This document shows, piece by piece, positions 1 to 64,000 of a stretch of DNA of 64,000 nt. Under the pieces are notes generated by a model. It did no database searches. It saw nothing but the letters and a program-made list of their open reading frames with translations, and had not been told where the DNA came from. Numbering within the stretch: position 1 is the first letter of the stretch; each line of letters begins with the position of its first letter. The position numbers and the translations under genes were made by a program. The stretch spans positions 1 to 64,000 of the forward strand of contig CAIJRD010000001.1 in NCBI GenBank assembly GCA_903822975.1, written 5' to 3'. Source of the DNA: an uncultured Sinobacteraceae bacterium (GTDB taxonomy: Bacteria > Pseudomonadota > Gammaproteobacteria > Nevskiales > Nevskiaceae).

Positions 1-17
1 GCACCTGAGGTGCGCCC

Positions 18-121
18 GACGCAGGTCTGCTTACTTGCTGGCCGACGCAGGTCTGCTTACTTGCTGGCCGACGCAGGTCTGCTTACTTGCTGGCCGACGC
101 AGGTCTGCTTACTTGCTGGCT
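18..121. repeat. 26-bp tandem repeat, four copies
   Basis: Four head-to-tail copies of a 26-bp unit start at 18, 44, 70 and 96; the last differs at its final base. Each unit, read on the minus strand, contains the codons Ala-Ser-Lys-stop that end the small secreted-protein gene at 109-378. The array therefore looks like repeated duplication of that gene's 3' end. The unit length is not a multiple of three. A 13-bp palindrome lies just outside the array at 1-13. Confidence 0.9.
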
Positions 122-378
122 GGTGCAGGCGCGGCAGGTGTCGCAGGCGCCGCGGCAGCTGCGGCCGGCGCGGGCGCCGCGGCAGTGGCATCGGCGTCCT
201 TCGCCCAGGTGCCCTTGGCCGACAGGCACTGCTTCTTGGTCTTCTTCATATCCATGCTGCCGTCCTGCAATTTGCAGTGATGCGTCTGTGGCGTCGACGT
301 CGATTTGGCATACGCGCCACCACTGATTGCGAGGATCACGCCAAGCGTCGTCACACGAAGCAGGTTGGAAACGTTCAT
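109..378 (-). CDS. small secreted protein with Ala/Pro-rich tail, unknown function
   Basis: This 89-residue protein starts at the ATG at 378, preceded by AAGGA at a good distance; a longer frame upstream has no such site. Residues 1-23 form a signal peptide ending in GGAYA. The mature part has a short Lys-rich segment with two cysteines 15 residues apart (HCKLQDG...KKQCLSAKG), then about 35 residues almost entirely Ala and Pro. I recognise no family; the paired cysteines suggest one disulfide in the periplasm. The stop codon lies inside the last copy of a 26-bp repeat, so the C-terminus may vary between strains. Confidence 0.7.
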   Translation of the reverse strand: MNVSNLLRVTTLGVILAISGGAYAKSTSTPQTHHCKLQDGSMDMKKTKKQCLSAKGTWAKDADATAAAPAPAAAAAAPATPAAPAPASK

Positions 379-633
379 CTTGAAGTCCTTCTGGTGGTTG
401 AGGGCGATGGAGTTTATCGATTTGGAATCGTCTGTGGCCAACCCGCTTTTCGGGAGGCCTGATCGGTGGTTCGTCGTATGAAGGCGCGCCGCGCGAGTGT
501 CGAACTGAAGCACGTCGAAGACGCGATTCCCGCTTTGAATACCCTCATCCGGGCAACGACTTTCGTCGGACACCTCGCTGGGTGCAATGCGTCATAAACG
601 TTCACGCGAGCCTGAGCAAGCTGCGTCGAGCGC

Positions 634-2181
634 TCATTCCGCCGCGACGGCGACCGCGCCGCCGGCGGGCCGGCGGACCATCCAGCACAGCGGCACCAGC
701 AGCAGCGCCACCCAACCAGACAGCCAGAACAGATCCAGGCTCGACAGAAGATAACCCTGGCCGGTGACTTGACGCATCACCGCCGCTGCCGCGGACTCGG
801 CGGTGAGGCCCTGCACCTGCAGCTGTTCGAGTGTGGCGTGGAACGTTTGGTCGTACGCCGAGAGCGACTCCACCAGACGCGATTGATGCAGCGCTTCGCG
901 CCGGTCCCACCAAGTTGTGGTCAACGAGGTGGCGAAGCTACCGCCGGTGATGCGAAGGAAATTATTGAGGCCGGAAGCGGCGGGAACCGACGCGGGCGGC
1001 AAGCCGTCCAGGGTGATGGTGAGCATCGAGACGAAGAACATACTCATTGCGACACCCTGCACCATCAGCGGCGTGACGAACACCCAGAAGCTGGCGTCCG
1101 CCGGATAGGCTGCGCGCATGAAATAGGACAGCGCGAACACCACGAATGATGCGCTTGCGTACCAGCGCGCGTCGCCGCGCCCGATGAACTTGCCCACCAG
1201 CGGCGATACCACTACTGCAACCATGCCGCTCGGCGCGGACACCAGGCCGGCCCAGGTCGCGGTGTAGCCGAGCTGTTCTTGCAGCCACAGCGGCATCAGC
1301 ACCACGTTACCGAAGAACACCGCGTAGCCAAGACACAGGGCCAAGGTGCCCAGCGCGAAATTGCGTGACTTGAACAGGCTCAAGTTAACGATCGGCTGTT
1401 TCTCGCCCAACTCCCAGATGATCCAGGCTGCCAGGCTGATCACGGTGATCACCATGGTCACCACGATGCCGGTGTTGTCGAACCAATCCAGATTCTTGCC
1501 CTGGTCCAGAACGATCTGCAGCGAACCGACCCAGACGAACAACAGCACCAGGCCGACTTTGTCGATGCCGAGCTTGCGGGTCTGCGTCTCGCGCAGGCGA
1601 AGGTTGCGCCAGCAGACGAAGCCACAGAACACACCGACCGGCACGTTGATCAGGAAGATCCACTGCCAGGGAAAGTTGTCGGAGATGTAACCGCCAAGGA
1701 TCGGGCCGGCGATCGGCGCCACCAGCGTTGTCATCGACCAGATCGCCAGCGCCGAGCCCTTTTTCGATTCCGGAAACAACGACAGCAAGAGTGCCTGCGA
1801 TCCCGGAATCATCGGCCCGGACACGCCGCCCTGCATCACCCGGAACAGCAGCAGCACCGGCAAGCTCCAGGCAATACCGCACAGGAACGAGGCCAGTGTG
1901 AACAGGAGTATCGAAAGGACAAATGTTTTCACCACGCCGAAGCGCTGCATCAGCCAGCCGGTCAGCGGCACGGAAACGCCGTTGGCGACGGCGAAGGAGG
2001 TGATGATCCAGGTGCCGGAGTCGGTGGAGACGCCGAGGTTGCCGGCGATGGTCGGGATGGAGACGTTGGCAATCGTCGTATCGAGCACCTGCATGAAGGT
2101 GGCCATCGCCAGTGCGAAGATGGTCAGCGTGCGGGCGGCGCCGGTCAACGGCGCGGGAGCGGTTGGGGCGGCGGTGTTCAT
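634..2181 (-). CDS. emrB: DHA2-family multidrug efflux MFS transporter, EmrB type
   Basis: This 515-residue inner-membrane drug:proton antiporter fits the 14-helix DHA2 family. The first helix follows a short Ala/Pro leader and contains LDTTIANVSIPTIAGNLG, the family's hallmark motif D1. The tail is short and cytoplasmic. The start at 2181 was chosen because it lies 2 nt after the emrA stop and matches the family N-terminus; the frame runs on upstream only as a shadow of emrA. It is the last gene of a four-gene operon with an adaptor and an outer-membrane channel, so it should form a tripartite pump exporting hydrophobic drugs or uncouplers. Substrate is unknown. Confidence 0.93.
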   Translation of the reverse strand: MNTAAPTAPAPLTGAARTLTIFALAMATFMQVLDTTIANVSIPTIAGNLGVSTDSGTWIITSFAVANGVSVPLTGWLMQRFGVVKTFVLSILLFTLASFLCGIAWSLPVLLLFRVMQGGVSGPMIPGSQALLLSLFPESKKGSALAIWSMTTLVAPIAGPILGGYISDNFPWQWIFLINVPVGVFCGFVCWRNLRLRETQTRKLGIDKVGLVLLFVWVGSLQIVLDQGKNLDWFDNTGIVVTMVITVISLAAWIIWELGEKQPIVNLSLFKSRNFALGTLALCLGYAVFFGNVVLMPLWLQEQLGYTATWAGLVSAPSGMVAVVVSPLVGKFIGRGDARWYASASFVVFALSYFMRAAYPADASFWVFVTPLMVQGVAMSMFFVSMLTITLDGLPPASVPAASGLNNFLRITGGSFATSLTTTWWDRREALHQSRLVESLSAYDQTFHATLEQLQVQGLTAESAAAAVMRQVTGQGYLLSSLDLFWLSGWVALLLVPLCWMVRRPAGGAVAVAAE

Positions 2182-2183
2182 AA

Positions 2184-3455
2184 TTAGCGCCCGACGCGAG
2201 TGGCAGCGGCGATGCGCGTGCTGCCGGTGTTGGCCGCGATGATCTGCGCGATCCGCGATTCCACCGCCGGATCGTTGCCGCGGCTCGCCTGTGTCGGCAT
2301 CGGCTGGCTGCGCACCTGCGATGCGATCAGCGCACCGGAGGTGTCGCGAATGTCGACCTTGACCGTCATCGACAGGCCGACGCGCAGCGGATGAGTCTGC
2401 AATTCGTCCGGATCGAGCGCGATGCGCACTGGCACGCGCTGGACGATCTTGATCCAGTTGCCGGATGCGTTCTGCGCCGGCAGCAGTGCGAATACCGAAC
2501 CGCTGCCGGCGGACAACCCCGACAGCTTGCCGTGGTACTGGAAGCGGCCACCGAAAATGTCTGCCGTGAGCGTCACCGGCTGGCCGACGCGCATATCGGC
2601 CAGCTGCACTTCCTTGAAGTTTGCGTCCACCCAAACGCTATCGAGCGGCACGATCGCCATCAGCGGCGCGCCTGCGGCCACATGTTGACCTAGCTGCACG
2701 GCGCGGCGCGCCACCACGCCCGCGACCGGCGCTTCGATGCGGGTGCGTCGTATAGCTAGCGCCGCGTCACGCACGGCGGCTTCGGCCGCCAGCACCTGAG
2801 GATGGCTATCGACCGACGTGCCCTCGATCAGCGCCAGCGTCGCGTTGAGCGATTCGCGCGCCTCGGCGAGACTCGCCTGCATCTGCACGACGCTGTCCTT
2901 GCTGTGCGACAGCTCCTCTGCAGAAATGGCGCCATCCTGCAACAGGCCGACGCGGCGCCGGTAATCATCCTGCGCACGCTTTAACGCCACCTCACGGTCG
3001 GCAACCTGCGCCTGCAACTGCTCGGACGTTGCGAATAGCGTGCGCACCTGGCGCACGGCGCGAGCCAGGTTGGCCTCGGCACTGCCCATCGCCACAGTGG
3101 CATCGGCCGGATCGAGCTGCACCAGCAGCTGATTGCGGTCGACGCCCTGGGTGTTGTCTGCATCAAGACTGATGACCGTGCCGGGCACCTCGCTGGTCAC
3201 CTGCACCAGGTCGCCTTCGACGTAGGAATCATCCGTGGTCTGGAAGTGGCGGGCGTAAGTTGCCCAGTAAGCCCCGTATGAAGCAAGGGCGAAGCTTGTC
3301 GCGACGCCCAGCGCGATCAGGTTGCGGCGGCGCTTGTCTTGGGTACCTGCTGCAACCGGGCCAGCGACGTTGGCCTTCGCCGTGTCTGTAACGGAGTCTG
3401 AAGCTGAGGCTTCAGCGGTGGTTCTCGTTTCGCTATTGGTTTCTGCATTGTTCAT
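2184..3455 (-). CDS. emrA: HlyD/EmrA-family periplasmic adaptor of efflux pump
   Basis: This 423-residue membrane-fusion protein links the EmrB transporter to an outer-membrane channel. A cytoplasmic leader of about 45 residues precedes one membrane helix (LIALGVATSFALASYGAYWA). Next come a lipoyl/barrel segment (SEVPGTVISLDADNTQGV), a long coiled-coil hairpin and the matching barrel half (RIEAPVAGVVARRAVQLGQ). The C-terminal 30 residues are polar. AGGAGA precedes the ATG. It sits 32 nt downstream of the outer-membrane factor gene and 2 nt upstream of emrB, so the three are probably translationally coupled. Confidence 0.93.
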   Translation of the reverse strand: MNNAETNSETRTTAEASASDSVTDTAKANVAGPVAAGTQDKRRRNLIALGVATSFALASYGAYWATYARHFQTTDDSYVEGDLVQVTSEVPGTVISLDADNTQGVDRNQLLVQLDPADATVAMGSAEANLARAVRQVRTLFATSEQLQAQVADREVALKRAQDDYRRRVGLLQDGAISAEELSHSKDSVVQMQASLAEARESLNATLALIEGTSVDSHPQVLAAEAAVRDAALAIRRTRIEAPVAGVVARRAVQLGQHVAAGAPLMAIVPLDSVWVDANFKEVQLADMRVGQPVTLTADIFGGRFQYHGKLSGLSAGSGSVFALLPAQNASGNWIKIVQRVPVRIALDPDELQTHPLRVGLSMTVKVDIRDTSGALIASQVRSQPMPTQASRGNDPAVESRIAQIIAANTGSTRIAAATRVGR

Positions 3456-3487
3456 TGTCGTTCTCCTGTTCTGGTCGAATGCGCGGT

Positions 3488-4903
3488 TTAAAGCGGAAGC
3501 TGCGCGTCGGGATCGAAGCTGCCGCCCACGGCGAGCAGCAGGTTGATTCGGGCGATGGCCTGATCTGAAACGAGTTCGACGTGCTCGCCACGTGCAGACA
3601 GCACACGGGTCTGGCTGCCGAGCACAGTGAGGTAGCTGGTCATGCCGTTGCGATAACGTTCCTCGGCCAACTGATAGGCCGCCTCGGCCTCGTCCAGCGA
3701 CTTCTGCTGGTCGATCAGCTCCGCATCGAGTGCGCGGATCAGGCTTAGCTGATCTGCGGCTTGTTGCACCGCATGCAGGACCGTCTCGTTGTAACCATCG
3801 ACGGCGGCGTCGATTTCAGCGGTGGCGCCGCGGTATTCCGACCTCAGACGCCCTGCATCGAATACCGGCAAATGCAGCGCGGGCCCGGCGCCGGCGCTGC
3901 CGGAGGCGGCCTGGAACAGGTTGCCGAATCCGATCGCACTGGTCGCAGCGAAGGCAACCAGGTTCACGTCGGGGTAGAACGCCGCCTTTGCCGCAGCCTG
4001 GCCGGAGGTGGCAGCTTCGACACGGTCGCGCGCCGCGAGGATGTCGGGGCGGCGGCCGATCAGGTCCGCCGGCAGCGCCGTTGGCAACGGCAAGGCAGCA
4101 GCGGGATCGAGGCTCGGCGTTTCGATTGCGGCATAGGCCTCGGCGCCGTGTCCGCTGAGCGCGGCCAGTTGGTGGATAGTCAGCTCGACCGCAGCCTGCG
4201 CCTGCTTCAGCGCGACCTGCGCTTGCGGTACCGCGCCTTCGGCCTCGTGCAACTCGATTTTGCTGTCGAGCCCGGCATCGACGCGCTTGCGGGTGATCTC
4301 CAGAATGCCCTGGCGCTGCGCCAAGGATCGCTGCGCCACCTCGGCAAGCGCATGGTTACGGAACAGCTCGACATAGCCCTGTGCGACCGCACCACTGAGC
4401 GCCAGGCGGGCGCTTGCGGCATCCAGCACTTCGGCGGATGTCTGCGAACGCGCCTGTTTCAGCAGCGAGGACTGACGGCCCCAAAAGTCCAGATCCCAGG
4501 ACAGATTCAGACCCTGCGAACCTTGCCAGTAGGTGCCGCCGGCGAACGGCGGCGGAATCTCGCCGTGGCGGCTGAAACGCTCGCGGGTCTCCTGCGCGTC
4601 GTACGACACCGACGGGTACAGCCCGGCGTTGCTGGCATCGGCCATCGCTTGCGCTTCGCGAACTCGTGCCATCGCCTGTGCAAGGCCGGGGTTGTTGGCC
4701 AGTGCGTCCTGCATCAGGCGATCCAGTTGGGCATCGCCAAAGGCGGCCCACCAGGTCTGCGTTGGCCGCTGCATCGCGCCCGACGCGGTAAGGCCGAGCG
4801 TGGAGCCAGCTATCGGCTGCTGCTGCGGCCCGGTTTTCGGCACGGTGACGCAGGCGGTGATCGCCAAGGTCGCGGCGAAGGCAGTGAGGCGGAAGGTATT
4901 CAT
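3488..4903 (-). CDS. outer-membrane factor lipoprotein, NodT/OprM family
   Basis: A 471-residue RND/MFS-type outer-membrane channel. The start at 4903 gives a lipoprotein signal peptide with lipobox ITAC (Cys20) and is preceded by AGGAAA; the 16 residues upstream in frame do not look like a leader. The body shows two homologous halves typical of TolC-like proteins: long amphipathic helices rich in Ala, Gln and Glu, and strands such as YPSVSYDAQETRERF and YPDVNLVAFAATSAIGF. It lies between an AhpD-like gene and emrA in one operon and should be the exit duct of the pump. OprM-like and NodT-like names both fit. Confidence 0.92.
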   Translation of the reverse strand: MNTFRLTAFAATLAITACVTVPKTGPQQQPIAGSTLGLTASGAMQRPTQTWWAAFGDAQLDRLMQDALANNPGLAQAMARVREAQAMADASNAGLYPSVSYDAQETRERFSRHGEIPPPFAGGTYWQGSQGLNLSWDLDFWGRQSSLLKQARSQTSAEVLDAASARLALSGAVAQGYVELFRNHALAEVAQRSLAQRQGILEITRKRVDAGLDSKIELHEAEGAVPQAQVALKQAQAAVELTIHQLAALSGHGAEAYAAIETPSLDPAAALPLPTALPADLIGRRPDILAARDRVEAATSGQAAAKAAFYPDVNLVAFAATSAIGFGNLFQAASGSAGAGPALHLPVFDAGRLRSEYRGATAEIDAAVDGYNETVLHAVQQAADQLSLIRALDAELIDQQKSLDEAEAAYQLAEERYRNGMTSYLTVLGSQTRVLSARGEHVELVSDQAIARINLLLAVGGSFDPDAQLPL

Positions 4904-4925
4904 GGCTATTTCCTGTCGTGAGCGC

Positions 4926-5363
4926 TCAGACCGGCGTCTTGCGAAAGGCAATGGCGAAGCGGTTCCAGGCGTTGATGGTCGAGACCAGCAGCGTCAGGTC
5001 GACCATCTCCTCCGGAGTGAAATGCGGCTTCACCTGATTCCAGACTTCGTCCGGGACATGGCTCTGGGCGACCAGGGTCACCGCTTCGGTCCACTCCAGC
5101 GCGGCGCGTTCGCGGTCGGAGTAGAACGGGGTTTCGCGCCAGACCACCACCGCCGCCAGGCGGCGTTCGGACTCGCCGGCCTTGCGTGCGTCGCTGCTAT
5201 GCAGGTCGACGCAGTAGGCGCAGCCGTTGATCTGCGAGGCGCGCAGCCGCACCAGTTCGACCAGGGACTTTTCCAGGCTGGACTTGGCAATCCGCAGCTC
5301 CAGGCCGCTCATGGCCTTGATCGCTTCGGGACTCGATTTGTAGAAGTTGAGACGAGGTTCCAT
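4926..5363 (-). CDS. AhpD-like carboxymuconolactone-decarboxylase-family protein
   Basis: This 145-residue all-helical protein belongs to the CMD/AhpD family. The redox motif CAYCVDLHSSDARKAG (residues about 48-63) has the CxxC...H arrangement of alkylhydroperoxidase-like members, which reduce peroxides using thiols. Length is usual for the single-domain group. It is the first gene of the efflux operon, divergent from a LysR regulator, with 22 nt to the next gene. A peroxidase beside a drug pump suggests a combined response to a redox-active compound; that link is inference. Confidence 0.85.
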   Translation of the reverse strand: MEPRLNFYKSSPEAIKAMSGLELRIAKSSLEKSLVELVRLRASQINGCAYCVDLHSSDARKAGESERRLAAVVVWRETPFYSDRERAALEWTEAVTLVAQSHVPDEVWNQVKPHFTPEEMVDLTLLVSTINAWNRFAIAFRKTPV

Positions 5364-5470
5364 GGGTGCGGCTCCTTCAGATGGCGCCCTCGGCGAGGGC
5401 GGCTATTCGATTGCGCACACGATATGATCGGCAACAGTGTTCGATAAGATGGCGAAATAACGAATCTTTA

Positions 5471-5484
5471 TCCTATAAATAGGA
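5471..5484. promoter_or_regulatory. palindrome in emr/lysR divergent promoter
   Basis: A perfect 14-bp palindrome, TCCTATAAATAGGA, lies 24 bp upstream of the LysR start in the 144-bp gap between divergent genes. Its place and AT-rich centre suit an autoregulatory LysR site or an overlapping promoter. Binding is inferred only. Confidence 0.45.
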
Positions 5485-5507
5485 CAATATGAGCATGGAG
5501 CCTGTCG

Positions 5508-6410
5508 ATGGACCTTAATGACCTGCGCTTCTTCGCGCTGATCGTCGAACACGGCGGCTTCAGCGCCGCCGAGCGCCAGGCGCACATCACCAAATCCAAA
5601 TTGAGCCGCCGCATTGCCCTGCTGGAAGATCGCCTCGGCGTGCGCCTGCTCCAGCGCAGCACCCGCAAACTGACGCTGACAGACGCCGGACGCGCGTTCT
5701 ATCAACACTGCGCGGCGATGGTGGTGGAAGCAGATGCAGCCCGGCAGGCGGTCGAACTGCTGCGCAGCGAGCCGGCCGGCACCGTGCGACTGACCTGCCC
5801 TTCGGCAATGGCGCAGTTCTATGTCACCGCAATCGTCGCGGACTTCATGCGGCTGTATCCCAAGGTGAGGGTGGTGCTGGACTCCAGCGACCGACTGGCC
5901 AACTTGCTCGAAGAGGGCATCGATATCGCACTACGGCCATTTGATCTGGGTTTGACCGAGCCGGGCTTGATCGCCCGCCGGGTCGCAACCGGCCGCCTGG
6001 TGTTGACCGCCAGCCCCGCCTACGCCGAATCGCGGCCTGCACTGGAGGACCCTGCGCAGCTCTCGCAGCACGACACCATCGGCGCGCTGCGCGATGGCCC
6101 GGAGCAAAGCTGGACGCTGACCTCCGGCGACGGCCGCACGCTCAAGGTGCCGCACCGGCCGCGCTTTCTGGGTACGGATTACAGCGTGCAGTACGAGGCA
6201 GCACGAGGCGGTGTCGGCGTGGCATTTCTGCCGCTACGGCTGGTTTGGCGCGGTCTGAAAGATGGCTCGCTGGTGCACGTCGCCAAGGACTGGGGAACGC
6301 CAGAGCAGGGCATCCACATGGTGTTTCCGAGCCGGCGCGGCATGCTGCCTTCCGTACGTGCGCTGCTCGACTACCTCGCGGAGCGAATGCCCACTGCGAT
6401 GGCGGACTGA
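5508..6410 (+). CDS. LysR-family transcriptional regulator
   Basis: A 300-residue regulator with an N-terminal winged helix-turn-helix (residues 1-60, core FSAAERQAHITKSKLSRRIA) and a periplasmic-binding-like effector domain from about residue 90. It is closest in style to the CrgA/AaeR-like group that controls efflux or aromatic genes. It is transcribed away from the ahpD-like/emr operon, the standard layout for a LysR protein controlling its neighbour. The ATG follows the palindrome at 5471-5484. Confidence 0.92.
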   Translation: MDLNDLRFFALIVEHGGFSAAERQAHITKSKLSRRIALLEDRLGVRLLQRSTRKLTLTDAGRAFYQHCAAMVVEADAARQAVELLRSEPAGTVRLTCPSAMAQFYVTAIVADFMRLYPKVRVVLDSSDRLANLLEEGIDIALRPFDLGLTEPGLIARRVATGRLVLTASPAYAESRPALEDPAQLSQHDTIGALRDGPEQSWTLTSGDGRTLKVPHRPRFLGTDYSVQYEAARGGVGVAFLPLRLVWRGLKDGSLVHVAKDWGTPEQGIHMVFPSRRGMLPSVRALLDYLAERMPTAMAD

Positions 6411-6449
6411 AGGCGGCATCCGGAACTTCAGTCTCAGCAAAGTGCGCAG

Positions 6450-6626
6450 CTACGCGAGGCTGAAGCCTCGATACCCATTCGCAGCAACCTGGTCGCACAG
6501 ATCGCGATAGGTGCCGACACCGCCGACGCAGGGCATGAACACGCGCGGCTTGCCCGGCACATTCGCGCCCGGATACCAGGTATGTCGATCTTTCGGAAAC
6601 AGTGCTGAGTCGGACACCAGTTGCGC
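6450..6626 (-). pseudogene. C-terminal relic of a Baeyer-Villiger monooxygenase
   Basis: On the minus strand, one frame ending in TAG at 6450-6452 reads about 58 codons that match the end of cyclohexanone/phenylacetone-type Baeyer-Villiger monooxygenases. It includes TLF-like ALFPKDRHTWYPGAN, then VPGKPRVFMPCVGGVGTYR and DQVAANGYRGFSLA before the stop. An in-frame stop lies a few codons further upstream and nothing of the Rossmann domains remains. It lies downstream of the acyl-CoA ligase gene in the same orientation, so a former oxidation pathway may have been lost. Family assignment comes from remembered C-terminal motifs. Confidence 0.7.
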
Positions 6627-6705
6627 GTGTTCGCATCCTGTGTTGCTTCACGCCTTCACGCGCGCGGCGCGAAACAATCCTGGTCTGCTACTGCTACTGC
6701 GACTG

Positions 6706-8385
6706 CTATCGATCGCTCACTGCGCTATTCGGCTCGACGGGCGAGAGCATTTGCCTGAGTTTGTACTTGAGCACTTTGCCGCCCACAGTCACCGGCAGAT
6801 CCTCGACGACGACGAATTGCTTGGGACATTCGTAGCCGGCCAGGCGCTCGCGACAGAAGGCGGAGAGTGCTGCGTGTTCGATACGTTCGCCGAGTCGCGG
6901 AACGATGACGGCGGTGACCCGCTCGCCCCACTGTTCGTCGGGGAGACCAACCACGGCGACTCTCGCCACGGAAGGATGCAGCGCAACCACGGCTTCGACG
7001 CGCAGACTCGACACGTTCTCGCCGCCCGATTTCACCACGTCCTTGTAGCGATCGATCATCACCCGCAGACCGTCGCTACGGAATTCGCACATATCGCCGC
7101 TGTGGAACCATCCGTGGCGGAATGCGTTTCGCGTTGCCGCTTCGTCGCGGTAGTAACCGGCCGTCATCACTGGCGACCGATAGACCACTTCTCCCGGCAC
7201 GCCGGGCTGTTCGTGCAGCGAGTGTCCCTCGGCATCCATCACGGTCGATCCCAGCAGCGGTGACGGCAGACCGACGACGTTGATTGCCGGTGCGGTTTCG
7301 CGATACACCTGCGGCCAACGTTGCGGCCAGAAATGGTGAAGTGCGATGGCTTCGGTCTGGCCGAAGATTCCGATCAGCAATACACCATCGCAGAGTCGCT
7401 CGAGTTTCTCTGCGAGCGGCGGCGGCATTGAAGCCCAGCCGAAGGTGACGACCTGCAGACACTTGAGATCGTAGCGGTCTGCAGATGCTTCTACTGTGCG
7501 AACCAATTCGTTGGTCAGTTGAGGTGAGCCGCTGAACAACGCGGTCGGCCGCTCGCGGGTGATTGTCTCGGCGATTCTGGTCGGGTCGAAGCCACGGCCG
7601 ACGATCAGACTGCCGCCTGCAAACAAGGCGGCGAGTCCGAAGATTTGATCGCCGATGTGATAGATCAGCGGCAGAAACGAACACATGCGGAACTCGTTTT
7701 CGATACGCACGCCGCGCGAGTAACTCAAGGCTTGGTTGAGTGCGGCCAGATACGTGTAGGTGTGCGACAGCATCACGGCCTTGGGCATTGCAGTGGTGCC
7801 CGAGGTCATCAGGATCTCCCAGATGTCATCGCCGTGGATACGAACCTCGGGCTCGGTCTCGGGACGTCCATCCATCAAATCCTTCAACGATGGCAGGCCT
7901 GCGCTGTTGCCATCGATATCGCAGACAGCGGCGATGACGCGTACGCCTGCGCGTGTAAATGGCCGCTGCGCTTTGGACCACTGTTCAGCGTCGACGATGC
8001 CGACGCTTGCATCGACGTGACGCAAGCTATGCTCGACCATGTCGGGCGCCATCATGGTGTTGATCGGCACAGCGACGAGGCCCGCCTTGGCGATGGCGAT
8101 CTTGGCGATGAAGGCCTCATTGGAGTTGTCGCAAAACAGCGCGACACGATCGCCCCGGTTCAAGCCGGCCTGCAGCAGTCCATGCGCAATCCGGTTCGCC
8201 AGATGATCCGCTTGACGATACGTAATTCGCGCGAAGTCCGGGTCGCGTGTGGCGCACGGCGTTGCGATCAAAGCGAGCTTGTCCGGCTCGCTCCAGCTCA
8301 TGCGTTCGAAGATATCGCCGATGCTGATGCGCTCCCACCGGTTGTCGGCGCGGCGGTCGAAAAGGCGTTCTACGTCGATGGTCAT
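6706..8385 (-). CDS. class I adenylate-forming acyl-CoA ligase
   Basis: This 559-residue enzyme activates a carboxylic acid with ATP and transfers it to CoA. Visible motifs are the P-loop ILMTSGTTAMPKAVMLSH (the usual Gly after TT is Ala), the adenine motif GIFGQTEA, the ribose-binding HGWFHSGDMCEF, the hinge DRYKDVVKSGGENVSS and the C-terminal catalytic-lysine region VGGKVLKYKLR. Length is normal. The substrate cannot be read off; the family covers fatty, aromatic and steroid side-chain acids. It stands alone, divergent from the ferredoxin-reductase gene, with the relic monooxygenase just downstream. Confidence 0.9.
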   Translation of the reverse strand: MTIDVERLFDRRADNRWERISIGDIFERMSWSEPDKLALIATPCATRDPDFARITYRQADHLANRIAHGLLQAGLNRGDRVALFCDNSNEAFIAKIAIAKAGLVAVPINTMMAPDMVEHSLRHVDASVGIVDAEQWSKAQRPFTRAGVRVIAAVCDIDGNSAGLPSLKDLMDGRPETEPEVRIHGDDIWEILMTSGTTAMPKAVMLSHTYTYLAALNQALSYSRGVRIENEFRMCSFLPLIYHIGDQIFGLAALFAGGSLIVGRGFDPTRIAETITRERPTALFSGSPQLTNELVRTVEASADRYDLKCLQVVTFGWASMPPPLAEKLERLCDGVLLIGIFGQTEAIALHHFWPQRWPQVYRETAPAINVVGLPSPLLGSTVMDAEGHSLHEQPGVPGEVVYRSPVMTAGYYRDEAATRNAFRHGWFHSGDMCEFRSDGLRVMIDRYKDVVKSGGENVSSLRVEAVVALHPSVARVAVVGLPDEQWGERVTAVIVPRLGERIEHAALSAFCRERLAGYECPKQFVVVEDLPVTVGGKVLKYKLRQMLSPVEPNSAVSDR

Positions 8386-8830
8386 TGTCCAGGCCTCATT
8401 CCCTTGATGGACGCATGCGATAGCCGTGTCCGCTCGAGCGCCCTGCTGCAGGTATTCGCGTGCTGCGGCGGCGTTGTTTTGCTCAGCGACGTTAGAGTTT
8501 TTGATAGCACTAAGCTAGAACGCCCGATCACGCAGGCGCCCCACCCTTGCGGGTGAAAGACTTTGCACCGAGGCGCTCGGCAACCCAGGGGGGTTGCAGT
8601 GGTCGCAATGCAGCACTCCGCGACGCACGAATCGCGGTCGCACGCGGTCGTAACGGGGTTTGCACGGAGGGCTCGGGTTAAAGGCGCGTGCGTGCTTTCG
8701 CGGGCGGGCTGGGCGTCGAGCTGGAGGACGTGTCAAAGTCTGGGGGCCGGGAAACGCCACCTAGATCGCACAGGTTCTACGACGACTCAAGGGGCGGTAC
8801 AACGCATAACCAGAAACCAAGGAGCGGCCA
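8386..8830. other. divergent intergenic region, no gene seen
   Basis: About 445 bp separate the ligase and the ferredoxin-reductase gene. It must hold both promoters. I see a short hairpin around CACCCTTGCGGGTG near 8544 and a clear AAGGAG at 8819-8824 that sets the GTG start at 8831. No conserved reading frame is apparent on either strand. Confidence 0.6.
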
Positions 8831-9952
8831 GTGCAGAAAGATCCAGGCGCGACGCAGGGCAAGCCTTCGCTTTGGTCGGCTATCACGCTCGTCACCGACT
8901 ATTTCGCCTGGCCACTGCGGACCTCGCACTACGTCGAGCTGGTGAATCCACTCTGGGCCAGCCATTCCCTGCAGGCGCGCGTCGAAAAGGTTTGGGATGA
9001 GACCAAGGACGCCCGCACCCTCACGCTGCGTCCCGGTGTGAATTGGCGCGGTCATCGCGCCGGCCAGCACGCGCGTCTGGGTCTGCCGATCGCAGGCATG
9101 CATTACACGCGCACCTACACGATCTCGTCGGCCCCGGAGCGCGACGATCGCTGCATTACCATCACCGTCAAGGCGGTGGCCGGCGGCCGCATGTCGCATC
9201 ACCTGGTGCGCAATGTGAAGCCGGGCGACTACCTGCCGCTGGGCTTGCCGCAGGGCGAGTTCTACCTGCCGGATGCGCAGCCGGTGAAGCCGCTTTTCAT
9301 CACGGCGGGCAGCGGCATCACACCGGCGATGAGCATGCTGCGTGGACTGATTGCGCAGCAGCGCCTCCCCGACACCGCGCACATCCATTACGCACCGCAC
9401 GAATTCGACGTGATCTTCGGCGTCGAACTGCGCGCGATGGCGGCTGCGCATCCGCGCTACCAGCTGCGGCTGCAGCTCACGCGCGAACTGGGCGCGGCGC
9501 ATGCGGCGGCGCGGCATTTTTCGCCGGCACAGCTCGAGGTCTTGTGCCCGGACTGGCGCGAACGCGAGGTCTATGCCTGCGGTCCGCAATCCCTGCTCGA
9601 AGCAGTCGAGCTGCACTGGCAACAGGCAGGCCTGTCGCGGCGGCTGCACGTCGAGCGCTTCCGCGCCGCATATGCCGAAGCACCCGCGGATGCTGTCGGC
9701 GGCATGGTGCGATTCGGCAAGAGCAAGGTCGAAGCCCTGGCCGATCACCGGACACCGCTGCTGCGCGTGGCCGAAGACGCGGGCATGAATCCGCCGCACG
9801 GTTGTCGCATGGGCATCTGCCACACCTGCAATACCCGGCTGCTCGGTGGGTGCGTGCGCGACCTGCGCAGCGGCAAGCTGCTCAACGAGGTCGGCGCCAT
9901 TGTTCAGACCTGCGTCTGCGCCGCGGCGGGCGATTGCGAACTGGATCTTTAA
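8831..9952 (+). CDS. ferredoxin reductase fused to 2Fe-2S ferredoxin, desaturase electron donor
   Basis: A 373-residue flavoprotein that passes electrons from NAD(P)H through FAD to a C-terminal plant-type 2Fe-2S cluster. The FAD motif RTYTISSAPE lies near residue 98, the nucleotide motif GSGITPAMSMLRGL near 159 and YACGPQSLLEA near 248. Cluster ligands are Cys325, Cys330, Cys333 and Cys361. It starts with GTG after AAGGAG. A membrane desaturase begins 14 nt downstream, the arrangement of the Pseudomonas DesB desaturase and its reductase, so it probably feeds that enzyme. Confidence 0.92.
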   Translation: MQKDPGATQGKPSLWSAITLVTDYFAWPLRTSHYVELVNPLWASHSLQARVEKVWDETKDARTLTLRPGVNWRGHRAGQHARLGLPIAGMHYTRTYTISSAPERDDRCITITVKAVAGGRMSHHLVRNVKPGDYLPLGLPQGEFYLPDAQPVKPLFITAGSGITPAMSMLRGLIAQQRLPDTAHIHYAPHEFDVIFGVELRAMAAAHPRYQLRLQLTRELGAAHAAARHFSPAQLEVLCPDWREREVYACGPQSLLEAVELHWQQAGLSRRLHVERFRAAYAEAPADAVGGMVRFGKSKVEALADHRTPLLRVAEDAGMNPPHGCRMGICHTCNTRLLGGCVRDLRSGKLLNEVGAIVQTCVCAAAGDCELDL

Positions 9953-9966
9953 CAGGAGCACGAATC

Positions 9967-11148
9967 ATGAACAGCACCGGCATGCCCGTGGATCTCAGCG
10001 CTGCACAGATCGAAGAATTCGGACACGAAATGGACGCCATTCGGGACGAGGTGTTCGACAGCCGCGGCGAGCGCGACCGCCGTTACATCCTCATGGTGAT
10101 CCGCACGCAGCGCACACTCGCAGTGGTCGGCCGATTCGTCATCTACGCCGGCCTGTTTTTCGTGCCGGCCTGGGGCCACGCGCTGGCGACGTGGACCATT
10201 GCGCTGTCGATCATGGGTCTGGGCACCGCGATGCTCGGCATCGCGAAGATTCTCGAGAACATGGAGATCGCCCACAACGTGATGCACGCGCAGTGGGACT
10301 GGATGAAGGATTCCAACATCCAGTCGAATACCTGGGAGTGGGACACGATGGGCCCATCGGATCGATGGATGCATTCGCACAATGTCGTGCATCACACCTG
10401 GACCAATGTGCTCGGCAAAGACCTCGATGTCGGCTACGGCATCATGCGCGTTACGCCGATGCAGAAGTGGCATCCGGCCTATCTGTTTCAGCCGATTACC
10501 TTCCTGCTGCTGATGCTGTTCTTCGAAGAGGGAGTGGCGCTGCACGAGCAGGCGATCGACGATCATCTGAAGGGCAGGAAGACGCTGAAGGAAATCATGC
10601 CGGTGATGAAGCACATCGGGCGCAAGGTCTGGCGCCAGATGGTGAAGGACTACATCGCCTGGCCGGCAGCGGCCGCGCTGGTTGCGATTCCGATTTCGTT
10701 CGCGGTGGCCTGGTCGCCGTTGGCGGTGTTCGGCATGGTCGCTGCGGCCAATGCCATCGCCAACATCATGCGCAACATCTGGACGTTCACGATCATCTTC
10801 TGCGGACATTTCCCGGCCGGCGCCTACAACTTCACTGCGGCGCAGGTCGATGGCGAGACGCGCGCGCGCTGGTACCTGCGGCAGCTGCTGAGTTCATGCA
10901 ATATCGAAGGCGGAAAACTATTTCATATCCTGTCGGGCAATCTCTCGCACCAGATCGAGCATCACCTGTTCCCGGACATGTGCAGCAACCGCTATCCCGA
11001 GATTGCGCCGCGCGTGCGCGCACTCGCCGCGCGCTACGGCCTGCCGTACAACTCGGCGTCGCTGACGCGCCAGTTCGGCACGACCTGGCTGAAGAATCTG
11101 CGCCTCGCGTTTCCCGGAGGCGAGTGGCTGGACCCCGCACGATCCTAG
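9967..11148 (+). CDS. membrane fatty-acid (acyl-CoA/acyl-lipid) desaturase, DesB-like
   Basis: This 393-residue diiron desaturase inserts a double bond into an acyl chain in the inner membrane. All three histidine boxes are present: HNVMH (103-107), HSHNVVHH (136-143) and HQIEHH (328-333). Hydrophobic segments lie near residues 52-95 and 235-275. The ATG at 9967 follows AGGAG; the much longer frame upstream only overlaps the reductase gene. Pairing with the upstream ferredoxin reductase supports an oxygen-dependent delta-9 type activity acting on exogenous or existing acyl chains, as in P. aeruginosa DesB. Confidence 0.92.
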   Translation: MNSTGMPVDLSAAQIEEFGHEMDAIRDEVFDSRGERDRRYILMVIRTQRTLAVVGRFVIYAGLFFVPAWGHALATWTIALSIMGLGTAMLGIAKILENMEIAHNVMHAQWDWMKDSNIQSNTWEWDTMGPSDRWMHSHNVVHHTWTNVLGKDLDVGYGIMRVTPMQKWHPAYLFQPITFLLLMLFFEEGVALHEQAIDDHLKGRKTLKEIMPVMKHIGRKVWRQMVKDYIAWPAAAALVAIPISFAVAWSPLAVFGMVAAANAIANIMRNIWTFTIIFCGHFPAGAYNFTAAQVDGETRARWYLRQLLSSCNIEGGKLFHILSGNLSHQIEHHLFPDMCSNRYPEIAPRVRALAARYGLPYNSASLTRQFGTTWLKNLRLAFPGGEWLDPARS

Positions 11149-11509
11149 CGACTGCGAGTTGATCGCCCCAATCGAGAAATGTGGAACGTGTTCTTAGCGT
11201 TCGTGTGATCGACGGTGATCGACGATGCACGACTGCGCGCGACGCAACCGTCGCGGCTGTGGCTGAATTCAAAAGCGTCGCCGCTCGCAGCGATTCCTCA
11301 CGCCTCCGGCTTTTCGAATCGCGCCGAGGCACGCGGGTGTTAGCGCGCATGCGCGGCCAATGGCCCGCCGCGGCATTGCGTTCGTCGGCCACACCTTGAG
11401 CCCCGGCGCTGCAAGTGCGCCGCCACACAGCCCTGCAGATTTAGCCGTAGCGGGGAGCACCCGATCAGGCAGAATTCCTTGGGTCGTTCGATCGTGCAGC
11501 CGAGGCAAA
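11149..11509. other. intergenic stretch, no gene seen
   Basis: About 360 bp follow the desaturase. I see no conserved frame, strong hairpin or repeat. The start of the DUF2256 gene at 11510 has only a weak purine-rich leader. Confidence 0.5.
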
Positions 11510-11668
11510 GTGACGCATCGCAAACCTCATCTTCCGCAGAAGCTTTGTCCGATCTGCCTGCGGCCCTTCGTCTGGCGAAAAAAGTGGGCGCTTGTGTGGG
11601 ACGAGGTTCGCTTCTGCTCCGACGCCTGCCGCGCGCGACGTCGCATCGCTCAATTACCGCCCCGCTGA
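11510..11668 (+). CDS. DUF2256 small zinc-ribbon protein
   Basis: This 52-residue protein matches DUF2256 throughout, with [10 protein letters not shown], then [19 protein letters not shown] and a final Cys. The four cysteines (CPIC...CSDAC) form a probable zinc ribbon. GTG at 11510 was chosen because the family starts at this TH-R-K-P motif; about 50 in-frame residues further upstream resemble nothing. The gene ends just before the photolyase-like start at 11670, and DUF2256 genes usually accompany that family. Molecular role unknown. Confidence 0.85.
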
Positions 11669-11669
11669 A

Positions 11670-12404
11670 ATGCCTGTTCGAAACTTAGTGGTCGTGTTGG
11701 GCGATCAGCTCGACGAAGATTCCGCCGCGTTCGATGGCTTCGATCGCGCCCGGGATCTGATCTGGATGTGCGAAGCGCCGGCGGAATCCAAATACGTCTG
11801 GAACCATCGCGCACGGATTGCACTCTTCCTCAGCGCGATGCGCCACTTTCGCGCCACGCTCGAAGCACGCGGCTGGCGCGTGGACTATCGCGCAACCGGC
11901 ACGCATCCTTATGCGAGTCTGGCTGACGCACTCGTCGCCACCATCGCCGAACAAAAGCCGCAGCAATTGATCTGGGTTGAGGCTGGCGAATGGCGGCTCG
12001 CACGCGACCTCGAACGCGTTGCTGCCGCGGCCGCACTGCCGTTCGAGGTGCGCGCGGATCGACACTTCCTATGCACGCTCGACGACTTCGCGTTGTGGAT
12101 GAATCGACGTCAGCAGCCGCGGCTCGAACATTTCTATCGCTGGATGCGGCAACGATCCGACGTGCTGATGACCGCAGACGGCACGCCGGAAGGCGGCCAG
12201 TGGAATTTCGATCACGACAACCGCGAGCGCTTCGGCGCCCAGGGTCCGGGCTTCGTGCCGGCGACGCTGATGGACCTTTCGTTCAAACGGCCCGATGCAG
12301 TTGTTGCTCTCACACCTGATACACAGCCTACGGGACTAAGGAGGCTGATGGTTTGTTGTCTCGCGCGACCGGTTCGTCATTCGCTTCCTTTCAGGAAAGC
12401 CTAG
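11670..12404 (+). pseudogene. truncated cryptochrome/photolyase-related protein
   Basis: The first 200 or so residues match the N-terminal domain of the deoxyribodipyrimidine photolyase-related (DPRP) family: VRNLVVVLGDQLDEDSAAF at the start, ESKYVWNHRARIALFLSAM near 40 and GGQWNFDHDNRERF near 178. Homology stops around 12270. The last 40 residues are unrelated, and the whole FAD-binding C-terminal domain (full proteins are about 500 residues) is missing. The frame then meets the end of an AT-richer convergent gene. This looks like truncation at the edge of the accessory region; activity is very unlikely. Confidence 0.8.
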
Positions 12405-13195
12405 TTGACCTCAAACGTTACCGGAACCTCGATAACGAATGAGTCACCCTGAATGTCCGATGGCACCGCTGGGAAGCGGCCAATTCGCTTGAACACTTCA
12501 CGGCTCTCGGTATCAAGAATTAACTCGTCAGATTTTTCCACCACAGAAACATCCAATATGGTTCCGTCGCGGCGGAACTTGACTCGTACGCGTGATGAGC
12601 CGGTCGCCCTGTGCTTCGTGATGCTCAATGGGTACTGAATTTTGCTCTGGATTAGCTTTTGAATTGATTGATAGTACGTCTCCTTCAAGACCAGTCGAAT
12701 TTGAAATTCCATCGCGCATGCTTCGCCGCCACAGATGGCGGGCTTGAACCTGGTTTTGAAAATGATCGAGCCAATGGATCGCGTAGCGTCTGCACTTGGC
12801 GTCTTCAAGACATCTAGCTTTTGGACATCGCCTTTCGCGTCGACATACGTGATCGCGCTAAAGTGTCCGTCGACTCCGGACAAAAGGGCTGTTTGCCTGA
12901 TTGGATCCGTGATGGATCTGATCCCGCCAAAAGGATATGGCGGCTCGTCTGTCTCAGGTAGGTTTTCGTATTCTGAGCGCAGGGCGCTCTTCTGCCCTTC
13001 CGTTAAATCATCAAACGTTTTGTCTTCCGGCAAATCACCCTCAACGGCGACGTTTGTATAGGTCGGGATTACAACCGGCGGCGGCGTTGGAGCAGCTACT
13101 TCGGCTGCAGGGAGCGAGCCGTCACCCGTCTCCAGTGCATTTGAATTGAAGGTAGCACTAAGAAGCAAAACGCCGAGTAGGAAGTACGATTGCAT
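12401..13195 (-). CDS. secreted protein with two TonB C-terminal-like domains
   Basis: A 264-residue protein with a signal peptide (residues 1-21) and a Pro-rich spacer. Two similar domains follow: residues about 90-165 (DGHFSAITYVDAKGDVQKLDV...FKTRFKPA) and 172-264 (GSSRVRVKFRRDGTILDVSV...FPAVPSD). Both carry the beta-strand pattern of TonB/energy-transducer C-terminal domains. Unlike TonB there is no N-terminal membrane anchor, so it is probably soluble in the periplasm. Base composition is more AT-rich than the genes to the left. No operon partner is visible and the function is unknown. Confidence 0.7.
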   Translation of the reverse strand: MQSYFLLGVLLLSATFNSNALETGDGSLPAAEVAAPTPPPVVIPTYTNVAVEGDLPEDKTFDDLTEGQKSALRSEYENLPETDEPPYPFGGIRSITDPIRQTALLSGVDGHFSAITYVDAKGDVQKLDVLKTPSADATRSIGSIIFKTRFKPAICGGEACAMEFQIRLVLKETYYQSIQKLIQSKIQYPLSITKHRATGSSRVRVKFRRDGTILDVSVVEKSDELILDTESREVFKRIGRFPAVPSDIQGDSFVIEVPVTFEVN

Positions 13196-13290
13196 TCAGT
13201 AGAAATCTCTCAACTGTTATTACAAATGCGTTTTTACTTTTATTTAGCATCTGCAAGTGCTGGGAATGACTTGAACAGCCCAGTCAAATA

Positions 13291-13316
13291 GGCCCACTTC
13301 GGCGGGCTTTTTCTTC
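13291..13316 (+). terminator. hairpin with T-run
   Basis: A GCCC/GGGC hairpin (GCCCACTTCGGCGGGC) is followed by TTTTTCTT on the plus strand. No intact plus-strand gene precedes it except the truncated photolyase, so it may be imported sequence or a displaced terminator. Confidence 0.5.
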
Positions 13317-13400
13317 AGGCCGTAAGCTCGTTTGAACTGCCAATGGTGAATTAGTGATGCCGGGGGCTAAACGTCGCGAACGAAACGGCCAGCGTGTCTC

Positions 13401-13491
13401 CGTGACCAAACGGATTTCCATAAACCCCACGTCCTGTGGGCTTCCTGGCGACATTGCCGACATTGTCTCGGCAGAATGGACTGAGTGGTGG
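13401..13491. repeat. repeat X, left copy (candidate island boundary)
   Basis: This 91-bp segment closely matches 42988-43079, the sequence directly at the 3' end of the tRNA at 43074-43150. Both share CGTGACCAAACGG at one end, a CCCAC...GTGGG hairpin, and GGACTGAGTGGTGG at the other. Similarity ends exactly where tRNA sequence begins in the right copy. Direct repeats of this kind often bound integrated islands. The rest of 13196-14062 holds the terminator, repeats Z and Y, and no convincing gene. Confidence 0.75.
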
Positions 13492-13680
13492 TGAATGTAG
13501 TCTGCACCGAACCCGTCTCAAGGTAAATTCGCTGGTAACAGCGAAATTCAGCGTGGTTGACCTCCCTGCGCCCTCAGATTCAGAAATACTCTCGTGAATG
13601 TGGACACTTGGGGATGAATTACCTACTCATCCAAACAGCGAATTGTCAGCAGGCTATCAGCGAAATGAATTTAAAGGATC
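13492..13680. repeat. repeat Z, copy 1
   Basis: About 190 bp shared with 17398-17600 at high identity, including CAGAAATA...CTCGTGAATG, GGACACTTGGGGATGAATTA and CAGCAGGCTATCAGCGAAAT. It contains a small hairpin CGCTG-GTAA-CAGCG, with a GNRA-like tetraloop in RNA. No gene is apparent; it resembles an extragenic repeat. Confidence 0.8.
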
Positions 13681-13683
13681 AGG

Positions 13684-13837
13684 GTGAAAGCGTGCTCTTC
13701 GAAGTGACCCAGAACATGCGAGCTCTGCGGACCCGAGCAGACATCGCTGGGGCTCCCATCAAGCTTGCGTTTTCTCTTCCATCGCCTGGATCAGTATTCG
13801 GTGCAGTTGTGGTCTCACCTTGCATGCACGGTCGCAG
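13684..13837. repeat. repeat Y, left copy
   Basis: About 154 bp closely matching 42829-42978. Shared landmarks are CTTCGAAGTGACCCAGAAC, CATCGCTGGGGCTC and GTGGTCTCACCTTGCATGCA. A frame through it is open in both copies, but the amino-acid pattern is not protein-like, so I treat it as non-coding. Confidence 0.75.
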
Positions 13838-14062
13838 GCCAAATCGCTGCAAAGTTGAAATTGCGCGTCGAAGCACCTTTCCTTTACATACATTCGTTAC
13901 CCCTTTTTTGCACGTACTCGATCAACGCTCTAAGATAAAAGCGCTACAAAAAGACGCCGTAATAGAAGATTGACTAGGCGCTGATGCATGCGACCAAGAT
14001 TCAAATTGGTACGAACGAAGTCGCATCGATTCTAACGACCGTTAGCTGTTCGGGGAGATGTC

Positions 14063-16294
14063 ATGATTGATTTAAAGTCGCGCGGGCTTCGAAGCCTAGC
14101 GCTAGGCCTGATCTGCGCCATTGTCTGTCAACAGGCTCATGCTTCGAGTCCCGCTCTTGGCTCTCCAAAGGTTGCGACCTTTCAGGTCAACGCGCCCAAT
14201 GAGCAAACGGACTACATAGGCGCGTCCGTTGCTTCAGACGCCGCTGGCAACTTGACGGTTGTGTGGGCTGAAAGTGCAACCGATGTTGATGGCGATGGCC
14301 TCGAGATTATCTACGCACGCCGATTTGCCGTAGATGGCCACCCACTGACACCACAATTCTTGGTGCATAGCGAGCCAGGCGGCTATTTCCATAGCCCAGC
14401 GGTGGCCGTGAGCCGGCAGAGCGGCGACTTTGTCGTCTCGTGGACTGGAAACGTTGAGTTTGCCGTCTCCAATACCTACGTCCGACTGTTCGACCACAAC
14501 GGCAATCCGAAGGGCCCAGAAATCCAGGTTAGTACCGCTGACGAATTCTCGAGGAACAGCTTCGTCGCAATGAATCGGTCTGGGAACTTTGTAGTCGGTT
14601 GGACGACGCAAGCAAATGGGCAAGGCCAGGCTCCGTTTCACGCATACCTTGCTGGATTCAATTCGCAGGGCCAGCCGATTGGGTCGACTGTACGCTTAGC
14701 TGCGATGTATCCAGACGGTTCCCCAGAGATCGGGGGCGTCGGCATCGCAGACGACGGACATTTCATGGCGAACTTCACGCGACTCGACGAGCGATACAGC
14801 GGTCTCGAGTATTTGAACTGCTTCGATGCGCAGGGCACTGCCTTGGGCGGAGATGTCCTGGCCAGTCAGGCAGCTAACAACTCGATCAATTTTTATTCTG
14901 TCGCCGCACAAGGGAGCGATGGAACGATTGCATTGGCCACAGAGGCAGGGCGACCTAATTCCGCCAATAACAATTCCTTCCGCAACATTTATATGAAGAT
15001 CTTTGACGAATCCTGCCAGGCGAAAGGCACGGAGACCTTGGCGACGCCCGACGACGGGCTCGCATCGCAAGTGCCGCCAAAAACGATCACGGTAGATAGC
15101 GAGACTGGCCAGATCGTGCTCGGATGGCAGGCCAACTATGGTGACGCACAAACCGGATTCGCGCGCCTTCTTTCTATCTCGGGGTTCCCCCTCGTCGACC
15201 CCATTAAACTGTATTACACAACCAAACAACCATATGTCGACTCGATTGCAGCCACATTCGACGGACAAGGCAATCCCTGGGTCGCCTTCGGACGATTCGT
15301 TGATTCCACGGTGTTCGACGATATATTTGCCGCTAGCTACTACGGAGCCCCAAGCTCGATTGGGCCGATCATTGGACTGTCGTCATCGACACTGGAATTC
15401 GGCGTACAGCGAACAGGCACGATGAGTGCAGTTCGTTCCGTGAGTGTGACGAACAGAGGTACGACACCACTAACGCTCAAGTCTCCAAGTTTGACCGGCG
15501 CTGGGAGCAGTGCATTCTTGATTAGCAGCAACGGCTGCCAAGCCAGTATTTTGCCTGGACAGCCGTGTCTGATTTCGATCGCTTTCCGACCTTCACTGGT
15601 TGGACCGGTAGCAGCGACGCTGTTAATCCCGTCCAATGCGCCAACCAGTCCAAGTAGCGTTTCGCTAACCGGATCCGGGGCACCCTTGCCGACCCTCAGC
15701 CTTCAGGCACAACCGCTATCGCTCATCGTCGGCGCCCCGACGAGCTTAAGCTGGTCGACACAAAATACGTCTGCGTGTGTTGCGTCGGGTGACTGGTCGG
15801 GAAGCGAGGCACTTAACGGTTCAGCCACAATCATCGAGAGCGTGGCCGGCACCTATCACTTCACACTCACGTGTAGCGGGCCGGGAGGCAGCGTTGCGCA
15901 GACTGCGGCTGTCTCTTGGAAACTCCCTACGGTTAGCTTTGCCAGCAGCGCTGAACAGACTGCGCGAAACCCGAGCCTGTCGGGACAGACCTCAACGAAC
16001 ATTGTGGTTCAGCTGTCCGATTCAGTTCCTTCTGATGTCACGGTTCCGCTGACGTACAGCGGTACCGAACCGGCTTCGCGCTATTCAGTAAGCCCAAGTT
16101 CGACCGTCGTAATCCCTGCGCATACGACCTCAGTCAGCGTCAATGTCAAAACGACGTTCCCGGAATACCTGCAGTGCGACAAGACCGTGATACTCAAGCT
16201 CGGTGCACCGCAAGGTGCCACGCTAGGCGGCGTTACTGCGAACACCCTCACGGTTCATAACTACAGCCCAGTGCTTTCGTGCGCCGGTCAATAA
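14063..16294 (+). CDS. large secreted protein with ASH/choice-of-anchor D and Ig-like domains
   Basis: A 743-residue exported protein. A signal peptide ends at AHA (about residue 27) after GGGGAG and an ATG. Residues 35-430 contain repeated beta-strand units with motifs such as SGDFVVSWTGN, SGNFVVGWTTQ and TGQIVLGWQAN, suggesting a beta-propeller. About 437-535 is an ASH/choice-of-anchor D domain (TLEFGVQRTGTMSAVRSVSV, then LSITFRP-like LISIAFRP). About 545-620 is Ig/PKD-like with paired Cys; 625-735 resembles a Calx-beta domain. No C-terminal sorting signal is evident. Probably a surface or extracellular binding protein; ligand unknown. It has no operon partner. Confidence 0.75.
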   Translation: MIDLKSRGLRSLALGLICAIVCQQAHASSPALGSPKVATFQVNAPNEQTDYIGASVASDAAGNLTVVWAESATDVDGDGLEIIYARRFAVDGHPLTPQFLVHSEPGGYFHSPAVAVSRQSGDFVVSWTGNVEFAVSNTYVRLFDHNGNPKGPEIQVSTADEFSRNSFVAMNRSGNFVVGWTTQANGQGQAPFHAYLAGFNSQGQPIGSTVRLAAMYPDGSPEIGGVGIADDGHFMANFTRLDERYSGLEYLNCFDAQGTALGGDVLASQAANNSINFYSVAAQGSDGTIALATEAGRPNSANNNSFRNIYMKIFDESCQAKGTETLATPDDGLASQVPPKTITVDSETGQIVLGWQANYGDAQTGFARLLSISGFPLVDPIKLYYTTKQPYVDSIAATFDGQGNPWVAFGRFVDSTVFDDIFAASYYGAPSSIGPIIGLSSSTLEFGVQRTGTMSAVRSVSVTNRGTTPLTLKSPSLTGAGSSAFLISSNGCQASILPGQPCLISIAFRPSLVGPVAATLLIPSNAPTSPSSVSLTGSGAPLPTLSLQAQPLSLIVGAPTSLSWSTQNTSACVASGDWSGSEALNGSATIIESVAGTYHFTLTCSGPGGSVAQTAAVSWKLPTVSFASSAEQTARNPSLSGQTSTNIVVQLSDSVPSDVTVPLTYSGTEPASRYSVSPSSTVVIPAHTTSVSVNVKTTFPEYLQCDKTVILKLGAPQGATLGGVTANTLTVHNYSPVLSCAGQ

Positions 16295-16442
16295 GCGAAC
16301 GGTCGATGCCTATTTCGCATTGGCTGAACCCTGAGGCGTTACCGATGCATCGAATATCAGATTTGTGAGGGGGAGCGTGACATGAAGATCGTCATGCCTG
16401 TCGTCACGACATTTTGTGCAATCAACGTGGGCTAAGACCAAC

Positions 16443-17276
16443 ATGCCGCGTCGCCAACGCATCTCAGGTATTGAAGGAGCTATTAAGGCCTTTTCTGTTT
16501 TGCCTTGGTGGTTCAGCTTGGTGCTGGCCGTCTTAACCTGGGTACTGTGCCATCGTCTTGCGCAACTCGAACCTGTGCCAGCTAAGGACATCGGCCAACT
16601 CGGCGTTTCCGTCAAGGTCACGATGCTCAAGACTGCAGGCATGATTCTGCAGTACGTCGCACCACTCGTGTTGGTGCTCGCGGCGCTGTGTTCGATGTTG
16701 GCGATGCGTCGTCGATCAAAGCTGCTAGTTGAAGCAGAGGCCCGCACAGGAAGTGCACCACTGCGAAACATGACCTGGCGAGAGTTCGAGCAATTGGTTG
16801 GCGCGTACTTCGAGCGCCTGGGCTACTCGGTTAGCTTCACGGCTGACGGCGCGGATGGCGGCGTCGATGTGGTCGCCCGGATGGGCTCGGAGACGTTCCT
16901 CATTCAATGCAAACAGTGGCGGGCAACGCAGGTTGGCGTCGGAGTGGTCCGTGAACTCTATGGCTTGATGGCGGCACGCGGCGCAACGGGCGGCTATGTG
17001 GTCTCAATTGGGCCTTTCACTTCCGACGCTGAGGACTTCGCCGATGGCCGAAACATCAATTTGGTCGACGCCAATTCCTTGCTTAGTACGTTAAATACTC
17101 GCTCACCGGCGTCAACTCGCCCGGCCCCACCTCGTCTCACAACTACGATACCGACATGCCCAAAGTGCGGTACCACGATGATTCGTCGAATTGCCAAGCA
17201 GGGCGCCAATCGCGGTCGAGCCTTTTACGGCTGCACCAATTATCCACAGTGCCGCGCCACCTTACCGGCCCACTGA
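16443..17276 (+). CDS. membrane-anchored Mrr-like restriction endonuclease with zinc ribbon
   Basis: This 277-residue protein has two membrane helices (about 20-38 and 66-88) and an Mrr-type PD-(D/E)xK nuclease domain. Glu115 lies in WREFEQLVGAYFERLGY, Asp142 in GGVDVVAR, and QCK is at 155-157. A C-terminal topoisomerase-like zinc ribbon carries Cys239, 242, 264 and 270. All expected catalytic residues are present. ATG 16443 is preferred over a GTG 27 nt upstream because family members begin close to the first helix. It stands alone. Possible roles are restriction of modified DNA or housekeeping; membrane anchoring places the nuclease at the inner face. Confidence 0.85.
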   Translation: MPRRQRISGIEGAIKAFSVLPWWFSLVLAVLTWVLCHRLAQLEPVPAKDIGQLGVSVKVTMLKTAGMILQYVAPLVLVLAALCSMLAMRRRSKLLVEAEARTGSAPLRNMTWREFEQLVGAYFERLGYSVSFTADGADGGVDVVARMGSETFLIQCKQWRATQVGVGVVRELYGLMAARGATGGYVVSIGPFTSDAEDFADGRNINLVDANSLLSTLNTRSPASTRPAPPRLTTTIPTCPKCGTTMIRRIAKQGANRGRAFYGCTNYPQCRATLPAH

Positions 17277-17397
17277 GTCAAGTGATTAAAACGGGCAGTT
17301 GCTTTCACCGAATCAGATTGATTCGTCAAGTTGGCCGATTAAGTGTCGCGGTCTGGGTCCTCGAGTAGCACCGATCATTTCTAATAGACCGGTGTTG

Positions 17398-17600
17398 GTG
17401 GTGTGTGTAGTCCGCACCGAACCCGTATCTAGGTAAATTCGCTGGTAACAGCGAAATTAACAGCGAAATTCGGCGTTCTTGACCCCCCTACCCCCTCGGA
17501 TTCAGAAATATTCTCGTGAATGTGGACACTTGGGGATGAATTACCTACTCATCCGAACAGCGAATTATCAGCAGGCTATCAGCGAAATGAATTAAGGGAT
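17398..17600. repeat. repeat Z, copy 2
   Basis: Matches 13492-13680 along its length, with an extra AACAGCGAAATT duplication near 17460. The X and Y segments that flank copy 1 are absent here, so Z is a separate unit. Confidence 0.8.
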
Positions 17601-17800
17601 CAGAGACAGGAATAGATCGAAAGCCAGATTGCCCAAGGATCGCCGGAATTCGCTGGCCCCACTCCTGCTGCACCTCGATGCCAAACGAGCGTCACCAGTT
17701 CCCGTACTAAATCCACCAGGCGCAGGATCGGCGCGCCGTCAGGACGTGGCATGAGCACTCTCGACTGACCCGAAGTCCTGAACTTCTGACCTGCCGCCAT

Positions 17801-17955
17801 TGATTGCGCTGCTCGGAGCACTTGCCGCATCGATCGATCAGAAACATGGGGCCAGGCCTTGTAAGTTCATTAACTGAATAGCGATCACGTTATTCCACGA
17901 CCGCATGCTCGGTGGCAGATGATCTGGCCTGCTCTGATTTAAGTGATTGCTCACA
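17801..17955. repeat. repeat D, copy 1
   Basis: About 150 bp imperfectly repeated at 20132-20285 in the same orientation. Shared blocks include GCGATCACGTTATTCCA, GTGGCAGATGATC and GCCGCATCGAT. The two copies bracket the TetR/SDR gene pair. Confidence 0.75.
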
Positions 17956-18124
17956 CAAGCAGTGCCTCAGTGGGATCATCGAGGTCCAGGCTCGTATCTA
18001 TAACCCTGCCGGCATCGGGCTAGGTAATTTCCGGCACGCGCGAGCGGCTGTCTTGTCCGAGCCTACAGGGCCGCGTGGCAGCACCAAAGCAAGCCGCTTG
18101 ATCCAACTTTCACGCCATCCAGCT

Positions 18125-18757
18125 TCAATGATCCTGCGCCGCTTTCCCGCGTCGTGGATGGAGCAACAGGTCGGCCGCCTCGTTGGCGTCTCTGAGGAGC
18201 GTTTTGCGCGGCGTGCCTATTTGGGCACGCATCGTTAGACCACGAGCAATGTCGAGGAGTTGGCTCGCGCGCGCGGTTACGGGAAAGTCAGGCGGGATTT
18301 CTCCAGCACTGATCCCATCCCGGAAGCGACGTTTCACTAGCGCCATGCCGCCAGCGACCGTGTTTTGAAGGAACTGCTGAACCTCGGCATCGTTCACGAC
18401 CGGCGCGATGCATAGGAGAAGACATCCCGGTGCGGATCCTTCCTCGGTCGCACTTTCTACGGCGTGCCTCAGGAAGCCGGCAAGCGAGTCGCGAAGCGAC
18501 TGCGGTTCGAGGAGTGCCTTCGCAGCGCGAGAGCCTTTCTTCTCTGCGTACGCATGAAGGACGCGTAGGAATAACGTCCGTTTGTCCCCAAAGAAGAAAT
18601 ACAGGCTCGGCCGTACCACGCCCATGCCTGCGACGAGATCGTCGATCGTCACGCCGTCGTAACCCTTCGACCTAAACACCTGAGTCGCTTTTTCCAGCGC
18701 CTCCCCCTCGTCGAAGTTGCGCGGTCGTCCTCGCGGCCTAGCTGCATTTTTAATCAT
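18125..18757 (-). CDS. TetR/AcrR-family regulator (copy A of TetR/SDR module)
   Basis: A 210-residue repressor. The N-terminal helix-turn-helix is intact (GVTIDDLVAGMGVVRPSLYF, about 35-54), and the C-terminal ligand domain has the group's APGCLLLC motif near 110. It is divergent from an SDR gene across 129 bp and is very similar to the TetR at 25845-26477, which faces a similar SDR. The likely scheme is repression of the facing SDR, relieved by a small carbonyl or electrophile; the ligand is not known. Confidence 0.9.
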   Translation of the reverse strand: MIKNAARPRGRPRNFDEGEALEKATQVFRSKGYDGVTIDDLVAGMGVVRPSLYFFFGDKRTLFLRVLHAYAEKKGSRAAKALLEPQSLRDSLAGFLRHAVESATEEGSAPGCLLLCIAPVVNDAEVQQFLQNTVAGGMALVKRRFRDGISAGEIPPDFPVTARASQLLDIARGLTMRAQIGTPRKTLLRDANEAADLLLHPRRGKAAQDH

Positions 18758-18886
18758 ATAGTTAAAAACTCATTGCACATGACCATCGCACCGATTATCC
18801 TACAAAGCAGTTAAAAAGTAGCAGGACGGCCCTGACCTCACGAAGGCCCCTGGTTAGACCTTATCTATTCACCCACGGAACCACAC
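18758..18886. promoter_or_regulatory. divergent tetR/SDR promoter, copy A
   Basis: Read toward tetR, the gap contains AACTGCTTTGTAGGATAAT, which aligns with GAACYATTCCGTACRATAA at 25788 and 22150, and a second block TTTTTAACTATATG over the tetR start. The same two-site layout in all three module copies suggests conserved operators. Confidence 0.5.
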
Positions 18887-19891
18887 ATGAGACATTCGAT
18901 CGCTCTCGTTACCGGCACCACCTCCGGGCTCGGTTATGCGGCCGCCCGCTTGCTCGCGAAGAAGGGCTACAGCCAGGTCATCGTCACCGGCCGCAGTCTG
19001 GCCCGGGCACAGGAAACGGCAGCTCAGCTCGCGGCTGATACCAAGACACAGGTCTTCAAACCGCTGGAACTTGATCTTAACGCGCCGGCCAGCGTTCAAG
19101 CCGCCCTCGGCGAGCTGGTCAAGCTAGGTAAGCCGATCGATTTCCTGCTGCTCAATGCAGGGTTGGTCCCATTCAAGAAGCGCGCGCTCACTGCGGCGGG
19201 CATCGAGGCGTCACAGGCTCCGCTGATCGGCCATCATCAACTCACTGTCGGCTTGCTTCGCGCCAACATTCTTAGCCCCAACGCCCGCATTGTTATCGCC
19301 GGTGCGGAGCCTGCCCGCGGGGGCGTACCCATGTTCAAGTACACCGACGTGCCAGCCTTCGCGGCCAAATACTTCCGGGGCGACCAAACCGCCGCTGTTG
19401 AAGCCCTGATCCGCAACGGGCCTAACGTGAAGTACGTGCCCAACAATGCGTATGCCGACGCAAAGCTCATTATCGCTTGGTGGGTCGCAGCGCTGGCGCG
19501 CCGGCTGCCCTCCGGCATGGCCGTGTACGCCGTCTCGCCCGGTGGGGCCACCGACACCAAGGTGGTGCGAAGCGCTGGCCCGTTGTTGAAGTACGTGTTT
19601 ATCCCAATCGTGAACCTCATTCCCGGCATGAATCAGACGCCGGAGACCGCAGCCAGTCGGTACATTCAGGCATCGGATTTCGGAACCGACGTCTCAGGTC
19701 AATTCTTCGCCTCGGCTCAAGGGAAGTTCTCAGGCCCAATTGAGGTGCAGCTCCACCCACACCTCCACGACGCCGCCAACCAGGAAGCCGCCTGGCAGGC
19801 CGTCGTCAATGTCTCTGGCGTCAACTTGCCCTCCGCCTGGGATCAGTTCAGCCGCGACCGAGCTCCATTGAAGGACGCCGCTTTCACGTAA
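18887..19891 (+). CDS. SDR-family oxidoreductase (copy A)
   Basis: This 334-residue short-chain dehydrogenase resembles the protochlorophyllide-reductase/retinol-dehydrogenase branch. The cofactor motif TGTTSGLG is at 10-17, LNAG in the middle and the catalytic pair in AYADAK. A C-terminal extension of about 80 residues (SGQFFASAQGKFSGPIEV...HDAANQEAAW) is shared with the SDR at 24739-25716. GR after the second strand (VTGRS) suggests NADP(H). It probably reduces or oxidises a hydrophobic carbonyl or alcohol. Controlled, by position, by the divergent TetR. Confidence 0.9.
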   Translation: MRHSIALVTGTTSGLGYAAARLLAKKGYSQVIVTGRSLARAQETAAQLAADTKTQVFKPLELDLNAPASVQAALGELVKLGKPIDFLLLNAGLVPFKKRALTAAGIEASQAPLIGHHQLTVGLLRANILSPNARIVIAGAEPARGGVPMFKYTDVPAFAAKYFRGDQTAAVEALIRNGPNVKYVPNNAYADAKLIIAWWVAALARRLPSGMAVYAVSPGGATDTKVVRSAGPLLKYVFIPIVNLIPGMNQTPETAASRYIQASDFGTDVSGQFFASAQGKFSGPIEVQLHPHLHDAANQEAAWQAVVNVSGVNLPSAWDQFSRDRAPLKDAAFT

Positions 19892-19963
19892 CCAGAATCA
19901 GCGGGCGATTGCGGAGCTTCGTTGTCGTAGACGAGGCGTAACGGTTTCTAGAAACATTTAGTT

Positions 19964-20131
19964 CCAAAAGTCGTTGACGGACATTGACGCCCTCGCCGGT
20001 CTCGTGAAGGCCAAGTTCCACACTTTCGACCTGCTTTTCGTCAACACCGGATTCAGCATTCCAACGCCTTTCAGAAGCGTGATCGAAGCCATCTACGATG
20101 AGATGTTTAACCTGAACGCCAAAGGTGTCAC
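19964..20131 (+). pseudogene. SDR fragment
   Basis: About 55 codons (SLTDIDALAGLVKAKFHTFD, LLFVNTGF, FDEMFNLNAKG-like DEMFNLNAKG) match the middle of the SDR at 21367-22113 at roughly 60% identity. The N-terminal Rossmann motif and the catalytic half are missing. Similarity stops where repeat D copy 2 begins, so that repeat marks the break. The rest of 19892-20384 has no gene. Confidence 0.75.
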
Positions 20132-20285
20132 TGATAGCGCTGCTTTGAGCACTGGCCGCATCGATTGATCACAAACAGCGGAGCATGCCCTGTGATTGCA
20201 TTAACTTAACAGCGATCACGTTATTCCAGGACCGTCTGCTCCGTGGCAGATGATCAGACCTGATCTGATTGATGTGATCGCTCAC
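20132..20285. repeat. repeat D, copy 2
   Basis: Second copy of the roughly 150-bp repeat at 17801-17955, same orientation, estimated 75-80% identical by eye. It directly abuts the truncated SDR fragment. Confidence 0.75.
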
Positions 20286-20384
20286 TGTCAGAGTGCCGCT
20301 ATATCGTGATGAGCAGTAGGAATCTTTGAGTTGATCGTTTTGAAGTCGGGACGGGTATCCTCGATGGAGTTAGGTCTTCGATGC

Positions 20385-21086
20385 CTAGAAGCGCTCCGTC
20401 CACGGTCGTAGATCGATCTCAAGTGACCACGCATTTCTCGGTTGAACGAGAACGTCGATATACGTCTGAGCGATCGCTTCGGGGTCCAGCATGCCATCGG
20501 ACTCGCCGGTCGGGTTTGTACGTCCCGCTGAACGGACTGCCCCATCAATGTTGAAATGAGCAACGTGAATTCCCTTCGGACCGAGCTCGCGCGCAGCGCT
20601 TTGAGCGAGCCCGCGAAGCGCAAATTTGCCCATGGCGAAGGGAGCCGATTGCGCGAAGCCCTTCACACCCGCCGTAGCGCCCGTAAATAGGATCGCTCCA
20701 TGGCCTTTCGGCTCCATCCGCTTGGTAGCTTGCTGCGCCACCAAAAAGGCGCCGTATGCGGTCACGGCGATGGATTGTGCGACAGCCGGTGGGTCAAGCG
20801 TCGCTAGGGGGCCGGATACGCGTGAACTCGCGTTGTAGATCACGACGTCCGGCTCTCCCAGCTGCGAATCCACTTGCGTGAAGAGCTTCACGACCTCTTG
20901 CGCGTTTGATGCATCAGCAGCGAATGCCTTGGCTCCCGTCGCCGTGATGAGTGATGCCAACTTGTCGATATTGCGGGCGGCGAGGCCGACTTTGACTCCC
21001 TTTTCGGCAAGACGACGAGCAAGCGAGGCGCTTATTCCTCCTCCAGATCCAACGATAAGGGCGCAGTGAAATGGAAATACAGTCAT
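20385..21086 (-). CDS. SDR-family oxidoreductase with Phe at the catalytic Tyr position
   Basis: A 233-residue SDR. The cofactor motif is GSGGGISAS (residues 13-21) and the loop motif is YNASSR instead of NNAG. The active-site segment reads APFAMGKFALRGLAQS, so the usual YxxxK is FxxxK. The C-terminal GIHVAHFNIDGAV is typical of a distinct SDR subgroup that, as I recall, often carries this change. It may use another mechanism or have a non-classical substrate. It is the last of three co-directional genes (21367-22113, 21141-21326, this one), with a gap of about 54 nt. Confidence 0.85.
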   Translation of the reverse strand: MTVFPFHCALIVGSGGGISASLARRLAEKGVKVGLAARNIDKLASLITATGAKAFAADASNAQEVVKLFTQVDSQLGEPDVVIYNASSRVSGPLATLDPPAVAQSIAVTAYGAFLVAQQATKRMEPKGHGAILFTGATAGVKGFAQSAPFAMGKFALRGLAQSAARELGPKGIHVAHFNIDGAVRSAGRTNPTGESDGMLDPEAIAQTYIDVLVQPRNAWSLEIDLRPWTERF

Positions 21087-21140
21087 GTAGTCCTCAACGG
21101 GGTTAGCATTCGGTCATCGGGGCGAAGAGTTACGAGCGCT

Positions 21141-21326
21141 CTATGAGCGGCTAGCCCTCAATTTTTCCGTCAACTCAGCGACCTTCCGCTCTAACTCATA
21201 GATCCGGTCGTTGGTGTAATCGAGGCTTGTATATTCGAGCGCTTGGAGCCACACGAAGACGGCATACATGAGGCGGTGAAGTTTTCCCTGCTTGGGAACC
21301 AGATTGATTGCTGTGTCGGTCATCAT
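21141..21326 (-). CDS. small coiled-coil protein, SDR-associated, unknown family
   Basis: A protein of about 60 residues starting at ATG 21326 (or 21323) after GAGGG. Its core WLQALEYTSLDYTNDRIYELE is followed by a heptad-rich helix (ELERKVAELTEKL). A second member with the same core is encoded at 39949-40140. Both have a short variable head, an aromatic amphipathic segment and a coiled coil, so an accessory or oligomerisation subunit is plausible. It sits between two SDR genes in one apparent operon. I do not recognise the family. Confidence 0.65.
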   Translation of the reverse strand: MMTDTAINLVPKQGKLHRLMYAVFVWLQALEYTSLDYTNDRIYELERKVAELTEKLRASRS

Positions 21327-21366
21327 GAGTCCCTCGTCTGGGTGTGTATGTGGGGGCGAACTGCCT

Positions 21367-22113
21367 TCAGAGTTGCGACCAACCCCCGTCGACAGGAAGT
21401 TCGATGCCGGTCGTGAAGGTCGCGTCGAACGCGAGGAAGAGGACAGCCTTGGCAACTTCCTCTGACTTTCCTAAGCGCTTCATCGGAACGGCTTCGCGCA
21501 TCTGCCCAAGGAGCAGGTCGGCCGCGTCTTTGTCCGGAAACGATTTGCCGATGATTGGCGTTTCGATGGGGCCGGGCGACACCGCGTTGACGCGAATTCC
21601 CCGAGGAATAAGCTCAGCGGCGATCGTCCGAGCGAAGGATCGCAGCGCAGCCTTGGCGCCTCCATATGCAGCGAGGAGCGGCATTCCCTTTACGTTGGCG
21701 GTGGAGGTCGTCAAGACGACTGCGCCTCCTTGGTTGATCAGCGGCGCGAGCTTCTGGACTGCGAAAAACGGTCCCTTGGCGTTCAGATTGAACATCTCGT
21801 CGAAGGTCGTCTCGGTCGTGTTCTCGAGAGGCGCGAAGAGGCCAAACCCGGCGTTGACGAAGAGCAGGTCCAAGGTGCCTAACTCGGCCTTCACGCGGGT
21901 GGCGAGAGCGTCGATGTCGGTCAACGAACGAGAGTCGCTCGGGACCACGATGGCGTCCTTACCAATCTCATTCCGCGCTGATTCCAAGCCAGCCTCCGAG
22001 CGACCCGTCACCAGAACCCGCGCGCCCCCATCAAGGAGCATCTTCGCCGTCGCGAGCCCGATGCCGCTGGTGCCGCCGATAATCACCACTTTTTTATCTT
22101 CGTACTTTTCCAT
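21367..22113 (-). CDS. classical SDR-family oxidoreductase
   Basis: A 248-residue classical SDR with GGTSGIG (13-19), NAG near 90, a Ser in TTSTANVKG and the catalytic YGGAK. The C-terminus GIELPVDGGWSQL is the standard classical ending. VTGRS after strand 2 favours NADP(H). First gene of a three-gene run. Its promoter region matches that of the TetR/SDR module at 25.8 kb although no intact tetR faces it. A fragment of a close relative lies at 19964-20131. Confidence 0.92.
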   Translation of the reverse strand: MEKYEDKKVVIIGGTSGIGLATAKMLLDGGARVLVTGRSEAGLESARNEIGKDAIVVPSDSRSLTDIDALATRVKAELGTLDLLFVNAGFGLFAPLENTTETTFDEMFNLNAKGPFFAVQKLAPLINQGGAVVLTTSTANVKGMPLLAAYGGAKAALRSFARTIAAELIPRGIRVNAVSPGPIETPIIGKSFPDKDAADLLLGQMREAVPMKRLGKSEEVAKAVLFLAFDATFTTGIELPVDGGWSQL

Positions 22114-22149
22114 GTGCTTCCTCGCGACGTCTGGATTGCTATTATTTGT

Positions 22150-22168
22150 GAACTATTCCGTACGATAA
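22150..22168. promoter_or_regulatory. conserved operator-like site, copy C
   Basis: GAACTATTCCGTACGATAA differs at only two positions from 25788-25806 and lies 37 bp upstream of the SDR start at 22113. The central CGTACG is palindromic. A TetR still encoded elsewhere in the island could bind it; that is inference. Confidence 0.5.
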
Positions 22169-22204
22169 TAGACGCTATGGCCGCGGTCAAGTTTTTTGAA
22201 CTAA

Positions 22205-22260
22205 ATGTTTCACAATGCTGTTAGGCCCAGCGAACGAGCGCGGATCTGCAATCGCCTGCT
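22205..22260 (+). pseudogene. decayed tetR start (module copy C)
   Basis: ATG TTT CAC AAT begins a stretch that aligns base by base with the start of tetR at 25845 (MIQNTARPRGRP); here it reads MFHNAVRPSERA before similarity fades. The upstream block TTTTTTGAACTAA also matches. Only some 15-20 codons remain. Confidence 0.6.
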
Positions 22261-22365
22261 GATCCAGCCTACGGCGACAATTTCGCCGCAAGCGGCGCTC
22301 CTCCGGGACGCTGCGCTAAAAGTCGCCGAGTAATACAAGTAGAGACTGGAGACACTGACGACGGA

Positions 22366-22495
22366 CTACGAGGCGGCTTCCTGGTTGGCGCGATCGTGAA
22401 AATGTTGGTGGCGTATTGCTTCAATTGGGCCGGCGAGCTTCTTGGACGCCGAGGCGAAGAACTGCCCCGTAACGTCGATAACCTTCATCCCCGAC
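22366..22495 (-). pseudogene. C-terminal relic of an SDR (module copy C)
   Basis: On the minus strand about 40 codons read VTGQFFASASKKLAGPIEAI, then RHQHFHDRANQEAAS and TAG. This matches the C-terminal extension of the SDRs at 24739-25716 and 18887-19891. With the tetR relic at 22205 it shows that a third TetR/SDR module once existed here. Confidence 0.75.
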
Positions 22496-22508
22496 GAAGC
22501 AAATCCAT

Positions 22509-23108
22509 CTACTTGGAACTGTCGTGCAGATAGCGCGCCGGGATGGGATTGTCAGGCCTCGCCCAATCCCAATAGACCTCTACGATGTACCAACGATCGC
22601 CGCTTCTGAGCAGCTCGAATGACTTGATGCCGCTCGCCATTGGCTTTGGGTCGGCTAAGTGGCCGCGGGACTCAAATGTGGAGTAGACATGAGCCATCCC
22701 ACCAAATATTTCGATCTGGTTGGCTGGGTTGCTGTCGAAGAAGCCTGTCGATGTTTCAGCACCGTATTTCGCGGCGTATTCGTCTACGGAGAAGAAGACA
22801 ACATCTGCTGCACGCGAAGGAGTTGGCGGGACACTCACCGCGATGCGTCCGTCTGGAACGAATAGAGATCGTAGTCGCGTTTGGTTCAGCTTCTCTCCGG
22901 CCGGGGTCGAGATTGCGCTGTAAAACGCGTAAACAACATCTTCAATCCCGGCAACATCGGTTGGGTCCGCTTTCGGCCAGTCCGGGTGCGAAGCGAGAAC
23001 AGGCTGAGAATCCTGCCGTTTAGCCGACATGCTCTGAGCGGCGACGACAGAAGCAGACAACAGCACAAGCGAAAGGATGAAGGAGCGAATAACAACCTCA
23101 GTAGTCAT
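22509..23108 (-). CDS. secreted NTF2-like protein
   Basis: A 199-residue protein. ATG 23108 is chosen 7 nt after the dehalogenase stop; it gives a signal peptide (residues 1-24, ending VVAA). The mature part fits the NTF2-like/SnoaL-type fold: an AGIEDVVYAFYSAIS helix, FVPDGRIAV, an aromatic strand AHVYSTFESRG and a final GDRWYIVEVYWDWARPD. Such domains bind small hydrophobic ligands or act as isomerases and hydratases. It closes a four-gene unit with SDR, membrane protein and haloalkane dehalogenase. No catalytic residues can be named. Confidence 0.7.
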   Translation of the reverse strand: MTTEVVIRSFILSLVLLSASVVAAQSMSAKRQDSQPVLASHPDWPKADPTDVAGIEDVVYAFYSAISTPAGEKLNQTRLRSLFVPDGRIAVSVPPTPSRAADVVFFSVDEYAAKYGAETSTGFFDSNPANQIEIFGGMAHVYSTFESRGHLADPKPMASGIKSFELLRSGDRWYIVEVYWDWARPDNPIPARYLHDSSK

Positions 23109-23115
23109 GAACAAG

Positions 23116-24012
23116 TTACGCGATGCCGCGAAGTCGGCGGACAAACGCGGCTACGCCCGGAGCGACAACCTCGGGAGCCTCCTCAGGAATGTAATGGGCG
23201 CCTTCCACCTGGATTTCTTCCTGATTGAAGAAGGCCCGACAGAAGGCGACCTGGTTCGGACTGCTGTCGATGACGCCTGGAGTTGCGTGAAAATAAAGTT
23301 TGGGCACAGGACTGGTTGACAACCATCGCGAATAGTCCTTAACCGCTTCGACCACATCCGCCGGTTCTCCCGCGACAGGGATCTGACGCGGCCAGCTTAG
23401 GGTCGGCCGTCTATCCTCCCCAGGGTTCAGGAAGGGCCTGCGATACTCAGCTTTGACCACATCCGAGAGCGGACGCTGGATGCTTCCGAAGAGGACCTGC
23501 TCGACAAAGACGTTTTCCTGCAGGACCATCGCATCGCCCGCGGGAGAACGCATCGCTTGGAAAGCTGGGCGCAGGGATTCGTTGAAGTCTCTCCACTCGA
23601 GCGGCATTACGATCGATTCCATATAGGCGATGCCCTGCACCCGATCGGCATGCTTGCTTGCATAGTCGAACGCGAGCGCCGAACCCCAATCGTGGACGAC
23701 GAATATTGCGTTGTCACCGAGATCGAGCTGATCCCAAAGCGCGTGCATGAAGCTACGCTGTTCGAAGTAGCCGTATCTGTCAGGACCGGAATTGGGAAGC
23801 TTATCTGAATCTCCCTGACCGATCAGATCGCATGCAATCAGCCGACCGAGCCCTCGGCAGGCCGGCATGATGTTGCGCCAGAGATAGGACGAGGTCGGAT
23901 TGCCATGCGAAAAGACAATGGCATCGCCTTCGCCCTCGTCGATATAGGCCATTCGTTGACCATTGATGGTCTTAAACTTCTTCTCGGCGAAGGGTGCGTC
24001 GCTCAGGTTCAT
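23116..24012 (-). CDS. haloalkane dehalogenase, LinB/DhaA type (HLD-II)
   Basis: This 298-residue alpha/beta hydrolase should cleave carbon-halogen bonds to alcohols. The catalytic layout matches LinB almost residue for residue: nucleophile Asp108 in VVHDWGS, halide-binding Asn38 (HGNPTSSYLWR) and Trp109, catalytic acid Glu132 (YMESIVMPLEW) and His273 (GAHYIPEEAP). Acid placement after strand 6 assigns subfamily II. It lies third in a unit SDR-membrane protein-dehalogenase-NTF2-like. The natural substrate is unknown; many such enzymes are promiscuous. Confidence 0.92.
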   Translation of the reverse strand: MNLSDAPFAEKKFKTINGQRMAYIDEGEGDAIVFSHGNPTSSYLWRNIMPACRGLGRLIACDLIGQGDSDKLPNSGPDRYGYFEQRSFMHALWDQLDLGDNAIFVVHDWGSALAFDYASKHADRVQGIAYMESIVMPLEWRDFNESLRPAFQAMRSPAGDAMVLQENVFVEQVLFGSIQRPLSDVVKAEYRRPFLNPGEDRRPTLSWPRQIPVAGEPADVVEAVKDYSRWLSTSPVPKLYFHATPGVIDSSPNQVAFCRAFFNQEEIQVEGAHYIPEEAPEVVAPGVAAFVRRLRGIA

Positions 24013-24202
24013 CGTTACGATCCTTTCAATTGGAGTTTTCGGCTTCGTGTTAGTCGTTCGCTTCCCGGCATGTAGATGGAAGTGGTTGTGTCCGTCAGGA
24101 CGCCGCGCTCAATAAGTCGGACTCAGCATCGGAAAAGATCACCCGATGCCGGCATATCCTGCCGGGCTGCGGTAAGAGTTTGAGGATTCGAACCGGGGAC
24201 GA

Positions 24203-24715
24203 TTACCCTCGCCCCTCGGTCTTAAACAGCGGCTCACCGCGCCTTGTGATGAGCTGCCAAATAGTGAGGCCAACGGCCACCTCGACCATCGGCAGATAGA
24301 CGGCAACCACTAGCCAAGATGGTCCGTTTATTTCGCCGATTGTCCCGGCAAGGATGTAACCAATAGTTCCCGACCCGAAATCTAAAACTGTCTCGACGAC
24401 GAGCAGCCAGATAAGGGCGATCGACACTCGCAGACGCGAATGGAGGCAGAATAGGATCATCAGCGCCAACGCCCACCCGGCAAGGTCGCCGATGACAATC
24501 TGATCACGAACAGCATTGGCCATTTTCATGCCCGCGTCTTGTGAGGCATAAATCTGAAGACACAAGGTTCGACCCAAATGGACGGCGGTCAATGCCATCA
24601 GGGCTGAGCTGCGACTGAGATTTCGAAGTCGCGGCACGACGTACCACAGCGCTAGAGCGATAAATGCGCCCGTGTTTAAAACCTGCGCCATATACATGGC
24701 TATTTCGGAATTCAT
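24203..24715 (-). CDS. small integral membrane protein, unknown
   Basis: A 170-residue protein with four or five hydrophobic helices, at about 10-28, 37-55, 75-92, 97-120 and 135-158. I recognise no family and see no charged motif that would suggest transport or catalysis. It lies 23 nt downstream of the SDR gene and upstream of the haloalkane dehalogenase in the same direction. It may serve in the same process, for example as a membrane partner. After it, 190 bp are empty before the dehalogenase start. Confidence 0.65.
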   Translation of the reverse strand: MNSEIAMYMAQVLNTGAFIALALWYVVPRLRNLSRSSALMALTAVHLGRTLCLQIYASQDAGMKMANAVRDQIVIGDLAGWALALMILFCLHSRLRVSIALIWLLVVETVLDFGSGTIGYILAGTIGEINGPSWLVVAVYLPMVEVAVGLTIWQLITRRGEPLFKTEGRG

Positions 24716-24738
24716 GGTTGTTGACTGCTCCTGTTGCT

Positions 24739-25716
24739 CTATTGCAGCGACCGCTGCACGGGTAATGGCTTAGACAAATCGTTGCCAGAGACCCTGACAA
24801 CGGCCTGCCACGCAGCTTCCTGGTTGGCTTGATCGTGAAAGTGCGGGTGGCGCATCGCCTCAATTGGGCCGGTGAACTTCTTGGGCGCCGAGGCGAAGAA
24901 TTGCCCCGAAACGTTGGTTCCGAACACCGATGCCTGGAGGTATCGATGGGCAGCGATCTCAGGGGTGTGAGACATGCCGGGGATAAGCTTCATCAGCGGA
25001 ACCATCAGCCACTTCAAGGCCGGGCCAGCATTTCTCAGCCCCTTGGTGTCGGGCGTGCTTCCAGGTGAAACGGCGTATACGGCCACACCTTGAGGTAGTC
25101 GGCGCGCAAGCGCCGCCGCCCACCAAGCGACGAGAAGTTTCGCGTCGGAGTGCGCCCGTCGCGGCTCGTACTTCATGTTCGGACCGCTGCGCAGCACAGC
25201 CTCCACTGCAGCGCTTCGGTTGCCCTGGTAGTGCGTGGCCGCAAGGGCCGCCACATCGGTGTAGGGGAACAAGGGTACGTCCCCTCGGGCAGATTCTGAG
25301 CCGGCGATAACAATTCGCGCGTCGGGGCTTAGCAGGTTCGCTCGGAGCAACCCGATAGTGAGTTGATGATGGCCGATGAGCGGGGCCTGAGTGGTCTCGA
25401 TGCCAGCCGCGGTAAGGACGCGCTCCTTTCCTCCGATCCAACCTGCGTTTAGCAGTAGGAAATCGATCGGCCGACCTAGCCTGACTAACTCAGCAAGCGC
25501 AGATTGAACGCTGGTCGGCGCATCTAGATCCAGCTCCAGCGGGGTGAAAACAGGTGTCTTGGTCTCAGCCGCGAGTTGAGCGGCCGTCTCTTGAACCCGG
25601 GCCAGGCTGCGCCCGGTGATCATCACCTGACTGTAGCCCTTGATGGCGAGCATGCGGGCGGTCGCATGACCGAGTCCGGAGGTCGTGCCGGTGACGAGAG
25701 CGATAGAATGTTTCAT
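24739..25716 (-). CDS. SDR-family oxidoreductase (copy B)
   Basis: A 325-residue paralogue of the SDR at 18887-19891, with the same TGTTSGLG motif, LNAG, C-terminal SGQFFASAPKKFTGPIEAM and HDQANQEAAWQAVV. The usual YxxxK tyrosine is replaced: the matching segment reads RRAHSDAKLLVAWW, so it is HSDAK where copy A has YADAK. That makes normal SDR catalysis doubtful unless another residue substitutes. ATG 25716 aligns with copy A. It faces a TetR gene and leads the unit with membrane protein, haloalkane dehalogenase and NTF2-like protein. Confidence 0.85.
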   Translation of the reverse strand: MKHSIALVTGTTSGLGHATARMLAIKGYSQVMITGRSLARVQETAAQLAAETKTPVFTPLELDLDAPTSVQSALAELVRLGRPIDFLLLNAGWIGGKERVLTAAGIETTQAPLIGHHQLTIGLLRANLLSPDARIVIAGSESARGDVPLFPYTDVAALAATHYQGNRSAAVEAVLRSGPNMKYEPRRAHSDAKLLVAWWAAALARRLPQGVAVYAVSPGSTPDTKGLRNAGPALKWLMVPLMKLIPGMSHTPEIAAHRYLQASVFGTNVSGQFFASAPKKFTGPIEAMRHPHFHDQANQEAAWQAVVRVSGNDLSKPLPVQRSLQ

Positions 25717-25787
25717 GCCTGCTTCCGTTATTAAGCGGACTGTCGTAACGGGAATCCCCACTATGACCGAGTCGTCTTGCTAATTTC

Positions 25788-25806
25788 GAACCATTCCGTA
25801 CAATAA
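25788..25806. promoter_or_regulatory. conserved operator-like site, copy B
   Basis: GAACCATTCCGTACAATAA lies between divergent SDR and tetR genes and matches the site at 22150. A second ATTTCGAACC block occurs at 25832-25841, directly before the tetR start, giving two direct repeats about 45 bp apart. Confidence 0.5.
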
Positions 25807-25844
25807 AGTAGCAGCTGGCCAAAATGCAATGGATTTCGAACCAA

Positions 25845-26477
25845 ATGATTCAAAATACCGCTAGGCCGCGGGGACGACCGCGCAACTTCGACGAAGGCGA
25901 GGCGCTGGAAAAAGCGACTCAGGTGTTTTGGTCGAAGGGTTACGACGGAGTGACGATTGACGATCTTGTCGCCGGGATGGGCGTGGGACGGCCGAGCCTG
26001 TATTCCTTCTTCGGGGACAAGCGGACGTTGTTCTTACGGGTCCTTAGGGTGTACGCAGAGAGGAAGAGCACTCTCGCTGCCCAAGCACTGCTCTCGCCCC
26101 CAACTCTCCGCGACTCGATCGTCGGCTTTCTGAGGTACGCCGTAGAAAGTGCGACCGAGAAGGGATCCGCCCCTGGCTGTCTTCTCGGATGCGTTGCGCC
26201 GCTTGTGAACGATGCTGAGGTCCGGAAGTTCCTGCAGAAGGCGGGAGCGGCGACCACTGCGCTGGTCGAACGTCGCTTCCAGGACGGGATCAATGCGGGA
26301 GAAATTCCGTCTGACTTTCCCGTTACCGCGCGCACGAGCCAGGTCATGGACTTCGTTCGCGGCCTGTCCATGCGTGCGGTAATTGGTGCGCCGCGTAAGA
26401 CGCTCCTCAAAGATGCTGAGGAAGCGGCCGACCTGGTGCTCCTGCCGCGGTGTGGAACAGTGGCGCCGGATCATTGA
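25845..26477 (+). CDS. TetR/AcrR-family regulator (copy B)
   Basis: A 210-residue paralogue of the TetR at 18125-18757. Nearly identical N-terminus: ARPRGRPRNFDEGEALEKAT, then GVTIDDLVAGMGVGRPSLY. ATG 25845 aligns with copy A; an ATG 21 nt upstream is possible but would run through the operator-like block. Effector domain includes APGCLLGCVAP. Divergent from SDR copy B, which it probably represses along with the dehalogenase unit. Confidence 0.9.
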   Translation: MIQNTARPRGRPRNFDEGEALEKATQVFWSKGYDGVTIDDLVAGMGVGRPSLYSFFGDKRTLFLRVLRVYAERKSTLAAQALLSPPTLRDSIVGFLRYAVESATEKGSAPGCLLGCVAPLVNDAEVRKFLQKAGAATTALVERRFQDGINAGEIPSDFPVTARTSQVMDFVRGLSMRAVIGAPRKTLLKDAEEAADLVLLPRCGTVAPDH

Positions 26478-26829
26478 AGCTGGATGCCTTGCAGCTTGGC
26501 CCGTCGGCTGGGGACACGTCCGCGCCCCTGTGCGTGTCGGAGATCCCCTAGCCCTTTGCCCCGGCAGGGTGGTCGACCTTAGGCGGCCGCCTCTACCCGA
26601 TAACTAAAGGGTCAGCGACGGTCCATTTCAGAGCCTTTGAGCCGCTTGCAATACGATGACGACAGCAGCCATCTGATGCTCGACCCCATGTCCGCCCGTG
26701 ACCCGAAGCTCACGAATCCCCTAATTCATCCGGCGCCCATTCACGCCAAGCAATGAGCTGCTCGATTAGCCGAATGGAATCGAAGGCAGCGGCCTTCGCG
26801 ACTCGCCGGCCGCACGTGAACCCCTCCCG
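26478..26829. other. gene-free stretch after tetR copy B
   Basis: About 350 bp without an assignable gene. On the minus strand the frame of the DUF1330 gene stays open for about 39 codons past its stop, reading AKAAAFDSIRLIEQLIAWRE, which looks like coding sequence. It may be a fragment; I cannot name it. Confidence 0.5.
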
Positions 26830-27138
26830 CTAAGGAGTCGCGTCGAAGCCTTCCACGATCACCAGATCGACTATCGCGGTGTTCTGCCGGAGCTTTCGTA
26901 TCTCTTGATACTCCTCCGAATGATAAGCCGCTAATGCGGTTTCATAGTCGGGAAATTCCTGAATGAGCCGCCTGCTTCGAGGGGCGCCTTCGACGACCTC
27001 GTACCGCCCCTGCATCGGGGAGCCGACCAAGGTTTTCGCACCCTTGCGCTTCAAATACTCCGCTGCGGCCTTCGCATATATCGCCTGACCGCCTTCGTCA
27101 CTAACGTCGCTCTGAGCGATCCAATAACCCTTCGCCAT
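26830..27138 (-). CDS. DUF1330 family protein
   Basis: A 102-residue protein of the DUF1330 (ferredoxin-like, dimeric alpha/beta barrel) family. Hallmarks are KGYWIAQSDVSD at the start, a central GRYEVVEGAPRSRRLIQEFP and ALAAYHSEEYQEIRKLR near residue 70. Length is standard. Function of the family is poorly known. A perfect ATACG-N3-CGTAT dyad lies 114 bp upstream, the same site found twice at the nearby tetR/ridA promoter, so it probably belongs to that regulon. Confidence 0.88.
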   Translation of the reverse strand: MAKGYWIAQSDVSDEGGQAIYAKAAAEYLKRKGAKTLVGSPMQGRYEVVEGAPRSRRLIQEFPDYETALAAYHSEEYQEIRKLRQNTAIVDLVIVEGFDATP

Positions 27139-27251
27139 AGTGGCTCCTATTGTCAGCGTGAACCCGGCTTTGCGCCAAAATTGCGTAGGCGGTGGTTAGG
27201 CCACGCCTCTTGGACGGTATGTAAGTGCTCTGTGGGAATCCGTCAATTCAA

Positions 27252-27264
27252 ATACGCATCGTAT
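27252..27264. promoter_or_regulatory. TetR operator candidate 1 (ATACG-CAT-CGTAT)
   Basis: A perfect 5+5 dyad with a 3-nt spacer, upstream of the DUF1330 gene. Two more copies with different spacers stand at 28041 and 28089. Confidence 0.65.
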
Positions 27265-27431
27265 ATGAAAAGCAGGTATCTGGTTTGGTGAAGCCTAATA
27301 TCGCCGAGACGATGGACGAAAGCCGGAAACATCCACTCTTCCCCGGTTCTCTCAGCGTCGACCTCTCCTGAAAGCGCCGTTACCGTCCTTGAATCGCAGG
27401 TCAGCGATAAGCTGCTTGATTAAAGTCAGGC

Positions 27432-28022
27432 TCAACTCGCCCGAAATCCTTCGACCATCAGCCGGAACGCTTCGATTGCCTTCGGCAAGACGATGTGCGG
27501 CTCGTCGCTGTCGGCCACCCATAGAGCGGCATTGAACGCCGTGCCGCTCAGAAGCCGTGATGCGGCCTCGATATCGACTGGCTTCATAACACCCTCGGCG
27601 ATCAAGTCGGCGACCACCTGCTTCGTCATGCTCAGGCAGGCATTCTGGCTGGGCCACTTCGAAGGGTCGCCCAGGAAGGCCGGCCCGTCCAACAGGACGA
27701 TCCGGCGAACCTCCGGTTCCAGTGCCATCTCGATATAAGCTTCGCCTTCTGCCAGCAGCCTTTTCCATGGGGTTGCCGCCGTCGCTCCCGCCTGATGCGC
27801 GCGCGCGGCCATCTCGCCATCGACTTGGGCGACGACGGCGGCCAGCAGTCCCTTCTTGTCGCCGAAGCTGTGGTAAAGGGCGCCGCGAGTAAGCCCGACA
27901 GATGCGGTGAGGTCGTCCATCGACGCGGCGGCAAACCCCGAAGCTGCAAACGCCTTTCGCGCCGCCCCAATCAGCTTAATGCGGTTTTCCCCCATTGTTT
28001 CAGCGCGACGCTTTGCAGCCAC
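27432..28022 (-). CDS. TetR-family regulator of the DUF1330/RidA group
   Basis: A 196-residue repressor with helix-turn-helix AASMDDLTASVGLTRGALYH (about 34-53) followed by a TetR C-terminal domain. It is divergent from the double-RidA gene and downstream of DUF1330 on the map. Two ATACG-N3-CGTAT dyads lie between it and ridA, and a third before DUF1330. This supports one small regulon of three transcripts. It is only distantly related to the other TetR proteins here. Confidence 0.9.
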   Translation of the reverse strand: MAAKRRAETMGENRIKLIGAARKAFAASGFAAASMDDLTASVGLTRGALYHSFGDKKGLLAAVVAQVDGEMAARAHQAGATAATPWKRLLAEGEAYIEMALEPEVRRIVLLDGPAFLGDPSKWPSQNACLSMTKQVVADLIAEGVMKPVDIEAASRLLSGTAFNAALWVADSDEPHIVLPKAIEAFRLMVEGFRAS

Positions 28023-28040
28023 GGCGACCTCCTATTTCGC

Positions 28041-28053
28041 ATACGATACGTAT
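28041..28053. promoter_or_regulatory. TetR operator candidate 2 (ATACG-ATA-CGTAT)
   Basis: Dyad 18 bp upstream of the tetR start at 28022, suited to autorepression. Confidence 0.65.
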
Positions 28054-28088
28054 ATAGGATTGACGATCGGGGTTATTCATGCTTTCAT

Positions 28089-28101
28089 ATACGTAACGTA
28101 T
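28089..28101. promoter_or_regulatory. TetR operator candidate 3 (ATACG-TAA-CGTAT)
   Basis: Dyad 53 bp upstream of the double-RidA start; the centre of this copy is ACGTAACGT. Spacing between candidates 2 and 3 is 48 bp start to start. Confidence 0.65.
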
Positions 28102-28154
28102 GTTACCGCTCGCTTTGCGGGGATGTCCAGCAAAGTACATGAAAGGACGATGAA

Positions 28155-28952
28155 ATGGCCCAACGTAATACAGTTTTTCCCGCCAACCGGGATGCCCTAT
28201 ACGAGAAGTATGGATATTCTGCCGCAGTGCGATCGGACGACCTATTGTTCGTGTCGGGTCAGGTCGGCAGCCGCCCCGATGGATCACCCGAACCCGATTT
28301 CGAAGCTCAGGTTCGCCTGGCCTTCGCCAATCTGGAAGCCACGCTCGCAGCGGGAGGATGCACATTAGCCGACATAGTCGACCTGACAACGTTCCATACG
28401 GATCCGGAAAAGCAATTTGCCGTGTACAGGACGGTGAAACGCGAGAAATTCCCGCAAGCCCCATATCCGAACGCGACCGCTGTTGGAGTCAACTGGCTTG
28501 CGGGCTTCGACTTCGAGATCAAGGTGATCGCACGTATTCCGTCTCGTGCATCAGCATCGGTGAGCCGCCGCAACCCTCCGACCATGTGGGATATGGCGTC
28601 GCTCGGGTGGTCACACATCAGTGTCGCAGAACCAGGCCGCATCGCCTTTCTGTCCGGCCAGATTGCTGCGACACCCGGCGATGATGACGTGCCCACAGAC
28701 ATCGCTGGCCAGGCTAAGCTTGCGACTGCCAGCCTCGCCGCCGCACTTAAGGAACTCGAGGCTTCTCCGCACGACATTGTGATGCTGCGCGTTTACGTCG
28801 TGAATGCGACCAGCGAAGCGTTCGGGCAGGCCCTCGCTCCTCTTCGCGAACTGGTTGGAGACGCAATGCCCAGCGTCACGACGATTGGCGTTCAGGCGCT
28901 CTATAAGCCGGAAATCAAGGTCGAGATTGAAATGGTGGTGCGTCTCCCCTGA
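28155..28952 (+). CDS. tandem RidA (YjgF/YER057c) domain fusion
   Basis: A 265-residue protein made of two RidA domains. The first covers about 1-130 (LLFVSGQVGSRPDGSPEPDF, then YPNATAVGV and FEIKVIARI). The second covers about 145-265 (IAFLSGQIAATPGDDDVPTD, then MPSVTTIGV and IKVEIEMVVRL). Ordinary RidA proteins are one domain of about 130 residues and act as trimeric imine/enamine deaminases. The catalytic Arg of RidA (usually in PxRxxV) is not visible in either half: the first reads PNATAVGV, the second PSVTTIGV. It may therefore be one of the Rid subfamilies without deaminase activity. Start has GAAAGGA upstream. Confidence 0.88.
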   Translation: MAQRNTVFPANRDALYEKYGYSAAVRSDDLLFVSGQVGSRPDGSPEPDFEAQVRLAFANLEATLAAGGCTLADIVDLTTFHTDPEKQFAVYRTVKREKFPQAPYPNATAVGVNWLAGFDFEIKVIARIPSRASASVSRRNPPTMWDMASLGWSHISVAEPGRIAFLSGQIAATPGDDDVPTDIAGQAKLATASLAAALKELEASPHDIVMLRVYVVNATSEAFGQALAPLRELVGDAMPSVTTIGVQALYKPEIKVEIEMVVRLP

Positions 28953-29206
28953 AGCTGGCAGTACGGGTCCCCGCCGGCGACGTTCGACGGACGTGTCGAG
29001 AGCGAAAGCATGTGTCGACTCCGTCTCCTATCGCCGAAAAGTCCGCTGCGTTCGTGGTTAGCGGCTGGCCTTGCGCGACGAAGTCAGGCTGAGCTTTGCG
29101 AACCTCCCTGGACCTCAAAAGACCAGCGTATTCATCCGCGAACGCACGTAGAGCCGCTCGCTCTCCGAGCCGGGAACATACTACGGCGATAGTAGCAGCC
29201 GTGGTT

Positions 29207-29773
29207 TCAGTTGGGCGGACGATCCAACAGGAAATCGATTGCGGCCTCCATGTTGCGCGCATTGTCGTCGCCTGCGTGTGTTTCGCCGACCGCGGCGTAC
29301 CGAAGAATGCCGTGCTGATCGATCAGGTAGTACGCGGGCCAATAGCTGTTGCCCATGGCGTTCCAGAACGAATAGTCGTTGTCGAGCATGACGGGATTGC
29401 TCAACCCATATTTCTGGATGCTGTCCATCACGCCGGCCCGCGCACGCTCGGAGAGCAACTCCGGCGTGTGAACGCTGACAACGACGAAAGGTTTGCCGGC
29501 GTAGCGTTGCGCCAGCGAATTCATCCAAGGGAAAGAGCGATAGCAGTTCCAACATTCATGCGCCCAGAAATCGACCAAAACGACGGAACCGCGCAGTTGC
29601 GGCAGCGTCAGCGGCGTCGAATTGAGCCAGTCCGCCGTTGCATGGTGGGTAAAGTCGGGCACGGGCGCCCCGATACTGACGCGCTGCCCCTGCGCCGACC
29701 TCGCCGGCGAGACTGTGAGCGACAACATGCTCATCATCAGCCCGAGCGATAGTGCCTTGGCGTTTCGTTTCAT
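29207..29773 (-). CDS. TlpA-like periplasmic thioredoxin-fold protein
   Basis: A 188-residue exported thioredoxin-fold protein. The signal peptide ends near residue 27 (SPARSA). Redox motif AHECWNC places Cys74 and Cys77 in the usual WxxC-like position; the cis-Pro region is NSYWPAYYLIDQHG. Its ATG overlaps the stop of the upstream NDH-2 gene by 4 nt (ATGA), so the two are co-translated. A membrane CcdA-type reductase is encoded 2.5 kb away and could keep it reduced. Confidence 0.88.
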   Translation of the reverse strand: MKRNAKALSLGLMMSMLSLTVSPARSAQGQRVSIGAPVPDFTHHATADWLNSTPLTLPQLRGSVVLVDFWAHECWNCYRSFPWMNSLAQRYAGKPFVVVSVHTPELLSERARAGVMDSIQKYGLSNPVMLDNDYSFWNAMGNSYWPAYYLIDQHGILRYAAVGETHAGDDNARNMEAAIDFLLDRPPN

Positions 29774-31074
29774 GCTTGGTCTCCGGTGCTCGGCGCAACA
29801 GGTTGAGTGTCTGAGCCGACGATCAGTCGTGCGCCGCGTCCGTACGTGAGGTAGCTGAAGAACCACTGCATCGCGACGAGCAGGCGGTTTCGAGTACCGA
29901 TCAAGAAGTAGATATGCGCAAGGCCCCATATCCACCAGGCGAGCCAGCCCTTGAGGTGAAGGCGGCCGAAATCGATAACGGCGGAGTGACGTCCGATGGT
30001 CGCCAGGTTGCCGTAGTGGCGGTAGTGAAAGGTCCGAGGCAACGTCCCGTCTCTGACCAGGGAATCGATGGCATTCGCGACGTAGCGGCCCTGCTGCTTT
30101 GCGGCCGGCGCGATGCCTGGAACTGGCTTGCCATCCTGCATGACGGCTGCCGTATCGCCCACGGCAAAGATGTCGCTGACGCCTTGGACTCGCAAATTGC
30201 TGTCGACAAGGACGCGACCGGCACGGTCGGCGGACGCACCGATCCAACGTGCAGCCGGAGAAGCGGCCACACCGGCTGCCCAAAGGATCGTACCGGCCTC
30301 GTGACGCGCGCCCGACGCGACAATACCGTCCGCCGTGCAGCTACTGACGGTGCTTTTCAGCCAGATCTCAACCCCCATGCGCGCAAGTTCAGTTGCCGCG
30401 AATGCGGACAGATCCTCTGAAAACGTCGGGAGGAGCCTGGGTCCGCCCTCGACAAGGATGATGCGCGTCTGGTCGGGATGGATGGACCTGAAGTCGGACG
30501 CCAGCGTTTTGCGCGACAGCTCAGCTAGCGCGCCGGCCAGCTCCACCCCGGTCGGCCCGCCACCGATCACGAAGAACGTCAGCAGTCGCTTCTGATCCAC
30601 CGGGTTAGTCGCCGATTCCGCCCGCTCGAACGCCAGGAGGATTCTGCGTCGCAGCAAGGTGGCGTCATCGATTCTTTTCAGTCCGCCCGCGACGCTGCTC
30701 CAATCGTCGTGCCCGAAATAGGTGTGGGTGGAACCTGTTGCCAGGATCAGCCAGTCGTAAGACAGAAGGCGGCCGTCTCCGAGCGACACGGTGTGCTCGT
30801 TCGGGGAGACACCGGAAACCTCGCCCAAGATCACCTGTACGTTTTTCTGGCGCCGCAGAATGCTTCGTATCGGCCAGGCGATATCCGAAGGATTGAGGCC
30901 CGCGGTCGCGACCTGATAAAGCAGCGGCTGAAACAGATGAAAGTTGCGTCGATCAACCAGCGTGATTTCGACCGGGCTGTGTGCAAGAGCTTGGGCCGCC
31001 GACAGGCCAGCAAAACCGGCGCCGATGATCAGTACCCGATGCAGGTGTTTTCCGCTGTCGTCTGTGTGGTTCAT
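29770..31074 (-). CDS. ndh: type II NADH dehydrogenase (NDH-2)
   Basis: A 434-residue single-subunit NADH:quinone oxidoreductase. FAD motif GAGFAGLSAAQALA lies at 18-31, quinone-site AAKQQGRYVANAI at about 325-337 and the NADH motif GGGPTGVELAGALAEL near 170. A hydrophobic C-terminal amphipathic region (GWLAWWIWGLAHIYFLIGTR) provides membrane association. Length is normal. Overlap with the TlpA-like gene indicates an operon. Coupling of a quinone reductase to periplasmic thiol chemistry is an inference from this pairing. Confidence 0.9.
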   Translation of the reverse strand: MNHTDDSGKHLHRVLIIGAGFAGLSAAQALAHSPVEITLVDRRNFHLFQPLLYQVATAGLNPSDIAWPIRSILRRQKNVQVILGEVSGVSPNEHTVSLGDGRLLSYDWLILATGSTHTYFGHDDWSSVAGGLKRIDDATLLRRRILLAFERAESATNPVDQKRLLTFFVIGGGPTGVELAGALAELSRKTLASDFRSIHPDQTRIILVEGGPRLLPTFSEDLSAFAATELARMGVEIWLKSTVSSCTADGIVASGARHEAGTILWAAGVAASPAARWIGASADRAGRVLVDSNLRVQGVSDIFAVGDTAAVMQDGKPVPGIAPAAKQQGRYVANAIDSLVRDGTLPRTFHYRHYGNLATIGRHSAVIDFGRLHLKGWLAWWIWGLAHIYFLIGTRNRLLVAMQWFFSYLTYGRGARLIVGSDTQPVAPSTGDQA

Positions 31075-31861
31075 TTCCGGTCCGGCTGATGACTTCGCGA
31101 AATCAGGTCCAGTCCCTTGATCACTATCGTTGGCAACAGTGATTCAAGGCGACACCCGTTACTTCGCAGCATTGCTTGCCGCTGATGTTCCCGCAGTCGG
31201 CCTTGGTACTTGCGGTGAAGACCTGACGTTTGAACGCGTTGTGCCCCTTGCGGGCGTTGGCACCGACGCCGTGCCCTCACGGCACCAGCCGAATCATCGG
31301 CGCTGGCTGCGAGCGGGACAGCGCGGGCAAAACGATTTTTCTTGGTGGTGAGTAGCACGCGGTCTCGAGGACGTTGACTGGTCGACTGGTTGAATGGCCG
31401 ATTGAATGGTGTTGAACAGCGGACCCACCCGGCCGAAAAGGCGTGTGGTCGACGCAAGCAAGCTTGCTGGATTCACGCTGACGCCAATATCGCTGCCTGT
31501 CCCAAGGTTATGCCCGCACGTCCCGGCTGGCGCTACAAATGGCGCGCGGTGGGCGCTGGCTGCGCGTAGGTATCTGCGTAGTTTGGCGAGGGACGCACAG
31601 CTACAAAAATGGGACGACAGCCTCTATTCCCTCTGGCCCTGCACTCCTATCGTGATGTCCAGCTAGCCCCGCCCCCTTGATGCCTTGTTCGGGCGAGGTT
31701 TGCATTTTTGGAGAGCCCAGGCAGCCATCAACTTCGGAGATCGCGATTCGGGTTCTTCTGTATTCAAAAGCTGCTTCCACCTGCACAGCTTGCCGAGGCG
31801 AAGCGTCAACCGCTGGCGGCTGGGCGGACCGACTAATAAACAGACTACGAAGGAACCATCG
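31075..31861. other. 787-bp gene-free region
   Basis: Several short frames are open on both strands but none looks like a known family or shows convincing signals. I see no repeat copy here. It must contain divergent promoters for ndh and for the thioredoxin gene at 31862. Confidence 0.5.
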
Positions 31862-32242
31862 ATGAAATGCTCAAACGTTTCAGCTGCCGTCGCCCTCGCC
31901 GCGATATCGTGGCAAGTGTCCGCGGACGAGCGTCCGTACTCCGCCGACGCATTTGCGCAGCTCACCAAGGCCGGGCACGACGTCGTCGTTGACGTCCACG
32001 CCGACTGGTGTCCCACCTGCCGACGGCAGCAGCCGGTGCTGGAGGGTCTGGTCAACTCCGACAAGTACAAGGCCTACACCATCCTCGTAGTCAATTTCGA
32101 CACGCAGGCTGCCGCACTTCAGCAATTCCACGTAGTTCAGCAAAGCACGCTCATCGTGTTCCATGGGACCGATGAAAAAGCCAGAGCCACCGGGATTACC
32201 GAAGCCAGCCAGATCGCGGCATTGCTGGACAAGGGCCTCTAA
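31862..32242 (+). CDS. periplasmic thioredoxin-family protein
   Basis: A 126-residue thioredoxin-like protein. ATG 31862 after AAGGAA gives a signal peptide (cleavage near residue 21, QVSA-DE); the longer upstream frame is not leader-like. Active site ADWCPTC has Cys50 and Cys53. The cis-Pro is replaced: the segment reads VVQQSTLIVF, with Ser-Thr where thioredoxins have thr-cisPro. It lies 11 nt upstream of a CcdA-type gene, so the pair resembles a split DsbD: membrane electron carrier plus periplasmic thioredoxin. Confidence 0.85.
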   Translation: MKCSNVSAAVALAAISWQVSADERPYSADAFAQLTKAGHDVVVDVHADWCPTCRRQQPVLEGLVNSDKYKAYTILVVNFDTQAAALQQFHVVQQSTLIVFHGTDEKARATGITEASQIAALLDKGL

Positions 32243-32253
32243 GGTCTCGCCCC

Positions 32254-32976
32254 GTGGCCACTGCCGATTTCGCGCTCGCCCTGGTGTCCGGGGTGCTTTC
32301 GACGCTTTCGCCCTGCGTGTTGCCGCTGCTGCCGATTGTCATCGCCTCGGCGACTCAGGCGCACCGCTGGGGTGGTGTTGCCCTGGGCTTCGGTTTGACG
32401 GTCTCCTTCACCGTACTGGGCTTGTTTCTGGCCACCATCGGGATTGAGATCGGCTTGAACCCGAGCCGGTTCCGGTTGGTCGCCGGCGCCATGCTGCTGC
32501 TGTTCGGCGTCGTGCTGGTGGTGCCCTACTTGCAGCGGCGTTTCACCGAGGTGGCAAGCTCGATCGCTGGTCGCAGCGGCAACCTGTCATCGCGTATTTC
32601 TGGCGAGGGTTGGCAAGGGCAATTGCTCGTGGGACTGCTGTTGGGGGCCATCTGGACACCCTGTGTGGGCCCGACCCTCGGCGCGGCGGCGACCCTTGCC
32701 AGCTCAGGGCAGCACCTGGGTCATGCTGCGCTGACCATGCTCGCCTTCGGCATTGGTGCTGCCCTGCCGCTGGTCCTGCTGGGGACCATTTCCCGGCAGA
32801 CCCTCAATCGCATCCGGTCCCGTCTGCTTCAGTCAGCCGAAGGCGGCAAGAAAGTACTCGGCGCGCTGCTGCTGTTGATCGGACTTGGGATCGTCAGCGG
32901 TTACGACCGCAAGCTCGAAGCAACTCTGGTCTCCCTGTCACCCGACTGGTTAACCGCCCTGACCACTCGGTTTTGA
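32254..32976 (+). CDS. CcdA/DsbD-type membrane thiol electron transporter
   Basis: A 240-residue six-helix membrane protein. The two redox cysteines are Cys21 (STLSPCVLPLLP) and Cys136 (IWTPCVGPTLGA), each next to the helix-breaking prolines of the CcdA/DsbD transmembrane domain. It moves reducing equivalents from cytoplasmic thioredoxin to the periplasm. GTG start at 32254. Partners are probably the thioredoxin encoded just upstream and possibly the TlpA-like protein at 29207. Confidence 0.9.
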   Translation: MATADFALALVSGVLSTLSPCVLPLLPIVIASATQAHRWGGVALGFGLTVSFTVLGLFLATIGIEIGLNPSRFRLVAGAMLLLFGVVLVVPYLQRRFTEVASSIAGRSGNLSSRISGEGWQGQLLVGLLLGAIWTPCVGPTLGAAATLASSGQHLGHAALTMLAFGIGAALPLVLLGTISRQTLNRIRSRLLQSAEGGKKVLGALLLLIGLGIVSGYDRKLEATLVSLSPDWLTALTTRF

Positions 32977-33152
32977 AACGGCGAGGCGCACGCGACCAGC
33001 ATCGTGCCCCGCAACAGCAGGCAGCCAAGCCCAACAGCCCGCGCGCGGCAAAAGATCGTCCAGCTCGATCGTCGTCGCCAAGGATGGTTCTGCGGCAGGG
33101 TGATTACGACGCAGCAGCAGATCATGAGCTCGGTCATCGCGACTCTGCGGCC

Positions 33153-34046
33153 CTAGGCCTGAAAATACTGCAGGGCACGCTCCACGATGATTGGTCCGGC
33201 TTCTTGTACGAAGTGGCCTGCTTGGTCGACCTGCAGAGGCTCCGGGCAGCCCCGGATGATGCGCCGCAGAGCTTGCATGACTGGAGCCCCCAGAACGGGA
33301 TCCTGCATGCCGATGGCCATGAAGCTCTGACCGTTCCACTCATGCTGCCACCAGTCGCGCGCACGACGTGATAGTTCCGCACCCTCCGCCTGCGGATGAT
33401 CGGGCACCAGGTTCGGAAAGCGGCGAACGCCGGCCTTGTATCCTTGATCGGGGAACGGTGCCGCGTAGGCCTGCGCCTCCGCTTCAGTGATGCCCGGCAC
33501 CGACCGCTTCATCAGGCCCGCGATGTCCATGTCCGGGCTGCGATTGTTGAATGCGCGCCAGGCCAGGAAGCCCTCGCCCAGCGGATGGTCGCCGGTGCCC
33601 AAGGCGGTGTTCATCACCAACAATCGCTCGAAGCGCCCCGGCATATCCATCGGCAGCGTCAGCCCGAGCAGACCGCCCCAGTCCTGGCAGACCAAAGTGA
33701 TTCGGCGCAGATCGAGTTGTTCGACCAGGCGCTGCAGCGCAGTACGATGGAACGAGAACGTATAGACGCCGTCATCCACCGGCTTGTCGGAGCGGCCGAA
33801 CCCGAACAGATCGGGTGCAATGACCCGATGGCCAGCGGCCGTCAGCGCCGGAATCAGCTTGCGGTACAAATAGCTCCAAGTTGGCTGCCCGTGTAGGCAC
33901 AGCGCGATATCACCATGCTCAGGCCCCTCGTCCACATAATGCATCCGCAGCCCGGTGTAGCCGGCGAGCTGGTCGATGTAGTGCGGTGCAAAGGAGAAAT
34001 CCGGGAGATGCGAAAAGCGGTCGGCAGGGGTTCTCAGAATGTCCAT
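33153..34046 (-). CDS. haloalkane dehalogenase, subfamily I (DhlA-like order)
   Basis: A 297-residue alpha/beta hydrolase. Asp122 nucleophile and Trp123 lie in VCQDWGG, the oxyanion motif is HGQPTWSYLYR (52-62), a second Trp at 163 fits the halide site, Asp249 (GMQDPVLG) is the catalytic acid and His278 (QAGHFVQE) the base. Placement of the acid after strand 7 and lack of the Asn of type II assign HLD-I, unlike the LinB-type enzyme at 23116. It stands alone, convergent with ccdA. An epoxide-hydrolase-like role is less likely given the Trp pair. Confidence 0.88.
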   Translation of the reverse strand: MDILRTPADRFSHLPDFSFAPHYIDQLAGYTGLRMHYVDEGPEHGDIALCLHGQPTWSYLYRKLIPALTAAGHRVIAPDLFGFGRSDKPVDDGVYTFSFHRTALQRLVEQLDLRRITLVCQDWGGLLGLTLPMDMPGRFERLLVMNTALGTGDHPLGEGFLAWRAFNNRSPDMDIAGLMKRSVPGITEAEAQAYAAPFPDQGYKAGVRRFPNLVPDHPQAEGAELSRRARDWWQHEWNGQSFMAIGMQDPVLGAPVMQALRRIIRGCPEPLQVDQAGHFVQEAGPIIVERALQYFQA

Positions 34047-34140
34047 GGGCTCGTTAGATCAGTGGATGGATGGCGCTATTCGATTGCGCCCAGGCGCGCT
34101 GGTTGAAGATGGAGTAGTCGGGGCAGACCTCATTCGGATT

Positions 34141-34300
34141 CCGCGCTTGGCCCATTCGAGATGATCGACATAGTCGCATTCGTCGCCTCCGTAAAAGCGC
34201 TTGCTATCGGGCCGGTTCAACGTCGTCGGCGACCTAGCCGCGAAAGCAGATCGGGGTTTACGAGGAAGAGCCGGCCATAGGCTACGGCATCGGGACGCTT
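34141..34300 (-). pseudogene. C-terminal relic of an Old Yellow Enzyme-family reductase
   Basis: On the minus strand KRPDAVAYGRLFLVNPDLLS is followed, after a frame change, by LNRPDSKRFYGGDECDYVDH. These are the last two conserved blocks of NemA/Old Yellow Enzyme-type flavin ene-reductases (the phosphate-binding YGRxFLxNPDL and the terminal FYGG). The rest of the roughly 360-residue gene is absent. It lies upstream of, and reads toward, the HLD-I gene. The remainder of 34047-34697 holds a partial repeat Z and a promoter dyad. Confidence 0.7.
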
Positions 34301-34339
34301 AACCGACTTTCGGGGAGGGGGCTGGTTGGCTTCGGATGC

Positions 34340-34380
34340 AGTCAAGACCAAACGCGTCTTAAGGTTAATTCGCTGGTAAG
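34340..34380. repeat. partial repeat Z, copy 3
   Basis: About 40 bp resemble the start of repeat Z (ACGCGTCTTAAGGTTAATTC, then GCTGGTAAG against CCCGTCTCAAGGTAAATTCG). Similarity ends in the middle of the hairpin. Confidence 0.5.
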
Positions 34381-34614
34381 AATGTCTAACAGATACTTTC
34401 GGCAGTTATAGGTTTACATAAGCTTATCGCAGCTTCCAATCTCCTCTTGCGGCTGCGCACTTGCGGATGAATCCCTGACACATTTGATCAACGAATTATT
34501 AATTTCCTAACTGGAACGATTGCGCTCAAAACAGTCAACTGAATTGCGTCCAGCGGTGGAGCATAACTACCAATATTTCTATTCTCTTTTTCGGCTTTGT
34601 GCGATGCACACCAT

Positions 34615-34635
34615 TATAGTGTATCGTTCACTATA
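34615..34635. promoter_or_regulatory. operator-like dyad upstream of SDR/MFS unit
   Basis: Perfect 7-bp arms TATAGTG and CACTATA around a 7-nt spacer, 62 bp before the SDR start. AT-rich dyads of similar style precede the cupin gene (37067) and the tetR gene (39390, 39434). Confidence 0.55.
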
Positions 34636-34697
34636 TTAACGGCGACAGCGACTCCTGCTTGCCTGCTCTTGGTACGCCTCAAAAAGGGAACGAGAAA

Positions 34698-35447
34698 ATG
34701 ACGGTTCTGCTCAATAAAGTGGCTTTAATTACGGGCGGTAGTAGCGGCATCGGGCTTGCCACAGCCAAGCGGTTTGTTGCCGAAGGCGCCTACGTATTTA
34801 TCGCCGGGCGCCGGCAAGTTGAGCTAGATAGTGCCGTTGCAGAGATCGGTCACAATGTCACAGGCGTTCAGGTCGACATCTCTGATCTTGCGGACATCAA
34901 TCGACTTTACGAAGTGGTAGCAGCCCAAAAAGGCAAAGTCGATATCATCTTCGCGAACGCAGCATTCGTCGAATCGATGCTCGTGATCGAAGCAACTCCC
35001 GAACACTTCGATCAGACCTTTAATACGAACGCCCGCGGTACTTACTTTACTGTGCAAAAAGCATTGCCATTCATGAACGACGGTGGCTCGATCATCTTGG
35101 TTGCCTCAGCGGGCAAGAACAAAGGTTTCCCAACTCGTAGCACATATAGCGGGACCAAAGCCGCTCTGCGCTCCTTCGTGCGGACGTGGACGACTGAACT
35201 CAAGGACAGAAGGATCAGGTTCAACGTGATCAGCCCCGGCCCCGTCCAGACTCCCATGCTAGATGGACAGTTTCCGTCTGAAGAGGCGGCGGGCCAGTCG
35301 AAGAAGCACCTGGCGTCAATCATTCCTCTCGGTCGTCTCGGTCGCCCCGAAGAAGTTGCGGCGGCGGCGCTGTTTCTCGCTTCAGACGAGAGTAGCTATA
35401 TCACCGGAATTGATCTGCCTGTCGACGGTGGCCTTACCGCAGTCTGA
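34698..35447 (+). CDS. classical SDR-family oxidoreductase
   Basis: A 249-residue classical SDR: GGSSGIG (about 14-20), NAAF in place of NNAG, Ser in VASAGKNKG, catalytic YSGTK and final GIDLPVDGGLTAV. ATG 34698 was chosen over a TTG 39 nt upstream because it aligns with the family and has GGGAACGAG before it. It is followed by an MFS efflux gene after 114 bp, suggesting that a compound is modified and then exported, or that both answer the same inducer. Confidence 0.9.
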   Translation: MTVLLNKVALITGGSSGIGLATAKRFVAEGAYVFIAGRRQVELDSAVAEIGHNVTGVQVDISDLADINRLYEVVAAQKGKVDIIFANAAFVESMLVIEATPEHFDQTFNTNARGTYFTVQKALPFMNDGGSIILVASAGKNKGFPTRSTYSGTKAALRSFVRTWTTELKDRRIRFNVISPGPVQTPMLDGQFPSEEAAGQSKKHLASIIPLGRLGRPEEVAAAALFLASDESSYITGIDLPVDGGLTAV

Positions 35448-35561
35448 GCGGAATACCCGGTACCTTCGCGCCCAGTTGGCCGAGCACTCCGTTGGGGCCC
35501 GTCACTTTATTTCGTGCGGCTACTCACTCGACGTTGAGCAAAGCCACCGAGGATCTAAGAA

Positions 35562-36971
35562 ATGGATGCACCCAGTAAAGAGGTTCTGGTCGAGAGGACG
35601 GCGCTGGCTCAGGCGGACGACAAGCCGCGCCGGATTCGAACATTGGGCGTAGTGCTGGCCGTTTCCTTAGGCTTCGTGATGGCGATGCTGGACGTGACGG
35701 TGGTCAACGTTGCGTTAAGCGATATTCAAAGCGAGTTCGGTTCGGACTTGTCGACCCTGGTTTGGGTGGTTGACGCCTACACACTGACGTTTGCGTCACT
35801 CTTGCTTCTTGGAGGATCCCTTGCCGATTGGCTGGGCGCCAAGAATGCTTATATGGCTGGACTAGCGCTCTTCATTGTTGCGTCTGGACTTTGTGGGATT
35901 GCTCCATCCACGGCATTACTGATCGTTGCACGGTTGATCCAAGGTTGCGGCGCCGCGCTCTTCCTACCCAGCTCCCTGACGCTTTTGACTCAATCATTTC
36001 CAGACCGGGCGATCCGCGTCAAGATGGTGGGTATATGGGGTGCAATCGTCGGGGCGGCGGCGAGTTTGGGGCCTTTCATCGGAGGATTGCTGGTTCACGA
36101 GTTCGGTTGGCGCAGCATCTTTGCTCTCAACTTGCCGATCGGAGCATTTGGCCTTTTTCTCACATTCATCCTGATCGGAACGTCAAAACGCACGCCGCGC
36201 CCCTTCGACATCGTCAGTCACGTCCTCCTAGTCGGGGCTCTTTCCGCACTTAGCTTTACGTTGATCGAAGGGCCTAACTTTGGCTGGCTATCATCACATT
36301 GGATCGTGCTGTCGATTTCAGCGAGCATCACCGCGATCATTTTGTTTTTACTTCGAGAACGCATTTCGTCCCGCCCGGTAATCCCGCTGGACTTGTTCCG
36401 AAACCGGGTGTTCTGGAGTTTAAATGGTTCTGGATTTCTCCTGAGCTTCGTTCTCTTTGGCGAGATCTTCCTGATCAGCCTCTTCCTGCAGAAAGCGCGG
36501 CATGCAAGCGCGTTGCAGACAGGCATCAAAATGCTACCGATCATGGGGATTGTCTCCCTCGTGAATTACCTCTCGGGTCAATTCACCGCCCTATGGGGCG
36601 GTCGCCGAATAATGACCGCCGGCTACGCCATCGGCGCCTGCGGCGCGATAGGCGCAGCAGTACTGGGCGGAGCAGCGCCTTACTGGCAGATTGTGATCCC
36701 TGTTGCAATTTGTACCGCGGGCATCGCCCTTGCGGGGCCTGCGATGATCGCGAGCGTGATGCATGCGGTCGGCGATGCTTACGCAAACGTTGGCTCGGCC
36801 ACACTTAACGCCGTCCGACAGATTGGCGCGCTGTGTGGCGTAGCGATCATGGGAGTTCTGCTCGGCCTGGTTCCCGACTGGCAAATAGCATTTCGGATGG
36901 CATTCGCTACCTTTGCAGTGTGCCTGGTCTTGGCGACAACGCTAGTACATCGCGGCACTCGATCGGATTGA
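35562..36971 (+). CDS. DHA2-family MFS drug transporter
   Basis: A 469-residue inner-membrane exporter with 14 predicted helices after a 25-residue cytoplasmic leader. The family motifs are MLDVTVVNVALSDIQ (helix 1) and LADWLGAKNAY (loop 2-3); GWRSIFALNLPIG marks helix 6. It is related to QacA/EmrB/SmvA but has no adaptor or outer-membrane gene beside it, so it probably works alone. It shares direction with the upstream SDR. Substrate unknown. Confidence 0.92.
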   Translation: MDAPSKEVLVERTALAQADDKPRRIRTLGVVLAVSLGFVMAMLDVTVVNVALSDIQSEFGSDLSTLVWVVDAYTLTFASLLLLGGSLADWLGAKNAYMAGLALFIVASGLCGIAPSTALLIVARLIQGCGAALFLPSSLTLLTQSFPDRAIRVKMVGIWGAIVGAAASLGPFIGGLLVHEFGWRSIFALNLPIGAFGLFLTFILIGTSKRTPRPFDIVSHVLLVGALSALSFTLIEGPNFGWLSSHWIVLSISASITAIILFLLRERISSRPVIPLDLFRNRVFWSLNGSGFLLSFVLFGEIFLISLFLQKARHASALQTGIKMLPIMGIVSLVNYLSGQFTALWGGRRIMTAGYAIGACGAIGAAVLGGAAPYWQIVIPVAICTAGIALAGPAMIASVMHAVGDAYANVGSATLNAVRQIGALCGVAIMGVLLGLVPDWQIAFRMAFATFAVCLVLATTLVHRGTRSD

Positions 36972-37066
36972 CACTAGGGCGACCCGCAGAGCCGACCTCT
37001 CCTAGCCGGCCAATTAATTATCCGCCTGTAATATATCGAGCACTACAGTATTGACCAGATGCCGAT

Positions 37067-37092
37067 TATACTGTAGCGTTCAATACAGTATA
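37067..37092. promoter_or_regulatory. operator-like dyad upstream of cupin gene
   Basis: Perfect 9-bp arms TATACTGTA and TACAGTATA around an 8-nt spacer, 114 bp before the cupin start. A further half site CTACAGTAT lies at 37043-37051. Confidence 0.6.
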
Positions 37093-37205
37093 ACTTTCAT
37101 ATTTGTCCAGCCAGATCAACTAATACCCATGCAGACGTTCAGCTGGTCATGGAATGTGGATTGAGCGCTGTTTGGTTGAACCCAAACGTTACAAGCAAAT
37201 GAGGA

Positions 37206-37742
37206 ATGACCAAGATGAAAATTCAGAGAATCGTAACCGCCGAGGGGAAGTCTGGCGTAGCCACCAAAATCGAAACCTTCGATACCGCGACCGGCGAGTT
37301 CCTTAGCAACATCTGGGGATTCGACACAGTGCCCAGCTTGCCGTTAACGCCGGAGCAGGTCCTCGGCGAATATAAGCAGAAGGGAATATTTGGACCGCTT
37401 GGCGGCGTTCGAATCGATCTTTTCACGATAGCCCCAGAGAAAAAAGAGGCTCCATCAGAACTTGAGCGTGCAGCCGCAGTCGACATGGGCACTGGCGGCG
37501 GTATGATTCCCGGCAAGGATGGTGACGGCATGCACCGCACCGACAGCATTGATTTCGTGATCGTAATCGACGGCGAAACAAACGTCGGATATCCCGGCGA
37601 CGACGGACAGGTACATGAACTCACGGTCAAAACCGGAGATGTGATTGTGCACAACGGCACCTTCCACAGCTGGCATAACCGTTCGACAAAGGACTGCACA
37701 GTTATCTTTGTCGTTCTCGCCGCCGAGCGCACAGCGACGTAA
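37206..37742 (+). CDS. cupin-domain protein
   Basis: A 178-residue protein with a single C-terminal cupin barrel. The first metal-binding motif is weak: GMHRTDSIDFVIVIDGE contains one His and no second His/Glu in the usual spacing; the second is GDVIVHNGTFHSWHNRS. This subgroup (MHRTDSID...HSWHNRS) occurs beside SDR and dehydrogenase genes in degradation clusters. It is followed after 2 nt by a DNA-glycosylase-like gene. Enzymatic role not known. Start could also be the Met four codons later. Confidence 0.8.
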   Translation: MTKMKIQRIVTAEGKSGVATKIETFDTATGEFLSNIWGFDTVPSLPLTPEQVLGEYKQKGIFGPLGGVRIDLFTIAPEKKEAPSELERAAAVDMGTGGGMIPGKDGDGMHRTDSIDFVIVIDGETNVGYPGDDGQVHELTVKTGDVIVHNGTFHSWHNRSTKDCTVIFVVLAAERTAT

Positions 37743-37744
37743 CA

Positions 37745-38419
37745 ATGAGGCGGTTCGAAGAAATCAACAAGCTGGCCGCCCAAAAGCATGGCGGACCTGT
37801 CGCGCTCGCCAAGGCTCTGGCCGAGACCCGCCCGCTTCCAAAAGTTCGAATTGCCGAGATCCCCGACGACCGAATCCTCTCGGCAATGTCGCGTCGGGTG
37901 TTTTACGCTGGATTTTCCCAGAAGGTGATTGACGGAAAATGGGACGCGTTCGAGGAGGCGTTCTCTGGTTTCATCCCGAGCCGCTGCGCCTGGATGACCG
38001 AGGATCGATTTGACAGTTTGCTAAAGCACAAAGGCATCGTCCGGAATGCGGCCAAGATCCGGTCCGTTCGGCAAAACGGACATTTCTTGACAGATCTGGC
38101 TGAGAAATACGGTAGCGCTGCACTTTTTTTTGCGGAGTGGCCCGATTCGGATTACGTCGGACTGCTCCAGCACCTGAAGAAGAACGCGAGTCGGCTGGGC
38201 GGAGAAACGGGCATGCGTTTTCTCCGCTCAATCGGCAAGCCTGCCTTCATTCCGACGCCCGACATGGTCAAGGCGTTGATCCGCGAAGAGGTACTTACAA
38301 AGGCCCCGGGTGGAAAACGAGACTTCGCCGCCATGCAAGCGGCATTCAATCAATGGTCAGCCGAGTCTGACCTCGACTTGACGTCTATCAGCCGGACACT
38401 CGCCATGAGTGTCGGATAG
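37745..38419 (+). CDS. DNA-3-methyladenine glycosylase I-like protein
   Basis: A 224-residue protein resembling the Tag-type HhH glycosylase family: VFYAGFSQKVIDGKWDAFEE at about 52-71, the KHKGIVRNAAKIRSVRQNG block near 93 and GGETGMRFLRSIGKPAFIPT near 150. The Cys/His zinc site of E. coli Tag is not evident, which is normal for this divergent subgroup. It starts 2 nt after the cupin gene, so the two are co-translated. Possible role: removal of alkylated bases, fitting an island with alkyl-halide enzymes, but activity is unproven. Confidence 0.8.
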   Translation: MRRFEEINKLAAQKHGGPVALAKALAETRPLPKVRIAEIPDDRILSAMSRRVFYAGFSQKVIDGKWDAFEEAFSGFIPSRCAWMTEDRFDSLLKHKGIVRNAAKIRSVRQNGHFLTDLAEKYGSAALFFAEWPDSDYVGLLQHLKKNASRLGGETGMRFLRSIGKPAFIPTPDMVKALIREEVLTKAPGGKRDFAAMQAAFNQWSAESDLDLTSISRTLAMSVG

Positions 38420-38661
38420 TGCATACATCATCCAGGAGCCGAATATTCTTCGGTGGGTCGAACAGAGCCAGCACTACAACATCAAGCCCATGGTGCCGAG
38501 CCCATCAGATCCATTGAAACTGACCATCCGCGCTCATCCAGATATTTGAGTGCACCGGGCAACTTCGAAGCTTGCATCCTATTCACAGCATCCATCAAAG
38601 CTTACCGCTGCGTTGCTCCGCGCATTGAATGACACCGCTGTAGGCGATTACTGGTTAGCGG

Positions 38662-39369
38662 TCAGGCCACTTCATTCGATTTGGATTCAGCGGAACGCCG
38701 CTTCGGGGCCAAGCGCTTCGATTGAATCGCGCTCAGCGGACGGCGTGCCTTCTTCGGTGACAAAGGCGCACGTTTCAGTTGTTCTCCAGCTTGGGGCCAG
38801 GATCGCATCGCCATAGCGACCGACTGATACAAGGCCTTGCGACTAGCGCCGGCCTGTGCTTCGGCCGCGAGCCCCCAGGAAACCACCATGACGAATCTGG
38901 AGAGTTCGCCTACGTCGACGTCGGGCGCCAAGTCGCCGTCGACCTGAGCATGCCTAAACCGCTTAAGAAACTGGCGCCTGACGAACTCGCGCATGACTGC
39001 GAGTTCCTCCCGGATTGGGTCCCCATCGGCTGAACACGGCAAGGAGCAATTCACTACTAGGCAACCGGGCGGGTGAGACGGATCGGTGTGGGCGTCCACC
39101 TTTCGGTAAAGGAAGGTCTCCACGGTCTCCTTGGCCGTTGGCATTCGGAACGCGTCCTCGACGAAGCCCATCTGTCCGGACTGATAGCGATCGAGAACCC
39201 TCTTGAAAAGGGCTTCCTTGCTGCCGAATGCAAAATAGAAGCTCGGCGGCGCGATCTTCAGCGCGCCGGTCAGATCCGAAAGCGATGTCCGGTCATAGCC
39301 ATTGCGCCAAAACATATCCATGGCCGTATCAACCGCTTTGTCAATGTCGAATTCGCGTGGCCTTCCCAT
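38662..39369 (-). CDS. TetR-family regulator
   Basis: A 235-residue TetR repressor. Helix-turn-helix RTSLSDLTGALKIAPPSFYF lies near residues 28-47; the core domain carries PPGCLVVNCSL near 100. A Lys/Arg/Ser-rich tail of about 35 residues is unusual and may be disordered. ATG 39369 preferred over GTG 39381. Two 16-bp sites (39390, 39434) lie in its promoter. Nearby AT-rich dyads before the cupin and SDR/MFS genes could be targets too. Confidence 0.9.
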   Translation of the reverse strand: MGRPREFDIDKAVDTAMDMFWRNGYDRTSLSDLTGALKIAPPSFYFAFGSKEALFKRVLDRYQSGQMGFVEDAFRMPTAKETVETFLYRKVDAHTDPSHPPGCLVVNCSLPCSADGDPIREELAVMREFVRRQFLKRFRHAQVDGDLAPDVDVGELSRFVMVVSWGLAAEAQAGASRKALYQSVAMAMRSWPQAGEQLKRAPLSPKKARRPLSAIQSKRLAPKRRSAESKSNEVA

Positions 39370-39389
39370 CTTTCGTCGCACCTATGTTC

Positions 39390-39449
39390 TATATCAATCA
39401 GTATACAACGCCTTGACAAGTCCATCACTATTATATATCAATTACTATA
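39390..39449. promoter_or_regulatory. two 16-bp repeated operator-like sites
   Basis: TATATCAATCAGTATA (39390-39405) and TATATCAATTACTATA (39434-39449) match at 14 of 16 positions, 44 bp apart, directly upstream of tetR. Each is a partial dyad with TATA ends and an AT-rich centre. Confidence 0.65.
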
Positions 39450-39651
39450 TTATTCAGTCGGCAGATCTGGCGCGCATCGCAACCCTGGCAGATCGCCCAT
39501 TATCCAAGAGGAATATCGCCGCAGCGACGCTAACCGAAAGACCGGACCAGTTTCTGGATCCACCTGTCTACACCAATTGCAAAACTGCCGACTTGCTTTC
39601 CGTGCGAGTGCAGATCGGTCATTCGCATGACCTAGAAGAGGCGATGCTCGT

Positions 39652-39894
39652 ATGACGACAGATTTCACGGGTGACGTCATTCTCCACCCGATTCAACTGC
39701 AAGACCCCGGCATCCTCAGCAACTTCGATACCGACCAGGGACACGCAAAAACAACGCGCCAAAAATTCATCGACGATCACAGCAAACCCGATGTACTGGT
39801 GCTCGGGACGCATTTCACAACCCCTTGCGCAGGCCGCATTGTCAGAAATAGAAATGCGGACGGCTGGTCATTCAGCGGAGCAGAGGAACCATAG
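39652..39894 (+). pseudogene. C-terminal fragment of an MBL-fold metallo-hydrolase
   Basis: The 80-residue frame matches only the end of MBL-fold hydrolases: TTDFTGDVILHPIQLQDPGI carries the metal-ligand Asp-like block, then SNFDTDQGHAKTTRQKFIDD and the last ligand in VLVLGTHFTTPCAGRIV. The HxHxDH half is missing and upstream frames are disrupted; a leftover QIGHSHD is visible in another frame just before. A small coiled-coil protein gene follows after 54 bp. Confidence 0.75.
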
Positions 39895-39948
39895 GCCCGA
39901 ACGTCGGAAGAGCATCCCACTCATGAATATGACAATTGGAGAATCGAT

Positions 39949-40140
39949 TTGACCGACGCAACTGAAGAAACCGGCAACTGGATCGAACGACTGTTCGGCC
40001 GCTTGTTCGCGATTGTGCAGGCCCTTGAATATTCGAGCTTCGACTACATGGCAGACCGCATGCAGATGCTCGAAGAGGAAGTGATAAGACTTCGAGCAGA
40101 AGTGCAGGGGCGCCCCGTTGGAAAACCAGCGGCAGAGTAA
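39949..40140 (+). CDS. small coiled-coil protein, second member
   Basis: A 63-residue protein with TTG start after TTGGAG. Its core IVQALEYSSFDYMADRMQML and the following Glu/Arg-rich helix (EEEVIRLRAEV) match the 60-residue protein at 21141-21326 in order and spacing. Both lie beside oxidoreductase or hydrolase genes. No known family comes to mind; a helical accessory subunit is a guess. Confidence 0.6.
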   Translation: MTDATEETGNWIERLFGRLFAIVQALEYSSFDYMADRMQMLEEEVIRLRAEVQGRPVGKPAAE

Positions 40141-40520
40141 CCCCGGAAAAAGAACGTGTGGCGTCGAGCGTGAAGACCTTTGCCGATAGTAAGGTCCCTG
40201 ACGTCAATGGCCTGAGAATGGCATATGGCCCCCGAACACTTGCATCGCTTTTAGAGCACTACTGACTAACTACTATTGCCAGATGCCGCGAGCGTGATGG
40301 ACTCGCACTACATAATCGATAGTAAATGACCTGAGGACAAGATCACGATCGACTAATCTATTTAACTAATTCTACTGCCCATATGCAGCTTGAATCGAAA
40401 CGACGACGCTGAGTCGGTAGGCGCGTGGGCTACTAGCATCACTGGAATCACTGCCCTTGGTTGGCGGTTGTGGAGAGGCAGATGCACTCGACCGGTGGAT
40501 CGAGCCATCGTCGATCCGCC
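40141..40520. other. gene-free stretch
   Basis: About 380 bp, partly AT-rich around 40300-40390, between the small coiled-coil gene and tetR (convergent). I see no gene, clear terminator or repeat. Confidence 0.5.
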
Positions 40521-41162
40521 TCAATCCCCAGCAATGCTATTTCGCAGACGCTTCGACGACGATTTTGTGTTGCTTATAGGCGGCGCAAGTAGCATGAACA
40601 CCGGACGAATCGCGCCCTCCAGCAGTGCTCGCTCTGGTCGCGCTCGAACCAGCAAGCGTAGCGACACCATTAGAGCCAGAAGAAGTTTCGCCATCTCCTT
40701 AGGGGACAGCGCTACGTTAACAGTGCCCTGGCGCTGCCCCCGGCGAACCAGCTTCTCGAAAGACTTTTCAAACCTTGCCATCATCTGCACAACGACGTCG
40801 CGGAAAGCCGCGTCGTGCGGCACTACTTCCACGGCCGAGTTGACCAATAAGCAGCCCTTGTTGTCCGGGTCTTCCAAGGACTTGTCGATCAGGTCGGCGA
40901 AGAAGCGCTCCAGGATTGCGAGTGGCGGGGCGTCCTCGTCAAAGTGCGCGGTGAGCGAACCGACGACCTCCAGAATGTAGAGCTGGAGCGCGCGCTCGAA
41001 AACTGATCGCTTGTCGCCAAACGCGTTGAAGAAGCTAGACAGCGTTACGCCCATCTGGTCGGAGAGATCGCGGACCGTGGTGCGCTCGTAGCCATGCTCC
41101 CAGAAGCGATTCATCGCTACTTCGAGCGCCACCTGTTCGTCGAATTGTCGGGGTCGAGCCAT
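40521..41162 (-). CDS. TetR-family regulator next to fadL
   Basis: A 213-residue repressor with helix-turn-helix RTTVRDLSDQMGVTLSSFFN (about 29-48) and a core domain starting at LYILEVVGSL. NKGCLLVNSAVE near 103 is the usual core-helix motif. ATG 41162 fits the family; ten extra residues upstream do not. Divergent from the FadL-type porin across 254 bp that contain a perfect 14-bp palindrome, so control of hydrophobic-substrate uptake is likely. Confidence 0.9.
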   Translation of the reverse strand: MARPRQFDEQVALEVAMNRFWEHGYERTTVRDLSDQMGVTLSSFFNAFGDKRSVFERALQLYILEVVGSLTAHFDEDAPPLAILERFFADLIDKSLEDPDNKGCLLVNSAVEVVPHDAAFRDVVVQMMARFEKSFEKLVRRGQRQGTVNVALSPKEMAKLLLALMVSLRLLVRARPERALLEGAIRPVFMLLAPPISNTKSSSKRLRNSIAGD

Positions 41163-41311
41163 CGGGTTACAGCTCCTGCACCACTTCGTCAAAACGGAAA
41201 ACGCCGAGAGTCGCTGTAGGGGGCACCGATATTGACGAGATCTCTACTTTTCCATTGTGATCGTAGTTCATCCCAGACGCCGATTCCTAGCCGGCCATAG
41301 TTTGCCATTTA

Positions 41312-41325
41312 GGATCATATGATCC
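41312..41325. promoter_or_regulatory. perfect palindrome between tetR and fadL
   Basis: GGATCATATGATCC is a perfect 14-bp palindrome in the gap between the divergent tetR (41162) and fadL (41417) genes. It is the best operator candidate for this TetR. Confidence 0.6.
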
Positions 41326-41416
41326 AAAATGATTTGCGCTGATTCTGGCAGCACAAAAAGCCGGCGGGTCTCCACACTCGCGCGATCAGCCGCAGCTCAG
41401 GGGAGTCGAGACGGCA

Positions 41417-42751
41417 ATGTTGAAACCTTGCGAGATGGTCGTTGCAGCGAGACGTCAGATTGCCGTTGGTGTGCTGATCGGCGGACTGATGCTGAGCAGC
41501 ATGGGCGTGCAGGCGGGCGGCGGCTATTTTCTTCCATTCTACGGCGGCTACTCGTCGCAAATGGCTGGCACCGCCACTGCGGTTGGATTGGATGGTCTTG
41601 CGGCCTCTTCCAATCCCGGCAAGCTCTTCGCGGTTGGTAATCGCCTGGATCTCGGTACGAACATCGCGGAGCTTTATCGGCGCATCGAACGCCAGGGCGG
41701 ACCCGACCCGTCGATGGATTTTGCCACGACTAGCGACAACGGCACCTTCTTCGTTCCGCAGGCCGGATTTGCCCATCGGCTCGGCGATAACTACGCCTTC
41801 GGGCTAGCGCTATATGCGAACGGCGCCCTCAATACGGCCTACCCCGGCAATACCGGGGTTCCTTCGAGCAACCAGAATCCATCAGCCTGCGGTAGCCAAC
41901 CGGCCAATTTTTTGGGCGGCTGCGGACAGCTGGGTGTTGATCTGTCCCAGCTCATCCTCGCGCCGACGGCAGCTTGGCGGTTCGCGCCGGGCAACACGTT
42001 CGGAATTGCCCCGCTGATCGCTTATCAGCGCTTCCGCGCGTATGGCCTACAGGCCTTTGAGCCGCTTTCGCAGAATCCCAGTAATGTCAGCAACCGCGGC
42101 TACGACCAGGCGTTCGGCATCGGTGTCCGCGTCGGCTGGTATGGCGAAGTGCTGCCGCGCCTTACGCTTGGCGCAGCTTATTCAACCAAGATTTACATGC
42201 AGCGCTTCGATCGTTATCGCGGACTGCTTGCAGATGACGGGCATTTCGATGTGCCGGCGAATTACAGCGTCGGCGCCGCGTTCCGTGCTACTTCGAATTG
42301 GCTGCTGGCGCTGGATGTCCAGCGCATCGACTTTCGTGGAGTTCCAGCGTTGGGCAACAGCCTGCTGAACTCGCTCCAGAATCCGCAAGGCGCACCCCTT
42401 GGGAGCAAAGGCGGCAGTGGTTTCAACTGGCGCAATCAGACCAATTACCGAATCGGCACTGAGTTCAGCTTATCGCCGAGCCTGAGTGTTCTCGGTGGGG
42501 TTTCCTATGGAATCGCTCCCGGTGACAAGTCCGTCGGCTCGGTAAGCGTCAATACGATTTCGCCCACGCCGACGACGACGGCAAGCATCGGCTTCAACTG
42601 GTGGTATTCCCCGGCCTACGAGCTCCAGTTCGCTTATTCACACTATTTTTTCGCCTCGTATGGCGGGCCTTCGGCCCTTGTGCTCGGTGCGACTGAATCT
42701 GTCGCAGCCCATGTCGATGTGGTCTGGATCGGTTGGGCTAAACGCTTTTAG
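41417..42751 (+). CDS. FadL/OmpP1-family outer-membrane transporter
   Basis: A 444-residue outer-membrane beta-barrel for hydrophobic molecules. The signal peptide ends near VQAGGG (about residue 33), after which the N-terminal hatch begins. The conserved GTATAVGLDGLAASSNPG segment (about 50-67) is the family's NPA-like plug region. Alternating aromatic strands run to the end, finishing in IGWAKRF with terminal Phe, the barrel-assembly signal. An alternative start is Met7. Faces a TetR gene. Substrates of this family include fatty acids, alkanes and aromatics. Confidence 0.9.
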   Translation: MLKPCEMVVAARRQIAVGVLIGGLMLSSMGVQAGGGYFLPFYGGYSSQMAGTATAVGLDGLAASSNPGKLFAVGNRLDLGTNIAELYRRIERQGGPDPSMDFATTSDNGTFFVPQAGFAHRLGDNYAFGLALYANGALNTAYPGNTGVPSSNQNPSACGSQPANFLGGCGQLGVDLSQLILAPTAAWRFAPGNTFGIAPLIAYQRFRAYGLQAFEPLSQNPSNVSNRGYDQAFGIGVRVGWYGEVLPRLTLGAAYSTKIYMQRFDRYRGLLADDGHFDVPANYSVGAAFRATSNWLLALDVQRIDFRGVPALGNSLLNSLQNPQGAPLGSKGGSGFNWRNQTNYRIGTEFSLSPSLSVLGGVSYGIAPGDKSVGSVSVNTISPTPTTTASIGFNWWYSPAYELQFAYSHYFFASYGGPSALVLGATESVAAHVDVVWIGWAKRF

Positions 42752-42828
42752 CAATTTCTGACCTTGCGCGGGTCAAATATCCCGGGTCGCGGTCGAAGTC
42801 TCGCTGATCGACAGCTCGTCGATCCAAT

Positions 42829-42978
42829 GTGAAAACGTGTACTTCGAAATGACCCAGAACGTGCGTGCTCCGGATCCGAGCAAACATCGCTGGGGCTCAT
42901 ATCAGGCTTGCGTTTTCTTTTCCATCGCCCGGATCAGTATTCAGTGCAATTGTGGTCTCACCTTGCATGCATGGTCGC
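42829..42978. repeat. repeat Y, right copy
   Basis: Matches 13684-13837 in the same orientation. Here Y directly precedes X, whereas at 13.4 kb the order is X-Z-Y. Region 42752-43073 holds only Y and X, no gene. Confidence 0.75.
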
Positions 42979-42987
42979 ATCCGTCGC

Positions 42988-43079
42988 CGTGACCAAACGG
43001 AGTTCCAAGAACCCCACGTCTTGTGGGCCTCCTGGCGACATTCACCGAAATTGTCTCGGCAGAATGGACTGAGTGGTGG
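42988..43079. repeat. repeat X, right copy, abutting tRNA 3' end
   Basis: Matches 13401-13491. Its last six bases (TGGTGG) are the first bases of the tRNA complement, including the encoded CCA. It has the hairpin CCCAC-GTCTT-GTGGG. Confidence 0.75.
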
Positions 43080-43150
43080 GCCCACCAGGACTTGAACCTG
43101 GAACCAAAAGATTATGAGTCTTCTGCTCTAACCAATTGAGCTATAGGCCC
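43074..43150 (-). tRNA. tRNA with CAT anticodon, probably tRNA-Ile2
   Basis: The minus strand folds into a full cloverleaf: acceptor GGGCCTA/TGGGCCC, D-arm GCTC...GAGC, anticodon stem GAAGA/TCTTT with loop CTCATAA, T-arm CCAGG/CCTGG with TTCAAGT, discriminator A and encoded CCA. The CAT anticodon could be elongator Met or Ile2 (lysidine-modified). Acceptor pairs C4-G69 and C5-G68 match E. coli tRNA-Ile2, the TilS substrate, so I favour Ile2. It is at the right edge of the accessory region. Confidence 0.9.
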
Positions 43151-43227
43151 GCACGGGAAAGAAGTATAAAGCCCGACCTTGCGCGGCGCGCATCACGGCG
43201 CATGCAGAGCGCCGCGTTCTCGCCGGC

Positions 43228-44142
43228 TCAGTCGTCGGGATCTGTGGCCTCGGCTTGCCCCGCGTGCGCGGCGTCGCGGCGTACCTTGCCGGGGCCGAAG
43301 CCGTGGTGTTTTTTGAAGGCGCGGCGGAAGGCGGCTTCGGTCTGGTAGCCGAGGTCTTCGGCCACGGCGGCGACCGAGCGGCGCGGGTCCTGCAGCAGGC
43401 GCAGGGCTTCGGTCATGCGCCAACGGGTGAGGTAATCGATGGGGCTGGTGCCCAGCAGTTCGGTGAATTGCTGGGCGAACGCGGTGCGCGATTGCAGCGC
43501 AACTTCCGCGAGTGTCGCCACAGTCCAGGGTTTTCCCGGCTGGGTGTGCATGGCATTGAGCGCGCGCGCCATGCGCGGATCGAAAATCGCGGCGAGCAGA
43601 CCGCGGCGGTTTTCGGACTGCTCGATGAAGTTGCGGATCGCCATGACGAAGAAGGCGTCTGCCAGCTTGTCCAGTACGACGTCGGTGCCGAAACTTCCTT
43701 TGCCGGATTCGACCGCCAGCAGCTGCGCCAGGCTGCGGAAGCTGGTGCCGGCTTCGGCGGCGCGCAGCACGAACCAATCCGGCAGCGCATCGAGTATCGG
43801 GTTGTGACGGCCGCTGGCAAAGGTGAATTCGCCGCACAGCATGACGGTGGCGCTGGGTGCGGCACCGGATTCGATCGGCTGGCTCAGCGCATTGCACAAG
43901 GTGTGCCCGTGGCCGTGCGGAAACATGATCAGGTCGCCCGCGTGCAGTTGCACCGGCTCGCGCAGCGCGCTGCTTTCGACCCAGCAACTGCCGGTATCGA
44001 GCAAATGGAACAGGCCGCGATCGGTTTCGAGGTCGTAGTCCGACCAGTTGCCGCAGTAGGTGATGTTGTCGGTGACGCGCGCATGCAGTTGGTGCGCGCT
44101 GAGCACGGCGGCGAAAACGCTTTCTCCGAGGCGATCTAGCAT
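43228..44142 (-). CDS. AraC-family regulator with cupin sensor domain
   Basis: A 304-residue regulator. The N-terminal cupin_6-type domain (about 10-190; GDLIMFPHGHGHTL) is followed by two C-terminal helix-turn-helices, at about 207-228 (WTVATLAEVALQSRTAFAQQ) and 256-280 (SVAAVAEDLGYQTEAAFRRA). This group often faces SDR or monooxygenase genes, but here the divergent neighbour is prfC, so its target is not evident. Confidence 0.88.
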   Translation of the reverse strand: MLDRLGESVFAAVLSAHQLHARVTDNITYCGNWSDYDLETDRGLFHLLDTGSCWVESSALREPVQLHAGDLIMFPHGHGHTLCNALSQPIESGAAPSATVMLCGEFTFASGRHNPILDALPDWFVLRAAEAGTSFRSLAQLLAVESGKGSFGTDVVLDKLADAFFVMAIRNFIEQSENRRGLLAAIFDPRMARALNAMHTQPGKPWTVATLAEVALQSRTAFAQQFTELLGTSPIDYLTRWRMTEALRLLQDPRRSVAAVAEDLGYQTEAAFRRAFKKHHGFGPGKVRRDAAHAGQAEATDPDD

Positions 44143-44343
44143 GGCGCTCTGCGTGGTCGATCCCCGGCGATTTTCCGGGCGCTCTTAGAGTATCGTGCCG
44201 GCCGCGAACGCGGCATTACGGTGGTCGGTCGCCGAAACTCCGGCGAAATTCAGGACTTTTGCGTGCCGCTTCAATAAACTCTGCGGCCCGAGAGGCGAAA
44301 TCCCTCCTTTTGTCGACGTCCGTCCAGGGACGCTGCGCGCTTT

Positions 44344-45954
44344 ATGTCGAGTCTCGAACAACAGCTTACGGATCAGATCTCGCGACGCCGCACGTTCGCG
44401 ATCATCTCGCATCCGGACGCGGGCAAGACCACGCTGACCGAAAAGCTGCTGCTGTTCGGCGGCGCGATCCAGCTCGCCGGCACCGTGAAGGGCCGCAAGA
44501 GCGCGCGCCATGCAACGTCCGACTGGATGGCGCTGGAGCAGCAGCGCGGCATCTCGATTACGACTTCGGTCATGCAGTTTCCGTATCGCGATCGCATCGT
44601 CAATCTGCTCGACACGCCCGGTCACGAGGACTTCTCCGAAGATACCTACCGCACGCTGACGGCGGTGGACTCGGCGCTGATGGTGATCGACGCCGCCAAG
44701 GGCGTGGAGCCGCGCACCATCAAGCTGATGGAGATCTGCCGGCTGCGCGATACGCCGATCATCACCTTCATCAACAAGCTCGACCGCGAGAGCCGGCCGC
44801 CGCTCGACCTGCTCGACGAAATCGAGAAAGTGCTGGGCCTGCATTGCACGCCGATCACCTGGCCGCTCGGCACCGGTCGTGAATTCCGCGGCGTGTATCA
44901 CCTGCTGGAAGATCGCTTCTATCTGTACAGCGGCGACAAGAACCGGATCAGCGATATCGAGACCGTCGATGGTCTGCGCGCAGACGGCATGGCCGAGCGT
45001 TTCGGCATTCCGTACCAGACGCTGCTCGACGAAATCGATCTGCTGCAGATGGCGGGTGCTGCGTTCGATCTGGACAGCTATCGCGCGGCCAAGCTCACGC
45101 CGGTGTTCGTCGGCGCGGCGATCAACAACTTCGGCGTGCGCGAATTGTTGAACGGATTCGTCGACTGGGCACCGTCGCCGCAGCCGCGTGTAGCCGCGTT
45201 CAACGGCACCGATCGCGAGGTGTATCCGGAGCACGACAAGTTCTCCGGATTCGTCTTCAAGATCCAGGCGAACATGGACCCCAAACATCGCGACCGCGTG
45301 GCGTTTCTGCGCGTGTGCTCGGGCGTTTATCGCAAGGGCATGAGCCTGCACAGCGTGCGGCTCGGCGGCATTGTGCGCATCTCCAACGCGCTGACCTTCA
45401 TGGCGGCGGATCGCGAGAACGTGGAGAGCGCCTATCCGGGCGACATCATCGGCCTGCACAACCACGGCACCATCGCCATCGGCGATTCGTTCACGGAAGG
45501 TGAGTCGCTGCGCTTCTCCGGCATTCCGAATTTCGCGCCGGAGCTGTTCCGTCGCGTGATCCTGAAGGATCCGCTGAAGTCGAAACAGCTCAACAAGGGA
45601 CTCGATCAGCTGTGCGAGGAGGGTGCCACCCAGGTGTATCGACCGCTGATCAACAACGACATCGTGCTTGGCGCAGTGGGCACGCTGCAGTTCGACGTGG
45701 TGCAGTACCGGCTCAAGGACGAATACAGCGTGGACTCCGCGTTCGAGCCTGTGCAGGTGTATTGCGCACGCTGGATCGCGGCCGACGATGAACGCAAGAT
45801 CAAGGCGTTCATCGACAAGAACGAAGCACGCGTGGCGCGCGATCACTATGGCGATCTGGTCTATCTGGCGTCTTCTTCGGTGAATCTTTCGATGACGCGC
45901 GAACGTCATCCCGAAATCGAATTCCTCGACACCAAAGAACACGCACGCGAATAG
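44344..45954 (+). CDS. prfC: peptide chain release factor 3
   Basis: A 536-residue GTPase that recycles RF1/RF2 from the ribosome. G1 is SHPDAGKTT (18-26), G3 DTPGHEDF, G4 NKLD. RF3 domains II and III follow, with [16 protein letters not shown] and a C-terminal [13 protein letters not shown] typical of the family. Full length, standing alone. ATG 44344 fits the known N-terminus [20 protein letters not shown]. Confidence 0.97.
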
Positions 45955-46071
45955 CGCCAGACCTTTTTTGCTGTGAACCCGTTAGCCGTAGCATCGGTCC
46001 AAGCGCGTACAGCTATCGTTCAGCTTTGCGTGATAGCCTGCGGTCACTCGACACATCCGAGGGAGATTTGA

Positions 46072-46689
46072 ATGTTCAAAAAAGCACTTGCCTCATGCGC
46101 CATCGTCGCTCTGATGACGCTCGCCGCCTGCGGTCCGCAACAGCCGCCACCGCCGACCGATCCCAACGCCGTTCCGGTCGCCCCGCCGCCCGCGGGCGAG
46201 GCACCCGCTCCGGCCGCCGCACCCGCGCCAGCCCCCGCACCGGACCGTAGCGCCGAACGTGCGCATGACGAACGCATTCGCGAGCAGCAGCGCGAGCGCG
46301 ATCGTGCGCGCGAACAGGCGCAGGCCCAGCAGGCGCCGCCGCCACCGCCGGCTTGTGAAGATTGCGGCACGATTGCCTCGGTGCAGGAAGAGCGCGTTGC
46401 CGGTCAGGCCGGCGCACTCGGCACGCTCGGTGGTGCTGCTGCCGGCGGCGCTGCCGGCGGTCAGTTCGGTAAGAAGTCGGGCAAGATCGCGATGATCGCG
46501 CTCGGTGCCATCGGCGGTGCCTTCGCCGGTCGCGAAGTCGAATCGCAGGTGCGCGCGAAAACGGTTTATCACGTGATCGTCAACATGGATGCCGGCGGCA
46601 CGCGTGAAGTTACCGTCGATACGCTCAACGGCCTCGGCGTGGGTGCCAAGGTTCGGGTGTCCGGCAACTCGCTGCAGTACGCCGGCTAG
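46072..46689 (+). CDS. glycine-zipper 2TM lipoprotein
   Basis: A 205-residue lipoprotein: lipobox LAAC (Cys20), then a Pro/Ala-rich linker to about residue 60 and a charged Arg/Glu helix (RIREQQRERDRAREQAQ). A paired CEDC precedes the glycine-zipper 2TM domain at about 115-160 (GALGTLGGAAAGGAAGGQFG), and a small C-terminal beta domain follows. Resembles SlyB/17-kDa surface antigen family. Probably an outer-membrane-anchored envelope protein. A strong terminator follows. Confidence 0.88.
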   Translation: MFKKALASCAIVALMTLAACGPQQPPPPTDPNAVPVAPPPAGEAPAPAAAPAPAPAPDRSAERAHDERIREQQRERDRAREQAQAQQAPPPPPACEDCGTIASVQEERVAGQAGALGTLGGAAAGGAAGGQFGKKSGKIAMIALGAIGGAFAGREVESQVRAKTVYHVIVNMDAGGTREVTVDTLNGLGVGAKVRVSGNSLQYAG

Positions 46690-46710
46690 TTCTTCGCCTC
46701 GCTGCAAACA

Positions 46711-46743
46711 AAAAGCCCGGATCGTCTGATCCGGGCTTTTTTT
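46711..46743. terminator. bidirectional rho-independent terminator
   Basis: A 10-bp stem AGCCCGGATC/GATCCGGGCT with loop GTCT is flanked by A-run on the left and T-run on the right. It serves the lipoprotein gene and the convergent gene at 46777-47493. Confidence 0.95.
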
Positions 46744-46776
46744 ATGCCTGCTCGAACGCCGTCGGCAGCGGCTCGC

Positions 46777-47493
46777 TCAACGCGGTTTGGCCTGCGGCTC
46801 GACGACGTTGACGATGGCGGCGGCGAGTTGAAACGGTCGCGTGCCGAGCAGTGCTGCAAGCGAGCGCGGCAAGTGCCGCTTGTCGAGTCGCAGCAGCGAC
46901 ATCTGAGCGAAGCCCGGGCGTGCGCCCTGCGCACTTCCGCTCCAGGTCTGTGCCAGAGGGCCATCGCCGTCGGGAATGGTGACGCCGAGCGTTTGCAGGC
47001 GCTCTCGCTCGGGTAGCAGCGCCTTGCTGCCGGCGGCGAGATCGGCCGAGGATGCCCGCAGCTCGAGCCAGCTGTTGAAGTCGTGGCGCAACAGCGGTTC
47101 GGCCAGGCGACGGACCAGCGGCTGCGAAAGTCCGGCGCGAATCCAGTCGCCCATGCGCTCGGCCATCGCGGTGCCCTGTGCGTGGCCCGGGTCTGTGCTG
47201 TTGGACGCGTCGCGCTCGGCCGACGCCCCGCGCGGACCGTCCAGCGCGAGGTTGCTGCCGAAGTTCGCCTGCCAATGCACGCGCATGTGCATCTGTTCGC
47301 CGCCACCCTGAGGCTGCGTCTGCATCTCGATCGCCAAACGCCAGAGCGGCTTGCCGTGGGCGCCGGGAATTTCGGCCGCGAACGCAAAGGAGTCGCTGCG
47401 CTGCGCCGCGTTCGGCGCGACGCCGGAGGCAGCCTCGCGCGCACGCTGGAGGCCCTTTTGCAGGCGGTTTAGAATCGGTGCGCGTGGTTTCAT
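46777..47493 (-). CDS. uncharacterised protein
   Basis: A 238-residue soluble protein without signal peptide. It is Ala/Arg/Leu-rich, with WRLAIEMQTQPQGGGEQMHM and MRVHWQANFGSNLALDGPRG in the N-terminal half and HLPRSLAALLGTRPFQLAAA near the end. I recognise no motif. It is divergent from the acylphosphatase gene by 21 bp, so promoters overlap. Function unknown. Confidence 0.75.
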   Translation of the reverse strand: MKPRAPILNRLQKGLQRAREAASGVAPNAAQRSDSFAFAAEIPGAHGKPLWRLAIEMQTQPQGGGEQMHMRVHWQANFGSNLALDGPRGASAERDASNSTDPGHAQGTAMAERMGDWIRAGLSQPLVRRLAEPLLRHDFNSWLELRASSADLAAGSKALLPERERLQTLGVTIPDGDGPLAQTWSGSAQGARPGFAQMSLLRLDKRHLPRSLAALLGTRPFQLAAAIVNVVEPQAKPR

Positions 47494-47514
47494 TGCGAAA
47501 ACTCCGAACCATTC

Positions 47515-47793
47515 ATGACCGCATCATACCGATTCGTCGTCGCCGGCCGTGTGCAGGGCGTCGGCTTCCGCCACGCCACGCGCCAGCAGGCGCAGGCCCT
47601 GGGACTCCAGGGCTGGGTTAGAAACCGCAGCGATGGCAGCGTTGAAGGTGTGGCCAGCGGTAGCGACGCGGCGCTGCACGCCATGCGCGACTGGTTGCGC
47701 CACGGACCACCCGCAGCCGGCGTAACCAAGCTAGTGTGGGAAGCCACCGTGACGAACGAAGGCCACGCGCCGGGGTTTCACATCGCACACTGA
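47515..47793 (+). CDS. acyP: acylphosphatase
   Basis: A 92-residue enzyme hydrolysing carboxyl-phosphate bonds. The signature is complete: GRVQGVGFRHATRQQA with catalytic Arg19 in the phosphate loop, and GWVRNRSDGSVEGVASG with catalytic Asn37. Length and single-domain form are standard. Confidence 0.96.
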   Translation: MTASYRFVVAGRVQGVGFRHATRQQAQALGLQGWVRNRSDGSVEGVASGSDAALHAMRDWLRHGPPAAGVTKLVWEATVTNEGHAPGFHIAH

Positions 47794-47870
47794 GGTTGTG
47801 TGCTGGCGACTGCGGTATCACGGGCTTGGACGCGTCAGCGCCCGCAGCGCGGACGCCTGCCGACGCGCGG

Positions 47871-48854
47871 CTACAGATCGATGACGCGATCGTAGATGAA
47901 GTCGAATCCGAAACTGCGCGGCTGCGTTTTGGCGTCGAGATAGTCGGCCATACGCTGCAGGCGCGCCGGAATCTGCATCAGCTTGTCCTGTGCTGCGCGT
48001 CCTTCTGCCGACAGGCCGCAGAGTGTTTCGATCTTCCAGAACGCCAGCAGTTCTTCGACGATTTTCTGGTAGTGACGCGGACCGTAGATGTCGCAGCGAC
48101 GAACCACATCGGACATATGATCGTAGCCGGGCATCGTGTGTCCAGGCATTGCCAGTGCAGGCATTACCTTCAGCAGCGACTGCAGCGCGCGGTTCGGATC
48201 GCGTTCGATGATTTCCGCAAACGCGCTGCGATAGAACGCGTAGTGCCGCGATTCGTCACCGGCGATATGCGCGAGCACACGCTGGATGCGCGGCTCGTAC
48301 TTGCCGCAGGTGCGGCCGACATTCGCATGCGCAACCTGCGTCGCCTTCTCCTGCATGCTGGTGTACGCCAGCAGCCGATAGGGGTCGCGTTGCCAATCAG
48401 GGTTGAAGCCGCATTCGATATAGCGGTACTGCATGCGCTCCAGCGCGCCCATGTTGAAGATGCGCGCGTCACGCACGTAATCGCGCAGTGCGCAGCCGTG
48501 GCGATCTTCCTCGGCGGTCCACATGTTGTTCCAGTCCGACCACGGCGATTCGTTGCCGAGGTGGGTGGCGATCAGCCGGTGAAAGTGCGGCAGGCCTTCT
48601 TCGGTCAGCAGGTTGATGGCGAGGGCGACGCGCGTGGTGTCGGGCAGACCGCGGGCAGCCTCGCGCAACTCGACCAGTTCGGCGTCGAGCGCGGCGCCGC
48701 CTTCGGCGTCTGCCGACGACAAGTCGTTCGGAAACCACAGCCGGCGGCTGGCCTGATGCGCCTCGGTCAAACGAACGACCGCAGGCTCCATCGCGACGAG
48801 CACTTCGAGCTGGTCGGGGGTTCCGAAACTGCTGGTGGGCGCTGCGCTGCCCAT
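47871..48854 (-). CDS. acyl-ACP desaturase (diiron ferritin-like)
   Basis: A 327-residue soluble desaturase of the plant-type stearoyl-ACP group. Diiron ligands lie in LTEEGLPHFHRL, WTAEEDRHG and AGDESRHYAFY, the EENRH/DEKRH-like pairs. ATG 48854 was chosen because AAGGAG lies 10 nt before it; a GTG nine bases earlier is only 1 nt from that site. It would introduce a double bond into ACP-bound chains, complementing the membrane desaturase at 9967. Confidence 0.88.
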   Translation of the reverse strand: MGSAAPTSSFGTPDQLEVLVAMEPAVVRLTEAHQASRRLWFPNDLSSADAEGGAALDAELVELREAARGLPDTTRVALAINLLTEEGLPHFHRLIATHLGNESPWSDWNNMWTAEEDRHGCALRDYVRDARIFNMGALERMQYRYIECGFNPDWQRDPYRLLAYTSMQEKATQVAHANVGRTCGKYEPRIQRVLAHIAGDESRHYAFYRSAFAEIIERDPNRALQSLLKVMPALAMPGHTMPGYDHMSDVVRRCDIYGPRHYQKIVEELLAFWKIETLCGLSAEGRAAQDKLMQIPARLQRMADYLDAKTQPRSFGFDFIYDRVIDL

Positions 48855-49016
48855 AACGATCACACTCCTTGGTTGATGCCGCGTTAGCCCGTTGATCTCG
48901 AAAACCGAGCCTCAACTGGGTAAAGCTTGCCTCTAATTATACGGATTCAAGCCTGAATCGGATGTCGGGTCGTAATCGGTGGCTGAACTTGCAGCGGTTT
49001 CGCGTTCGCCGATGCG

Positions 49017-49559
49017 CTAGTTCTTGATCAGCGTCAGGAACTCCTGACGGGTACGTGGATCGTCGCGGAACCGGCCGAGCATCATCGAGGTGGTCATCGA
49101 CGAGTTCTGCTTTTGCACACCGCGCATCATGGCACACAGATGTTTCGCTTCAACGACAACCCCGACGCCGGTGGCGCCGGTGACTTCGAGAATGCAGTTG
49201 CCGATCTGTTGAGTGAGCTTCTCCTGGATCTGCAGGCGCCGCGCGAACATATCGACGATCCGCGGAATCTTCGACAGCCCGATCACCTTGCCGTTCGGCA
49301 AGTACGCCACGTGTGCGCGACCGATGAACGGCAGCAGGTGGTGTTCGCAGAGTGAGTACAGCTCGATATCGCGCACGATCACCATTTCGTTGTTGGTGGT
49401 GGTGAACACGGCGTCGTTGACCAGCTCGTCCAGATTCTGGTGATAGCCCTGGGTCAAAAACTGCATGGCCTTCGCCGCGCGATGGGGCGTGCGCAACAGA
49501 CCTTCGCGCTCCGGGTCCTCTCCCACCGCTTGCAGAATAGCCCGATACTCTTGTTCCAC
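49017..49559 (-). CDS. folE: GTP cyclohydrolase I
   Basis: A 180-residue homodecameric enzyme starting folate/pteridine synthesis. Family blocks [20 protein letters not shown], zinc ligands CEHHLLPF and LCAMMRGV (Cys, His, Cys) and [20 protein letters not shown] are intact. No ATG is available: GTG 49559 is the only usual start after an in-frame TAA upstream. Divergent from a parB-like gene by 59 bp. Confidence 0.95.
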
Positions 49560-49618
49560 TAGGTTCTCGATCTGGATCCAGGTTTGACCCGATTATTTCA
49601 CAGCTGCCGTGGTACCCC

Positions 49619-50407
49619 GTGCTGAGCGCCAACGGCGAAGTCCGCCGCATCGCGGTGGATTTGATCCAGCCCGGCGAAACCCAGGCGCGCAAGCGCTTCG
49701 AACCGGAGCGACTGGCGGAGCTGGCGGCATCCATCCGCGAATCCGGCATCGTGCAGCCACTGGTGCTGCGGCGACGCGGCCGTGTGTATGAACTGCTGGC
49801 CGGCGAACGTCGCTGGCGTGCCGCTCAGATGGCCGGACTGCACGAAGTGCCGGCGGTGATCCGCGACGATCTCGACGACGATGCGGCGCATGTCCTCGGG
49901 CTGATCGAAAACCTGCAGCGTGAGTCGCTGTCGCCGATCGAGACCGCCGAAGGTCTGCGCCGGCTTGGCGAGGCGTTCGCGCTGACGCACGAAGCCATCG
50001 GCAGTCGCATCGGCAAGTCACGCGCCTACGTCACCAATTTCTTGCGTCTGCTGTCGCTCGCACCGGCGGTGCGCGAACAAGTCGACAGCGGCGTGCTCTC
50101 GCTGGGCCACGCGAAGATTCTCGCCGGGCTGCCGCAGACCGAACAGCTGGGCTGGGCCGGGCTGTGCGCACGTGAGCATTTGACCGTGCGTGCGCTGGAG
50201 CGGCGTCTGGCGGCGGCGGTGACGCTGCCGGTGGTACCGGCGCGGCGCGACGAATGGTCGCGGCTGGCACAAGCGCTGTCCGAGCAACTCGGTTATCCCG
50301 CCGAGTTTCGCAACACCGCCGACGACAAGGGCGAGTTGCGTATCCGCTTTCATAGCCTCGACGAGCTCGACGGCTTACTCGCGCGTATCGGTTACAAAGC
50401 GAACTGA
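49619..50407 (+). CDS. solitary ParB/Spo0J-family protein
   Basis: A 262-residue ParB-like protein: N-terminal CTPase/ParB domain with AGERRWRAAQMAGLHEVPAV (about 61-80) and ENLQRESLSPIE, then helix-turn-helix SRIGKSRAYVTNFLRLLSL (about 128-146) and a short C-terminal dimer domain. No parA or parS is seen nearby, so it is not the chromosomal parAB locus. It may act as a Noc-like or regulatory paralogue. GTG start with weak leader. Confidence 0.85.
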   Translation: MLSANGEVRRIAVDLIQPGETQARKRFEPERLAELAASIRESGIVQPLVLRRRGRVYELLAGERRWRAAQMAGLHEVPAVIRDDLDDDAAHVLGLIENLQRESLSPIETAEGLRRLGEAFALTHEAIGSRIGKSRAYVTNFLRLLSLAPAVREQVDSGVLSLGHAKILAGLPQTEQLGWAGLCAREHLTVRALERRLAAAVTLPVVPARRDEWSRLAQALSEQLGYPAEFRNTADDKGELRIRFHSLDELDGLLARIGYKAN

Positions 50408-50512
50408 GTCGGCCGCGAGGCAGTCATAGCGCTGCGGGTGCGAATCCAATTTCGGTGCTGCGCCGTTATCTCGATTGGACGCATTCGTCATCAATCGCCA
50501 CTGGAGTGGAAC

Positions 50513-51103
50513 ATGCTGAACTGGAATCGGGCGACTGCCGCCTTGCTGCTCGCCGCGATCACACTCGGCACCGCTGCGTGCGCACACACGCCGACCGGGC
50601 CGCTCGCGGAGCAACCGCTGAAGCTCGCACCGAGTGTCGATCTCGATCGTTACATGGGGCGCTGGTACATCATCGCCAACATTCCGTACTTCGCCGAGCG
50701 CGGCTACGTCGGCAGCTATGTCGAATACAGCAAGCGCGCCGATGGCGATATCGACGACCTTTATTTCGGCCATAAAAAAGCGTTCGATGCCGAACTGACG
50801 CGCGCCGCACTAAAGGATTACGTCGTCGCGGGCAGCAACAACGCGATGTGGCGCGCCTCGCCGTTCTGGCCGGTATACTTCAGCTATCCCATCATCTACG
50901 TCGACGCCGACTATCAGTACGCACTGGTTGGCTACCCGGACAAGAGTTGGGGCTGGGTGTTCGCACGTTCGCCGAACATGAGCGACGCGACCTACCAAGA
51001 TCTTCTGAAGCATTTCGCCGCGCAGGGTTACGATGTCAGCACTTTTCAACGTGTCCCGCAGACGCCCGAGCAGTTGGGGCAACCCGGTTTCCAAACTCCT
51101 TGA
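50513..51103 (+). CDS. blc: outer-membrane lipoprotein lipocalin
   Basis: A 196-residue bacterial lipocalin. Lipobox TAAC (about Cys22), then the lipocalin motif DRYMGRWYIIANIPYFAERG and later FWPVYFSYPIIYVDADYQYA, YPDKSWGWVFARSP. Start at 50513 gives the lipoprotein signal and follows CTGGAG. It binds fatty acids or lysophospholipids at the outer membrane. Confidence 0.93.
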   Translation: MLNWNRATAALLLAAITLGTAACAHTPTGPLAEQPLKLAPSVDLDRYMGRWYIIANIPYFAERGYVGSYVEYSKRADGDIDDLYFGHKKAFDAELTRAALKDYVVAGSNNAMWRASPFWPVYFSYPIIYVDADYQYALVGYPDKSWGWVFARSPNMSDATYQDLLKHFAAQGYDVSTFQRVPQTPEQLGQPGFQTP

Positions 51104-51147
51104 TGAAGCGCCTTAGCGTTTCGTCTTTAGCGAAATAGTCGAATCGC

Positions 51148-51930
51148 ATGCCGTCCGCAGACGCAGCCCTTCTCGCGCTGCAAGTTGTAGAGCGCGTAAG
51201 TCCGCAAGCGCGATCAATCCGCATCGAAGTTCGCGCCGACGGGCGCGTGCTGCTGGTGATTCCGCGTTTCGTACCGAAGCGCGCGGCGTATGACTTTCTG
51301 CGTAGCCGCGAAGACTGGGTGCGGCGCAAGATCGTCGAACTCGAACAACATCCTAAGGCGCCGCCGCCACAACCGCTGCGCTGGGATGGGCGCGATCGTA
51401 TTCCGCTGCGTGGCGAGCGTCTGCCGCTGGTGTTAGTGCCAACCCGCGGCACGCGACCGACGGTGCGGTTCGACGAAGCCATCTCGCTGTACTGCGCGCC
51501 GGCCAAAACCTCGACCACGGCACGCGTCGCGGCACTGCGCCGCGCGCTACGCGAACTGGCGCGGCGCGAGGCCTTGCAACTGATGCACGAAGAAGCCGAG
51601 CGGCTGGCCGTGGATTTCAGCGGGCCGCGGGTTGCCGATCAGCGCTCGCTCTGGGGCAGTTGTGCGCCGAGCGGATTGATCAGTTTGAACTGGCGGCTGA
51701 TCCTGGCGCCGACCGAGGTGCTGCGCTACGTTGTCGTCCACGAGCTGTGCCACCGCCGCCACCTCGATCATTCGAAACGCTTCTGGCAGTTGGTGAACCG
51801 GCAGATGCCCGATTTCGAAACCTGGCGCGCCTGGTTGCGCGAGCACGGAGCCGGCCTGCACTCGGTTCTGCCGAAAACCGGACCCGACGAACCGACCCCC
51901 CAATTCGACCTGCTCGGCGACGCGCTGTAG
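51148..51930 (+). CDS. YgjP-like M48-type metallopeptidase domain protein
   Basis: A 260-residue protein of the YgjP/DUF45 group. Zinc motif VVHELCHRRHLDHSKRFWQL at about 190-209 is HExxH with distal His; the preceding SLWGSCAPSGLISLNWRLIL is the family hallmark. No signal peptide. Family members are predicted zinc hydrolases of unproven substrate. Gap of 44 bp to the lipocalin gene. Confidence 0.88.
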   Translation: MPSADAALLALQVVERVSPQARSIRIEVRADGRVLLVIPRFVPKRAAYDFLRSREDWVRRKIVELEQHPKAPPPQPLRWDGRDRIPLRGERLPLVLVPTRGTRPTVRFDEAISLYCAPAKTSTTARVAALRRALRELARREALQLMHEEAERLAVDFSGPRVADQRSLWGSCAPSGLISLNWRLILAPTEVLRYVVVHELCHRRHLDHSKRFWQLVNRQMPDFETWRAWLREHGAGLHSVLPKTGPDEPTPQFDLLGDAL

Positions 51931-51959
51931 ATCGCCCTTTGCGCATCGCCTCGCTACGC

Positions 51960-51986
51960 GCTAATGTCGGTTGCGCCGACATTAGC
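51960..51986. promoter_or_regulatory. perfect 11-bp inverted repeat before CBS gene
   Basis: Arms GCTAATGTCGG and CCGACATTAGC around loop TTGCG end 14 bp before the CBS gene start. There is no T-run after it, and the AGGAGG site follows at once, so an mRNA leader structure or a protein-binding dyad fits better than a terminator. Confidence 0.6.
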
Positions 51987-51999
51987 AGAGGAGGATGCA

Positions 52000-52401
52000 A
52001 TGGCAACGCTCGACTCGCTGCGGGTGCGTGAATACATGAGCACGCAACTCATTACATTCACGCCCGATATGGACGTGATGGCGGCGATCAATTCTCTGGT
52101 GACCCACAGAATTGCCGGCGCACCGGTGATTGATTCCGCCGGCAAGCTGGTCGGGATGCTGTCCGAGCGCGATTGTCTGAACATCGGACTCACCGCTTCG
52201 CACGACACCTGTATTGCCGGGCCGGTCAGCCAGTTCATGGCGACCAAGGTGGTCAGCGTCGAGCCGGACACCAATCTGACCCAGCTGGCGAGCATGTTCG
52301 TCAGCGCGTCGTACCGGCGCTATCCAGTGGTCGAAAACGGCAACTTGGTCGGACTCATCTCGCGCTCCGACGTGCTGCGTGCGATCAACACCCTCTGCTG
52401 A
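52000..52401 (+). CDS. two-CBS-domain protein
   Basis: A 133-residue Bateman module: two CBS domains, about 8-62 (VREYMSTQLITFTPDMDVMA) and 70-128 (VSQFMATKVVSVEPDTNLTQ). Such stand-alone modules sense adenosine nucleotides. ATG 52000 after AGAGGAGG is preferred over ATG 51964, which lies inside a hairpin. Confidence 0.9.
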   Translation: MATLDSLRVREYMSTQLITFTPDMDVMAAINSLVTHRIAGAPVIDSAGKLVGMLSERDCLNIGLTASHDTCIAGPVSQFMATKVVSVEPDTNLTQLASMFVSASYRRYPVVENGNLVGLISRSDVLRAINTLC

Positions 52402-52567
52402 CACGGCTTTACGCGCGCTGTTCTTGCGCGCCGGCTCGCACGTCCAAACCGCATAGCAAGCCGCATAGATCGAATCCCAGCGGGCTTCGCTTCGAGCGGG
52501 CCGCGCCGCGGGCCTGGGCCCAATGACCACGGTATTGCTACACGCTTGGTAGCAAGCGCGGCGTCGA

Positions 52568-54454
52568 TCAGGCGCTCTTGCGCAGCAGCCCGATCTTCTT
52601 CAGGTGCACCAGCAACAGCGACACCGCAGCCGGCGTAATGCCGGAGATGCGGCCGGCCTGGCCGACGGTTTCGGGCCGATGCAGTGTCAATTTCTGGCGC
52701 ACTTCGTTCGACAGTCCGCTGACCGCGGCGTAATCCAGCTCCAATGGCAATGGGGCTTCGTCGTAGCGGCGCGCGCGATCGATCTCGCCCTGTTGGCGCT
52801 CGATATAACCGGCGTACTTGACGCGGATTTCCACCTGCTCGGCAACCCGTGCGTCGATGCTCAGCGGCGCGATTCCCAGCTGTTGCAGCACGGGATAGCT
52901 GCCTTCCGGCCGTCGCAGCAACTCGAGCGCGGATACGCGGCTGCTGGTGGGCGCGGGCCCGAACACCGAGGTCATCGCCGGCGTGTCGAGCTGTGAGGGC
53001 TTGAACCAATGCGCGTCCAGTCGCGCGTATTCCTGCTCGATCGCCGCATGCTTGGCCTCGAACTGCTGCCAGCGACGGTCGTCGACCAGGCCGAGTTCGC
53101 GGCCGATCGGCGTGAGGCGAAGATCGGCGTTGTCCTCACGCAGCAGCAGGCGATGTTCGGCGCGCGAGGTGAACATGCGGTACGGCTCGGCGGTGCCGCG
53201 CGTGATGAGGTCGTCGACCAGCACGCCGATGTAGGCCTCGTGCCGCTGCGGCGTCCATGAAGCTTCGTCGCGCGACAGGCGCGCGGCATTGATGCCGGCG
53301 AGCAAGCCCTGCGCGGCGGCCTCCTCGTAACCAGTGGTGCCATTGATCTGGCCGGCGAAGAACAGGCCGCCGATCACCTTGGTTTCGAGCGAGCGCTTGA
53401 GGTCGCGCGGATCGAAGTAGTCATATTCGATTGCGTAGCCGGGCCGCGTGATGCGCGCGTTCTCGAAGCCCTTGATGCTGCGGACGAAGGCTTCCTGGAT
53501 CTCGTACGGCAGCGAGGTCGAGATGCCATTCGGATAAATCTCGCGCGTGTTGAGCCCTTCCGGCTCGATGAAAATCTGGTGCGAGGTCTTGTCGGCGAAG
53601 CGATTGACCTTGTCTTCCACACTCGGGCAATAGCGCGGGCCGGTGCCTTCGATGACGCCGGTGAACATCGGCGAGCGGTCGAAGCCGCTGCGGATGATGT
53701 CGTGGGTGCGCGCGTTGGTGTGCGTAATCCAGCAGGGCACCTGGCGGGGGTGTTCCGCGCGCGAGCCTAAGAACGAGAACACCGGTGTCGGCGTGTCGCC
53801 CGGCTGTTCCTGCAATTCCGAGAAGTCGATCGTGCGGCCGTCGATGCGCGGCGGCGTGCCGGTCTTCAAACGGCCAATCCGCAGCGGCAGTTCGCGCAGG
53901 CGTGCGGCCAGGGCATTGCTCGGCGCGTCGCCGGCGCGCCCACCCTGATGATTCACCAGGCCGATGTGAATCTTGCCGGCGAGGAAAGTGCCGACCGTCA
54001 GCACCACGGCCGGCGCGACGAAATGCAGGCCCATGCGCGTAATCACGCCACGCACGCGTTCGCCTTCGACGATGAGGTCGTCGACTTCCTGCTGGAACAG
54101 CGCCAGATTCGGCTGATTCTCCAGCGTTTCGCGCACGACCCACTTGTAGAGCATGCGATCGGCCTGCGCGCGGGTGGCGCGCACCGCCGGCCCCTTGCTG
54201 GCGTTGAGCGTGCGGAACTGAATGCCGGCACGATCGGCGGCGTGCGCCATCAATCCACCGAGCGCATCGATCTCACGCACCAGATGGCCCTTGCCGATGC
54301 CGCCGATCGCCGGATTGCACGACATCTGCCCGAGCGTTTCGATGTTCTGAGTCAGCAGCAGCGTGCGCGCGCCGCTGCGCGCCGCGGCCAGCGCGGCCTC
54401 GGTGCCGGCGTGACCGCCGCCAACCACAATGACATCGAATTGCTGTTGCGACAT
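52568..54454 (-). CDS. mnmG: tRNA uridine-5-carboxymethylaminomethyl modification enzyme
   Basis: A 628-residue FAD protein (GidA) that with MnmE modifies wobble U34. FAD motif [19 protein letters not shown], the [22 protein letters not shown] block and the C-terminal [20 protein letters not shown]-like region are intact. Length is standard. Downstream gene order does not include mnmE. Confidence 0.97.
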
Positions 54455-54536
54455 GGATGATCCGCCCCTGCGATGGGCGTGCGTGGAAACGGCGCGAATT
54501 CTAGCGGGTTTCTGCGCGCTGCCGGCCGCGGCGGCT

Positions 54537-54851
54537 TTAGAACGTCATGCGGCCGAGCCACATGTCGCGGTACATCACCCAGTCACCCATCAGGCTGTAG
54601 AACGGCGCCTTGAACGTCGCCGGCCGGTTCTTTTCGAACACGAAGTGACCGATCCAGGCGCAGCCGTAGCCGAACACGGGGAGTAACCAGAGGGCGGCGA
54701 AATGGCCGCTTGCAAACGCATACACCAGCGTCGCCAGCACCAGCGAACTGCCGATGAAGTGCAGGCGGCGGCAGGTGCGATTCGAGTGCTCGCTCAGATA
54801 GAACGGATAGAACGAGGCGAACGTGTCGAAGCTGCGTGTCGTGGTGGTCAT
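54537..54851 (-). CDS. Mpo1-like (DUF962) membrane protein
   Basis: A 104-residue protein of the DUF962/Mpo1 group: [20 protein letters not shown] with the His-containing HxxxxNxxxHxxG-like entry, two hydrophobic segments (about 34-48 and 52-68), then [20 protein letters not shown]. Yeast Mpo1 is a dioxygenase of 2-hydroxy fatty acids. Here the gene precedes mnmG in the same direction. Confidence 0.85.
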
Positions 54852-54995
54852 GGCGTTCCTCAGGCGAGGCGGGTGCGGACGCCCAGCATACTCGCCCGCG
54901 TTGAGATCAACAGCCGCCGTTTTATCGACATTCTCCGGTGGGATCGGGCCGGTGGGATCGGGTCAGCAGACCGCACGACCGAAGTCCGCAACAAC

Positions 54996-55031
54996 GAAAA
55001 ACCCCGGCGGCGCGAAAAACGCCGTCGGGGT
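54996..55031 (-). terminator. rho-independent terminator of dsbA
   Basis: Minus-strand stem ACCCCGACGGCG/CGCCGCCGGGGT (one G-U-type mismatch) with loop TTTTTCG, then TTTTTCG. It lies 41 bp after the dsbA stop. Confidence 0.9.
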
Positions 55032-55072
55032 CGGAGGCTGCGCAGTTGGCGCGGACGCGCCGAGGACCTGCG

Positions 55073-55714
55073 TTAGGACTTGCGTTCCTTGCGCACCTTG
55101 GCGACCAGGAAGTCGAGGATCTTGGTCAACTCCGGCGAGCCGCCCGAAACGGAGTACTTGCCGCCAACGACGATGGTCGGCGTGCTCGCCACGCCATAGC
55201 TGCGCGACTCGTTTTCGGCCTTGCGCAGGTTGGCATCGACTACGAAGCTGCTCGATAGCTGGTCGAAATCTTCCGGCTTCACGCCAGCGACGCTGCCGAA
55301 CAGGTCGCGGACTTCCGGCAAGGTGGACATCGGCTGGCGCTGCTCGTGGATCGCCTGGAACAGCGGCGTGTGAATCTTGTCTTCGACTCCGAGCGCCTGC
55401 GCGATGTAGAAGGCACGCGCCTGCACATCGCCGTCGGGACGACCCAGCGTGTTCGGCACGAAGCTGAAGTCGACGTCCGGCGCTTTCTGTTTGCGCCAGG
55501 CTTCGATCGCCGGGTCCACCGCGTAGCAGTGCGGGCAGCAGAAGCAGAAGAATTCCTCGACGCTGACGCGCTTGGCATCCGTCGGCGTGGCGACTTCGCG
55601 CACCACCTGGAACTGCTTGCCGAGCTCATAGCTGGAAGCCGGCTCGGTGGCCGCTGAACACGCCACCGCAAAGATCGCGAGGCTGGCAAATACCAAAGAC
55701 TGAAACAGACGCAT
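55073..55714 (-). CDS. dsbA: thiol:disulfide interchange protein DsbA/DsbL
   Basis: A 213-residue periplasmic oxidase inserting disulfide bonds. Active site CPHC in FFCFCCPHCYAVDP, followed by a helical insertion and cis-Pro segment VASTPTIVVGGKYSV. ATG 55714 with GGAG at 8 nt spacing is preferred over GTG 55723. The signal peptide ends in AVACSA; a lipid-anchored form is possible but the lipobox is imperfect. Downstream of cytochrome c4 by 59 bp, same direction. Confidence 0.94.
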   Translation of the reverse strand: MRLFQSLVFASLAIFAVACSAATEPASSYELGKQFQVVREVATPTDAKRVSVEEFFCFCCPHCYAVDPAIEAWRKQKAPDVDFSFVPNTLGRPDGDVQARAFYIAQALGVEDKIHTPLFQAIHEQRQPMSTLPEVRDLFGSVAGVKPEDFDQLSSSFVVDANLRKAENESRSYGVASTPTIVVGGKYSVSGGSPELTKILDFLVAKVRKERKS

Positions 55715-55773
55715 CGGTGTCACTCCGTTCTGATCTGAGCCTTAAGCTTGCGTGAGGTGAGCTTGCTGCCGGC

Positions 55774-56505
55774 TTACTGCAGACCGGTCAGGTAGCCGGC
55801 CAGCGCGTCGATTTCGGCATCGCTGAGCTTGCCGGCGACGGTCGACATCATCTGCGCCTTGCCCGCACCGCCGCGCTCGCAACCCTGGAAGTTGCTGGTG
55901 GCGCAGCTGCGATACAGCTTGAGTTCGTTGACGGCGTAGTCGGTGTTCTGACCGCCCAGACGCGGGAACTGTGCGGCGGAATTGCCCGCGCCCGAGGGGC
56001 CGTGGCAGGCCGAGCAGGCCGGCAGGCCGCGGCTCGCGTCACCCGCGCGATAGAGCTTTTCAGCCACCGCGACGCTGTCCTTCTTGCCGAGACCCGGCAC
56101 CGGCTTCTGCGATGCGAAGTAGGCGGCGAGGTCGCGCATGTCCTGATCGCTGAGTGCGGCAACCTGGCCGGCCATCACCGCGTTCACGCGCACATCGGTG
56201 CATTTCGCCGCCGCGCGCTGATCGGCCGGCAGGGTTCCGCACTTGAACGCGCTGAGCTGGCCATAGATGTAGGCCGAATGCTGGCCCGCCAGCTTCGGCC
56301 ACGCCGGATTGACGCCGCCGTTACCGCCGGCGCCGTGGCAGGCGAAACAGGTGGCGGCCTTCGCGGCGGCTGCGGTCGGATCGCTGCCCGTGAACGCGTC
56401 GCCCGCCTTGGCGGTTGCGGCGGTGGCGGCCGCTGGCGTGGCGTCTTCGGCGCTGACAATCAGGGGCGCAAGCAGGATGGCAAGTGCGATGACGACGCGC
56501 TTCAT
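55774..56505 (-). CDS. cytochrome c4, diheme
   Basis: A 243-residue periplasmic diheme cytochrome. The signal peptide ends in VSA (residue about 19). Heme motifs CFACH (about 53-57) and CSACH (about 157-161) define two c-type domains, each with a downstream Met ligand (VMAGQVAALS; AQMMSTVAGKLS). An Ala/Thr-rich spacer follows the leader. Carries electrons to terminal oxidases. Probably co-transcribed with dsbA. Confidence 0.95.
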   Translation of the reverse strand: MKRVVIALAILLAPLIVSAEDATPAAATAATAKAGDAFTGSDPTAAAAKAATCFACHGAGGNGGVNPAWPKLAGQHSAYIYGQLSAFKCGTLPADQRAAAKCTDVRVNAVMAGQVAALSDQDMRDLAAYFASQKPVPGLGKKDSVAVAEKLYRAGDASRGLPACSACHGPSGAGNSAAQFPRLGGQNTDYAVNELKLYRSCATSNFQGCERGGAGKAQMMSTVAGKLSDAEIDALAGYLTGLQ

Positions 56506-56597
56506 TACGTAAGCTCCGGAAAACCGTAACGCGCAGTCCGCGTTCGGCGCACAATTGGAATTGATTGGGTCCAGCAAAGACCGCCGAATATTACACG

Positions 56598-57308
56598 ATG
56601 GCCTCGCCATTGTGCCCAAATGCCACCCCTCCCGACCCGCCTTTCTTGAACACGCCAGCGCCTTTCAATCCGTTCCGCCAAGCCCGTTTTCTGCTGTCCG
56701 CCGCGCGCCTGATGCAACTGCCGATGGACCAGGCCGGCGAGGCCGCGTTCGTCGGCCGTTCGAACGCCGGCAAATCGAGCGCAATGAACAAAATTTGCGA
56801 TCAGGGCGGTCTTGCGCGCGTGAGCAAAACGCCCGGCCGCACCCAGTTGATCAACCTGTTCGGGCTACCCAGCGGGCATCGCCTGGTCGATCTTCCGGGC
56901 TACGGTTTCGCGCAAGCACCACTCGAGGTCAAGCGCGCCTGGGGCCATCTGGTCGGTGGCTTCATGGAGCATCGGCCAAATCTGCGTGGGGTCGTTGTGG
57001 TCATGGACATTCGCCACCCGCTGACCGATCTCGACTGGCAGATGCTCGAATGGGCGCGGGCGCGCGAGTGCGCGACGCACGTACTGCTGACCAAGGCGGA
57101 CAAGCTCGGCTTCGGAGCGATGAAAAACGCGCTGCGTGCTGTTGAGGCGCAGTTGCGCGAACGCGCATTCAACTGCAGCGTGCAGGCGTTTTCGTCGGAG
57201 AACGGTATCGGCCTCGAAACCGCGCGCGAAACCGTGCACCAGTGGCTGCTGGATACGCCTGCGCCAGCCGAGCCCGCGACGGACGACCCGGCACCAGACA
57301 AGGCTTGA
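56598..57308 (+). CDS. engB: ribosome-biogenesis GTPase EngB/YsxC
   Basis: A 236-residue GTPase for 50S assembly. G1 GRSNAGKSSAMN, G2 KTPGRTQLINLF, G3 DLPGYGFA, G4 TKAD. A C-terminal Pro/Ala-rich tail. ATG 56598 is 54 nt into an open frame and fits the family. Divergent from cytochrome c4. Confidence 0.96.
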   Translation: MASPLCPNATPPDPPFLNTPAPFNPFRQARFLLSAARLMQLPMDQAGEAAFVGRSNAGKSSAMNKICDQGGLARVSKTPGRTQLINLFGLPSGHRLVDLPGYGFAQAPLEVKRAWGHLVGGFMEHRPNLRGVVVVMDIRHPLTDLDWQMLEWARARECATHVLLTKADKLGFGAMKNALRAVEAQLRERAFNCSVQAFSSENGIGLETARETVHQWLLDTPAPAEPATDDPAPDKA

Positions 57309-57516
57309 GTTAGCTACCGGTTGAGTTCGCCGCCGGTTCAGTTAGCTGTCGCTTGAATTAGCCGCCAGTGCGCGTCGAAGCCGTAGACCGGAGTCGCGGG
57401 CTTGATCGCAGCCGCTGCTGTTGGTCGAACGTGCTGCTGGAACCGCGCGGTGTTGTCGGTCGCAGGCGCGTTCGTGACCGAACGGCCGTCCGCTACGACG
57501 CGGACAATTCGCACAC

Positions 57517-57634
57517 AAAAAAATACCCGGCAGGTCGGGGGAACCCACCGGGTAACGAGTTCCGGCTTGGGGGAGCCGGACGAATCCGCCCAGGGAGTGA
57601 AGGCGGATGAACGGGAAAGGGAGTCACCGTTCGC
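57517..57634 (-). ncRNA. predicted small RNA, sX13-like, four C-rich-loop hairpins
   Basis: The minus strand between polA and engB folds into four consecutive hairpins. 57609-57632: GAACGG stem, loop TGACTCCCTTTC. 57584-57608: ATCCGCC stem, loop TTCACTCCCTG. 57561-57580: TCCGGCT stem, loop CCCCCA. 57525-57553: ACCCGG stem with CCCCC loop, followed by a seven-T run. The -10 candidate TATCTA at 57640-57645 predicts a transcript of about 118 nt. Size, position beside polA and C-rich loops agree with Xanthomonas sX13, which as I recall pairs with G-rich mRNA leaders. The rest of 57309-57812 holds no gene. Confidence 0.75.
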
Positions 57635-57639
57635 AAAAT

Positions 57640-57645
57640 TAGATA
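57640..57645 (-). promoter_or_regulatory. putative -10 box of the sRNA
   Basis: TATCTA (extended TATCTAAT) on the minus strand, six or seven bases before the first hairpin. A good -35 is not obvious. Confidence 0.45.
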
Positions 57646-57812
57646 CAGCCACCCCGCCTTAGTTCACCCGCATCGCAACAAATTTTTGCCGACTTTGCGC
57701 GAAATGTAAGCGAGTTGGTGCAAGGCACTGAAACGACAAGGATCGTTTTCGATCTTTCGCGGCGTGGCGAACCGTCGGTTGCCTCTAACTGCTTGATTGT
57801 TCTGCGTGCGGC

Positions 57813-60653
57813 TCAGGCCGCGCTGCTGACGTGACCGCTCGCCTGGTGGGCGGCGTCCCAGTTCGCACCCATTCCCCAATCGGCCACCAGGGGAACCGCC
57901 AGCGCTTTGACCTTGCACATGCGACCGGCAATCGCCGGCGCCAGCTCGCGCAGCTCGGCCTCTGCGCCTTCGAACACCAGTTCATCGTGGACCTGCATGA
58001 TCATCCGCACCGCCGGTGCGCGCTGCGTCAGCCAGCCAGCGACCTCGATCATCGCCAGCTTGATCAGGTCGGCGGCGGTGCCCTGCAGAGGCGCGTTGAT
58101 CGCGGTGCGTTCGGCGTACTGCCGTTGCGCACCGTTGCGCGAATGAATGTACGGCAGATACAGCCGGCGACCGAACAGCGTTTCCACATAGCCCTGTTGA
58201 CGTGCCTGCTCGCGGGTGCCGTCCATAAACCGCTTGACGCCGGGATAGCGCGCGAAGAAGCGATCGATGGTGTCCTGCGCTTCGCCGCGCGGGATGCCGA
58301 GCTGGCGCGCCAGACCGAACGCTGAGATGCCGTAGATCAGGCCGAAATTGACCGCCTTTGCGGAGCGGCGCTGATCGCTGCTGACCTGATCGGGCGGCAG
58401 TCCCCAGACTTCGGCCGCGGTGGCCTGATGGATGTCGAGCCCGCGGCGGAACGCGTCCTGCAGACGCTCGTCGCCGGAAAAATGCGCCATCAAGCGCAAT
58501 TCGATCTGCGAGTAGTCGATCGACAGCAGCGCATTGCCCGGCTCGGCGATGAAGGCCTGGCGGATGCGACGACCCTCGGCCGTGCGTACCGGAATGTTCT
58601 GCAGATTCGGATCGGACGACGACAACCGCCCGGTCGCCGCGACCGCCTGGTGATACGAGGTGTGGATGCGGCCGGTTCGCGGATTGATCTGCTTCGGCAG
58701 ATTGTCCGCGTAGGTCGAACGCAGCTTCGACAAGCCGCGCCATTCGAGCAGCAACTTCGGCAGCGGATGTTGTGCGGCGAGTTCTTCCAGCACGTCTTCG
58801 GCGGTCGAGGGATCGCCCTTCGGCGTGCGCCCGAGCACTGGCAGTTGCAGCTTGTCGTAGAGAATCGCCTGCAACTGCTTGGGCGATCCAAGATTGAATT
58901 CGCCGCCGGCCTGCTGCCAGACCTGCGCTTGCAACTCTTCCATGCGACCGGCGAGTTCGCCGCTAATTCGCACCAGCAGCTTGCCGTCGATGCCAACGCC
59001 ATTCCGCTCCATCTGCGCGAGCACCGGCACCAGTGGCATTTCCAGCGTATCGAACACCTGCTTCAAGGCGTCGATCTCGCAGACGCGCGGATACAACGCC
59101 TGATGCAGCCGCAGGGTGATGTCGGCGTCTTCGGCGGAATATTCGGCGGCCTTGTCGAGCGCGACCTGGTTGAAGGTGAGCTGGCCTTTGCCCTTGCCGG
59201 CGACATCGGCGAAATGGATCGTGCGATGACCGAGATATTTTTCCGCCAGCGTGTCCATGTCGTGCCGCTGTCCGGCGGCGTCGAGCACATAGCTTTCCAG
59301 CATCGTGTCGTAGGCCAGGCCCTGCAGCATCACGCCGTGATTGGCGAGCACGTTGATGTCGTACTTGGCATGTTGGCCGACCTTAGCCTTGGCCGGGTCT
59401 TCCAGCACCGCCTTCAACTTGGCGCGCACAACCTCCCATTTCAGTTGTTCGGGCGCACCGAGGTAATCGTGCGCAACCGGCACGTACCAGCCGTGACCAC
59501 TCTCGACTGCGAACGACAACCCGACCAGTCGCGCCTGCATCGCGTCGACGCTATCGGTTTCGGTGTCTGCGGAAATCAGTTCCGCACTTTCGAGGCGACG
59601 CAGCAAATCATCGAGCGCGGCCGCGTCGAGTACCAGCGTCGGCTGTGTGCGCGGCGAGTCGGCGATCGGCGCATCAGCAGTTGGCGCGGTCGGCGCCGTC
59701 GTCGTTGCAGTGCCCGCTACTCCCGCTACTCCTTGAGTAGCGGCCTGACCTTCCAGCTTCGCCACCGCCGTGCTGGCGCCTTCACCCATTGCGTTGGCGA
59801 GTTCGTCCGCCAGCCGGTTGAATTCGAAACGCCGATACAGGCCGAGCAGACGTTCGCGATCGGGCGGGCTCGGCACCAACGCGTCCAGCGTCATCGGCAG
59901 TGCCACATCGCAGCGGATCGTCGCCAGATCTTTCGCCATCGGAATCTGGCCGAGGCTCGCGCGCAGGTTTTCGCCGGCCTTGCCTTTGACTTCGTCCGCA
60001 CGCGCGATCAACGCGTCGAGCGTGCCGTATTCATTGAGCCATTTAGCCGCCGTTTTCGGACCGACCAATGGCACGCCGGGAATGTTGTCGGAGGTATCGC
60101 CCACCAGCGCGAGGTATTCGATGATGCGTTCCGGCGGCACGCCCCACTTTTCGACCACGCCGGCGGGATCGAGCCGGCGGTTCTTCATCGTGTCGAGCAG
60201 GTGCACGCGCGGCGTGACGAGCTGCGCCATGTCCTTGTCGCTGGTGACGATCAGCACGTCCGCGCCTTCGGCCTGCGCCTGTGTCGCCAAGGTGCCGATG
60301 ACGTCGTCGGCTTCCACGCCCGGCACCGCCAGCAGCGGCAGGCCGAGCGCTTCGACCAGTTCCACCAGGCCGGGATATTGCGCGCTCAGATCTTCCGGCG
60401 TGGCGTCGCGATGCGCCTTGTATTCGGCATAGATGTCTTCGCGAAAAGTTTTGCCGGGTGCATCGAAGATCACGGCGATGCGCTGCGGATCGTAGTCCTT
60501 GCACAGTCGGCGGATCATGTTGCCCATGCCGAAGATCGCACCGGTCGGCTCGCCGCGCGAATTATTCAGCGGCGGCAGCGCGTGGTAGGCGCGGAACAGC
60601 CAGCCGGACGCGTCGATCAGTACAACGGTCGACGGCGTGCTCACGGCGTTCAT
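57813..60653 (-). CDS. polA: DNA polymerase I
   Basis: A 946-residue polymerase with all three domains: 5'-3' exonuclease (1-290; DASGWLFRAYHALPP, GVEADDVIGTLA), 3'-5' exonuclease (about 345-530; ISADTETDSVD, and TLRLH near its end) and family A polymerase (LSIDYSQIELRLMAHFSGD, RRSAKAVNFGLIYGISAFGL, MIMQVHDELVFE). Linker near 295-330 is Ala/Thr/Pro-rich. Starts 4 nt after the lysA stop, so it is in one operon with lptM and lysA. Confidence 0.98.
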   Translation of the reverse strand: MNAVSTPSTVVLIDASGWLFRAYHALPPLNNSRGEPTGAIFGMGNMIRRLCKDYDPQRIAVIFDAPGKTFREDIYAEYKAHRDATPEDLSAQYPGLVELVEALGLPLLAVPGVEADDVIGTLATQAQAEGADVLIVTSDKDMAQLVTPRVHLLDTMKNRRLDPAGVVEKWGVPPERIIEYLALVGDTSDNIPGVPLVGPKTAAKWLNEYGTLDALIARADEVKGKAGENLRASLGQIPMAKDLATIRCDVALPMTLDALVPSPPDRERLLGLYRRFEFNRLADELANAMGEGASTAVAKLEGQAATQGVAGVAGTATTTAPTAPTADAPIADSPRTQPTLVLDAAALDDLLRRLESAELISADTETDSVDAMQARLVGLSFAVESGHGWYVPVAHDYLGAPEQLKWEVVRAKLKAVLEDPAKAKVGQHAKYDINVLANHGVMLQGLAYDTMLESYVLDAAGQRHDMDTLAEKYLGHRTIHFADVAGKGKGQLTFNQVALDKAAEYSAEDADITLRLHQALYPRVCEIDALKQVFDTLEMPLVPVLAQMERNGVGIDGKLLVRISGELAGRMEELQAQVWQQAGGEFNLGSPKQLQAILYDKLQLPVLGRTPKGDPSTAEDVLEELAAQHPLPKLLLEWRGLSKLRSTYADNLPKQINPRTGRIHTSYHQAVAATGRLSSSDPNLQNIPVRTAEGRRIRQAFIAEPGNALLSIDYSQIELRLMAHFSGDERLQDAFRRGLDIHQATAAEVWGLPPDQVSSDQRRSAKAVNFGLIYGISAFGLARQLGIPRGEAQDTIDRFFARYPGVKRFMDGTREQARQQGYVETLFGRRLYLPYIHSRNGAQRQYAERTAINAPLQGTAADLIKLAMIEVAGWLTQRAPAVRMIMQVHDELVFEGAEAELRELAPAIAGRMCKVKALAVPLVADWGMGANWDAAHQASGHVSSAA

Positions 60654-60657
60654 CGCA

Positions 60658-61926
60658 TCAGGCGTCGAGCAGCGTTTCGCCGCGCATCAGATCGTCTAGC
60701 GTTTCGCGCGCGCGCACCAGGTGCGCGGAACCGCCGTCGACCAGCACCTCGGCGGCGCGCGGCCGCGTGTTGTAGTTCGAGCTCATGACGAAACCGTAAG
60801 CGCCGGCGGTGCGGAACGCCAGCAGATCGTTTTCGGCCAGCGCCAGTTCGCGTTCGCGCGCGAGCCAGTCGCCGGTTTCGCAGACCGGACCGACCAGGTC
60901 CCAGGTCTGGGTTTCGACCGCTGCGCGCGCTGCTTGTTGCACCGGTACGACCTCATGCCAGGCATCGTAGAACGACGGCCGGATCAGATCGTTCATCGCT
61001 GCATCGATCACGGCGAAATTCTTGTGCGCGGTCGGCTTCAGCAGCTCGACGCGCGTCAGCAGCACGCCAGCGTTCCCGGCGATTGCGCGGCCCGGCTCGG
61101 TCATCAGCGTCAGCGCACGGCCGACGAGCTTGGGACGCAACGCAGCGGCCCATGCGGCAGGTTCGGGCGGCGTCTCGTCGCGGTAGCGCACGCCTAGACC
61201 GCCACCGACATCCAGATGCTGCAGGTGAATGCCCTGTGCAGCCAAGGTATCGACCAGCGCCAACACGCGATCGAGCGCATCGAGGAATGGCGACAGTTCG
61301 CACAACTGCGATCCGATGTGGCAGGCCACACCATGCACTTCGATACCGGGCAGTGTCGCCGCCAGCGCGTACAGCCGCGCCGCTTCGTCGATGTCGACGC
61401 CGAACTTGTTTTCCTTGAGGCCGGTGGAGATGTAGGGATGCGTCTTCGCATCGACGTCCGGGTTCACGCGCAGGGCAATGCGCGCGCGCGCACTCCGCGC
61501 ATCCGCAAGCTGGCTGAGCCGGCGCAATTCCGCTTCGGATTCGACGTTGAAACAGAAAATGCCGCGGCCTTCATCGGCGCCGAGCGCGGTGATGATCTCG
61601 TCGTCGCGCTTGCCGACCCCGGAGAACACCACCTTGCTCGCTGCGCCACCGGCGCGCAGCACGCGCGCGAGCTCGCCGCCGGAAACGATGTCGAAGCTTG
61701 CGCCGAGCCGTGCCAGCACCTGCAGAACGGCGAGATTCGAGTTGGCCTTGACCGCGTAGCACACGCGATGATCGAGACCGGCGAGGGCCTCGTCGAACGC
61801 GCGGTAGTGGCGCGTGAGCGTGGCGCGCGAATAGACGTAGGTCGGCGTGCCGTAGCGCGCCGCGATGTCGGCGAGCGGCACGTCTTCGGCGAATAGCGCG
61901 CCGTCGCGGTACGCGAAATGATCCAC
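60658..61926 (-). CDS. lysA: diaminopimelate decarboxylase
   Basis: A 422-residue PLP enzyme making lysine. PLP lysine in VCYAVKANSNLAVL (about 53-66), HIGSQLCELSPF, GGGLGVRY and GPVCETGDWLA are present. Alanine-racemase-like barrel followed by the C-terminal beta domain. Between lptM (15 bp gap) and polA (4 bp). Confidence 0.97.
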   Translation of the reverse strand: MDHFAYRDGALFAEDVPLADIAARYGTPTYVYSRATLTRHYRAFDEALAGLDHRVCYAVKANSNLAVLQVLARLGASFDIVSGGELARVLRAGGAASKVVFSGVGKRDDEIITALGADEGRGIFCFNVESEAELRRLSQLADARSARARIALRVNPDVDAKTHPYISTGLKENKFGVDIDEAARLYALAATLPGIEVHGVACHIGSQLCELSPFLDALDRVLALVDTLAAQGIHLQHLDVGGGLGVRYRDETPPEPAAWAAALRPKLVGRALTLMTEPGRAIAGNAGVLLTRVELLKPTAHKNFAVIDAAMNDLIRPSFYDAWHEVVPVQQAARAAVETQTWDLVGPVCETGDWLARERELALAENDLLAFRTAGAYGFVMSSNYNTRPRAAEVLVDGGSAHLVRARETLDDLMRGETLLDA

Positions 61927-61941
61927 GGCTGTGCGAAACCT

Positions 61942-62352
61942 TTAGGGCGTAGCGCCCGGTTGATCCGATGAGGTCGATGGCGTCGACGCGTTCGGCGCGG
62001 GTGCTACGCCGGCCGGTGTCGCGCTTGCGGGTGCGGTCGTCGTCGGTGACGGCGGCGCGGCGGGCACCGACGATTGCGGAACCACCGGTGCGGCGTTCGA
62101 GGTCGATGGCGTCGCCGCACCGCTGCCGGTGTTCCCGGATGGCGGGGCAGCATCGTCGTCGACGTTCGGTGTGCGATTGACCGGCTGGCCGCCGTTGTTG
62201 CGTTGCTCGCGATGCAGCGTTTTGTTCTTGTGCGAGTTGTCCTGGTCCGGCAGGTACAGCGGGCCGGCCTGACCGCAGCCGCCCAGCACGATCGCGGCCA
62301 CAGCGGCCAGCGCGAGCAATGGGATGCGGAGGACGATTCGGTGGACGTGCAT
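61942..62352 (-). CDS. lptM: LPS-assembly lipoprotein LptM (YifL)
   Basis: A 136-residue lipoprotein; LptM sequences are usually much shorter, so the long tail is unusual. Signal peptide with lipobox LGGC (Cys26), then the conserved GQAGPLYLPDQ, the LptM motif that mimics LPS at LptD. The remaining 95 residues are Pro/Ala/Thr/Ser-rich and low in complexity. First gene of the lptM-lysA-polA operon. ATG 62352 fits; a longer frame upstream is not leader-like. Confidence 0.9.
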   Translation of the reverse strand: MHVHRIVLRIPLLALAAVAAIVLGGCGQAGPLYLPDQDNSHKNKTLHREQRNNGGQPVNRTPNVDDDAAPPSGNTGSGAATPSTSNAAPVVPQSSVPAAPPSPTTTAPASATPAGVAPAPNASTPSTSSDQPGATP

Positions 62353-62488
62353 GGAGAAGCGAAGTCTAACAGCCGCAACCCGGCGACCGAAGCAAGATAC
62401 CGGCGACGACCGGCGCGGACCCGCAGGCAACCGCGCGCAACACGCTCGCGCCGCAGCAAGGCGGACCTCGGTTCGCCGCGCGGCCGTC

Positions 62489-62548
62489 TTCGATGCCGCG
62501 TTCGATGCCGCGTTCGATGCCGAGTTGGACGCTGAGTTGGACGCCGAG
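62489..62548. repeat. 12-bp tandem repeat, five copies
   Basis: Five units like TTCGATGCCGCG, drifting to TTGGACGCCGAG, lie in the 283-bp gap between divergent lptM and the esterase gene. A plus-strand frame through it continues into the esterase but is low-complexity (FDAAFDAELDAELDAE), so I treat it as leader DNA. Confidence 0.8.
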
Positions 62549-62635
62549 TCGGATTTGGAAACCGCAGGCCCGTTGCCGGCCGCGCGGCGCACACGTCACA
62601 CTCGCGGCCCCGCCCTCACGCACGCATTGATCGCC

Positions 62636-63316
62636 ATGGCTTCGAAACTGCTGGAAACCGAATCCGCCGTCGTCCTGACACCGCCCGGCGCGCATCGCGC
62701 GAGCGTGATCTGGCTGCACGGACTCGGCGCCGACGGGCACGACTTCGTGCCGATCATCGGTGAGCTCGGCCTGGCCGCGGACCACGGCATCAAGTTCGTG
62801 TTTCCGCACGCACCGGTGCGGCCGATTGCGATCAACAACAACATGCCGATGCGCGGCTGGTACGACATTCCCAGCCTGACGCGGCTCGACAAGCAGGATG
62901 AAGCCGGCATCCGCGCATCGGAAGCGATCGTGCACGGCCTCATCAAGGCCGAGGTCGACGCCGGCATTCCGCCTGCGCGCATCGTGCTGGCCGGCTTCTC
63001 GCAAGGCGGGGCGATCACGCTGTACGCCGGCCTGCGTTATCCGCAGCGGCTTGCCGGTCTGTTGCCCTTATCGACCTACCTGCCCTTGCACGACCGGCTG
63101 GCTGCGGAACGCAGCGCTGCGAATCAGGACGTGCCGATCCTGATGTGCCATGGCACCTACGATCCGGTGCTGGCGCTGGCGCTCGGTACCGGTTCGCGCG
63201 ATCTGCTGCTCGGCCTCGGCTACAAGGTCGAATGGCGCGAGTACCCGATGCAACACCAGGTCTGCCTCGAAGAAATCCAGGCGATCAGTGCCTGGCTGCA
63301 GCAGGTGCTGGCGTAG
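62636..63316 (+). CDS. carboxylesterase/phospholipase family hydrolase
   Basis: A 226-residue alpha/beta hydrolase like Pseudomonas carboxylesterase II. Oxyanion strand VIWLHGLGADGHDF, nucleophile elbow GFSQGG, catalytic Asp in CHGTYDPV and His in MQHQVCLEEI. The Ser-Asp-His triad is complete. ATG 62636 at the family N-terminus; the upstream in-frame extension contains the 12-bp repeats. Confidence 0.92.
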   Translation: MASKLLETESAVVLTPPGAHRASVIWLHGLGADGHDFVPIIGELGLAADHGIKFVFPHAPVRPIAINNNMPMRGWYDIPSLTRLDKQDEAGIRASEAIVHGLIKAEVDAGIPPARIVLAGFSQGGAITLYAGLRYPQRLAGLLPLSTYLPLHDRLAAERSAANQDVPILMCHGTYDPVLALALGTGSRDLLLGLGYKVEWREYPMQHQVCLEEIQAISAWLQQVLA

Positions 63317-64000
63317 CGTCCACCGCCCCATCGGGCGCTGGGTCGTTCGAAGTCTCTGTCGGCGGGCTCGGCGGCAGCGCGGGCGGCGTGCCCGGCGCAG
63401 TCGGCTTCGGTTGCGGCCGGCTTTGCTGCACCATCGGAGCGGCCGGCGTCAACGTCGGTTGGGTCTCGGTGGTTTTGGCCTCACCCGACGCGGGTTGTGT
63501 GGTGATCTGCGCCTTCGGCTTTTTCGGTTTGCCGCGCTCGTAGGTGTAAAGCAGATCGCCGCCGCTGGCCACGCCCGATTCCGCCTGGACCTTGAAGCCG
63601 TGGCTCAGCGTGTAAAGGATGCGGAAGGTCTGTCCCGGCTGGAACAGACTCACGCCGTAACTGACGAACAGTTTCGGCGTCAGGAATTTTCCGAGCGTCA
63701 GTGCGGCGGCCGAGTTGGCGGATAGACCCGCACCCTGCGAAGCCTGCGAGCCGGTGATGGTGGTGGCGTCGGCCGCAACGTCCGAGCCGCCGGCGGGTGC
63801 CGAGCCGACCGAGATCGAATCGAGGCCGATCTTCTTGCCGAGACGGTTGGCGAGGAAATCGCCGCCAGACAAACCCAGCGACAGCGCCGCGCTCGAAATC
63901 GCGCTGCGGTCTTGCGTCGAGTTCTGTTCCAGCGCGCGACCCAGCACCAGCCAGGACAGCTGCTGCTCGCGCGACATCGCCGGTTCGGACTGCAAGGTCA
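63285..64000 (-). CDS. tamB: C-terminal part of translocation/assembly module protein TamB (partial)
   Basis: The frame is open to the window edge, so the N-terminal bulk is outside. Visible is the conserved TamB/DUF490 C-terminus: LSWLVLGR, LTPKLFVSYGVSLFQPGQTF and a strand ending GDLLYTYERGK. TamB spans the periplasm and helps outer-membrane assembly and lipid transport. A Pro-rich extension of about 80 residues follows the usual end and overlaps the convergent esterase gene by 32 nt, which is unusual for this family. Confidence 0.88.
   Translation of the reverse strand, partial: TLQSEPAMSREQQLSWLVLGRALEQNSTQDRSAISSAALSLGLSGGDFLANRLGKKIGLDSISVGSAPAGGSDVAADATTITGSQASQGAGLSANSAAALTLGKFLTPKLFVSYGVSLFQPGQTFRILYTLSHGFKVQAESGVASGGDLLYTYERGKPKKPKAQITTQPASGEAKTTETQPTLTPAAPMVQQSRPQPKPTAPGTPPALPPSPPTETSNDPAPDGAVDATPAPAAARH

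Follow-up and report, generated by a model that had tools for sequence, protein, structure and literature searches.

A conserved, probable small RNA gene between polA and engB of a Nevskia-type bacterium has four C-loop hairpins and appears to be a sister of sX13 and anti-hemB

Does the interval downstream of polA in a Nevskia-type bacterium encode a small regulatory RNA and, if so, of what kind? The authors of a study of Xanthomonas sX13 ask whether further polA loci encode sRNAs (PMC3771888, used here, like the other PMC records, in excerpt). In the window, the whole stretch of 64,000 nt analysed here (contig CAIJRD010000001.1, positions 1 to 64,000), a sequence-only reading had proposed an sX13-like RNA on the minus strand at 57517..57645. 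Our analysis indicated that this site very probably holds a real, conserved small regulatory RNA gene with four C-rich hairpin loops, with the following parts and flanks.

57813..60653, minus strand: polA, DNA polymerase I, upstream flank (ORF with Pfam PF00476, DNA_pol_A, and exonuclease domains)
57660..57665, minus strand: promoter −35-type element GAACTA (GAACT[TA] is conserved upstream of the copies; assigned to the sigma-E type by the consensus and by the similar rpoE motif in relatives)
57639..57643, minus strand: promoter −10-type element TCTAA, at a distance of 22 nt from the G of GAAC
57517..57634, minus strand: small RNA gene, predicted transcript about 115–118 nt (conserved block; fold z −5.76; match to positions 1–116 of covariance model R1, which has the window sequence itself among its training sequences)
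57609..57632, minus strand: hairpin 1, loop CUCCCUU (predicted fold; two-sided changes at 6 of 8 pairs)
57584..57608, minus strand: hairpin 2, loop UCACUCCCU (predicted fold; two-sided changes at 4 of 7 pairs)
57561..57580, minus strand: hairpin 3, loop CCCCCA (predicted fold; two-sided changes at 2 of 5 pairs)
57517..57554, minus strand: hairpin 4 (57554-57524), an intrinsic terminator with a CCCCC loop and a T7 tail (two-sided changes at 9 of 13 pairs)
56565..57308, plus strand: engB/yihA GTPase, convergent flank (ORF with Pfam PF01926, for which Pfam itself gives a 50S ribosome-binding GTPase and which we take to be engB/yihA)

The minus strand from 57645 to 57517 folded at −55 kcal/mol, compared with −35.9 (sd 3.3) for 200 shuffles, none of which was as low, and the predicted fold contained exactly the four adjacent hairpins that the sequence-only reading had described. 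The loop sequences that it gave, ACUCCCU twice and CCCCC twice, were confirmed, one A being part of the stem in the first copy, and its last hairpin, with 13 pairs followed by seven Ts, was called a terminator as claimed. The element was rightly placed just downstream of polA in the same direction, the polA stop codon lying 178 nt upstream on the same strand. The proposed span held for 57517-57634; the remaining 57645-57635 comprises the promoter −10 element and spacer, and the conserved block (44 copies from 30 loci) sets the 5′ end better at about 57634. At Rfam gathering thresholds nothing was found at the site, a tRNA being the only match in the window. A single copy of the element was found in the genome, whether by DNA similarity or by model. 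We rejected a coding reading because copy lengths taken modulo 3 give every possible remainder (16, 13, and 13 of 42), although frame 0 is open in 39 of 42; the 104-aa ORF at 57338-57652 was taken as incidental.

Of 61 genomes, 41, counting that of the window, contained the element by DNA similarity alone, and a pattern search of named genomes yielded 48 stretches, including ones from Nevskia, Solimonas, Hydrocarboniphaga, Panacagrimonas, and Salinisphaera. Thirty loci, one per genome and with the window's own among them, provided 44 copies in all. In 28 of these loci polA preceded the RNA on the same strand (of the other two, L016 starts at the RNA and L020 has no polA in the 1.5 kb examined), engB was convergent in 26, and 9 held two to four tandem copies. 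Covariance model R1, built from 42 copies, matched all 81 genomes of the order (at least 85% completeness), of which 27 had given a training sequence and 54 had given none. Each genome held one to six copies, and 34 of the 81 held two to six. The tandem copies suggest dosage or target diversification in these relatives. Four-copy arrays beside polA/engB were seen in two loci of the Nevskia type (L007 and L009), where every copy has its own promoter motif and terminator, and in two of the Salinisphaera type (L037 and L034).

The stems changed in a compensatory manner across these copies. Alignment A1 included 42 of the 44 copies, leaving out L011 (nearly identical to L010) and L016 (contig end); in its 41 distinct rows, 96.0% of pair cells were standard and 21 of 33 pairs showed two-sided changes, compared with only 31.5–53.4% paired in slid controls. 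The covariation score was 0.354 versus 0.186 in shuffles. A class-wide alignment (A2), drawn from 99 of the 124 loci L031-L154, showed 92.4% pairing and two-sided changes at 33 of 33 pairs, values that are biased towards the model because A2 was fitted to it. The loops were nearly invariant: CUCCCU occurred in loop 1 of 32 and loop 2 of 40 of the 42 copies, and CCCC in loop 3 of all 42 and loop 4 of 36. Mean column identity was 0.87–0.96 across the four loops, 0.84 in stems, and 0.83 in linkers. The sequence-only reading had named unconserved stems and loops among relatives as the result that would speak against it, and the alignments bore the reading out on this point. The compensatory stem changes and the presence of the element in all 81 genomes examined of the order indicate more than chance.

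Across the GTDB class, R1 matched 115 of 370 genomes (including the window's and one other training genome) at a cut-off of E 0.001 per genome, which corresponds to about 0.4 chance matches if the rough E-values hold; the other 255 gave no match under strict filters, which lose weak matches. The 119 class-level places considered below comprise the top place of each of the 115 genomes and, in addition, four second places, with other copies not being included. Position was not used in the R1 search, and neither flank nor promoter was used in building R1 or R2, a second model described below. Even so, polA lay just upstream on the same strand in 64 of the 119 places (median distance 155 nt, range 34–1263), and polA upstream and/or engB convergent downstream, the canonical orientation, was found in 93 places from 93 of the 115 genomes. 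In 29 places engB was present without polA alongside, and 26 were elsewhere or inverted, with neither gene in canonical order. Four loci (L096, L103, L113, and L123) had polA or engB in another orientation; L113 was counted through engB, and the other three were non-canonical. In L096, L103, and L123 the element is inverted between engB and polA; for L103 and L123 at least, the promoter motif shares the strand of the element. In family f25, extra copies (L087, L118, and L099) lie away from polA/engB in genomes that have a separate engB-adjacent copy; those of L087 and L118 are located between an RNA methyltransferase and a pseudouridine synthase, as read by eye.

Three features were absent from the sequence-only reading: the tandem copies in relatives, the engB anchor, and a sigma-E-type promoter. 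The GAACT-N-TC motif upstream of the element is one that we take to resemble the sigma-E/AlgU consensus. In the form GAACT[TA]-N14..18-TC[ATC], it was found no more than 80 nt upstream in 77 of the 119 class-wide places, compared with 1 of 116 far upstream and 3 of 119 downstream; 200 dinucleotide shuffles gave 0.97 on average and 5 at most. Measured between the G of GAAC and the T of TC, the spacing was 22 nt in 54 of these 77 motifs, 23 nt in 12, and 24 nt in 9; the base before GAAC was T in 38 and G in 33, and that before TC was G in 42. At the order level, 43 copies were not truncated at a contig end, and a looser regular expression that had no control of its own detected GAAC-N-TC upstream of 40 of them; 22 of the 23 array copies carried a motif of their own.

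A similar motif preceded the rpoE domain start by 71–120 nt in 11 of 14 non-Nevskiaceae genomes, based on the best rpoE match of each of 21 genomes and a slightly looser pattern, with 1 of 21 in the far-upstream control; in G039 the motif was found only farther away. Because it precedes rpoE in these genomes, we read the motif as a sigma-E-type promoter in the relatives. None of the seven Nevskiaceae genomes showed it before rpoE, the window genome included, where the better of the two RpoE genes over the cut-off was used. These seven loci without the motif are L227 (1150-1500), L246, L247, L251, L252, L254, and L255, and rpoE autoregulation through this motif seems to have been lost or changed in Nevskiaceae. 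A genome-wide search of the window's own genome with GAACTTN15-17TCTRA returned 6 matches versus 4 in the reversed control; the GAACTA of the small RNA would not fit this pattern. Since the rpoE genes of its own family are without the motif and no genome-wide enrichment was seen with that pattern, sigma-E recognition in the window genome is argued by analogy. The genome has eight TIGR02939 matches, two of them over the cut-off and thus RpoE-type genes; an RseA-type anti-sigma factor adjoins the better of the two, and an Hfq gene is present.

These results bear on the alternative that the GAAC/TC motif has been misread as sigma-E and that the RNA is a housekeeping sigma-70 sRNA or is served by another ECF sigma factor. 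The motif-free rpoE genes of Nevskiaceae and the multiple TIGR02939 matches of the genome would suit this alternative, as would sX13, which is described as constitutive, although its level goes up under salt and at 37 °C (PMC3771888). The sX13 promoter is partly degenerate, with both halves kept in 4 of the 6 sX13 sequences shown, as judged by eye. Against this stand the number of class-wide places that have the motif, its spacing there, its counterpart at rpoE in the other genomes, and the sigma-70 search, which found no consensus site in 57300-57850. We consider this alternative unlikely, and control by sigma-E remains the preferred reading.

The relationship of the element to known RNAs was examined with Rfam models below their gathering thresholds. 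The closest by score was anti-hemB (RF02837; 45.5 bits, E 1.7e-9, below its threshold of 49.5), followed by sX13 (RF02232; 26.4 bits, threshold 50) and the Betaproteobacteria toxic small RNA (RF02278; 17.1 bits, E 0.72, threshold 50). ErsA (RF01719) gave no match in the element up to E 10, and Spot 42, which is not known to have C-rich loops, had no Rfam match to it. RF02278 resembles the element in its CU-rich hairpin loops and terminator and differs in being a double hairpin; its match at the site, like those of S15, mir-1260b, Pyrobac-1, and PyrR205, was rejected as being at chance level.

The term sX13-like, used by the sequence-only reading, was appropriate for architecture and place, and probably for mode of action, but not for membership in the Rfam sX13 family. 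In both cases polA lies upstream on the same strand and stable hairpins present C-rich loops, and the location that the reading gave for sX13 is borne out by its description as 'always located downstream of polA' (PMC3771888). The same study notes that the enteric Spot 42 gene (spf) adjoins polA. In contrast to the four loops of the window RNA, sX13 has three C-loops (4C, 4C, and 5C; PMC3771888) and is reported only from Xanthomonadaceae, whereas the window RNA is of the Nevskia type and occurs in all 81 genomes examined of that order. With anti-hemB the element shares a hairpin containing CUCCCUG(A/G)GCGG and an engB gene convergent on the 3′ side, as in 5 of 5 Burkholderia-type (f175) loci. 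Unlike it, the window RNA is flanked by both polA and engB, whereas L291, the one f175 locus examined for this, has a divergent hemB upstream; the anti-hemB Rfam model has 81 positions and three hairpins, compared with four hairpins here. ErsA occupies the same polA-engB intergenic place (PMC8575079), and its true locus (G204) has polA upstream, a GAACTT...GTCATA promoter, and a C-rich terminator loop. The window element carries the sigma-E-type motif (57665-57639), a promoter type seen at true ErsA too, and may depend on sigma-E; the rpoE of its genome is without the motif. Hairpins 1 and 2 differ between the two RNAs, and in ErsA anr is the predicted pairing partner of a U-rich linker (PMC8575079).

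Scans of relatives placed part of the family within anti-hemB. RF02837 was over its cut-off in 2 of 21 genomes, comprising the window's own and 20 relatives, the window's not being among the two. Three sets of loci were scanned with Rfam (20 of the 30 in L031-L060, another 20, and another 18). All of the first 20 matched anti-hemB at E ≤0.05, 3 of them above the cut-off, and 5 matched sX13, all below it; 6 of the 20 further loci passed the anti-hemB cut-off. Part of the family is thus already anti-hemB by Rfam's rule. Copies of the Salinisphaera-genus array L037 matched sX13, anti-hemB, ErsA, and the alphaproteobacterial ar14. Twelve below-cut-off sX13 matches were found in the 370 genomes, 6 overlapping R1 places and 6 beside polA, and 12 below-cut-off ErsA matches, 8 overlapping R1 places and 10 beside polA and/or engB.

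Model R2 was based on 118 class-level matches, with a training set free of sequences from families f16, f96, and f175, and gave matches in 52 of 397 genomes across the phylum. In six f16 (Xanthomonadaceae-type) genomes the R2 match was sX13 beside polA (E 5e-6 to 6e-5), and all four of these that were checked against RF02232 were above its cut-off. In five f175 genomes, Burkholderia-type by score and gene order, all five R2 matches passed RF02837, and engB was convergent at each of them. RF02232 was above its cut-off in only 3 of the 370 class genomes, at places outside the R2 training set, which did hold at least nine loci passing the anti-hemB cut-off; the recovery of sX13 by R2 is thus independent, and that of anti-hemB is not. 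R2 did not match true ErsA in G204, and the link of ErsA to the family is a weaker, suggestive third. The window element shows the model match, covarying stems, sigma-E-type motif, and flank of this polA/engB-linked C-loop family, its sequence being in the training sets of both R1 and R2. Because sX13 and anti-hemB share its polA/engB neighbourhood and one model, we regard them as branches of one family, in which the window RNA appears to be the Nevskiaceae branch, sister to both and a member of neither by Rfam's rules.

Several other RNAs were encountered in these searches, whose fetched loci leave out a copy in G600 and a place in G489. Two f16 genomes contain a double-hairpin C-rich RNA away from polA that is distinct from sX13 (L146 3001-3082 and L293 4001-4086; R1 or R2). 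Family f96 has anti-hemB-type RNAs in ten loci (L295-L299, L301, L303, L311, L312, and L315), none with a sigma-E-type motif, which raises the question of a promoter switch; the four that were scanned (L296, L299, L301, and L311) all pass RF02837, and hemB adjoins in L311. In another class, L282 and L284 show three C-rich loops in a row near 4001-4120, with GGAACC upstream and not beside polA, and these may be an alphaproteobacterial C-rich sRNA family. An extension of the family to other classes was rejected: R2 matches in 12 genomes there were weak, with E values no better than 4.8e-6, and of their 13 places the 12 that were fetched lay beside neither polA nor engB.

Sharing of this kind could in principle reflect convergence, with sX13, anti-hemB, and the window RNA having their loops in common only as anti-Shine-Dalgarno mimics. 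Short C-rich hairpins do score across models, as illustrated by the R2 matches in other classes and by sub-threshold RF02837 matches in the E. coli, Caulobacter, and Deinobacterium control genomes, and the three below-cut-off sX13 matches fetched from G165, G263, and G073 lay beside neither gene (G116 and G318 were not fetched). However, true sX13, true anti-hemB, and the window RNA have the polA and/or engB flank in common, their hairpin order is identical, and they share the hairpin-2 core (CUCCCUGAGCGG and variants), to which the 3′ side of hairpin 2 in the window is similar and which was found in many class-wide copies. We judge convergence to be fairly improbable and favour common descent of the three RNAs.

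As to function, we consider it quite probable that the element is an independently transcribed, trans-acting antisense sRNA of about 115 nt from the polA/engB-linked family, which is expressed from a sigma-E-type promoter and represses mRNAs with G-rich ribosome-binding sites. In this reading, transcription would start from a promoter of the envelope-stress type (sigma-E/RpoE) located between the two genes polA and engB, and RNA polymerase would halt at hairpin 4. Rigid stems would then present the four C-rich loops (CUCCC twice and CCCCC twice), and a set of mRNAs would be kept from translation by the pairing of these loops with G-rich sites at or close to the Shine-Dalgarno sequence, as for Xanthomonas sX13. 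The family acting in this way would extend over Gamma- and Betaproteobacteria and contain sX13, anti-hemB, and perhaps ErsA. What is reported of these RNAs is as follows. sX13 is Hfq-independent, and its C-loops pair with G-motifs of targets, both being needed for repression (PMC3771888). ErsA depends on sigma-22 (AlgU) (PMC5819304). Anti-hemB occupies one table row in PMC3521395, and nothing on it was found in the excerpt of PMC5760752; it corresponds to Burkholderia RNA 7/ncS04, which is expressed in B. cenocepacia and unchanged in seven conditions, osmotic stress included (PMC5688073), a finding that speaks against the preferred reading. CU-rich unpaired regions of B. cenocepacia sRNAs are predicted to cover ribosome-binding sites, and both anti-hemB and the toxic small RNA appear in a table of that study (PMC5688073).

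A target scan covered 464 kb of the window's own genome (the window plus 400 kb) with 318 crudely predicted genes. At −20..−4, GGGG and GGGAG were each found in 4.1% of the 318 genes, compared with 1.6% and 0.6%, respectively, at −60..−44, a modest enrichment; at −15..−8, GGGG was present in 2.2% here versus 5.4% reported for Xanthomonas (PMC3771888). Pairing energies of the loops to the start regions of the 318 genes were about those of the coding control (medians −9.3 and −9.9; 5% tails −16.0 and −14.5, respectively), which left the scan uninformative as a target prediction. The hfq leader has no G-run, and the sX13-hfq link is therefore not repeated here. Two single sites, an AGGGAGU before a secreted-protein gene and a GGGAG before that of a TonB-type receptor (names by eye), are not claimed as targets.

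The pairing energies, which do not favour translation starts, would also be consistent with a decoy whose C-rich loops titrate an RNA-binding protein instead of pairing with mRNA, and several similar loops per molecule together with up to six copies per genome would suit titration. For sX13, however, both the C-loops and the target G-motifs were needed (PMC3771888), and we hold a decoy to be very unlikely compared with antisense repression. It is likewise highly improbable that the hairpins are the mere 3′ end of the polA mRNA (a compound terminator or a processed 3′UTR fragment with no promoter of its own), as their strand, their distance from polA, and the terminator at their end would allow, since a conserved promoter motif directly precedes the element, tandem copies nearly all carry their own motif, the loops are nearly invariant, places with engB and no polA exist, and 21 of the 26 places with neither gene canonical have a slightly looser form of the motif.

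The question of whether further polA loci encode sRNAs can thus be answered with yes, for every genome examined in one order and for 115 of the 370 sampled across the class, mostly with a common promoter type. Word searches of the open-access literature, which miss papers, found none linking sX13, anti-hemB, and ErsA, and none containing both ErsA and sX13; Rfam 15 lists the three families without a clan. The element is of a known kind, and the family-level picture appears to be new in the literature searched. A wider scenario, to which we give even credence for and against, is that the common ancestor of Gamma- and Betaproteobacteria carried a single envelope-stress sRNA gene between polA and engB, from which sX13, anti-hemB, ErsA, and the more than 100 RNAs reported here descend. 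The gene would be a core, largely vertically inherited output of sigma-E that silences G-rich ribosome-binding sites, with up to six copies in Nevskia relatives and Salinisphaera. If the family-level picture is right, findings on sX13 and ErsA would all bear on a single conserved regulon, and in many unstudied bacteria the sigma-E regulon would gain an RNA arm that lies below present family cut-offs.
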